The translations under genes were made by a program, and so were the position numbers. This document shows positions 1-30,920 of a DNA stretch of 30,920 nucleotides, one piece after another. The first letter of the stretch is position 1, and each line of letters starts with the position of its first letter. The DNA is taken from positions 1 through 30,920 of IMG/VR virus record IMGVR_UViG_3300036715_001255. The stretch is one strand, 5' to 3'. The DNA is from a virus. Under the pieces are notes generated by a model, which was not told the DNA's origin, searched no databases, and saw only the letters and a program-made list of their open reading frames with translations.

Positions 1-18
1 CAAAACTGTTGCAAGCAA

Positions 19-46
19 AAGGCCCCTTCGGGGGCCTTCGTTATTT
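19..46 (+). terminator. Rho-independent terminator
   Basis: A perfect 8-bp stem (AAGGCCCC / GGGGCCTT) closes a stable TTCG tetraloop and is followed by CGTTATTT. This is the classical form of an intrinsic terminator. It ends the transcript of a gene lying before the window and stands about 40 bases ahead of the next start codon. Confidence 0.85.
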
Positions 47-62
47 AGCTCCGGGGTAGTCT
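41..62 (+). promoter_or_regulatory. Candidate phage promoter-like element
   Basis: TTATTT directly after the terminator, then about 11 bases, then GTAGTCT, which ends 15 bases before the ATG at 78. The same order (terminator, TTTAT, GTAACCT, ribosome site, ATG) recurs at 25556-25576 and 30351-30373. No host -35/-10 pair is convincing. The call rests only on this three-fold similarity, and part of it overlaps the terminator T-run. Confidence 0.2.
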
Positions 63-77
63 TTACCAGGAGTAAGA

Positions 78-455
78 ATGGACATCGAACATATCATTCG
101 TCTGAGTTCTGGAGCCTATCTCTCGTCTGTCATGGCCCTCCAGGTCATGCGAAGAATGGTGACCCGCCTGGAGCCCGAGACCCTGGAACTCATGGGCGAG
201 GAGATCCAGCTATGTGTGGACACTCAGGGCGTGCTGGCTAGTTCCGCCCTATCCACTCTGGCTGAGATCCAGGCAAGCATTACTGAGGATGAGTGGTTCA
301 GCTACCATGCTGCCTTACCCAGCCTCAAGATGATGGATGAGGACATCGCCAGGTATCGTGCCCTAGTGGCGATGGACAAGGCCGGTGTGCCCCTGCCGGA
401 CCAGGACAACCTGACCTTCCAGTTCGGTCCAGACACCGATGGGGTTGCAGAATGA
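78..455 (+). CDS. Hypothetical protein, 125 aa
   Basis: First gene after the terminator. The ATG at 78 has CAGGAG about 6 bases upstream. The product is a soluble, mildly acidic, probably mostly helical protein with no cysteine motif, signal peptide or membrane segment, and I do not recognise a family. Its stop overlaps the next start (ATGA at 452-455), so the two are probably translationally coupled. The real-gene call rests on the ribosome site, the overlap and codon use like its neighbours. Function unknown. Confidence 0.75.
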   Translation: MDIEHIIRLSSGAYLSSVMALQVMRRMVTRLEPETLELMGEEIQLCVDTQGVLASSALSTLAEIQASITEDEWFSYHAALPSLKMMDEDIARYRALVAMDKAGVPLPDQDNLTFQFGPDTDGVAE

Positions 456-1072
456 GCTACTGGCTCCTTCTCCCTCTGGGCATCTACTTCCTAGCAATCT
501 GGGTCATGATGTGGCGCAGGGCTACCGATGCTAGGATCCCTGAGCACTCCATGGGGTTACGAGTCCGGGCAGTCCTGGTATCCCCGCTGACCTATCCATT
601 CTTCCTGATCAGCTATATTTGGGGAGTGTACAAGTTCAATCGCTTCGCCAAGAAGCTGGGTGAGGTCTGGAAGAGGACTGGCGATAAAACCATTGAGGTC
701 GAGACCATTGAGGCTCTAAGGGCCATGGTGGGCACACAGGTAGGCAACAAGAGCTACATCCGGTTTCCGGAAGGATCCGCGACGGAGATTACCCTCAACA
801 CCCCATTGGACATCTTCTGCAACTTCTCCGTGATCGACCTATCCGACGCGAAGATCCACACTACCCTACGCCCCGCCATTCGGCTGTTTGGGCAGAACAA
901 CTGCATCCTGAATCCCGGCCTCATCTATCCCGAAGGTACCGATCTAGAAGCCTTTGAGCCTGTGGGCTCTCTGGAACTGATCGACCAGGGTTTGGTCTGT
1001 GCCATTCAATCCCCCACGGACTCCAATACCCTATTGGCAGGACTAACCCTAGAAGAGGAGAGCAATGCGTAA
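452..1072 (+). CDS. Hypothetical membrane-anchored protein, 206 aa
   Basis: The N-terminus carries a hydrophobic segment at about residues 3-21 (rich in L, I, F, W) followed by WRR, and a second at about 40-60. The rest is soluble. This suggests a short hairpin in the inner membrane with a cytoplasmic C-terminal domain of about 145 residues. No catalytic motif is visible and no family is recognised. The ATG overlaps the previous stop by 4 bases, and the gene's own stop lies inside the start of the ClpP-like gene, so all three are likely co-translated. Confidence 0.75.
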   Translation: MSYWLLLPLGIYFLAIWVMMWRRATDARIPEHSMGLRVRAVLVSPLTYPFFLISYIWGVYKFNRFAKKLGEVWKRTGDKTIEVETIEALRAMVGTQVGNKSYIRFPEGSATEITLNTPLDIFCNFSVIDLSDAKIHTTLRPAIRLFGQNNCILNPGLIYPEGTDLEAFEPVGSLELIDQGLVCAIQSPTDSNTLLAGLTLEEESNA

Positions 1073-1940
1073 CGGTTACAGCCAGTACGATGCACGATCC
1101 GAAGACGAGCACAAGAAAGCCAAGAAGCGGAACGACGACGATGACGATGACGACGTCCCCTTCTTCATGATGAACTCCAACAATAACAAGATGTTGGACA
1201 AGTTCACCCCTACGATCTACCTCAATGGACAGGTCAACGAGGCTATGGCTCGTGGGTTCCGGGATGCTATCCGAGAACTGGAGTATGTCCGTAAGTCCGA
1301 CATCGCTCTGATCATGATCAACTCCAATGGTGGCTACGTCCTAGATGGCTATCAGATTCTCAATGCCATGAAGTCCTCGGGCCTTGAGTTCATGACTTAC
1401 TGTACTAGCCATGCCTACAGTATGGGTGCGGCTATCCTTAGTGCGGGCTCCCCTGGGAAGCGGTTCATGGCTCCCCTGAGTCACGCTATGGTCCATCAAG
1501 TCAGTGCCGCTGCTGGTGGACACATTGAGGAGATGCGGGTAGAGATGAAGTACCTCGAACGCATGAACCGGATGGTCATGGACGAAGTCGCTACTAACTG
1601 CAACCTCACTCTGGAAGAGCTTGAGGAGAAGATCCGAGCCACTGGCAGCACCGACCTGTTCCTGGATCCCTGGGAGGCCAAGAAGTTGGGCCTAGTGGAT
1701 GAAGTGGGGCGTGTAAACCTGCTCCAAGCGCGGGCTTATCAGTTGGAAGTGGAGACCGTTGAGGCCCCCAAAAAGGCCAAGAAAAAGAAGTCCCCCGTGA
1801 AGCCAAGCAAGGTTGAGGTCGTGAAGCCCAAGCCCAAGCCCAAGCCCAAGCCTGCTACCAAACCCGAAAAGGCTCCCAAGACTCCTGAGGTTCCTGAGAA
1901 GCCCAAGCGTCCCACCCGCAAGCCCGGGAAGAGCTCTTAG
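1065..1940 (+). CDS. ClpP-like serine protease with charged N- and C-terminal tails
   Basis: The central domain (about residues 45-230) has the ClpP/crotonase fold signature. INSNGG (85-90) matches the strand before the active site, AYSMGAA (117-123) supplies the nucleophile Ser119, HAMVHQ (140-145) supplies His144, and TDLFLDPWEAKKLGLVDEV supplies Asp197 at the spacing seen in bacterial ClpP. The catalytic triad therefore looks intact. At 291 aa it is about 90 longer than cellular ClpP. The extra length is an acidic run of seven Asp (24-30) and a Lys/Pro-rich tail (about 235-291) resembling a nucleic-acid-binding histone-like tail. Such phage proteins may mature virion proteins or degrade host proteins; which applies here cannot be read. 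AGAGGAG precedes the ATG, which overlaps the upstream stop. Confidence 0.88.
   Translation: MRNGYSQYDARSEDEHKKAKKRNDDDDDDDVPFFMMNSNNNKMLDKFTPTIYLNGQVNEAMARGFRDAIRELEYVRKSDIALIMINSNGGYVLDGYQILNAMKSSGLEFMTYCTSHAYSMGAAILSAGSPGKRFMAPLSHAMVHQVSAAAGGHIEEMRVEMKYLERMNRMVMDEVATNCNLTLEELEEKIRATGSTDLFLDPWEAKKLGLVDEVGRVNLLQARAYQLEVETVEAPKKAKKKKSPVKPSKVEVVKPKPKPKPKPATKPEKAPKTPEVPEKPKRPTRKPGKSS
1824..1853 (+). repeat. Hexanucleotide tandem repeat AAGCCC x5 inside the ClpP-like gene
   Basis: Five successive AAGCCC units (the last is AAGCCT) encode the KPKPKPKPKP part of the protease tail. The repeat is in frame, so gain or loss of a unit changes tail length by two residues without breaking the protein. Confidence 0.9.
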
Positions 1941-1957
1941 GTCCCATTTGAGGATCT

Positions 1958-2596
1958 ATGCGTAACTTGCTCGTGGTACTAACAGGGGGTGATCTCTGGC
2001 GAAGGAAGGCTGGAGGTCGCCCCGTACTTTACTGGTCCCTTGAGGGACTGCGTAAGATGGCTTCGCAGTGTTGGGTGCATTTTGTATACCGAGACACCCC
2101 GCAGGTGAAGGCTTCCATTGATGCCACTGTACGGAGGCTCGACTGGCTAAAAATTGGCGATGCATATCCGGTTTCCCGGAAGATGCCCACCGCCTATGGA
2201 GCCATGATGGCTTTCCCCAGCTTTGACGAAAAGCAGGGTTTTTACCTGTTCGACTCGCAGACTGTCTTTGCGCCCGATCTACTCTCACACATGGGCGATG
2301 TGGATTGGTTTCCGTACAGTACGGCACCGATGCCTAATTATTTGGAGCCTCTCCCATCCCATTTAGGAGTACCCCCCGTTATCTCGCCCCTGGGACTGTA
2401 CTCTTTTGGTTCATACCAGAAGTTCTTCAACCTAGCTTCTGAACAGACCAAAGACCCGATTCTCATCTACAAGAACCTAGTGTCTGAGGATCGGATAGTG
2501 GCAAGCGAGATCCCGGAAGCTTCTTTCCAACGGGCTAACTCTGTCCACTCTATCACAGATTTCAACACTTTGTTAAAAGAAGGCTCACAGGTTTGA
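1958..2596 (+). CDS. Hypothetical protein, 212 aa
   Basis: The ATG follows GAGGATCT. The beginning (MRNLLVVLTGGDLWRRKAGG, then RPVLYWSLEGL) loosely recalls the glycine-rich loop and P-x-L-x-W/Y-x-L-E pattern of sugar- or cytidylyl-transferases. The Lys/Arg and Asp signature residues of that family are not clearly present, so I do not assign it. The protein is soluble with many aromatic residues and no membrane segment. It sits alone between the protease gene and two small unknown genes. Real gene likely, function unknown. Confidence 0.7.
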   Translation: MRNLLVVLTGGDLWRRKAGGRPVLYWSLEGLRKMASQCWVHFVYRDTPQVKASIDATVRRLDWLKIGDAYPVSRKMPTAYGAMMAFPSFDEKQGFYLFDSQTVFAPDLLSHMGDVDWFPYSTAPMPNYLEPLPSHLGVPPVISPLGLYSFGSYQKFFNLASEQTKDPILIYKNLVSEDRIVASEIPEASFQRANSVHSITDFNTLLKEGSQV

Positions 2597-2620
2597 ACGA
2601 GAAACCCTCAAGGGCCGCAT

Positions 2621-2827
2621 ATGCACACACAGATTCAGATCCGTATCGGGGGATCACTCATCTCCCGGTTGTCAGTAGAACGTCACCAAGGCAAGCTGGT
2701 GTTGATGGTCGTGGACTCGGTCTACGGCAGATTCCCCGTGGGCGGCCTTAGTTTGGAAATTTCCCGGGATGGCCAGGAATGGGTTCCCGTAACCGAACAT
2801 GAATTGATCGCCCTGCTTGTATCCTAA
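2621..2827 (+). CDS. Hypothetical small protein, 68 aa
   Basis: A short soluble protein predicted to be mostly beta strand (QIQIRIGGSLISRL, KLVLMVVDSVYGRF), with no motif I recognise. The ribosome site is weak (AAGGGCC about 8 bases upstream). It fits exactly between its neighbours with 24 bases before and 14 after, in the same orientation. Confidence 0.6.
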   Translation: MHTQIQIRIGGSLISRLSVERHQGKLVLMVVDSVYGRFPVGGLSLEISRDGQEWVPVTEHELIALLVS

Positions 2828-2841
2828 CCCCAGAGGGAAAC

Positions 2842-3186
2842 ATGCCAGAGACACCAAAAGAAATTACCAAACCCACCCAAGGGGCCAAGGTCTCCGAACT
2901 GTGGTGGCAGGACGATACCTTACATGTCATCACCGAAGAAGGCGTTCACACGGCTTTCAAGGGAGCCTGGATGATCTCCAGGCAGGTCGATCAGGGCATG
3001 GAGCACTTCGTCCAGATTACCGCTGCCTGCCCTTGGGGTCACAAGACCTCAGAGACCGTGCCAGATGCAGTTTCTATCAACATGGACGACAGTCTCGGGC
3101 AACTGCTGAAACTCAGTGACAAGCTCAAGAAGCTCGCCAACATGGACCCTATCAATCTAGCGGGTATGACCGCCGAGCAGCTGTAA
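2842..3186 (+). CDS. Hypothetical protein, 114 aa
   Basis: The ATG is preceded by AGAGGGAAAC. A small soluble protein; the first half looks like a beta barrel or sheet (KVSELWWQDDTLHVITEEG, HTAFKGAWMISRQV), and the end (about 85-114) is a charged helix. Its stop TAA overlaps the next ATG by one base (TAATG at 3184-3188), which couples it to the zinc-ribbon gene. No family recognised. An overlapping reading frame at 2817-3119 is a shadow. Confidence 0.72.
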   Translation: MPETPKEITKPTQGAKVSELWWQDDTLHVITEEGVHTAFKGAWMISRQVDQGMEHFVQITAACPWGHKTSETVPDAVSINMDDSLGQLLKLSDKLKKLANMDPINLAGMTAEQL

Positions 3187-3326
3187 TGCTTCAGACGATC
3201 CGTTATCGGGCTCGCTATTGGTGGCGTTGTTTCTGCCATCTGATTGGGTTTTGCCCCAAGTGCGGGGCCCGGGTGGAGATCACTCGCAACGGAACAGTGG
3301 TATGCACCGAATGTGGGGCACGATGA
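3186..3326 (+). CDS. Small zinc-ribbon protein, 46 aa
   Basis: A 46-codon gene begins at the ATG in TAATG (3186) and ends at the TGA that overlaps the helicase start (3323-3326). Residues 23-43 carry two CxxC knuckles (CPKC at 23-26 and CTEC at 40-43) 13 residues apart, the spacing of a rubredoxin/zinc-ribbon fold. The first 20 residues are basic and aromatic (RYRARYWWR). The double coupling (one-base overlap before, four-base overlap after) argues strongly that it is translated. It may be a small nucleic-acid- or protein-binding partner of the SNF2-type protein encoded next. Confidence 0.7.
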   Translation: MLQTIRYRARYWWRCFCHLIGFCPKCGARVEITRNGTVVCTECGAR

Positions 3327-5323
3327 CGATCCTAGATGGTGATGGCCGGAAGATGGTACAGCCCATTCCGAGATCCACTCCCACGGGTTCTCAGTCCGAA
3401 AGATCAATGTCTGATCCTTGCCCGCTCATAACAGCTTACACGCAGGATCTCGGTATGCCCGAGAGCTTGCTGGATAAGCTATGGCGGGTTCGCAGACACG
3501 ACCCCTCCGAGGGACCGATCCCAATCAAGGTGGGGCCGCTCTTCCGGGACACCGTGTCTCTGCGTAACTTTCAGACCCAGTCCGTGGCTCACTTGATGCT
3601 TGTGCCCCGCATGATCATCGCTGACGCCGTAGGGCTGGGTAAGTCTGTGCAGGCCATAGCGGGCATGTGTTATCATGCCCACAAAGACCCGGACCTTAAG
3701 ATCCTAGTGATTACCACTAAGTCTGTGGTGCGCCAGTTTCACAATGAAATCCTCCGATTCTCGAACATGACTAGCACGGTCATGGAAGACCGCTTCAAGA
3801 AGCAGGACGGCCATGAAGCCCGTATGGCCCAGGTGGAGACTTGGCTGGCCGAGGACGGCCCACGGGTAATGTGTACCCGCTATAGCTCTTTGATCGGACG
3901 ACGCCAAGCTATTGATGGCGACTTCGATGACAATGGTGATCCAGTAGCGGCTGATGGCAAGGAAGTGCTCAGCAAGGAGATTCGCGACCTTGTAGCCCTC
4001 CTGTGGCCTCACCGGGCCAACCTCCTGGTGATCTTCGACGAGTGCCATAAGCTCAAGAACCCTACCGCGCAGACCCGCACAGCCATGATGCAGGTGCAGA
4101 GATGTGCCACTCGTTGCTGGGGTCTCAGTGCCAGCTTGGTCTCTAACGGGGCCGATGAGATCTATGGTGTAATGTCGGCCATGGGCATCCGCCCCTTTGC
4201 CAGCCTCGATGCCTTCCGAAGCCGCTTCTGCGTATATCACATGCTCCGTATGGGCCGTCGAGTCGTGCCGAAGCTTACGGGCTATCGCAAGATGGACGAG
4301 TTCAAGCGGGAGATCAGGCCGTTCATCTACGGTAGGTCTCAGCGTCAGGTAAAGGAACCCCTGCCACGGCTTACCACAAAGTACCATGAAGTCGAGCTAG
4401 ACGCCAAGCAGGAGAGGCTACTCCTACGAGACATCCCGAGTGGTCACTACCAACTCAGCCCAGCGGTCAAGAAGATCGCGGGTCAGGTCACCTTGGTAGA
4501 TCGTGATCCCACCAACCGCATGACTATGATGTCAGTCTACCAGTTGGTGGCCAACCACTCTTGTCTGCTGGAGGCTCACGACCCTGCTAAGCTCTTCACC
4601 AAGAGCCTGAGCCCTAAGGAAGAGGCAATGTTTGATCTACTTGAGGGCGACCTCAAGGATCAGAAGGTCATCATCTTCACAAAATACAGGACCTACATCG
4701 ACCGTTTGGAACATCTGTTTCAAGCCCGTGGCGAGAAAGTTCTTCGTATCACGGGTGCCGAGAACGAGGTCCAGCGAGACAAGGCCAAGGAACTATTCCA
4801 GGACCCAGACAGTGGTTACAACATCATCTGCATCAACAGTGCGGGCCTAGAGGGGATCAACCTTCAGGAAGCCGGACACATGATCGGCATGGATCTACCG
4901 TGGAGTTTTGGTAGCACCATTCAGCTTGTGGGTCGTATGCTCCGCATCGCCAGCCCCCATTCGGCCTGTACCTTTCACATCATGGTGGCCAAGGGAACCC
5001 CGGACGAGTATGTCATCTCCACGCTATTGTCCAAGAAGGGTGTCTTCGAAGCCATCCTGGGTGAGTCTCACAGCGCAGGTCTACTAGAGGAAGAAGCCCG
5101 GGAGATCGACCTGGAGAGTAGTCTCGACAGAGACATGACTGACGAGGAATTCTCCAAGATGCTAAGGGCCCACGCGAAGGATGTCTCCATGGGGGAGTAC
5201 CTTAAGGGGGACAAGCTACGAGAGTTGGCCGACGATATCGAATACGAGACCTCGTATAAACACGCTGCTGCCAAGCAGACCAAGAAAAAGAAGGTGAAGG
5301 ATCTGTCCCAGCTTAGTTTTTAG
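3323..5323 (+). CDS. SNF2/superfamily 2 DNA helicase-like ATPase
   Basis: An ATP-dependent DNA translocase of the SNF2 type, 666 aa from the ATG at 3323. I prefer this start because it forms ATGA with the zinc-ribbon stop; the open frame extends back to 3218, but that part is the zinc-ribbon gene in another frame. Motifs in order: ADAVGLGKS (Walker A, Lys107), FDECHKLKN (DECH, 239-242), LSASL (motif III), GLEGINLQEAGHMIGMD (motif V) and QLVGRMLR (534-541, motif VI arginine fingers). Both RecA-like lobes are present. Between the lobes is a long insert (about 280-390). The Lys-rich end (KQTKKKKVKD) may contact DNA. It probably remodels replication or recombination intermediates. The next + strand gene lies beyond a homing endonuclease. 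Confidence 0.9.
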   Translation: MTILDGDGRKMVQPIPRSTPTGSQSERSMSDPCPLITAYTQDLGMPESLLDKLWRVRRHDPSEGPIPIKVGPLFRDTVSLRNFQTQSVAHLMLVPRMIIADAVGLGKSVQAIAGMCYHAHKDPDLKILVITTKSVVRQFHNEILRFSNMTSTVMEDRFKKQDGHEARMAQVETWLAEDGPRVMCTRYSSLIGRRQAIDGDFDDNGDPVAADGKEVLSKEIRDLVALLWPHRANLLVIFDECHKLKNPTAQTRTAMMQVQRCATRCWGLSASLVSNGADEIYGVMSAMGIRPFASLDAFRSRFCVYHMLRMGRRVVPKLTGYRKMDEFKREIRPFIYGRSQRQVKEPLPRLTTKYHEVELDAKQERLLLRDIPSGHYQLSPAVKKIAGQVTLVDRDPTNRMTMMSVYQLVANHSCLLEAHDPAKLFTKSLSPKEEAMFDLLEGDLKDQKVIIFTKYRTYIDRLEHLFQARGEKVLRITGAENEVQRDKAKELFQDPDSGYNIICINSAGLEGINLQEAGHMIGMDLPWSFGSTIQLVGRMLRIASPHSACTFHIMVAKGTPDEYVISTLLSKKGVFEAILGESHSAGLLEEEAREIDLESSLDRDMTDEEFSKMLRAHAKDVSMGEYLKGDKLRELADDIEYETSYKHAAAKQTKKKKVKDLSQLSF

Positions 5324-5329
5324 CTGAGC

Positions 5330-5338
5330 AGTACAAAG
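5330..5338. repeat. Left copy of 9-bp direct repeat AGTACAAAG flanking a homing endonuclease gene
   Basis: AGTACAAAG lies 6 bases after the helicase stop. The same nine bases occur at 6024-6032, immediately before the TTG start of the next + strand gene. The GIY-YIG gene lies between the two copies, so they may mark the ends of an inserted segment. Nine matching bases in about 700 bp can also arise by chance. Confidence 0.4.
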
Positions 5339-5357
5339 GAAATTCCGGCGAAATGGC

Positions 5358-5996
5358 CTAGTTTTTGGGCTTACGTCCCACTTGCCAACCTTCAGGGAGA
5401 GGACAACCTCTAAATAATCGGGCTGTCTCTCCAGTATCGAGGTTGTAGATCCAAGTACAGCCTTGAGCTGTAGTACATGGATAGCTGATCCCTTTGTGGG
5501 CTTCAGACAAATTTCGTTTATGTTCTTCAGAGAAACGCATACCCATCCGTTTCTCTGACTGATTCTTTTTTGACTCTTCGTCCCAGCCTTTGATTTTTTC
5601 GCGTCCAGTTTCCCATCCCTCAGAAATGAATTCCTGAAATTGGTCCTGAGATACCCGTTTATTGATTCCAGTTTTATGCACCCAGAGTGTACCCTTGGCT
5701 GAGGGTGGAAGTGCTGGTTCTCTCTGGATGTTGAAACCTACCTTCTTATCCCAGGAACGCAAGGCTTCAATAAAGTGGCGTTCTCGGTTGAGTAGATCGG
5801 CAGTAACCTCTAGCAGGATGAAGTCAAACGCCTCGGCCCCGTACTTAGTCCAGGCTCTTTGCAGCCGGGTATTGGAGTGTATCCCCTTTCGGAGTTCTAA
5901 GCGATGGGTAGACCATCGCTCTGGGATTTGGCAAGAACTACCAACATACATCTTTCCATTGGGGTTGCACCGGATCAAATAAATTCCACTACTCAA
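5358..5996 (-). CDS. GIY-YIG homing endonuclease with W...G...GR repeats
   Basis: Free-standing homing endonuclease, 212 aa, opposite in strand to its neighbours. GIY (4-6) and YVG (17-19) define the GIY-YIG nuclease core (about 1-90) with the usual following Arg (RWSTH) and Glu (RERHFIE). A NUMOD3-like motif (MRFSEEHKRNLSEAHKG, 153-169) is a known DNA-binding element of such enzymes. Two further modules at about 103-132 (LWVHKTG...SEGWETGR) and 181-208 (WIYNLDTG...PEGWQVGR) match repeats in the HNH endonuclease at 20479-21399. The start is TTG with AGGGGGCGA upstream on the - strand. The gene is AT-richer than its flanks, which suits a mobile gene. Confidence 0.9.
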   Translation of the reverse strand: MSSGIYLIRCNPNGKMYVGSSCQIPERWSTHRLELRKGIHSNTRLQRAWTKYGAEAFDFILLEVTADLLNRERHFIEALRSWDKKVGFNIQREPALPPSAKGTLWVHKTGINKRVSQDQFQEFISEGWETGREKIKGWDEESKKNQSEKRMGMRFSEEHKRNLSEAHKGISYPCTTAQGCTWIYNLDTGETARLFRGCPLPEGWQVGRKPKN

Positions 5997-6023
5997 AATC
6001 GCCCCCTGGAGTTACTAATAAGG

Positions 6024-6032
6024 AGTACAAAG
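6024..6032. repeat. Right copy of 9-bp direct repeat AGTACAAAG
   Basis: Second copy of the repeat at 5330-5338. It overlaps the ribosome site region AAGGAGTACAAAG that serves the TTG start at 6033, so the copy may be kept for translation rather than as an insertion scar. Confidence 0.4.
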
Positions 6033-6314
6033 TTGGCATTCAAAGTAACAGAAGTTGTGGTGTCTCTGGCTGTAAGTGATCAGAACTATGGTAATGGGGG
6101 AAAGAATTTCATCTCGCTTCGTGCTGAAGATCTGGAGGGAGATATACATCTTGTCACTCACCAGCTGTTTCACAAGGCGTACCTCGCCATTCAGACTGCT
6201 AGGTTCGAACAGGGCGAGATTAACGGTGCTGATTTGAACAAGATTCTAACCACGGCTGAACAGCGTTACAACAAGATCGTGGCTTTCCTACAACCGGAGA
6301 TTTCTGATGAATAA
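6033..6314 (+). CDS. Hypothetical protein, 93 aa (TTG start)
   Basis: The open frame extends back to an ATG at 5904, but that part lies inside the GIY-YIG gene. The start that fits is TTG at 6033, with AGGAG seven bases ahead. The product begins with a beta strand (KVTEVVVSLAVS), then a helical second half (HLVTHQLFHKAYLAIQTARF), and has no known motif. It overlaps the Nudix gene by 8 bases, so the two are probably co-translated. Function unknown. Confidence 0.7.
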   Translation: MAFKVTEVVVSLAVSDQNYGNGGKNFISLRAEDLEGDIHLVTHQLFHKAYLAIQTARFEQGEINGADLNKILTTAEQRYNKIVAFLQPEISDE

Positions 6315-6741
6315 CTACGTGCTTGGGTTCGCCTTCGATGAAGCTCGCGAAAACGTCACCCTGATCTCAAAGCGTAGGCCCACTTGGCAGGCGGGGCTCT
6401 TCAACGGAGTTGGTGGTAAGATTGAACCCAATGAGATTGGCAAGCCTAGGCTGGCTATGACTCGCGAGTTTCAGGAAGAGACCGGAGTAGTCATCCCCGA
6501 AGAGGACTGGCAGTTAGTGGCCCGCTTGGTGGGGGCTGACTTCGTAGTCTACACCTACACGACCTTCACCGATGCCATCCTGGAGGCCAGCACCCAGACC
6601 GACGAGGCCATTTGGGTCATGCCCGTTTCCGAGTTGTGGCAGCGTGAGGCTTCTATGCTCACCAATGTCTCCTGGCTAGTCCACATGTGCCTGGATCGAG
6701 ACATGCTCCGGTTTACACCTGTCACGGTAGCCTACAACTAA
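6307..6741 (+). CDS. Nudix hydrolase
   Basis: Hydrolyses a nucleoside diphosphate linked to another group (X). The Nudix box is at 37-60: G37-KIEPN-E43, then REFQEETG (53-60) with the metal-binding Glu residues 57 and 58. The canonical box has seven residues between E43 and the REx motif; here there are nine (44-52), a two-residue insertion in the loop. KRRPTWQAGLFNGVGGKIE upstream is typical of the family, including MutT-like and ADP-ribose types. At 144 aa the length is normal. Substrate cannot be read; pool cleansing (8-oxo-dGTP or similar) or NAD/ADP-ribose breakdown are both possible in phages. The start overlaps the preceding gene. Confidence 0.88.
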   Translation: MNNYVLGFAFDEARENVTLISKRRPTWQAGLFNGVGGKIEPNEIGKPRLAMTREFQEETGVVIPEEDWQLVARLVGADFVVYTYTTFTDAILEASTQTDEAIWVMPVSELWQREASMLTNVSWLVHMCLDRDMLRFTPVTVAYN

Positions 6742-6753
6742 GAGGAAGAAGAC

Positions 6754-6921
6754 ATGCTGAAGATTCGGAATGAAGAAGGTGTGATCCTTGGGGGCATCGA
6801 GGCCCTGCTAGTCACTACCAGCAAGATCATCGTGAAGTTCGCGGACCCAGACAAGGAGCCCGTTGAGTTTCTGATTGCCAATGGCGATATCACCCTGTCC
6901 AACGAGATTCAAGAATGTTAG
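6754..6921 (+). CDS. Hypothetical small protein, 55 aa
   Basis: A 55-codon gene with a strong ribosome site (AAGAGGAAGAAGAC before the ATG). Its TAG stop (6919-6921) overlaps the next gene, whose ATG is at 6915. The product (MLKIRNEEGVILGGIEALLV, then TTSKIIVKFADPDKE) looks like a small beta-rich domain with no motif I recognise. Spacing on both sides is tight, and without it a 173-base gap would remain in a region where genes otherwise abut. Confidence 0.6.
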   Translation: MLKIRNEEGVILGGIEALLVTTSKIIVKFADPDKEPVEFLIANGDITLSNEIQEC

Positions 6922-8126
6922 ACGTCATCAATGCTCTCAAGGCAGATTCCCTGATTCACGGTAGTTGGATCCTGGACGAGGTTGCCAAAGCCTCGCAGGG
7001 GTTGATGTACCAGAACAAGGAGCAGAGCCTACCCTACGAGGACTACTATCGGGTCTTGCTTGATGAAGTGGACAATATGTCCAGCATTCAGCTTCAGCCT
7101 GTGGTTTCCCCGGGAACCTCCCGGGCCTACTTGATCGACCTCACCACAGGGCTGGAAACGGTCCTGGATCAGATCGAGAACATCACCAACAAGGTCCTGT
7201 TCTTCCAGAGCAAGGTCAAAGCAGCCCGGGTCAATCTTGGCAACCTCTCTAGCACCTTCAAGGCGTGGTATCTCATCGCGCTTCAGAATGAGCTCAAGCG
7301 GTTCGAGTTCAAGCTCCCCAACACGGCCATGAACGCCATTAGTGAGTCTGAATTCCACCGTCTGGTAGGTGATGCCTTTACCGATATGGAGGCCCTCGAT
7401 GGAGCCCTCACACTTCTAGCTGATCGGTTAAAGAGCCGCAAGAAGCTTGCCTCTGAGAAGTACAGCCTCGGTAAGGATCAGGCCAACATGAGCCTCCTGC
7501 CCCAGCTGGGTTTTCAGGCCGGGTATAGTGATGACCAGTCCGGTATGCGTTTGCTCAAGGACAAATATGGTCTGGGTGAAGAACGCCCCAGTATGGTCCT
7601 CGATGAGCCTCCGCCAGAGATGGTGAGGCGCAAGCGTCCCGAGCAGACCGAGGGGACCGCTGTAGCCACCCGTGAATCCATGACCAAGGTCATCGAGAGC
7701 GAGCCCGCTGTGGAGTTGCCCGAGTTCGATGAGGTAGTAGACCTCGACACAGATGCCTCGGGTACACTTCTAGCTTCTGATCCAGAACCCGAAATCGAAG
7801 ACCTAATGGCCGAAGCCAAAGCCGCTGGGCTAGGTGTTTTTGCCACCGGACAGGTCCAGGAATTCATACGGCGAAAGAAAGTTGACCCGGTTAATGAAGC
7901 TTCCGTAACCTCAAATGACGATGAGGTCTTCACCCCGCCTCTAGTCAAAAAGACCTCATCTTCTGTCGTGGCACGACGCAAGATGATGGAAGAAGTAGAG
8001 GAAGCGCAGCCCGTTCAGTTCGAGCCCGCCCCGCCTGCTATTCCTGAGACGGTGGAGCCCCAGGCTCCAAAGCCGCCCGTTCCGGTCATTAAAAAACGTC
8101 GAATAGTGTTCGACGATGAGGACTGA
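6915..8126 (+). CDS. Hypothetical protein with acidic disordered C-terminal half, 403 aa
   Basis: Residues 1-185 are helical with alternating charges (LETVLDQIENITNKVLFFQS, FKAWYLIALQNELKRFEFKL). From about 215 on the chain is rich in Glu, Pro, Val and Lys/Arg, likely disordered, and ends KKRRIVFDDED, which resembles the acidic tips of proteins that contact replication or SSB partners. No catalytic motif seen. It lies just before the putative ssDNA-binding gene and the RuvC/RecA cluster, which suggests a recombination or replication accessory role; that is inference only. Confidence 0.78.
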   Translation: MLDVINALKADSLIHGSWILDEVAKASQGLMYQNKEQSLPYEDYYRVLLDEVDNMSSIQLQPVVSPGTSRAYLIDLTTGLETVLDQIENITNKVLFFQSKVKAARVNLGNLSSTFKAWYLIALQNELKRFEFKLPNTAMNAISESEFHRLVGDAFTDMEALDGALTLLADRLKSRKKLASEKYSLGKDQANMSLLPQLGFQAGYSDDQSGMRLLKDKYGLGEERPSMVLDEPPPEMVRRKRPEQTEGTAVATRESMTKVIESEPAVELPEFDEVVDLDTDASGTLLASDPEPEIEDLMAEAKAAGLGVFATGQVQEFIRRKKVDPVNEASVTSNDDEVFTPPLVKKTSSSVVARRKMMEEVEEAQPVQFEPAPPAIPETVEPQAPKPPVPVIKKRRIVFDDED

Positions 8127-8174
8127 ACGCCCAAACAAATAGCACAACGCCCAACGTTCTAGGAGAACAATCAA

Positions 8175-9068
8175 ATGGCGACCAAACGTTTCGAAGAAGA
8201 GGAAGATGTAGCTCTTCCTACCCGCAAGAAGTCTGTTCCGGATGAAGAGGACGAAGCTCCTGCCCCCAAGCGCAAGTCTGTCGCTGCTGACGAGGATGAG
8301 CCCCCCACGCCCAAGCGTCGATCCGTCCCCGTGGACGAGGATGAGGTCCCCACGCCCAAGCGCCGGTCGGCTCCCGCCGATGAGGATGAGGCCCCCGCGA
8401 AGCCCAAGAAGAAGGGTTCCGATGAGGACGATGCCCCCCGTGGTATCGACGTCGATTTCGGTGACGAGCGTGTCACCAAGCGTCCGGGTCGCCTAGAGCG
8501 TCTCGTTCTGGACGGTGCCAAGGCTGTCAGGTTCGCCCTGATCCCTGGATTCAAGGTCCGTGCCGGATACAACCACTACGTCGAAGGTCAGGGCACTTTC
8601 GTGTGCAACTCGACCGAGGACAAGGAAGCCGATTGCTGCAAGAAGCTCGGCAACCCTGGCATGAGGGCTGTGGCCCTGGTGATTCACTACACCAATGCCA
8701 AGTCCAAAGACGGCACGATGCCCAAGAACGAAGAGATCGAGTGGGAGGTCAAGTACCTCCGTATGTCCCGCACGAACTTCGCTGAGATCTCCAAGAAGAA
8801 GATGGAAGACGAGACCGTCTACGACTTCGATCTGGTGATGTCCGAGAAGGAGAACGGGATCGGCTTCCAGTTCGAGAAGATCTCCAAGACCGCGTGGTGG
8901 CGGGCCGATGAGGAGCTTGAGGCTCAGGTCCTCGCAGCTGCCGAGAAGTTCCGCGACGGCAAGGCCCTCAGCTATCAGCTGGGCAAGAAGATCGACGACA
9001 TCGAGTACAAGGCCATGATCCGCAAGGCTGCCAAGGCTGCCTCCAAGGAAGACGAAGAGGAAATCTGA
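8175..9068 (+). CDS. Probable single-stranded DNA-binding protein
   Basis: 297 aa with CTAGGAGAAC before the ATG. Residues 1-95 are disordered: four tandem 15-residue repeats (17-76) of the form KRRSVPVDEDEVPTP, alternating basic and acidic patches. Residues 100-245 form the likely core with His134, Cys144, Cys154 and Cys155, a possible zinc site like that of T4 gp32-type proteins, and many aromatic residues (YNHYVEGQGTF, WEVKYLRM, YDFDLVM, AWW). The very acidic C-terminus (KEDEEEI) is the usual partner-docking tip of SSBs. Position ahead of RuvC-like and RecA genes supports the role. The repeats at the N-terminus are unusual for an SSB. I cannot confirm the OB fold by eye, so another DNA-binding function is possible. 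Confidence 0.6.
   Translation: MATKRFEEEEDVALPTRKKSVPDEEDEAPAPKRKSVAADEDEPPTPKRRSVPVDEDEVPTPKRRSAPADEDEAPAKPKKKGSDEDDAPRGIDVDFGDERVTKRPGRLERLVLDGAKAVRFALIPGFKVRAGYNHYVEGQGTFVCNSTEDKEADCCKKLGNPGMRAVALVIHYTNAKSKDGTMPKNEEIEWEVKYLRMSRTNFAEISKKKMEDETVYDFDLVMSEKENGIGFQFEKISKTAWWRADEELEAQVLAAAEKFRDGKALSYQLGKKIDDIEYKAMIRKAAKAASKEDEEEI
8223..8402 (+). repeat. Four tandem 45-bp coding repeats
   Basis: Four 45-bp units encode RKKSVPDEEDEAPAP, KRKSVAADEDEPPTP, KRRSVPVDEDEVPTP and KRRSAPADEDEAPAK. Units differ at several positions, so they are not a recent slippage product, but the charge pattern (basic triplet, Ser, acidic run, Pro) is kept in each. Confidence 0.85.
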
Positions 9069-9074
9069 GCGGTT

Positions 9075-9119
9075 GGGTCCAGGCTGGAGTTACCCGATGG
9101 GCGATTCTGGCCTGGACCC
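9075..9119. terminator. Inverted repeat, possible terminator
   Basis: Ten-base arms GGGTCCAGGC (9075-9084) and GCCTGGACCC (9110-9119) are perfectly complementary across a 25-base loop, six bases after the SSB-like stop. The loop contains a small CCCGATGGG palindrome. There is only a weak T-tract (TCTTGT) on the + strand. It also contains the 3' end and stop of the - strand GIY-YIG gene. It may terminate one or both transcripts, or be an insertion-associated structure. Confidence 0.4.
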
Positions 9120-9893
9120 TCTTGTGCCCAGCCCCAGCCCCAGCCCCTTGAACTTGGCTGCACAGGATTTAGAGCAGAATTGCCGTCCATGGTGCTTCGT
9201 AAGACCACCGCAGTGGATGCAGGTAGGGTAAGGCTTTTTCAGTAGTCGTAACTCCCTTTTTTCTTGCTTGGTAGCTTTTATCCTTTGTATAGTCTCTTCT
9301 GAATGGCTTTTGCCAAAGAAGGGGTTTAGTTCGCCCGTGGTAGCTTTGCTGATTTTTGATCTGGTGGAATCTGAGGATTGCTTACCTTTATTAGGAGCTG
9401 GCCTTCCTTTCAGTCCCTTAGAGATGTTTAGTCGATGTTCTTCAGAGATAGGCACTCCTAGCCGGAGTTTGGACATCTGCTGGCGTCGTTCAATACTGAC
9501 TCCTGCTTCCCGCCCTCTCTGAAGACAATAAGCCGTTGGCTTCTGACCCTTGTTGGCAGCACTGATCTTCTTGCGGGTCTCCTCGGTATGCTTTCCATGC
9601 CTCCCACCTTGGAGCATATTGTAGCCAGCCAAATGATTGCAGGAATCCAGATGAGTTATCCAGTGTTTCTCCCGTTCTGATAGTTCTACCAAAGTACAAA
9701 GCTCTAAGATGTCCATACGGAAATTGGCCTCTCCATCGAGAGTAAAAGCACTTTGTAGGTGCTGGTTCGGGTGATTTCCCTTCCGTAGCTTGTTTAGATG
9801 TTTTCGCCAGCGAGTTACAATATCTTGAGATAGACCAACGTACACTTTACCATTTTTAATGTTTGTGATGCAGTAGATACCTACGGACCTCAT
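9090..9893 (-). CDS. GIY-YIG homing endonuclease with NUMOD3 repeats and zinc finger
   Basis: Free-standing homing nuclease, 267 aa from the ATG at 9893, which has AGAGGAGGGTTC directly upstream on the - strand; the frame extends seven codons further. GIY (5-7) and YVG (18-20) mark the catalytic core (about 1-95), with Arg (TRWRKH) and Glu (SEREKHW) in place. Several NUMOD3-like repeats follow (TEETRKKISAANKG, SEEHRLNISKGLKG, SEETIQRIKATKQ), then a CxxC...CxxxC finger (CIHC / CSKSC). The last ~20 residues (GLGLGLGTRGSRPESPIG) are unlike the family and are encoded antisense to a C-rich stretch that may belong to the interrupted neighbour gene. Markedly more AT-rich than the flanks. Confidence 0.9.
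   Translation of the reverse strand: MRSVGIYCITNIKNGKVYVGLSQDIVTRWRKHLNKLRKGNHPNQHLQSAFTLDGEANFRMDILELCTLVELSEREKHWITHLDSCNHLAGYNMLQGGRHGKHTEETRKKISAANKGQKPTAYCLQRGREAGVSIERRQQMSKLRLGVPISEEHRLNISKGLKGRPAPNKGKQSSDSTRSKISKATTGELNPFFGKSHSEETIQRIKATKQEKRELRLLKKPYPTCIHCGGLTKHHGRQFCSKSCAAKFKGLGLGLGTRGSRPESPIG
9097..9231 (+). other. Possible displaced 5' end of the RuvC-like gene
   Basis: A + strand open frame starts at ATG 9097, with CTGGAG ahead, exactly where a gene following the SSB stop would be expected. It reads MGDSGLDPLVPSPSPSP, then 27 residues that are antisense to the GIY-YIG finger. The RuvC-like gene beyond the homing gene has no ribosome site. One explanation is that the homing gene entered the 5' end of that gene and left its original start here. 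No direct proof; the frame may simply be a shadow. Confidence 0.25.
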
Positions 9894-9922
9894 GAACCCT
9901 CCTCTGATTGGCACTGGATACC

Positions 9923-10810
9923 ATGGCTTCTAAAGTCCCCAAACCTGAACCGATCTTGCGTTTGCCAGATCAGAAACCAACTGTAGATCGCTGGGTGATA
10001 TTAGCATTGGATCCCAGCCTGTCGTGTTCGGGTTTTGCCATAGCTCTAGTTAGTGAAGGCAAGCAGTGGTGGAACGAGGTCGGATCCGTAAAGCCGGATT
10101 CCACCGATGAACTGCCCTGGATCAGAGCCCGCAGTATGGGCCTCTACCTCACGGACATGCTGGCACAGGATGACATCGCTGAGTTCTGCAAGGAAGCCCC
10201 CACGGGTCTTCTGCTGAGCTATGAGGCTCCTACCCCGGGCAGCGATGCCCTAGCCACGGCCAGCATTTGCATCCGAGCCGCCCTCAGGGCTGATAGTCTG
10301 GTTATGGATCAATTCCATGAACATTGGGAGTTGATGACCAACGCTATGACCATGAGGACCATCATGGGTCTTACCATGAAGGGTAACAACAAAGGCGAGA
10401 ACAAAGACAAGGCATGGGGGTTCTTGGGGAAAGAAGATTTCCCCGGGTTGGACGGCGACGCCTGTGACGCCGCTCTCTTTACCATGCTGGGGCTCTGGAC
10501 GATCCGTATGTTCAGGGACGGCATCGAAGCCGCCAAGGCCCCAGAGTTCTTCAAGCAGAGATTCTGCGACACCTCTGAGGACTACAAGGTGGTGACTCGT
10601 GGGCTGGATGGCAAGGTCGTTCCCAAGGGTTCCAAGAAGGGCCTCACGAAAGACGAAATGACCAAGGAACACAAGGTCACTGGATTCCACGGAGTTCTGC
10701 ATCGTCCCGAGTATTGGTTCCCCTATACCCTGAGTGAACGACAGGTCAAGGTCAAAGACGCCCGGATCCGCAAGGCCACCCGGTTGGAAAAGAAGAGCTA
10801 CCTAGTCTAA
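9923..10810 (+). CDS. RuvC/RNase H-fold nuclease (Holliday-junction resolvase-like)
   Basis: A metal-dependent nuclease of the RuvC superfamily, 295 aa from ATG 9923 (a TTG at 9908 is also in frame). Catalytic acids in RuvC order: Asp30 in LALDPSLSCSGFAIA, Glu101 in LLSYEAPTPG, and Asp179/Asp182 in DGDACDAALFTMLGL, matching the family's D...E...DxxD pattern. It is longer than bacterial RuvC (about 170 aa), with extra C-terminal sequence ending in basic residues (RIRKATRLEKK). Likely resolves branched DNA during recombination or before packaging, together with the RecA encoded 10 bases downstream. No Shine-Dalgarno sequence is visible ahead of either start, unusual here and perhaps a result of the homing gene inserted just upstream. 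Confidence 0.8.
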   Translation: MASKVPKPEPILRLPDQKPTVDRWVILALDPSLSCSGFAIALVSEGKQWWNEVGSVKPDSTDELPWIRARSMGLYLTDMLAQDDIAEFCKEAPTGLLLSYEAPTPGSDALATASICIRAALRADSLVMDQFHEHWELMTNAMTMRTIMGLTMKGNNKGENKDKAWGFLGKEDFPGLDGDACDAALFTMLGLWTIRMFRDGIEAAKAPEFFKQRFCDTSEDYKVVTRGLDGKVVPKGSKKGLTKDEMTKEHKVTGFHGVLHRPEYWFPYTLSERQVKVKDARIRKATRLEKKSYLV

Positions 10811-10820
10811 AGGAGACAAC

Positions 10821-12092
10821 ATGGCAAAGCCAATGGGTAAAAAAGCGAAATCCGTGGAGTTCACTGGATCGGACATCAAGTCCCGATTCAGCGAGGCCCT
10901 GGGTTCGCTCAAGACCGAGGATTATCAGATCCTCAAGAGCAAGGTGCAGGAGGAGTTCACCCCCAGCGGTTCCATCGTCTGGGATGAAGTGTGCCGCCTC
11001 CGTGGTATCCCCCATCGGGGCCGTGTGGTCATGCTGCACGGTAAGGAACACAGCGGCAAGTCCACGCTGGCCTACGAACTCCTGGAAGCGCATCAGGAGA
11101 AGACCAACGAGCCCGGTGTGATCTTCGACTTCGAGCGAACCTGCAACCTGGAATACCTGGAAGGCATCGGCGTCAACACCGCTGAGGACATGCTCGTCGT
11201 GGTCCAGCCCAACAGTATCCAGCAGGCCATCCAGCAGGCCATCGTGTTCATGAAGGCGGGTGTCCGGTTCTTCATCTTCGACTCGATCCCCCGCATGAAG
11301 GATCAGATCGGCGAGAAGGAAGTCATGAACGGCGATGCCTTCAAGGCTACCGTTGGTGCCCACGCCCGCAGCATGGCCCGGTTCTACGACATCATCCTGC
11401 CCTACGCTGCTCAGTACGACTCATGCCTAGTGATGATCAACCAGCATCAGGCCCGCATCGAGAACACCATGGAAGCGCAGTTCGCGGCCAAGTATCCCAG
11501 CATGACCAACCACAACTACGTCCTGCCCGGTGGTAACGCAACCCGTTACGTCCCCAGCTTGAGCGTGGAAGTGAACATCGCCAAGGCATACCGTGCCGGT
11601 GGTGCGGATGACGATTTCCTCTTCGAGGGAACCGACGATGCTAAGGGTGCTTTCATCGTCAACAAGGTGAAGGTCCGTGTGCTGAAGAACAAGGCCACCA
11701 GTGGTGGGTTCAAGGAATCTGTGATCTGGATTCGTCCTGGCAAGGGTGTGGATGACTGGATCAGCGTTCGTGAGCTGGGCCGCCACTATGACCTGATCGC
11801 CCCAGTGGGTCGCAAGTGGCGTGTGGGTAACGAGGACAATCCGATCGTGACCTACGAGAACAAGGATCAGGCCCTCAGGGAACTCGTGGAAGAGCCTGAC
11901 TTCAAGATCCTCAGCCAGCTCCGTGAGCTGGTGGTCCAGAAGATCCGTGAGGACAAAGAAGGCTTCGCCACCGAGATTACTGCCCAGGATCGTTACGCGA
12001 TGGGCGACACCGATGACAGCACCCTTGGGAACGCTGGCACCGCTGCTGTCACCAAGTTCAAGTTCGACTCCGATGTGGATGTGGAACTGTGA
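10821..12092 (+). CDS. RecA/UvsX-family recombinase
   Basis: ATP-dependent strand-exchange protein, 423 aa, with AAAGGAGACAAC before ATG 10821. Walker A is GKEHSGKST (74-82), the catalytic Glu is Glu105 (FDFERTCN), and Walker B is FFIFD (150-154). MINQHQARIEN (205-215) corresponds to the region ending in RecA's conserved Gln and DNA-binding loop 2, and LPGGNATRYVPSLSVEV is the classic strand after loop 2. The C-terminus (DSDVDVEL) is acidic, as in RecA. About 60-80 residues longer than bacterial RecA. With the SSB-like and RuvC-like neighbours it forms a recombination-dependent replication module. Its stop overlaps the next ATG (TGATG). Confidence 0.93.
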   Translation: MAKPMGKKAKSVEFTGSDIKSRFSEALGSLKTEDYQILKSKVQEEFTPSGSIVWDEVCRLRGIPHRGRVVMLHGKEHSGKSTLAYELLEAHQEKTNEPGVIFDFERTCNLEYLEGIGVNTAEDMLVVVQPNSIQQAIQQAIVFMKAGVRFFIFDSIPRMKDQIGEKEVMNGDAFKATVGAHARSMARFYDIILPYAAQYDSCLVMINQHQARIENTMEAQFAAKYPSMTNHNYVLPGGNATRYVPSLSVEVNIAKAYRAGGADDDFLFEGTDDAKGAFIVNKVKVRVLKNKATSGGFKESVIWIRPGKGVDDWISVRELGRHYDLIAPVGRKWRVGNEDNPIVTYENKDQALRELVEEPDFKILSQLRELVVQKIREDKEGFATEITAQDRYAMGDTDDSTLGNAGTAAVTKFKFDSDVDVEL

Positions 12093-13207
12093 TGAAGCTT
12101 ACTGGTTCCAATTTTCAGGGCTGGGACCGGTTCGAGATCGAGGTAGATGGGCTCACAGCAATCGTGGGCCCATCTAATTTGGGCAAGAGCGCGATCCACA
12201 GAGCCTTTAAGGCCATCACCCGTAATGACCTGCCTGCTGGGTGGATCAAGACCGGGACTAGCAACACATCCATCACTCTCACGGATGGGACAACCTTTGA
12301 ACTGTCTCGTAGCACCAAAAATGCGCCCAAGTATCTGGTGGGCGGGGACAAGGAATACAAGAAGCTCGATGGGGCTGTGCCGGATGAGATCAAGGCCCTG
12401 GGCTACGGTCAGGTTGAGCTTGGGGAGTTCAAGTTTGACCCCATCTTCGCCAGCCAGTTCGATGCTCAGTTTGGGCTCAGCTGGACCCCGGGCCAGATCA
12501 ATCAGGTCCTTGGTGCCTTCGCCAGCACCGATAAGCTGGAGCAGGGCAAGAAGGAAGCCAACAAGCGCATCCAAGAGGCCAACAGCGAGGCCAAGCTGAT
12601 CGCGGGTGAACTCTCCGAGTTAGAAGCTCAGCTTATCAAGTGCAAGGTCCTGGCCAAGCAGGCCGAGGCTAAGAGCCAGACGCTTACTACTCAGGAACGA
12701 CAGGCCATCAAGTGCCAGTTGATATCTGAGGGTGTGGTTCATGCCCTAGAGGCCCATGCGGAACTCATACAGGTCTTGGAAGTGCAGCGGATCTTGCCCG
12801 CTCATGAACCCGGAGTCGGGAACCTCCCCTTTACTGTGGAGGTCTTAGAGGATCTACTGGGTCTCAGGTCTTCTCTAACAGGACTGGACTCAGCAATCCA
12901 AGGTCTGAACCCACCCCACCTGGACGTTCCCGGGGTGGAGCTCATTGAGCTACTGGAGATCGTACTGGAGCCCCGATCGGATTTGAGACGCCTCCCTGCG
13001 ATCCCCGATCCCCCCCGGGTTATGGCCCAGACCATAGAGCTCATAGAACAGGTGATAGAGACCCGGTCTGAGCTAGTGGAACTGGCCAAGGACTTGAAAG
13101 AGCAAGAAGATTTGCTCCGAGCTATATCCCTAGAGACCAAGCAGCTTCAAGAAGACGTTGACAAAATCCAGTGCCCCAAGTGTGGTCATGAATTCGAGGT
13201 CGAGTGA
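12092..13207 (+). CDS. SbcC/Rad50-like ATPase, N-terminal half only
   Basis: 371 aa starting at the ATG in TGATG. Residues 1-130 are the N-lobe of an SMC/Rad50 ATPase: Walker A GPSNLGKS (26-33) after LTAIVG, and a Q-loop-like QFDAQFGL (about 122-129). Residues 145-355 are coiled coil, broken by LP/PP turns (VPGVELIELLEIVLEPRSDL and similar units). The protein ends at CPKC (361-364), the position of the zinc hook at the coil tip in Rad50. The returning coil, ABC signature and Walker B are absent, and I found no such half elsewhere in the window. Together with the SbcD-like nuclease at 15206 it may form a reduced Mre11/Rad50-type complex (T4 gp46/gp47), or it may need a partner encoded elsewhere. 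Confidence 0.82.
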   Translation: MKLTGSNFQGWDRFEIEVDGLTAIVGPSNLGKSAIHRAFKAITRNDLPAGWIKTGTSNTSITLTDGTTFELSRSTKNAPKYLVGGDKEYKKLDGAVPDEIKALGYGQVELGEFKFDPIFASQFDAQFGLSWTPGQINQVLGAFASTDKLEQGKKEANKRIQEANSEAKLIAGELSELEAQLIKCKVLAKQAEAKSQTLTTQERQAIKCQLISEGVVHALEAHAELIQVLEVQRILPAHEPGVGNLPFTVEVLEDLLGLRSSLTGLDSAIQGLNPPHLDVPGVELIELLEIVLEPRSDLRRLPAIPDPPRVMAQTIELIEQVIETRSELVELAKDLKEQEDLLRAISLETKQLQEDVDKIQCPKCGHEFEVE

Positions 13208-13494
13208 TGGACAAGCTAGAACTGAACAGGAAGCTGAAGGACCTGGATACCCGGGCGGAGAAGATCCGCAAGGCCAAGTCTGCTCTGGAGAAGTCCCAGG
13301 CCGTCAAGGAGCACCAATACGAAGAGGCTCTGACGAAGCTCAAGGATCTTGGTATTGATGCCGAGAACATGAAGGCGTCGGAGCTCAAGAAACTCCTGGC
13401 TACCACGGAGTCCGAGCTAGAAGATGCTCTAACTGCGATGGAAGACACAATCAAGGAGTGCGAGGATATCCTAGCCGAGTTCCAGGGGATCTGA
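13207..13494 (+). CDS. Small coiled-coil protein, 95 aa
   Basis: Almost entirely heptad-like helix (LNRKLKDLDTRAEKIRKAKS, then LKKLLATTESELEDALTAME), with a short break around GID. The ATG lies in TGATG with the SbcC-like stop, and the gene's own stop again forms TGATG with the deaminase. The position suggests it partners the half-length SbcC-like protein, for example by pairing with its coil, but it has neither Walker B nor an ABC signature, so it does not supply the missing ATPase half. Confidence 0.75.
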   Translation: MDKLELNRKLKDLDTRAEKIRKAKSALEKSQAVKEHQYEEALTKLKDLGIDAENMKASELKKLLATTESELEDALTAMEDTIKECEDILAEFQGI

Positions 13495-14168
13495 TGCTCA
13501 TACCCATGACCTTCACAGCAGCCAATGGGTGGATCACCACCGACCGTGAGGCCCCTGAGTGGGATTCCTCCAAGGCGGCCCTGCTTAGTAAGCTCTCAAA
13601 CGAGGTAGCGGGGATGTCCACCTGCTGCAAGGGCCATGTGGGTTGTGTTGTCACTGACATACATCTCAAGGTCCAGGCCGTAGGGCACAACCGCAAGCCT
13701 CCAGCGTTGGAGCACCTTAGCTGCGAGCAGCTAGGCTGTGATACCTCCAAGAAGTGTCGTCTCACCACACACGCTGAGGTAGATGCGTTCTCCCAGGTTG
13801 AACCCCGCACGGATGCCTACGGGCACTGCTTATTTCTTCCCAAGGCCAACTGCCTGGACTGCCTTAAGCACTCCATCGCCCGAGGCGTACGGGTGGTAGT
13901 GTTTGCCAAGCCCTACAACATCCCTGAAATCGACCGCTGGGCCTACGAGACCATCCTCCGTACTAGCCAAGTCCGGCTATTCCAGCTAGTGGACGAGGAT
14001 CACGCCTGGACCGTACCCAGCGAGGTTATCCACCTGTCCAAGACTGACCAAGTGGTCTTCGCAGAAGCCATCATCAATCCCCCACCGATCCCTGAGGCAC
14101 TCCAAAGATCCCTGGATGCATGGAAGCGTGTGGGCGCAGCATACCGAGCCGGTCATACAATCCATTAG
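13494..14168 (+). CDS. Deoxycytidylate (dCMP) deaminase-like enzyme
   Basis: Zinc-dependent deaminase of the CDA fold, 224 aa. I chose the ATG at 13494 in TGATG rather than an in-frame ATG at 13458 inside the previous gene. HAE (93-95) gives one zinc ligand and the proton-shuttle Glu; NCLDC gives Cys120 and Cys123. The usual Pro before the first Cys is Asn here. HVGCVVTDIHLKVQAVGHNRKP upstream matches the substrate-side strand and GxN loop of dCMP deaminases. The enzyme would convert dCMP to dUMP for thymidylate synthesis. The C-terminal ~60 residues are extra. Other cytidine deaminase specificities are possible. Confidence 0.82.
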   Translation: MLIPMTFTAANGWITTDREAPEWDSSKAALLSKLSNEVAGMSTCCKGHVGCVVTDIHLKVQAVGHNRKPPALEHLSCEQLGCDTSKKCRLTTHAEVDAFSQVEPRTDAYGHCLFLPKANCLDCLKHSIARGVRVVVFAKPYNIPEIDRWAYETILRTSQVRLFQLVDEDHAWTVPSEVIHLSKTDQVVFAEAIINPPPIPEALQRSLDAWKRVGAAYRAGHTIH

Positions 14169-14177
14169 GAGCCCAAC

Positions 14178-15026
14178 TTGAGTTGGTTCAACAAGCCCAA
14201 GCAAGGCCCCGGTAGCCGATCACTGTGGCTATTCAGCAAGAACCGCTACTGGCATATCGTAGTAGCCCTGGGACTCGTTTGCCTCTACTTGAGTGGCGAG
14301 ATCTTCTACCGAGTGATGATGATCCTCACCGGTGGTGCCTTCATGATCAGCCTCAGTATGGCTGTGGTGGTAGAGCTGGGCAAGTACTTTCTGACAGTGG
14401 GTGCTACCCGTATCCGCGACATGATGTCCCCCATGAATCTGTGGCTCTATCGGATCCTCAGATGGGTCATGGTGAGCTTCAGCTTCATCGCCAGCCTGTT
14501 CTTCTTCAGCCAGTTCCTCAACGACCACACTGACCTGAGCAAGGTCCAGGGGATCGCCCGCCAGGAAGTGAACGTAGAGTTCGATAAGAAGGCTCAAGTG
14601 GCCAAGGATGGTCTACTGGGCCTGGAGAAGGACAAGGAAACCGCCAGCCAGCGAGTCGGTTACGCCGATCCCACCAAGGAAGCCTACTACCGGCATGTGC
14701 AGCAGGAACGCTCCAAGGCTACCAAGGCACTAGAGCAAGAGCGGCTGGCTCTGGCTGACAAGCTACAAGCCATCGAGACTGAGAGAGCCCGCAGACTGGA
14801 CCTGCTCAACAACCCCAGCGTGTTCGGGGACGATGACAGGACCAAGAACCAGAGCTTAAATGCGATGGTCCAGAGCATTCAGAAGGCGGGCATCCCAATA
14901 AGCTACCACGGCATCCTGTTCACGTTCTGCCTGTTAATCAGCATCTTCCTGGAGATCCTGATCCATATCAGCGCAGTGTTCCCGGCCAGCATCGGCCTCA
15001 TGAAGAAGAAGCCAACAAATGAATGA
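14178..15026 (+). CDS. Membrane protein with internal coiled coil, 282 aa (TTG start)
   Basis: TTG at 14178 with AGGAG six bases ahead. Hydrophobic segments at about 26-43, 50-73 and 89-112, then a charged coiled coil at about 118-215 (EQERLALADKLQAIETERAR), then a fourth hydrophobic segment at about 238-262 and a basic tail (KKKP). This layout, three helices, a soluble coil and a final helix, suggests an inner-membrane protein with a cytoplasmic stalk. No enzyme motif. It sits between the deaminase and the SbcD-like gene, where a membrane protein is unexpected. It could tether replication complexes or act in superinfection exclusion; neither can be shown. Confidence 0.75.
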   Translation: MSWFNKPKQGPGSRSLWLFSKNRYWHIVVALGLVCLYLSGEIFYRVMMILTGGAFMISLSMAVVVELGKYFLTVGATRIRDMMSPMNLWLYRILRWVMVSFSFIASLFFFSQFLNDHTDLSKVQGIARQEVNVEFDKKAQVAKDGLLGLEKDKETASQRVGYADPTKEAYYRHVQQERSKATKALEQERLALADKLQAIETERARRLDLLNNPSVFGDDDRTKNQSLNAMVQSIQKAGIPISYHGILFTFCLLISIFLEILIHISAVFPASIGLMKKKPTNE

Positions 15027-15150
15027 AGTCAAGTTCAAAGTGTGGTCGCGTTATTGGGCCCACAATTACGGAGAACACGTATGCATTCGCAATCGGCATG
15101 GGTTCAGTCTTGGATCAGTCGCATCGAACTGTAGTCAGGTATCGGAATAG
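15019..15150 (+). CDS. Possible small protein, 43 aa
   Basis: The 180-base space between the membrane protein and the SbcD-like start contains a 43-codon frame (MNEVKFKVWSRYWAHNYGEH...) whose ATG overlaps the upstream stop by 8 bases. The alternative is that this space encodes a 61-residue N-terminal extension of the SbcD-like protein from ATG 15023. That extension looks unlike any phosphoesterase sequence, and a good start lies at 15206. Only one of the two can be right; evidence is weak. Confidence 0.35.
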   Translation: MNEVKFKVWSRYWAHNYGEHVCIRNRHGFSLGSVASNCSQVSE

Positions 15151-15205
15151 CCGACCCCTCATCCAGCCCTGTCACGCAACACGCAAGCCTCCGGGAGTTC
15201 TTAAC

Positions 15206-16204
15206 ATGGAACCAAAAATCGTGAAAATCCAGAGGGCTGAGTTTGCCTTCATCACGGACCTGCATCTCTCGGCCCATCCGCCCGGTCGCCGAGTGGACGA
15301 CTACGAGACAGCCATAATCAACAAATTGGCCACTGTGCGCGAATGGACTCAAAATCGAAACTCCATATGCCTATGCGGTGGGGACGTCTTGCACATCAAG
15401 TCCCCTTTTTCCAAAGCCAACTCCAACAGGATGCTCAACCGAGTCATTGATCTGTTCAAAGGCTTCAATACCGGCAAGGTTTATGGTATCGTGGGCAACC
15501 ATGACATCCAGTTCGACCGGCATGATACCTTCGACCACCAACCACTAGGGATCCTTGCCCATGCCGGGGCTTACGAGGTCTTGGAAGGGTCTACCATCTT
15601 CGAGGATCCTAACGGTCTCCGTGTAGAGGTAGTGCCGTTCCATTACGAAGACGACATGGTGCTTCTTCAGCGGATTCTCAATACCCCCAAACGAGCTAAT
15701 GGAGTGGATTACCGGATCGGAATGGCACATGCCATGGCCCGCCCAGGTGGTGCCCAGAGTCACTTCGGTAACCCCATCATTGGCTATGACCTCCTGGAGG
15801 ACATTGACTTTGATGTCTTCCTGTGGGGTCACGATCACAGTCATGTCGAGGACACTGAGGTTGGCAAGTGCCTCCACATCCACCCAGGCTCTCTTGCTAG
15901 GGCTGCCCTAGCCAGCGACGAGGTAGACCGCGATATCTACGCCGTAGGCTTGCGGTTCGTGGACTCTGAGAGTTGGGGCATCCTCAAGAAGCCGCTGCCC
16001 ACCGCCCCCCTAGAAGTGGCCTTCCGGGTTGCTGATAAGGATATCGTTAAGGCCAGCGAGACCACGGAGGTCAAGGGGTTCGTGAAAGAGCTAGGGGCCC
16101 GGTTGGGTTCCATCGCTACCATTGACGCCATAGAGGTCATCGAGGAACTCTGTGGGACTGACATACCACTCAAGGACACTGTGACGGAGCTTTGTGAATT
16201 CTAA
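15206..16204 (+). CDS. SbcD/Mre11-like metallophosphoesterase (DNA exonuclease subunit)
   Basis: 332 aa from ATG 15206, which has GGGAG eight bases ahead; the frame is open back to 15023. All calcineurin-type motifs are present in order: ITDLH (Asp18, His20), GGD (Asp60), GNHD (97-100), MAHAM (His175) and WGHDHSH (His209, His211). These bind two Mn2+ ions and place the enzyme with SbcD/Mre11/T4 gp47. It would resect double-strand ends with the SbcC-like half protein encoded at 12092. The C-terminal ~90 residues probably form the capping and partner-binding region. The stop overlaps the GTG start of the next gene. Confidence 0.88.
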   Translation: MEPKIVKIQRAEFAFITDLHLSAHPPGRRVDDYETAIINKLATVREWTQNRNSICLCGGDVLHIKSPFSKANSNRMLNRVIDLFKGFNTGKVYGIVGNHDIQFDRHDTFDHQPLGILAHAGAYEVLEGSTIFEDPNGLRVEVVPFHYEDDMVLLQRILNTPKRANGVDYRIGMAHAMARPGGAQSHFGNPIIGYDLLEDIDFDVFLWGHDHSHVEDTEVGKCLHIHPGSLARAALASDEVDRDIYAVGLRFVDSESWGILKKPLPTAPLEVAFRVADKDIVKASETTEVKGFVKELGARLGSIATIDAIEVIEELCGTDIPLKDTVTELCEF

Positions 16205-16697
16205 TCAGCCTCCCCAGTACAAGCAGTTCATAGATTTCGTGTTTACCAAGGAGAAGACCTCTTGGGTACTCATGAAAGATGCGTTTGAGTTTAAGCCTGT
16301 GAAGCGATTCCATTTCTTACAGCGTTGGACCTTCCAGCTTCTGCGTTGGTATGGCTCACTTCAACACCAGAGGGTCAAACAGACCGATTATGTCCGGTTC
16401 ACCCTTGACACGGGTGCATTCATGCAACGTCTGATTGATCAGCAAGAGGAGCTATTCAGGCATTGGAATGAAGCCCCCGGTGTGTTACTGATCGGTGCCA
16501 AGGATTTCCAAGAGCTCATGCATACCCCTGAGATCCGGCATCATCTGGAATTCGTAGCCCCTATGACCTTCCAGAATGGTGATCCTTGGGAGCGTCCAAG
16601 GCTTATGGGACTCGAAGTGGAAGTAGTGCCCTGGATGGAAGGCATGATTCTCATGCCCGAAGGCTGGCGCAAGATCCCTACCCGTGGAAGTATTTGA
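16194..16697 (+). CDS. Hypothetical protein, 167 aa (GTG start)
   Basis: GTG at 16194 with CGGAG four bases ahead overlaps the SbcD-like stop by 11 bases. The protein is rich in aromatics (FHFLQRWTFQLLRWYG) without a true membrane segment. The second half (GVLLIGAKDFQELM ... LMGLEVEVVPWMEGMILMPEGW) has alternating strand and loop and is likely a compact alpha/beta domain. No family assigned. Confidence 0.68.
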   Translation: MNSNQPPQYKQFIDFVFTKEKTSWVLMKDAFEFKPVKRFHFLQRWTFQLLRWYGSLQHQRVKQTDYVRFTLDTGAFMQRLIDQQEELFRHWNEAPGVLLIGAKDFQELMHTPEIRHHLEFVAPMTFQNGDPWERPRLMGLEVEVVPWMEGMILMPEGWRKIPTRGSI

Positions 16698-16714
16698 CAA
16701 TTCTAGGAGGACCT

Positions 16715-17482
16715 ATGCCTTACAAAGCAACCGCAGAACGACTCGCTGCCCTGGTGAGTGTCAAGTGGAACGACCGAGAGACCCTGTTGGATCCCTTCAG
16801 TGAGCGCCGTTGGGCGCAAACACTTCTCACTGAAGCCTGGGCCAACCCCCAGGTCAAGCTAACCACGCAGGACTGGCAATACGCACTCACCCAAGCTACC
16901 TTCACTCTGGATGGCAACGTCTGGTCTCAGATCTATCTGGCCTCGCCACTGATGATCATGCCGACCTACGATGTGCCCAAGATGCAGGCTCGTCTCAAGG
17001 CCCTCACGGAACTCTATCAGGGCAAGCCGGAATCCCCGTTCGTCAAGGGTGCCAAGATGCGCCGTGAAGCCGGTATGGAGACCTGGGATGAGGCCCTGAC
17101 ACTAGTAGCGGGGCTCAAGGTCCTGGAGCAGTCCCAGTCTCATACCAGCTACAAGATGTACAACACCAATCAGACCCCGGCGTTCTCAGACGCCGCTGGG
17201 TTGTCGCGCATGAGTTCCCAGCTGGATACCTATGCTGTTATTCCCCGTGGGACTCTTAGCATCCGCTACCCAGACTCCGCTACTACACCAAATGTGACGT
17301 TGGTCCAAGGTGGTGCCAACATCGAGGGTTTCCAAGGGACCTTTGAGTCTAAGAGCGGCAACTGGGATAATCTCTGCACTGCTCTTTGGCTCCGGGATCA
17401 GATGCGGGTGGAGTTTCAGGCCCGCGAGGGCAAGGTCTATATGATTCCGCGTTTCGGAAGCTTGAGCATAATCGCCCCGTAA
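16715..17482 (+). CDS. Hypothetical protein, 255 aa
   Basis: The ATG at 16715 has a perfect CTAGGAGG four bases ahead, so I take it over earlier in-frame starts inside the previous gene. The N-terminal half is helical; the second half is rich in Ser, Thr and Gly with beta character (RGTLSIRYPDSATTPNVTLV). Soluble, no motif or signal peptide. Function unknown. Confidence 0.72.
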   Translation: MPYKATAERLAALVSVKWNDRETLLDPFSERRWAQTLLTEAWANPQVKLTTQDWQYALTQATFTLDGNVWSQIYLASPLMIMPTYDVPKMQARLKALTELYQGKPESPFVKGAKMRREAGMETWDEALTLVAGLKVLEQSQSHTSYKMYNTNQTPAFSDAAGLSRMSSQLDTYAVIPRGTLSIRYPDSATTPNVTLVQGGANIEGFQGTFESKSGNWDNLCTALWLRDQMRVEFQAREGKVYMIPRFGSLSIIAP

Positions 17483-17521
17483 GGATTTAATTGGTACTTC
17501 AGATCTCTCGGACTCTCTAGT

Positions 17522-18076
17522 ATGGAGAGTCAAGTGGATCGTTCTGCCAAAAACTATATCCTGATTGAGTCTTCGCACCTGTTTAGGGCCGGAGAGAAGT
17601 TCGGGACTCAGCTGTTCGTCGCTGACGTTGCTTCCTATCTGTACAAATTGTATGGTTTCCAGGGCCCGTCACAGTCTATCGTCCTATTCGGCTCCACCAA
17701 AGAGGAGCAGGCCATCAGGTATATTCGTTCTCTGGCCAAGAACCACATCGAAGTGGTCCGAATGAATCCGATCGAGTCCAAGGTAAACAGCCTGAAGAAG
17801 TACTACAAACCTGTGTTCTACCTGCACCAGATCTTGCATGAGATCCCTCGGGGCTCCCGGGTAATCCTCGTGGGCTTCCACAATCACCGCTACGAAGAGA
17901 TCCTGGTCAAGCACTCCGCCAACCATGAAATCCATGTTGCGGCATTTGCTACCAGTACCACCCGGGGAGACCTCATGCACATCCCTGAAGGTTGGTCCGA
18001 GCTTTGCAGTTCTTGTATAGAGCTGGACTCGCACGTTGATCTGATCAAAGAAGAATACCTCAGCACAAAGGTTTGA
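17522..18076 (+). CDS. Hypothetical protein, possible degenerate NYN/PIN-like domain, 184 aa
   Basis: The layout loosely follows the NYN nuclease fold: an opening strand and loop (NYILIESSHLFRAGEKFG), a central strand (RVILVGFHNHRYEEIL) where NYN proteins have a GDxDF motif, and a late strand with small residues (EIHVAAFATST) ending near IELDSHVDLI. The catalytic aspartates of the first and second motifs are replaced (ESS, GFHN), so if related it is probably inactive as a nuclease. The start is uncertain: ATG 17522, or GTG 17534 behind GGAGAG. Weak assignment. Confidence 0.6.
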   Translation: MESQVDRSAKNYILIESSHLFRAGEKFGTQLFVADVASYLYKLYGFQGPSQSIVLFGSTKEEQAIRYIRSLAKNHIEVVRMNPIESKVNSLKKYYKPVFYLHQILHEIPRGSRVILVGFHNHRYEEILVKHSANHEIHVAAFATSTTRGDLMHIPEGWSELCSSCIELDSHVDLIKEEYLSTKV

Positions 18077-18078
18077 AC

Positions 18079-18888
18079 ATGAGATTTTATGGATGCTCGA
18101 AGGACGACCTCGACTCGCTCCAACCGGCTTTGACCATCCTGGGCCAGATCTATGACAAGGACGATTTCTTTCCGTTCCTGTTTGCGTTGATCAACCAGGG
18201 CGAGGTCTTCGACGTTGCCAAGGAAGCTATTACGGATCATTGGGAAGGCGAAGAGGGCCTTGAGGCCCCCACGGCTGTGGCAGTTGCTATCCCCCTAAGC
18301 GCCGACACCCTACACTACCTCCTGGGCTCTGGCCTGTACTTGGATGGCGAAGAATTCGCTTACCTTACCCCCGGTGAGGGTTCTAGGACTGGCGAGATCC
18401 CCAGCAGGGCTCGCATCTACATGAACCAGATCACCACCATGGCCATCGCCACTGACACCACTTGGCTGGGTGACTTCCTGGATGCCCACGCTCCTAAGCA
18501 GGTGGTGGAGCAGGAAGTAAAACGCTCTGAGCCTATTAAGGCAGAACCTACGGCCCAACCGGCTGTCGAGGCCAGCATGAAGCTCGCCAACCTACCCGGT
18601 GTGGATCGTCTGCTCATCGCCGGTAAGGGGTTAGCGGATCTTCAGGTCACCGAGTTGATCGAAGTGGCTGACTTCGTTGAAGACCACAAGTCCGGTGCCA
18701 GTGTCTACTTGCACTTTGAGCATGAAGGTCTAGAGTGGCTGGTATACACCAAGGAACCCGCTGTGGGCCTGGGGAGTCTGACCCGGGTGCTCAAGAGCAA
18801 GTACGGCATCAAGGAACCACAGATTGACCAACTGAACGGGACCGAAGTAGAAGCTCTCATGGAATCCGTGGTAGACGAAACGGAATAG
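18079..18888 (+). CDS. Hypothetical protein, 269 aa
   Basis: ATG 18079 follows AAAGG by seven bases and lies two bases after the previous stop. Residues 1-150 look like a globular alpha/beta domain (ALTILGQIYDKDDFFPFLFAL; AVAVAIPLSADTLHYLLGSG). A Glu/Pro/Ala-rich linker (about 150-175) joins it to a second small domain (LANLPGVDRLLIAGKGLADL to the end). Acidic overall. No motif recognised. Confidence 0.72.
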   Translation: MRFYGCSKDDLDSLQPALTILGQIYDKDDFFPFLFALINQGEVFDVAKEAITDHWEGEEGLEAPTAVAVAIPLSADTLHYLLGSGLYLDGEEFAYLTPGEGSRTGEIPSRARIYMNQITTMAIATDTTWLGDFLDAHAPKQVVEQEVKRSEPIKAEPTAQPAVEASMKLANLPGVDRLLIAGKGLADLQVTELIEVADFVEDHKSGASVYLHFEHEGLEWLVYTKEPAVGLGSLTRVLKSKYGIKEPQIDQLNGTEVEALMESVVDETE

Positions 18889-18921
18889 GTCTATACGACT
18901 CGGGCGTATCCTGGAGCTGTT

Positions 18922-19188
18922 ATGTTGCATATCGATTCCTGTCCAACCTACACAGTGTTCTACAGTGATACTGCAATAGAAGCCTTCATCGCCCCCAACG
19001 GGTCCTGGATCTTTGCTCCCTGTGAGGATCACGAGGCGATTCTCAACATCAGGTCCAAGTTTCGGATTGATCAAGAGCCCAAGGAATTCAAAAACCACCT
19101 GTACGAATTCTTGGTTAGTGTGCAATCCGTGGTCTCTGCGGATCCTGCGCCCCTAGAAGATTTGATGGACCGATTGGGCTACCTGTAG
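18922..19188 (+). CDS. Hypothetical small protein, 88 aa
   Basis: ATG 18922 has CTGGAG about six bases ahead. An acidic single-domain protein with a beta-rich first half (YTVFYSDTAIEAFIAPNGSW) and a helical end. No known motif. Thirteen bases separate it from the HD hydrolase, so it is likely in the same message. Confidence 0.65.
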   Translation: MLHIDSCPTYTVFYSDTAIEAFIAPNGSWIFAPCEDHEAILNIRSKFRIDQEPKEFKNHLYEFLVSVQSVVSADPAPLEDLMDRLGYL

Positions 19189-19202
19189 TCCAAGGAGATT
19201 GC

Positions 19203-19889
19203 ATGAGTTGGATCACACTCCCCGGAATTGGGGATCATCTAGAATTGACTATGCGTTTGGTAGCTCAGTATACAGAGCCGCATCGCAAGTTTCATACCAT
19301 GCAACACCTGGGCAACCTACTGGGTTACCTGCGGTGGTTTGAGCATGACCAAGAGCATTTCCATGACGGTCTCTATGACCGCGATGTACTGTTGTGGAGT
19401 ATAGCGTTCCACGACTGGTACTATGTGCCGGGTGCAAAGGACAACGAGTCCCGGAGTGCCGATGCGGCTATTGGGTATCTGGGACTGCGAGATATCCTAG
19501 ACCCGGGTCAACTGCTCATGGTGAAGCAGATCATCCTGGCCACTACTACCCATGAATACCGATCCGACATCCGCCAAAACAAGCTCAGCTACAACACTGG
19601 TCTGATGCTGGACTGTGATCTTGCGGGCCTAGGCGAATCCTGGGAAGCTTACCATGCCACCTCGCGGCTGGTGATGGATGAGTTCCTCCCTGTGGTTGGT
19701 ATCACAGCCTACAACCAGGGCCGACCAGTCTGGATCAAGTCAATGCTCGATCGCAAACATCTATACAGCCACCCTGAGTTCCGGGAACGCTTTGAAGCGC
19801 AGGCCCGCCTGAACCTCCAGAGGGACTACGACGAATTCATCCTCGCCAAGGACCACCTAGGCGACCTACTAGGCATGGTGCATCCTTGA
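19203..19889 (+). CDS. HD-domain metal-dependent phosphohydrolase
   Basis: 228 aa, AAGGAGATTGC before the ATG. Metal and phosphate ligands in HD order: HTMQHL (31-35), FHD (His70, Asp71), NESRSADAA (81-89) and LDCDLAGLG (Asp137/Asp139). The EPHRKFHTMQH...FHDWYY...NESRSA pattern matches the predicted HD phosphohydrolase group COG4339, whose substrates are poorly defined but probably nucleotides. The gene overlaps the MazG-like gene by four bases (TTGA), and the pair is likely a nucleotide-pool unit. Confidence 0.85.
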   Translation: MSWITLPGIGDHLELTMRLVAQYTEPHRKFHTMQHLGNLLGYLRWFEHDQEHFHDGLYDRDVLLWSIAFHDWYYVPGAKDNESRSADAAIGYLGLRDILDPGQLLMVKQIILATTTHEYRSDIRQNKLSYNTGLMLDCDLAGLGESWEAYHATSRLVMDEFLPVVGITAYNQGRPVWIKSMLDRKHLYSHPEFRERFEAQARLNLQRDYDEFILAKDHLGDLLGMVHP

Positions 19890-20482
19890 AACTAGACGAT
19901 TACCAAGCACAGATCAGACGCTTCGTCAAGTTGCCCGAAGATAATCCGCTTTTGATGCTGGCCATGGGCGCAGCCGAGGAGGTCGGTGAGTTCGGCCAGA
20001 TCATTTTCAAGAAATGGCGTTACGAGAACAAGACCACCCCGGAGGAGTTCACTGAGGCTGAGGTTGAGAACCTCGTCAAGGAGATGGGGGACCTGCTGTG
20101 GTATGTAGCCGCTACGGCTCATGTCTTTGGTATACCCATGAGCCAAGTGGCCCAGGGAAACGTAGACAAGCTCAGCGCCCGCACCAAGGCCCCAAGTGCG
20201 TTTGGTAGCACAGGGGGTAATTCCAACTCGCACCCTACGCTCAGTCCCCAGCTCATCCTGGATCAGCCCAGCTATGCCCTAGTGCTCTGGGAGACCTGTT
20301 TCGATCAACGAGAGCGTGGAGAGAAGACCATCACGACTACCATGCGACCGCAGTTCATCTTCACTCTAGGTAGTTACGGTCTCTGGGGGCAGGGCCATTC
20401 AAGGGAAGAAGCCGCCCAGGAAATCATCCTACAAGTCCTGGCCTCCAAGCAACCACGCCTATTGGCCCGCCTGGGAGTCTAA
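19886..20482 (+). CDS. MazG-like nucleotide pyrophosphohydrolase (TTG start)
   Basis: Residues 1-105 form the MazG-type four-helix domain: EEVGE (31-35) and KEMGDLLWYVAATAHVFG (65-82) give the EExxE and ExxD metal ligands. NVDKLSART (92-100) is also typical of phage members. It would cleave (d)NTPs to monophosphates, or hydrolyse (p)ppGpp as proposed for some phage MazG proteins. Residues 105-198, after a Ser/Asn linker, are an added domain I do not recognise (LDQPSYALVLWETCFDQRE). The start is TTG in TTGA, overlapping the HD gene stop. Its stop overlaps the stop of the - strand HNH gene. Confidence 0.82.
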   Translation: MKLDDYQAQIRRFVKLPEDNPLLMLAMGAAEEVGEFGQIIFKKWRYENKTTPEEFTEAEVENLVKEMGDLLWYVAATAHVFGIPMSQVAQGNVDKLSARTKAPSAFGSTGGNSNSHPTLSPQLILDQPSYALVLWETCFDQRERGEKTITTTMRPQFIFTLGSYGLWGQGHSREEAAQEIILQVLASKQPRLLARLGV

Positions 20483-21399
20483 CGAACCCTGCGACGGTTG
20501 GAATCCGCCACGGCCTTCTTTTGGGCTTCAGTTAAGGTTCGGCCTTTGGGACAGTGACTCTGGAGTCTTCCAGGGACAAAACCATCAGGGATTGGTTCTC
20601 CAGAATAGACCTGGACAGCCCTCGTGCCGTCGTTATACCACTTCTTCCCAGTTGGGTAAGCCTTGCGGGGCTTGAGTTCCAGCTTGCCTAGAACATAGCC
20701 CACGGGGACCTGGGATGTCAGGGTTTGTCGATTCTCGGCACCGTCGTTACACCAGACATAGCCTGAACGAACCGCCGATTTCGAGTTTTCGGGTAGACGC
20801 CCACGCTGGAATCCTGGCTTGGGATTGGCCTCGAACTCCGCGAGCTTGACTCGTAGCTCTACCAATCCGTTGTTGATGAGTGTAGTATCTTCAGCCTGGG
20901 AGCGGTCTACTTCGCCCATACCTAGTTGGAAACCCTCTGAGGTTGCAGTCTTCAGGTCAGTAGGATCAATGCTCCTCCGCACACCACCCTGGTGGACCCA
21001 TATGTTTCCCTGGGTGTTTGGAGTGGCAAGCCTACCGGATTCGAATCCCATCGGAATGTCGTCGCCCGCCCATAGCAAGGTCTCAGAGATTCCATCGGTG
21101 TACCAAGATGATCCAGATGGACTCCAATTCGTGCCACTCATGAAAAGCCAAGCCATTCGTAGCTTGGCTGAGTGAGGGAAGGCCTCCATGAGAAGTTTAT
21201 GAGCCTTGACATGTTTTGATTCTTGAAGGTAAATCCCATTCCAAGGATGGGTTTTAAGGCAAGAAAACTCAGGAAATAAGCACCGTGGCAAGATATGGTG
21301 TAAATGATCGGCTACAAGTTTCTGTGTGGACAAGTAGTCTAAGTAGATTCGAACTGCCTCGGGTATTCCGCCATTCAAAAGGAGATGTTTTTCATGCAT
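20479..21399 (-). CDS. HNH-type homing endonuclease with five W...G...GRL repeats
   Basis: 306 aa on the - strand, TGGAGGAATAGCATC before the ATG. The nuclease core is near the N-terminus: DHLHHILP (31-38), N54 in HPWNGIYL and HVKAH (63-67) fit a beta-beta-alpha metal HNH site. Five repeats follow at about 98-124, 132-162, 172-202, 214-240 and 252-279, each of the form WYNDG...PIPDGFVPGRL, presumably for DNA recognition. The same module occurs twice in the GIY-YIG enzyme at 5358-5996. The end is basic (SNRRRVR). The gene fits exactly between MazG and the deoxynucleotidase, overlapping both by a few bases. Free-standing; no intron boundaries seen. Confidence 0.82.
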   Translation of the reverse strand: MHEKHLLLNGGIPEAVRIYLDYLSTQKLVADHLHHILPRCLFPEFSCLKTHPWNGIYLQESKHVKAHKLLMEAFPHSAKLRMAWLFMSGTNWSPSGSSWYTDGISETLLWAGDDIPMGFESGRLATPNTQGNIWVHQGGVRRSIDPTDLKTATSEGFQLGMGEVDRSQAEDTTLINNGLVELRVKLAEFEANPKPGFQRGRLPENSKSAVRSGYVWCNDGAENRQTLTSQVPVGYVLGKLELKPRKAYPTGKKWYNDGTRAVQVYSGEPIPDGFVPGRLQSHCPKGRTLTEAQKKAVADSNRRRVR

Positions 21400-21927
21400 G
21401 ATGCTATTCCTCCAAAAAGGATACTGAAAGTCCCAATCGTCAAAATCTACATTGATTGTGACGGAGTGCTGGCTGACTTCGACGGCTGGAAGGCCGAAAT
21501 TGCCAAGACCCGCCCTGAGGTCAATGACGATACCAAGGGCCTATGGAGCGTGGTCAAGGATGAGGACCACTTCTATCTGAATCTGCCAATGCTCCCGGAT
21601 GCCCAGGAACTCATGAGCTTCCTTCGGGAGACCGAGATTCCCCTAGCGATCCTCACCGCACTACCCCGACGCAACACCGTCCCCGATGCTGAGTCTGACA
21701 AGCGCACCTGGATCAAGAAGTACATCGATCCCAGCATTGAGTTCAACATCGGACCCTTTGCAATCGACAAGCAGAACTTCGCCAAGCCGGGTCGTGTGCT
21801 AATCGATGACAATGACAAGAACATCGCCCAATGGAACGCCAAGGGTGGTATCGGTATCCTACACAGGACCCTCCAGGCCACCCTGGAAGAGTTGGTGAAG
21901 GTGCTGGAAGAGCAGGAGGAAGCATGA
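21394..21927 (+). CDS. 5'(3')-deoxyribonucleotidase (HAD superfamily)
   Basis: 177 aa. KIYIDCDGVLADF (17-29) is the HAD motif I of deoxyribonucleotidases, with nucleophile Asp21 and acid Asp23. AILTALPRRN supplies the motif II Thr, and RVLIDDNDKNI the motif IV Asp pair. It would dephosphorylate deoxynucleoside monophosphates. Start choice: ATG 21394, with AAAAGGAG nine bases before; an ATG at 21385 is in frame but sits directly against the ribosome site. The first ~15 residues are unlike the family and overlap the divergent HNH start, so the 5' end may have been altered when the homing gene arrived. The stop overlaps the next gene (ATGA). Confidence 0.85.
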   Translation: MHDAIPPKRILKVPIVKIYIDCDGVLADFDGWKAEIAKTRPEVNDDTKGLWSVVKDEDHFYLNLPMLPDAQELMSFLRETEIPLAILTALPRRNTVPDAESDKRTWIKKYIDPSIEFNIGPFAIDKQNFAKPGRVLIDDNDKNIAQWNAKGGIGILHRTLQATLEELVKVLEEQEEA

Positions 21928-22430
21928 AGGTCGCCCAGGGTAAGGCCGGAGACTACAACTACAGCTGTGTGATGGCTCTGATCCCAGAGGAGCTCACTGA
22001 GGCTCTCCAGGAGATCGGGGAGGTTCTCATTGGTGATGAGGATCTGTATGAGGTCGAAGGCGACTCAACCTTCGGTAGGACTCATACGTTCCATGTCACA
22101 GCCCTCTATGGGATTCGTGAGGATGATTGCAGCGCCCGGGTCCAGAAGGTTATGGAGGGGTTCAAGAAACTCAGTGTGACCTTTAATGGCGTTACCGCTT
22201 TCACCACCAACCCCGGGTTCGACGTCATCATCTTCGACGTTGAGGCTCCCGATCTCAAGCGACTCAATGCTGCCCTAGCAGAGGAGTTCCCAGACTACAA
22301 GAATTCCCATGGGACCTATGTTCCCCATTGCACTCTGGCCTATGTCAAGAAGGGCCTAGCCGGGGATATCCTAGAGCGGTTCAAGGAAGGTGACTGGAAC
22401 CCTGGCACCATCGAGACCTACGAGGTTTAG
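21924..22430 (+). CDS. 2H phosphoesterase (LigT / Acb1-like)
   Basis: 168 aa from ATG 21924, with AGGAGGAAGC ahead and a four-base overlap with the previous stop. The two signature tetrads of the 2H fold are present: FHVT (His57, Thr59) and PHCT (His135, Thr137), 78 residues apart, each followed by a hydrophobic strand. The family opens or forms 2',3'-cyclic phosphates and 2'-5' bonds. Phage members include Acb1, which cleaves the cyclic nucleotide signals of CBASS immunity, and tRNA-repair partners. No ligase or kinase lies nearby for tRNA repair. The length is close to that of Acb1. Substrate cannot be decided from sequence. Confidence 0.8.
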   Translation: MKVAQGKAGDYNYSCVMALIPEELTEALQEIGEVLIGDEDLYEVEGDSTFGRTHTFHVTALYGIREDDCSARVQKVMEGFKKLSVTFNGVTAFTTNPGFDVIIFDVEAPDLKRLNAALAEEFPDYKNSHGTYVPHCTLAYVKKGLAGDILERFKEGDWNPGTIETYEV

Positions 22431-22431
22431 C

Positions 22432-23325
22432 ATGGATGAAATCATCGTTCCCGGTATGACCAAGTTCATGCCTACTATCCCAGGAGTACAGATCATGACC
22501 GAGCCCCAGCGTTACGGCCCAGGAGCCACCATCATTGACCCCCATGCGTTTGAGGATGTGGTCCTCGAAGAGTTCGTGGACGTCACTGCCCCTTGGCCAG
22601 AAGCCACCCCCGAGCCTGCCTCTGCGGCCTGGAAGGGGCATGTACGGGATGCTGCCATCGCTGCCTTCCCTGGTGGGGAAGAATCCAGTGAAGTGATTCC
22701 CATCGAGCCGCCCCGACTGGAAGAGCGTCCTATAGTCGAAGGTATCCCGACTGAGCACTGTCCGATCGATACCGAGGATCTACGCAACCGCATGACGGTC
22801 GTGCCGGATATTACCATGCTCGCGGGGGATGAGGAACAGCCTTGGCTTGAAGAAGGGGCTGAAGTCTCGGAGGATGTCACCACCGGAGAGCTTACCGAGA
22901 TGCTGGAGCGTGTCGATGCTCTGAGTGGCTTGACCGAGGACACCACAGGTGAACCTACCCTGATGGACGAGGTCTATGACCTCGCTGCTGCCATCGAGCC
23001 CGAAGGGGCTCATGATGACAAAGTAGAAGCTGACATGATGGCTAAAAAACTATTCCCCCGGGCAGAGGACACCCCTACCCAGGCAGAGATCGATGCAGCA
23101 CATGAGCAGGCTGAAGCCTACATGCGGCTCTACAAGATCATCACCGAGACCAAAGAGATTCCTGAGCCCACCAACCTTGAAATGTTCAAGTGGGTAGAGC
23201 AGAATGTGCTGACCAGCGCAGGGTTCCTAGTCCAGGATACTCAAGACCTCCTGACCCTGGAGTGCTTTAAAATCACTGCTCGTCATGCTCTCCTTTTCAG
23301 GCGAGGGCTTTCCCACCCTAAGTGA
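22432..23325 (+). CDS. Hypothetical acidic protein, 297 aa
   Basis: ATG 22432 follows GAGG by a few bases, right after the 2H gene stop. The chain is acidic and Pro/Glu-rich, much of it probably disordered up to about residue 200, with a more ordered helical end (AHEQAEAYMRLYKIITETKE ... LLTLECFKITARHALLF). MAKKLFPRAED (203-213) resembles the SKLFxRRA motif found twice in the next protein, which links the two genes. No enzyme motif. Confidence 0.72.
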   Translation: MDEIIVPGMTKFMPTIPGVQIMTEPQRYGPGATIIDPHAFEDVVLEEFVDVTAPWPEATPEPASAAWKGHVRDAAIAAFPGGEESSEVIPIEPPRLEERPIVEGIPTEHCPIDTEDLRNRMTVVPDITMLAGDEEQPWLEEGAEVSEDVTTGELTEMLERVDALSGLTEDTTGEPTLMDEVYDLAAAIEPEGAHDDKVEADMMAKKLFPRAEDTPTQAEIDAAHEQAEAYMRLYKIITETKEIPEPTNLEMFKWVEQNVLTSAGFLVQDTQDLLTLECFKITARHALLFRRGLSHPK

Positions 23326-23346
23326 GATTGCCTTAAGGGACAAAAC

Positions 23347-25530
23347 ATGACCATTAAAAGAGCATGGGATTCCGAGACCCAGCACTATATCAACCGCGAG
23401 GATCGCGCACGGACCAATGATGCCACTAGGGAAGTCACCAAGGGCATCATTGCTCTGCTTAAGCAGATCAAGGTAAAGGGCGCTACACTCTACGAGTGGG
23501 CCTACCAGTTTGGTGGTATCGCAGGTCTGGCTAAGCAGACCGATACCGAGATCAAGCGTGGCTACTTCCAGTTCCGTAAGGCTCTAGAGCAGTTCTTCGG
23601 CCAGATGGAAGGTACCATGGCAAATGTGTTCTTCAATGCCTATGGCAAGAACCCCCAGGACTGGAACTTCATCAAACTGTCTAAGCGCAGCAAGCTATTT
23701 CAGCGCAGGGCCGATCAGATGGAGATCGTGGAGCTGAAGGACCTTCGTCAGCACTTTGAGACCACCATTAGCGAACCCGACCGTGGACCCGATGTGGACC
23801 ACAAGGACGATCTGTCCCAGGCTGCCGTACCCGAGGGACAGGTAGAGCGCGAAGAAGAGCGCGATCAGGCCCCAGAGTTCCAGGAGCCTACCCAGAGCGG
23901 TCCCATGCACCCCAAGAGTGCCGCTGATACCTCTGGTTCCCCAGATGCCAAGAACCAATATACCTGCCCTAACTGTGGAGTCCAGTACTTCGACAGTGAG
24001 GGTAATCACTACGGATGCCCGAACTGCACCGATACCTTCTCTCCCAAGCCCCGTACGAGCAAGCTATTCAACCGTAGGGCCGGAATCAGTGTGGGGGATG
24101 TTCTAGACCACAAGAACAAAGGTCAAGAGCCTACATGGAAGGCGCAGCAGCGGATTCATGAGTGGTACAAGAAACGTCCTGATGAGACTGACGAGCAGCA
24201 CGATGCTAGGATTGATGAGGGGATGTCCAAGGAATCCGCCGCCATCGCCCCCAATGTGGCTGCCGATGAGACCGCTCTCCGCAACCAGCCAGACTACATG
24301 GAGGATGGTTCTCTCTCAGAGACTCTGAATGAAGAGAACGCCTCCAAGACGGGTCTTGAAGTGACCGGAGGCACAGAGGACGATATTGCCTCCGAGATTA
24401 TCTCAGATCCAGCCCTGGATTACCTCGTTGAGACCTTTGGGGCCGACGATGCTGTGCTCCACAAGGCTATCACGGATCATTTTGCTCCGGTGTATCCTTC
24501 GCAGGATCTGGAGCCCATCGTGGACCGCATCATCGAAACCATCAACACTGACATTGAAGTTGCTGCTTCTGAGGAGCCCATTGAGGCTTCCAAGCACGGC
24601 CAGACTGGTGAGGCTACCTCGGAAGACGTTGAGGTAGCTGCCTATGACCTACTTCTGACTGAAGGCTTCAGTGATGATCAAGCCCTGAATGCTGTGGCGG
24701 ATTATGGCGCAGATTACGTCCTTGACTCCGATGAGCAGGATATGGCCTCCATGAAGGCCCACTACGGTGTGGTCTCCCTGGCCATGACTGGCGAACAGAA
24801 TGTCAAGGTTGATAACCCGGATCCAATCGTGGATCAGCAGGCCATGGTAGCCACCGATGACGAGGAGAATCAAGGCCCCATTGGCGAACACGAGGGTTCT
24901 TTTAAGACCGCAGAGGCTCCTTCGGCTGACGTCATCGTCAAGCTGACCCCTCATAAGTCGGAACTGCTCGGACTACTCGAAGACCCCAATGGCTTCTGTA
25001 TGAAGCTCACTGAACTCCTGGGGGTTGAAGTTGATACCTCAGAAGGCATGGAAGATGTTGTCCATGCCTACTATGTTCATCACGAACTAGCTGAGCAGGA
25101 AGATACCTATGCGGGTGTTAGGATCCTGATCAATCAGGATCTCATTGATGCCTGGGCCTCCATGGAACCTGCCAAGAAGAGCGAAATGTGGCAGAAGTTC
25201 TTGTCCTTGATGGATGAGAGCATTGTACACGAGAATGTCCATCATGAACAGGACGAGCGCGGGGAACTCACCAAGGATCGTTGGGAGAAGCAGGAGACCG
25301 ATGCTGCTAACCTCATGACTCCTCAAGAGATTGAGGCCCACGCCAAAGACGCCTATGTGGAACTTCAGAATCAGGGCATCGATGACCTCCAGATTCTCCA
25401 AGCCATCAAGGAAGACGATCAGTATGTGTTGAGTCAGTCCGACACCTGTGACCTCTATCGAGATCAACTCGCTGATACGCCGGAGTGGTTCAAGTTCCTC
25501 AAGCTATTAGCACAAAACGTAGCTGCCTGA
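23347..25530 (+). CDS. Large multidomain protein with zinc ribbon and HExxH metallopeptidase-like domain
   Basis: 727 aa. Residues 1-120 are helical; SKLFQRRA lies at 115-122 and SKLFNRRA at 238-245. Between them an acidic disordered stretch leads to a zinc ribbon (CPNC at 207-210, CPNC at 224-227). Residues 260-550 are acidic, with many short helices. Near 628 IVHENVHHEQDERGE contains HENVH, a HExxH zinc-peptidase motif, followed about 40 residues later by MTPQEIEAHAKDAYVEL, where a gluzincin would have its third ligand (Glu). This domain (about 545-727) could be a prohead or virion-associated protease, or could release another protein. No family I can name. Last gene of its unit: a strong terminator follows its stop directly. 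Confidence 0.75.
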   Translation: MTIKRAWDSETQHYINREDRARTNDATREVTKGIIALLKQIKVKGATLYEWAYQFGGIAGLAKQTDTEIKRGYFQFRKALEQFFGQMEGTMANVFFNAYGKNPQDWNFIKLSKRSKLFQRRADQMEIVELKDLRQHFETTISEPDRGPDVDHKDDLSQAAVPEGQVEREEERDQAPEFQEPTQSGPMHPKSAADTSGSPDAKNQYTCPNCGVQYFDSEGNHYGCPNCTDTFSPKPRTSKLFNRRAGISVGDVLDHKNKGQEPTWKAQQRIHEWYKKRPDETDEQHDARIDEGMSKESAAIAPNVAADETALRNQPDYMEDGSLSETLNEENASKTGLEVTGGTEDDIASEIISDPALDYLVETFGADDAVLHKAITDHFAPVYPSQDLEPIVDRIIETINTDIEVAASEEPIEASKHGQTGEATSEDVEVAAYDLLLTEGFSDDQALNAVADYGADYVLDSDEQDMASMKAHYGVVSLAMTGEQNVKVDNPDPIVDQQAMVATDDEENQGPIGEHEGSFKTAEAPSADVIVKLTPHKSELLGLLEDPNGFCMKLTELLGVEVDTSEGMEDVVHAYYVHHELAEQEDTYAGVRILINQDLIDAWASMEPAKKSEMWQKFLSLMDESIVHENVHHEQDERGELTKDRWEKQETDAANLMTPQEIEAHAKDAYVELQNQGIDDLQILQAIKEDDQYVLSQSDTCDLYRDQLADTPEWFKFLKLLAQNVAA

Positions 25531-25560
25531 TCGAAGCCCCCTCTGGGGGCTTCGATTTAT
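25531..25560 (+). terminator. Strong Rho-independent terminator
   Basis: An 11-bp perfect stem (TCGAAGCCCCC / GGGGGCTTCGA) with loop TCT begins directly after the TGA of the metallopeptidase-like gene and is followed by TTTAT. It ends the long unit that starts at 78. Confidence 0.92.
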
Positions 25561-25576
25561 AGCGCCCGGGTAACCT
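25556..25576 (+). promoter_or_regulatory. Candidate phage promoter-like element
   Basis: TTTAT, 9 bases, then GTAACCT, ending 15 bases before ATG 25592. Only 31 bases separate the terminator from this start, so any promoter of the second unit must lie here or inside the upstream gene. Comparable elements occur at 41-62 and 30351-30373. Confidence 0.22.
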
Positions 25577-25591
25577 GATCCGGGAGGGCTC

Positions 25592-25780
25592 ATGGCTCAG
25601 TTCAAGGCAACGATACCCGTGGTGGGAGACCTCCAGGCCCTTGAAGCGGCCCTGTTAGACTTAACCCATCGTAAGATCCAAACGAGGCCCGACTACCGGG
25701 TCACCTGGACCGTCGTGGAGTCCTACCGGGATCTCCATATCCACACTCTAGAAACGAAAGAGGTAGTATGCCCTCGCTAA
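25592..25780 (+). CDS. Hypothetical small protein, 62 aa
   Basis: First gene after the terminator, with a strong ribosome site (CCGGGAGGGCTC). A small alpha/beta protein (VGDLQALEAALLDLTHRKIQ; DYRVTWTVVESYRDLHIHTL) of unknown role. Its end overlaps the next small frame by 13 bases. Confidence 0.65.
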   Translation: MAQFKATIPVVGDLQALEAALLDLTHRKIQTRPDYRVTWTVVESYRDLHIHTLETKEVVCPR

Positions 25781-25860
25781 ATACCATGGACACCCTTCGC
25801 TATTGGTGGCTCAACATCCTACTCTGGTGGGACATGAATATGCGAGGCAAGATCGGATGA
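25768..25860 (+). CDS. Possible very small protein, 30 aa
   Basis: A 30-codon frame (MPSLNTMDTLRYWWLNILLW...) with GAGGTAGT ahead of its ATG. Its TGA overlaps the ligase-like start as ATGA (25857-25860). It fills the space between the neighbours and couples them. Trp-rich and hydrophobic, it may be a membrane-associated micropeptide or just a leader frame. Confidence 0.4.
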   Translation: MPSLNTMDTLRYWWLNILLWWDMNMRGKIG

Positions 25861-26645
25861 GCCTGGGTCTGGTCCACAACGAGGTTGAGCTACAGTCTTG
25901 GCTCCGTGAGGTCCTAGTCAAGCATCCGGGGGCTTGGTTCTCTCTGGAGCCTTGGATTGAGGGCCGGGGAGTGGTCTGCACTTACTTAGATCATCGGCTC
26001 AGCGGGTGTATTGCCACCGATAACAACGAGGACCTCACCGGACTCATCCGGGGGGCAATCCCATTAGTATTACCCAAGCAGTATCCTGCTCGTTTTGTAT
26101 CTATGGGACAGTTGTGGCAACGTTCTGACGGACTGCGTTACACCCCATGGGACTGCGAAGGGCTCACCGAAGAGCACCTGTCAAAGGTCCACCGCTCCGC
26201 CCGGTGGAAGACCCACCACATCGACTTCATGCACATCACAGCCGCCCACGCTCAGCCCTTGAGTAGAACTGTACCTGGGGCAGACCTTGTGGTTTCCCTG
26301 GCGTTGCATGTGGCCCAGGTCCGTAGGGAGCGAGATTCTCTGTGGAAGGGTCTAGGTATGCCCACCAAGGGCATCATGGTTAAGGTCGATACCCAGGAAC
26401 ACCGCGAACAGATAGACCAATGGGCCTGCGGGTTCTCCCTGATGGAACAGGCCACCCGGACCCTACTGACGGGGGTGGAGTGGCGCATAGACCGTCATGG
26501 CTACCTAATCCCGTGGGGTATCCTGGAATCTACGATGCTGGCCGGTGTACCTGTGGACCGTGCCCTTCTTGAAGACCTGAACATGGACTTACCCTGCTTG
26601 GTAGGGCTACGCTCTGAGGCGGGACTCCCAATCGCATTTGTATAA
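25857..26645 (+). CDS. NAD+-dependent DNA ligase adenylation/OB-domain homologue, apparently inactive
   Basis: 262 aa from the ATG in ATGA. By eye it aligns with bacterial LigA: WFSLEPWIEGRGVVCTYLD matches the strand carrying motif I (E-x-K-x-DG), IPLVLPKQYPARFVSMGQLW matches the strand before motif III, PTKGIMVKVDTQEHREQI matches motif IV, and TGVEWRIDRHGYLIPWGILE plus STMLAGVPVDRALLED matches the OB fold after motif V. The nucleophilic Lys of motif I is Trp33, the following Asp is Glu35, RGE is MGQ (83-85), and the AFKFP motif V is CGFSL. The NAD-binding Ia domain is absent. So the chain is ligase-derived but should not form ligase-AMP. The rest of LigA lies at 27045-27956. Confidence 0.7.
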   Translation: MSLGLVHNEVELQSWLREVLVKHPGAWFSLEPWIEGRGVVCTYLDHRLSGCIATDNNEDLTGLIRGAIPLVLPKQYPARFVSMGQLWQRSDGLRYTPWDCEGLTEEHLSKVHRSARWKTHHIDFMHITAAHAQPLSRTVPGADLVVSLALHVAQVRRERDSLWKGLGMPTKGIMVKVDTQEHREQIDQWACGFSLMEQATRTLLTGVEWRIDRHGYLIPWGILESTMLAGVPVDRALLEDLNMDLPCLVGLRSEAGLPIAFV

Positions 26646-26655
26646 AGGAGATCTC

Positions 26656-27048
26656 ATGGAAGGTACCAAGATTTACAACCTGATCGAGGCCCGAATCCTG
26701 GCCCTACGGAGTCACCAGAAGGACTATGATTTTCAAGGTCCTCTGGAGATCACCATCAATCTAGGCCGTCGTGCAGGCCACACCACGGCTGGATCTCTGC
26801 TCCTGGAACACCACCAGGACGCTATCATGCTAGTGCAGACCCAGGACCTCAAACAGCGTCTGCGCGGATTTCCATTTTGGGATCGTGTATTGACCTACCA
26901 TGAGGCCCTAGAGCAGTTCCGGGGAAACAAGATGCCAGACCTAGCGGTTATGGATGATTTCTCTATGGCTGTACTGAACTCGGGACTACTAGTGGCCCTG
27001 GGCCGTATGGCCCGAAGGCCCGGGTTTGTCGAAGTGAGGCTAGGATGA
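26656..27048 (+). CDS. Small P-loop NTPase-like protein with His in place of the Walker A Lys
   Basis: 130 aa, AAAGGAGATCTC before ATG 26656. The motif GRRAGHTT (37-44) stands where a Walker A GxxxxGK(S/T) would be, after a strand (EITINLG), but Lys is His42. DLAVMDD (95-101) resembles Walker B. AIMLVQTQDLKQRL is the intervening strand and helix. Only the first part of a P-loop domain fits in this length. It is placed between the two ligase-derived genes and overlaps the second by four bases (ATGA). Reduced or absent ATP hydrolysis is expected. Role unknown. Confidence 0.65.
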   Translation: MEGTKIYNLIEARILALRSHQKDYDFQGPLEITINLGRRAGHTTAGSLLLEHHQDAIMLVQTQDLKQRLRGFPFWDRVLTYHEALEQFRGNKMPDLAVMDDFSMAVLNSGLLVALGRMARRPGFVEVRLG

Positions 27049-27956
27049 TCCCGAAGCCCACCCAGTGCCCCTACTGTGAAGGGCCTGTCGTGCTCATCAA
27101 GGGTAACTTGCAGTGCGAGACCCGTTGGTGCCCTGGTAGGCTTATCGAGGATTTGACCTTCGTTGGTTCCAAAGAAGGTCTAGGCATCGAGGCTCTGGGC
27201 CAGGAGATTGCCCGCAAGCTAGTCCAGGATGGCTACGTCACCACCCTATCGGACTTATTCGAGTTTGGTCAAGAGCTCGCTGACTGGCACCTGAAGGACC
27301 CGGAGAGGTTCAATCAGGTCATGGCCAAGCGCGGCTTCGGATCCGAGGCAGTCAAGCTCTACTTGGGTATCGCTGAGGCCCGTGACTCCCGTGAGTGGGA
27401 GCGTTGGATCGTAGCCCTGAATGTTGAGGGCGTCAGTAAGACCACAGGGAAGCAGATCGCCATGGCCCTTGGGCTCCAGGATCTGGAATCTTTCCCCACT
27501 CGGCTGCTGGAGGTCCCAGGACTCGGGATCGAAGGTCTGGACAAGGCTGCGACTACCAGTATTACGGACTGGGCCCTAGACCTGGAGAACCTGAATCTCT
27601 GCCGGAAGCTCCATGAGACTGGCTGCCGACCCAAGTCCCTGAAGAAGGTGCTGGAGGTCGGAGAGGGCCCCTGTAGTGGTATGATCGTCTGCATCACCGG
27701 AGAGCACCTGGGGATGGAGCGCGATGAGATCCAGGTTCATCTGTCCAAGCTTGGAGCCGTGGTGAAGAGTGGAGTCAGTAAGAAGCTCACTCACCTGATC
27801 GCAGGAGCCGGTGCGGGACCTAGTAAGCTCCAAAAAGCCAGAGAGCTGGGTATCCTAGTGCTTAACACGGAATGGCTCCAGAAAACCCTGACCGAAGCTG
27901 ATATCGACATTGGCGTTGGCAACGGTGGCTTCGAGCTAAACCTAGATGAATTCTGA
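27045..27956 (+). CDS. NAD+-dependent DNA ligase C-terminal part (Zn finger, HhH, BRCT)
   Basis: 303 aa. A four-Cys zinc finger opens the protein (Cys8, Cys11, Cys24, Cys29), followed by helix-hairpin-helix repeats (about 45-200: GLGIEALGQEIARKLVQDGY, LNVEGVSKTTGKQIAMALG, VPGLGIEGLDKAAT). A BRCT domain covers about 208-288 (MIVCITGEHLGMERDEIQVH, then LSKLGAVVKSGVSKKLTHLI, then AGPSKLQKARELGILVLNTE and W). This is the exact C-terminal order of bacterial LigA after the OB fold, in a separate gene starting in ATGA. T5 also splits its ligase into two genes. It would clamp nicked DNA. The acidic tip (ELNLDEF) could dock a partner. Confidence 0.87.
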   Translation: MIPKPTQCPYCEGPVVLIKGNLQCETRWCPGRLIEDLTFVGSKEGLGIEALGQEIARKLVQDGYVTTLSDLFEFGQELADWHLKDPERFNQVMAKRGFGSEAVKLYLGIAEARDSREWERWIVALNVEGVSKTTGKQIAMALGLQDLESFPTRLLEVPGLGIEGLDKAATTSITDWALDLENLNLCRKLHETGCRPKSLKKVLEVGEGPCSGMIVCITGEHLGMERDEIQVHLSKLGAVVKSGVSKKLTHLIAGAGAGPSKLQKARELGILVLNTEWLQKTLTEADIDIGVGNGGFELNLDEF

Positions 27957-28410
27957 GGCCCAGATGTATACTACGGTGCTAGGCGAGGCGGTCTGCTTTG
28001 GCGTACAGTTCACCCCCGCAGGGATGAAGTACGACAAGTCGAAGATCACCCTACTTGTCCCCGCAACTGAGCATCTGGAACAATTCGAGATCGAGGTAGA
28101 CAATCCTTACCCGGATCTGGTTGCACCTTACGAAGTCGAGATCGAGTTAGACACTTTCCGCAACATGAGAAACTGTGAGCGCATTGCCTCCTGGTCCCCA
28201 AGATGCAAGATGACATTTGAACTCGATGCCTCTATTCACCTCTCTACCTTCCAGCGGTTCCAACTCAGACAACAGTTCGGTGACAAGAATCGCAGGTCAG
28301 ATTTCATACTTCCGATGCTGGCCGATGTAGACAAAGATGGGAATTTCTTCAATATCAGGATGGTCCAAAATGCACCAAGCACGAAAGAGCAGAGCAGTCA
28401 TAGCAGTTGA
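27946..28410 (+). CDS. Hypothetical protein, 154 aa
   Basis: The ATG overlaps the ligase C-part stop by 11 bases. Mostly beta: strands such as KITLLVPATEHLEQFEIEVD and EVEIELDTF, then a basic helix (FQRFQLRQQFGDKNRR). A small OB-like nucleic-acid-binding fold is possible but not shown. The C-terminal end overlaps the HNH gene by 41 bases. Confidence 0.68.
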   Translation: MNSEAQMYTTVLGEAVCFGVQFTPAGMKYDKSKITLLVPATEHLEQFEIEVDNPYPDLVAPYEVEIELDTFRNMRNCERIASWSPRCKMTFELDASIHLSTFQRFQLRQQFGDKNRRSDFILPMLADVDKDGNFFNIRMVQNAPSTKEQSSHSS

Positions 28411-28879
28411 CCAACACTACGTCCCCATGCTGGTCGTGGACCGGTATCACGGCATCAAAGCAGTGGCCAGTGGACGAGCCTTGCTCTTGGACCCGAAGAC
28501 CTGGAAGACCTACACCATCGAGGAATACCGCGACTGGCCACCGTTCCAGGTAATCGTGTACCCGCACCGCAAGGCCATCAACGAAGCCAAGCTCAGCTTG
28601 GGTCCGGGTGGGGTTCTACGTCGGGATGACTACGAGTGTCAGTACGATGGTTGTGAGCGCCGTGGGGTTACCATTGACCACGTTGTTCCCCGTTGTCAGG
28701 GTGGCATGAGTAACTGGCACAACCTTGTCGCCTGTTGCCTTCAGTGCAACCAGCGTAAAGCGGGACGCACCCCCGAGGAGGCCGGTATGCGTCTCAAGAG
28801 GTCCATTCGTAGCCCGAAGTGGATGCTCTATGAGAAGTTCCACAAGCTCTGTGAGGGCTGGGACAAGCGAGGCGAGTAA
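28370..28879 (+). CDS. HNH endonuclease-domain protein
   Basis: 169 aa from ATG 28370; an earlier in-frame ATG (28337) lies deeper in the previous gene. Residues 8-58 (AVIAVDQHYVPMLVVDRYHG) match the N-terminal part of the common bacterial HNH protein family. The nuclease site follows: Cys90/Cys95, TIDHVVPRCQGG (Asp103, His104), WHNLV (Asn118) and CLQCNQRKAG (Cys123, Cys126, Asn127) give the HNH motif and a zinc site. Unlike the three - strand homing genes, this one is co-oriented with its neighbours, has their base composition and lacks repeats, so it may be a housekeeping nuclease. The stop overlaps the next ATG by one base. Confidence 0.85.
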   Translation: MHQARKSRAVIAVDQHYVPMLVVDRYHGIKAVASGRALLLDPKTWKTYTIEEYRDWPPFQVIVYPHRKAINEAKLSLGPGGVLRRDDYECQYDGCERRGVTIDHVVPRCQGGMSNWHNLVACCLQCNQRKAGRTPEEAGMRLKRSIRSPKWMLYEKFHKLCEGWDKRGE

Positions 28880-29166
28880 TGAGTCGGTATTTCAGACACT
28901 TCAAAAAGCGTCATGATACTGGACGAGAAGGTATCTATGAACTCCTGGATGTCGTGCTATCCGCCGACACCCAGGAGCGTATGGTGGTCTATGGGTCCAT
29001 CGAGGAACCAGGGCTACATTGGGTCCGCAAGGAGTCAGAATTCCTTGGCACCGTCAGGGTGGAGGAGGAACATCTCGGTGGGGGCGTAAGCGTCCTGGAG
29101 ATCCCTCGCTTCGCCCCCTTGGGGACCATGGAACACCCTGATCATACTGTAGTTTGGCACATCTAG
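28879..29166 (+). CDS. DUF1653-like protein, 95 aa
   Basis: The sequence SRYFRHFKKRH...GIYELLDVVLSADTQERM and VVYGS...GLHWVRKESEFLGTV follows the DUF1653 pattern (YRHFKG, YEVL, ARH/SET, ELVVY, LWVRP). The family is a small fold of unknown function often found in bacteria and phages. ATG is in TAATG. Extra residues occur between the first two strands and at the end. Function unknown. Confidence 0.65.
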   Translation: MSRYFRHFKKRHDTGREGIYELLDVVLSADTQERMVVYGSIEEPGLHWVRKESEFLGTVRVEEEHLGGGVSVLEIPRFAPLGTMEHPDHTVVWHI

Positions 29167-29174
29167 GAGCACTA

Positions 29175-29621
29175 ATGGATCGCTGGGACGTCATCGGGGC
29201 CAACTTCTCCACTCATAGGCTCCCCGAGGGTAAGTGGGTGTTGTACACGGATGCTTTGATCCTCCAGGAGCGTATTGATACTTTGGCGAAGATCCTTCAA
29301 GACGAAGGTATCCTAGAGGAAGAGCCCACCGTAGACCCTTCTAGTGTCTATAACTCCCTCACTGACTGGCTCACGGATATTGAGACTGCTGTTGTCGAAC
29401 ATGGGTGTACACTGAGTTCCTGCGATAGGCCCATGGAACGATTGATCGGGGCTGAGGCGATTTCGGGTGGTCTGACGATGCACTTCTACCTCCCCTTCGC
29501 CCTGGCTCAATCGGCAGGGCCCTTATTTCGCTCCTCCGCCAATCGTGAGGAGCTTCTGGATCGTCTAGCCCAGGGCCAGAAGCTCTCCAACTATGTGGTA
29601 CAGGTGCTCAATGCAGACTAA
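29175..29621 (+). CDS. Hypothetical protein, 148 aa
   Basis: The ATG at 29175 has CTAGGAG five bases ahead, preferred over an in-frame start at 29154 inside the previous gene. Mostly helical and acidic (LILQERIDTLAKILQDEGIL; SSVYNSLTDWLTDIETAVVE), with two Cys but no motif. It overlaps the RNase HII start by 11 bases. Confidence 0.7.
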   Translation: MDRWDVIGANFSTHRLPEGKWVLYTDALILQERIDTLAKILQDEGILEEEPTVDPSSVYNSLTDWLTDIETAVVEHGCTLSSCDRPMERLIGAEAISGGLTMHFYLPFALAQSAGPLFRSSANREELLDRLAQGQKLSNYVVQVLNAD

Positions 29622-30282
29622 CCTGATTGACTACGACCTCAACCTGATTGCCTCTCATGGTGGTCTGATTGGGCTGGATGAAGTCGGACGAGGTTGTCTC
29701 GCTGGACCTTTGGTGGTCGTGGGGTGCTACCTGGATGCCGATCTGATCGCCAAGCATCGCACGATCCTTCAGGAAGTCAATGACTCCAAGAAGCTCACCG
29801 AGAAGAAGCGTAACCGCCTAGCGGCTTTGCTCACGGCCACTGATATCCCGTTCTGTAACGTGGAGATGCCCGCCGCCCGGGTCGATGCCCTGAACCCGCT
29901 TCAGGCTACCATGAAGGCCATGGAAACGGCCAGCTGGAACCTCGTGCATCGGCAAGAGAACTGGGACGTGCCCATGAAGGTCGGTCTGATCCTGATAGAT
30001 GGTAACCAAGTGCCCAAGGGTGGCAAGGATCTTATAGCTGAAACCCGGGCTGTGGTATCAGGGGATGCTACTAGCTGTGCCATTGCCTGCGCCAGCATCG
30101 TGGCCAAGGCTGATCGAGATGCCTACATGGTACAGCTCGATAAGGCCCATCCCCAGTACGGCTTTGCGAGTCATAAGGGCTACGGGACCAAGGAGCACAA
30201 CAAGGCTGTACTAGCCTGGGGCCCCTGTGTGGAGCACCGTCTTACCTTTAGCGTTGAGGGTCAGAAGATAGCCAATATTTAA
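29611..30282 (+). CDS. rnhB: Ribonuclease HII
   Basis: 223 aa from ATG 29611, overlapping the previous stop. It cuts RNA in RNA/DNA hybrids and at single ribonucleotides. Catalytic residues: LDEVGRG (Asp23, Glu24), NDSKKL (57-62), LIDGN (Asp130) and SGDATS (Asp152), then IACASIVAKADRD, all in the order and spacing of bacterial RNase HII. HPQYGFASHKGYGTKEH is the usual late motif, and the length is typical. In a phage with its own ligase-related proteins it would remove RNA primers or ribonucleotides before nick sealing. Last gene of the unit before the terminator. Confidence 0.94.
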   Translation: MQTNLIDYDLNLIASHGGLIGLDEVGRGCLAGPLVVVGCYLDADLIAKHRTILQEVNDSKKLTEKKRNRLAALLTATDIPFCNVEMPAARVDALNPLQATMKAMETASWNLVHRQENWDVPMKVGLILIDGNQVPKGGKDLIAETRAVVSGDATSCAIACASIVAKADRDAYMVQLDKAHPQYGFASHKGYGTKEHNKAVLAWGPCVEHRLTFSVEGQKIANI

Positions 30283-30326
30283 GAAGATCAAAAAAGCGCG
30301 AACGCCGATAACGAGCTTGACCCCCG

Positions 30327-30357
30327 AACCGCCGCATCTCTGCGGCGGTTTTTATTT
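30327..30357 (+). terminator. Rho-independent terminator
   Basis: A 9-bp stem (AACCGCCGC / GCGGCGGTT) with loop ATCTCT is followed by TTTATTT. It ends the unit that starts at 25592. The 44 bases between the RNase HII stop and the stem hold no gene I can see. Confidence 0.92.
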
Positions 30358-30373
30358 GGGCGCATCGTAACCT
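30351..30373 (+). promoter_or_regulatory. Candidate phage promoter-like element
   Basis: TTTAT, 11 bases, then GTAACCT, ending 18 bases before ATG 30392. The heptamer is identical to the one at 25570-25576. The TTTAT part is also the terminator tail, so only GTAACCT is independent evidence. Confidence 0.22.
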
Positions 30374-30391
30374 CTTAGTATCGGAGGTACG

Positions 30392-30865
30392 ATGTTACCA
30401 ATTAAGCCCAAGCAGGTTCGAGTTCACATCAAAGGCACGGATTCCATCCGGGGCCTAGTACAGAATCCTATGACAGTGAAGCCCGCTTTTGCGGTGGACG
30501 CCGAGAATCCACGGACCAATGAGTCAGCCCGAGCTTGGGCTACTAGCACCAATCGACACGGCTATGCGGGGCCTGGGCCCGGGGAACGCCTCATCCCCAA
30601 CAAAGGTTTTCTGTTGCAGATCGTGGATCTGGAATCCCGTGGTGAGGGTGGTAGGGCCTACAAGGTCATCGATCAATTTGGGCACTACTTCGATCTCCGT
30701 GAAGAGACCATTGTAGATGTTCTGGCCCATGTAGGTATTCACGCTGGTGGAGAGATTCCTTGTAGCTTCACTTGGGTCCGTAGAGGATCGCAGCTCCGGC
30801 TGGTCCGTGAGGGCTCCAAGGAAGACCTAGCAGCCATGGAAACTGACGGTGCCAACAATGTCTAG
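30392..30865 (+). CDS. Hypothetical protein, 157 aa
   Basis: First gene of a new unit; ATCGGAGGTACG gives a strong ribosome site. The middle and end (KGFLLQIVDLESRGEGGRAY, YKVIDQFGHYFDLREETIVD) suggest a beta-rich domain; the first 60 residues are Pro/Gly/Asn-rich and probably flexible. No motif recognised. Confidence 0.7.
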   Translation: MLPIKPKQVRVHIKGTDSIRGLVQNPMTVKPAFAVDAENPRTNESARAWATSTNRHGYAGPGPGERLIPNKGFLLQIVDLESRGEGGRAYKVIDQFGHYFDLREETIVDVLAHVGIHAGGEIPCSFTWVRRGSQLRLVREGSKEDLAAMETDGANNV

Positions 30866-30920
30866 GCACACCACCCGAGATGAGATGTGTGCCTGGGACT
30901 GCAAGGGTATCCAAGGTTAT
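30858..30920 (+). CDS. Start of a gene cut by the window end
   Basis: ATG 30858 lies 8 bases inside the previous gene, the overlap style seen throughout the window, and stays open to the last base (21 codons, MSRHTTRDEMCAWDCKGIQG...). Two Cys four residues apart. Too short to classify. Confidence 0.5.
   Translation, partial: MSRHTTRDEMCAWDCKGIQGY

Follow-up and report, generated by a model that had tools for sequence, protein, structure and literature searches.

Two neighbouring open reading frames on a viral metagenomic contig raise the question whether a DNA ligase, divided between two proteins, may lose the chemistry of one half and still be kept as a protein. The sequence analysed, here called the window, is 30,920 nt long (positions 1-30,920 of IMG/VR record IMGVR_UViG_3300036715_001255) and is probably a 30.9 kb part of a roughly 300-kb genome. 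The original prediction held that the two products, P0001 and P0002, are the halves of a NAD+ ligase, the first of which has lost its nucleophilic lysine, and both frames were found where it had placed them. They are reported in Table 1, together with the altered sites and the adjacent genes; corresponding residues are given in the numbering of E. coli LigA (EcLigA).

Table 1. Features of the ligase locus, with positions within the window
Feature	Position	Strand	Basis and remarks
30-codon ORF MPSLNTMDTLRYWWLNILLWWDMNMRGKIG	25768..25860	+	TGA overlaps the P0001 ATG (ATGA)
P0001, 262 aa, NTase/OB half of the split NAD+ ligase	25857..26645	+	tblastn, AlphaFold
Trp33 (TGG) at the motif I nucleophile K115	25953..25955	+	Alignment; L036 codon is AAG (Lys)
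Met-Gly-Gln (83-85) at motif III RGE, Gln85 at E173	26103..26111	+	Alignment
Junction of the 39-residue in-frame deletion, Gln88/Arg89	26120..26121	+	Alignment
Motif IV: Lys171 at D285; Lys176 = K290, kept	26367..26384	+	Alignment
Motif V: Ser194 (TCC) at K314	26436..26438	+	Alignment
OB fold, 7 residues shorter	26460..26642	+	PF03120 match, alignment
P0009, 130 aa, between the ligase halves	26656..27048	+	ORF
P0002, 303 aa, zinc finger, HhH and BRCT half of the NAD+ ligase	27045..27956	+	Profiles
RNase HII	29593..30282	+	PF01351, E 1.7e-35; same syntenic replication/repair block

Homology of the two products

Four zinc-finger cysteines (C8, C11, C24 and C29) and matches to phrog_3869 (E 5.7e-35), to BRCT (E 7.9e-13) and to the LigA NCBIfam model (397-663, E 8e-41) identify P0002 as the zinc finger, HhH and BRCT part of LigA, in agreement with the original prediction. 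P0001, taken alone, gave weak profile matches, limited to its second half. Of the two Pfam profiles proposed for checking it, PF03120 detected it with E 0.004, and PF01653 had no match anywhere in the window; phrog_3869 was matched with E 5e-5. Relatives were hence needed to back the ligase assignment.

Sequence-only scans with P0001 or P0002 detected no relative in IMG/VR or GTDB. The IMG/VR relatives were collected by using hand-designed degenerate DNA patterns, covering THL, WDRW and the OB strand; the WDRW pattern revealed no relative in GTDB contigs. The closest relative is L036 (IMGVR_UViG_3300046479_000008, 63.8 kb), while among isolates Tunturiibacter phage Tunturi_5 comes nearest; this jumbo myovirus, which infects Acidobacteriota from soil, has a genome of 309 kb (PMC11924767).

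In tblastn comparisons against the IMG/VR relatives P0001 was covered in its entirety, with E 7e-47 for L036 and about 1e-17 for L004 and L008, and these full-length matches indicate that its homology to ligases is real and not due to chance. P0002 matches its L036 counterpart with E 1e-82. The two contigs are collinear: most conserved window genes are ordered alike, from the gene at position 78 to the RNase HII gene at 29593, and the collinear set includes the gene directly upstream of the ligase block, so that P0001 stands where the adenylation half of L036 stands. Window and L036 are, in addition, sisters in both the N-half and the C-half tree. On the basis of alignment and gene order, P0001 is orthologous by position to the first half, with adenylation and OB domains, of a split NAD+ ligase; the corresponding L036 half is complete, with the nucleophilic Lys in place. 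P0001 had been described as following the LigA adenylation and OB domains segment by segment. The homology is upheld, the segment-wise correspondence is not, as eight internal deletions (3, 2, 2, 39, 2, 6, 7 and 1 aa, relative to L036) were found and the ends are missing.

A structural model of P0001, obtained by supplying AlphaFold with the protein aligned to 14 relatives, shows a LigA-like NTase-OB fold (pLDDT 81.5, pTM 0.65); since the alignment is made of active ligases, the model is biased towards the ligase fold and depends on homology. The top PDB matches found with it by Foldseek are NAD+ ligases without exception (E about 1e-12). Superposition on LigA, which had been suggested as a check, was obtained by VIA-align with Z 16.0 and 2.6 A over 173 residues for the M. 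tuberculosis enzyme (7k72), and with Z 15.2 over 243 residues for the E. coli enzyme in complex with nicked DNA (2owo).

Division of the ligase gene

The split itself is ordinary in this phage group. One-chain ligases are encoded in L004, L007, L008, L009, L010, L032 and L037, and a gene divided between OB fold and zinc finger is found in the window, L036, Tunturi_5, L005, L011, L039, L041 and L043. The two Tunturi_5 halves, gp116 and gp108, are separated by 3.2 kb, and the gap contains a 294-aa ORF in L036, an opposite-strand GIY-YIG endonuclease with NUMOD3 in L005 and L011 (L005:5802-6506), and an opposite-strand DUF7487 protein in L039 (L039:3973-5001). In L040 a GIY-YIG gene (L040:5870-6595) parts domain Ia from the remainder of the ligase. 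Identity between L005 and L010, where the ligase is unsplit, amounts to 78-91%, which indicates a recent split in L005, coincident with the endonuclease. The arrangement matches the genes in pieces described from phage Aeh1 (nrdA/mobE) and from T4 (gene 60/mobA), where the split enzyme stays active (PMC2988022).

Some further observations concern the inserted genes. In L041 and L043 a glycosyltransferase (L041:5291-6541) lies between the halves and overlaps each neighbour by about one base. Taken as a whole, opposite-strand endonuclease-like genes have repeatedly settled in the ligA gene of these jumbo phages, at the OB/zinc-finger junction and, in one case, between domain Ia and the NTase. 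The window contains three minus-strand endonuclease genes (5358-5996, 9090-9914 and 20479-21399), opposite in strand to its other genes, two of them GIY-YIG, confirmed by Pfam, and one HNH-like, recognized by eye; their GC3 is 0.46-0.53 versus about 0.65 elsewhere, as expected of mobile genes. A group I or group II intron, or any other Rfam element, was also considered as the origin of the split and was discarded, since no Rfam match was found in the window or in the relatives.

No endonuclease is present at the ligase junction of the window, where the gap holds P0009. This protein showed no nuclease profile match and no significant homologue in profile and phage searches (best phage E about 0.5); L036 contains no counterpart, other relatives carry unrelated genes at that position, and no tie between P0009 and the ligase emerged. 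It features a Walker-A-like GRRAGHTT, in which His takes the place of Lys. Its gene is preceded by a strong ribosome-binding site, AAAGGAG, and its stop overlaps the start of P0002 (ATGA). The AlphaFold model of P0009, made without alignment, has a pLDDT of 43.7, too low for use. The analogous ATGA overlap between the 30-codon ORF and P0001 suggests translational coupling; the short ORF is also a possible leader peptide.

Catalytic residues lost and kept

Residues were mapped on a 19-row alignment, in which EcLigA was included. In EcLigA AMP is attached to K115, with E173 holding the ribose and both E113 and K290 in contact with adenine; the NAD+ step requires domain Ia (PMC5052709). The alignment reveals the replacements K115>W, D117>E, R136>T, E173>Q, D285>K and K314>S in P0001. 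The predicted exchange of the motif I lysine for Trp33 is therein confirmed, as is that of RGE for MGQ. Motif I reads EPWIEG, with Glu35 at D117, while Gly36 (G118) and Glu31 (E113) are kept; Thr54 occupies the position of R136. The lysines of motif V had been reported as gone: this is correct for K314, replaced with Ser194, and not for K290 of motif IV, which persists as K176. The largest deletion takes out N185, R200, N201, G205 and R208, and the 'TRGDG' loop is shorter than in the relatives and in EcLigA. An aromatic residue is kept at Y225 (Trp98).

In the OB fold of LigA, R333 and R379 take part in DNA contact or OB stability, and V383 and I384 distort the nick (PMC8123306, PMC3347538). 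Both arginines are kept in P0001 (R213 and R252), while the latter two residues are replaced with Gly256 and Leu257.

Domain Ia was detected by PF22745 in L036, Tunturi_5 and L040, and not in the window. The P0001 frame stays open in the 5' direction as far as a TTG at 25803, and a sensitive tblastn search with the domain Ia of L036 did not find the domain upstream of P0001. The other frames and genes of the window were also searched, by profiles and tblastn, for a concealed domain Ia; none was found, and the possibility was discarded. Because of the absence of domain Ia and of the loss of catalytic residues, NAD+-dependent self-adenylation by P0001 is, judging from its sequence, very unlikely.

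The pattern of kept residues could be read differently. E113, K290 and a stacking Trp98 at Y225 persist, while the nucleophile and the ribose contact do not (roles according to PMC5052709), as might be the case for a reduced nucleotide sensor, binding NAD+, AMP or adenylated DNA. Such a sensor would, however, have to work in spite of the loss of domain Ia, E173, D285, K314 and the R200 segment, and with Trp33 probably occupying part of the phosphate site, and is regarded as highly improbable.

Candidate sealing enzymes

If P0001 is inactive, nicks would have to be sealed by another enzyme, as the original prediction had assumed. This appears plausible, since a small ATP-type ligase is encoded in four of the six large relatives, namely Tunturi_5, where gp61 is annotated as ATP-dependent ligase, and three others, each with a PF01068 protein carrying a KxNG-type motif; the other two have none. 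No ATP-type ligase was found within the window or the L036 contig, both of which are fragments. Host LigA is also available for sealing. As a separate observation, NAD+ ligase and small ATP-type ligase occur together in L052-L055 and in Tunturi_5 (gp61); in a survey of jumbo phages the two types were found in mutually exclusive subsets (PMC7824862).

The RNase HII gene is located 1.6 kb downstream of the ligase genes and, among ten related records, is present only in the window and L036. Processing of RNA primers or ribonucleotides by this enzyme would fit a role in nick processing after primer removal; it is also found in L036, whose ligase looks active. The best PHROG match of the RNase HII is phrog_19422, labelled unknown function.

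Maintenance versus decay of the first half

The loss of catalytic residues could mark a gene on its way out: a second ligase would have made the NAD+ ligase redundant, and the open frame would be a passing state or, in a variant of the same reading, would be kept only for translational coupling, with P0002 persisting for a DNA-binding/BRCT role. Such decay would agree with the strong acceleration of P0001, with its gaps being deletions only, with the second, ATP-type ligase owned by relatives, and with the tight overlap of the operon genes. A number of features speak against it. All gaps between P0001 and L036 are multiples of three, and all are deletions in P0001, L036 having none. The frame is intact and codon use is normal, as had been noted, with GC1/2/3 of 0.65/0.43/0.65, like those of neighbour genes. 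No stop occurs over 259 aligned codons. In neutral simulations at d about 0.64, a clock taken from the former invariant NTase sites, which selection may itself have changed, the mean was 7.4 stops and none of 400 runs was stop-free; at d = 0.3, 0.75% of the runs were. The buried hydrophobic pattern is also preserved: among 57 conserved hydrophobic columns, 49 remain hydrophobic, against a neutral expectation of 34.5 +/- 3.7 at d = 0.64.

The distribution of changes points in the same direction. Near-invariant sites are kept at 8 of 21 positions in the NTase and at 10 of 14 in the OB fold, the latter being better conserved. When codon positions 1 and 2 are compared, 18 differences out of 42 are counted for the formerly invariant NTase sites and 228 out of 518 for the average site: differing as much as the average, these sites have long been free to change, and the multi-nucleotide changes found at them likewise imply that a long time has passed since the loss. 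Branch lengths for the N-half are 1.57 substitutions per site in the window versus 0.28 in L036, for the C-half 0.66 versus 0.48, so that the release is limited to the catalytic half. On these comparisons, made on one sequence, a maintained non-catalytic protein is favoured over decay, which is considered unlikely.

According to the original prediction, Lys at this site in homologues would imply decay or a sequencing error. Half of this is borne out, as Lys was indeed found at the motif I nucleophile in all aligned relatives covering that site; decay and sequencing error are both disfavoured by a loss that affects many sites through multi-nucleotide changes, by deletions that keep the frame, by the lack of stops and by a partner half that shows no acceleration. 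An assembly or sequencing artefact, such as a chimera or an accumulation of errors, might come to mind for a metagenomic contig with one example of the altered N-half, no other dead N-half having been found among the relatives, in collections that may lack records very close to the window. It would have to account for substitutions by the dozen, independent of one another, and for eight deletions in frame, in a gene that is still open, has a normal codon composition and lies in intact synteny, and its probability is negligible.

The normal rate of P0002 could also be explained by a second, intact adenylation half, encoded elsewhere in the genome and pairing with P0002; P0001 would then be a diverged in-place copy, perhaps acting as competitor or regulator. 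Ligase halves do lie kilobases apart in Tunturi_5. Against this, exactly one N-half was found in each large relative searched, including the complete 309-kb genome, and P0001 occupies the orthologous place beside P0002; this arrangement is thought to be quite unlikely.

Proposed role of the split ligase

The preferred interpretation, held with moderate confidence, is that P0001 is a naturally evolved pseudo-ligase subunit, which forms a non-catalytic DNA clamp with P0002. As regards the retention of a ligase-derived protein for a non-catalytic job, the original prediction is sustained by the catalytic loss, the kept frame and the predicted LigA fold, for one contig; the candidate jobs named there are nick sensing, clamp-like binding and blocking of host ligase. 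P0001 and P0002 derive from a jumbo-phage NAD+ ligase, whose gene was divided at the boundary of OB fold and zinc finger, as in L036. In the lineage of the window phage, the N-half then lost domain Ia, and with it NAD+ binding, along with the AMP-transfer site, while keeping an open frame, the OB arginines contacting DNA and, according to the model, the core of the fold. The C-half, evolving at a normal rate, kept zinc finger, HhH and BRCT. The halves would most likely still come together around DNA, nicked or duplex, to form a clamp or scaffold without catalytic activity, which may mark, protect or hand over nicks arising from phage replication or repair, sealing being left to a second phage ligase or to host LigA. 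More tentatively, the pair could be a stable nick-binding clamp, which protects nicks or delivers them to the second ligase, be it a phage ATP-dependent or the host enzyme, and would thereby parallel, in a bacterial virus, the structural role of dead Lig4.

If this interpretation is true, the LigA clamp is useful without chemistry, and the locus offers a natural system for studying what a ligase does at a nick besides sealing it. The relatives provide an evolutionary series: ligases unsplit, split and active, split with an endonuclease in the gap, and split and dead.

Comparison with known systems

T5-type two-gene ligases keep a complete adenylation half. The same division into two proteins is seen in the two-gene phage NAD+ ligases (T5-type; PHROGs 3359 and 3498), of which the heterodimeric enzyme of PR1 phage has been solved (PDB 9hu3 and 9i5i). 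By PDB titles and lengths the adenylation half of the latter is complete, whereas P0001 has 262 aa and appears dead. Tunturi_5 gp116/gp108 and the L036 halves belong to the same lineage as the window pair and share its split, and L036 also its gene order; their adenylation halves are complete and contain the KxDG lysine. LigA itself (E. coli, PDB 2owo and 5tt5) resembles P0001 and P0002 in the NTase-OB order, OB arginines, zinc finger, HhH and BRCT; it differs in being one chain with domain Ia, K115, D117, R136, E173, D285, K314 and R200/R208, all of which are missing from the window pair.

In genes split by homing endonucleases (PMC2988022) a core replication gene is likewise carried in two ORFs, whose products presumably reassemble, as proposed for the window ligase; those cases stay active, and the window junction has no endonuclease now. 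Jumbo phages of subgroup 2.1 offer a further parallel, a ligase DNA-binding domain that stands alone, also ligase-derived and non-catalytic, which has been proposed to recruit host ligase (PMC7824862). That domain is helical and comes from ATP-dependent ligases, while the window encodes a degenerate NAD+ NTase-OB with a C-half partner. Lig4 that has been engineered to lack catalysis still supports end joining, with Lig3 as the sealing enzyme (PMC11754673; PMC10858965); as in the proposed clamp, an inactive ligase has a structural role while another one seals, although the Lig4 in question is an engineered eukaryotic mutant and not a natural pseudoenzyme. No paper on a natural inactive NAD+ ligase or on a heterodimeric phage ligase was found in the open-access literature, which does not prove that there is none. 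Split phage ligases are known to work; what would be new here, on one contig, is that one half of a split NAD+ ligase has become a pseudo-enzyme in nature.
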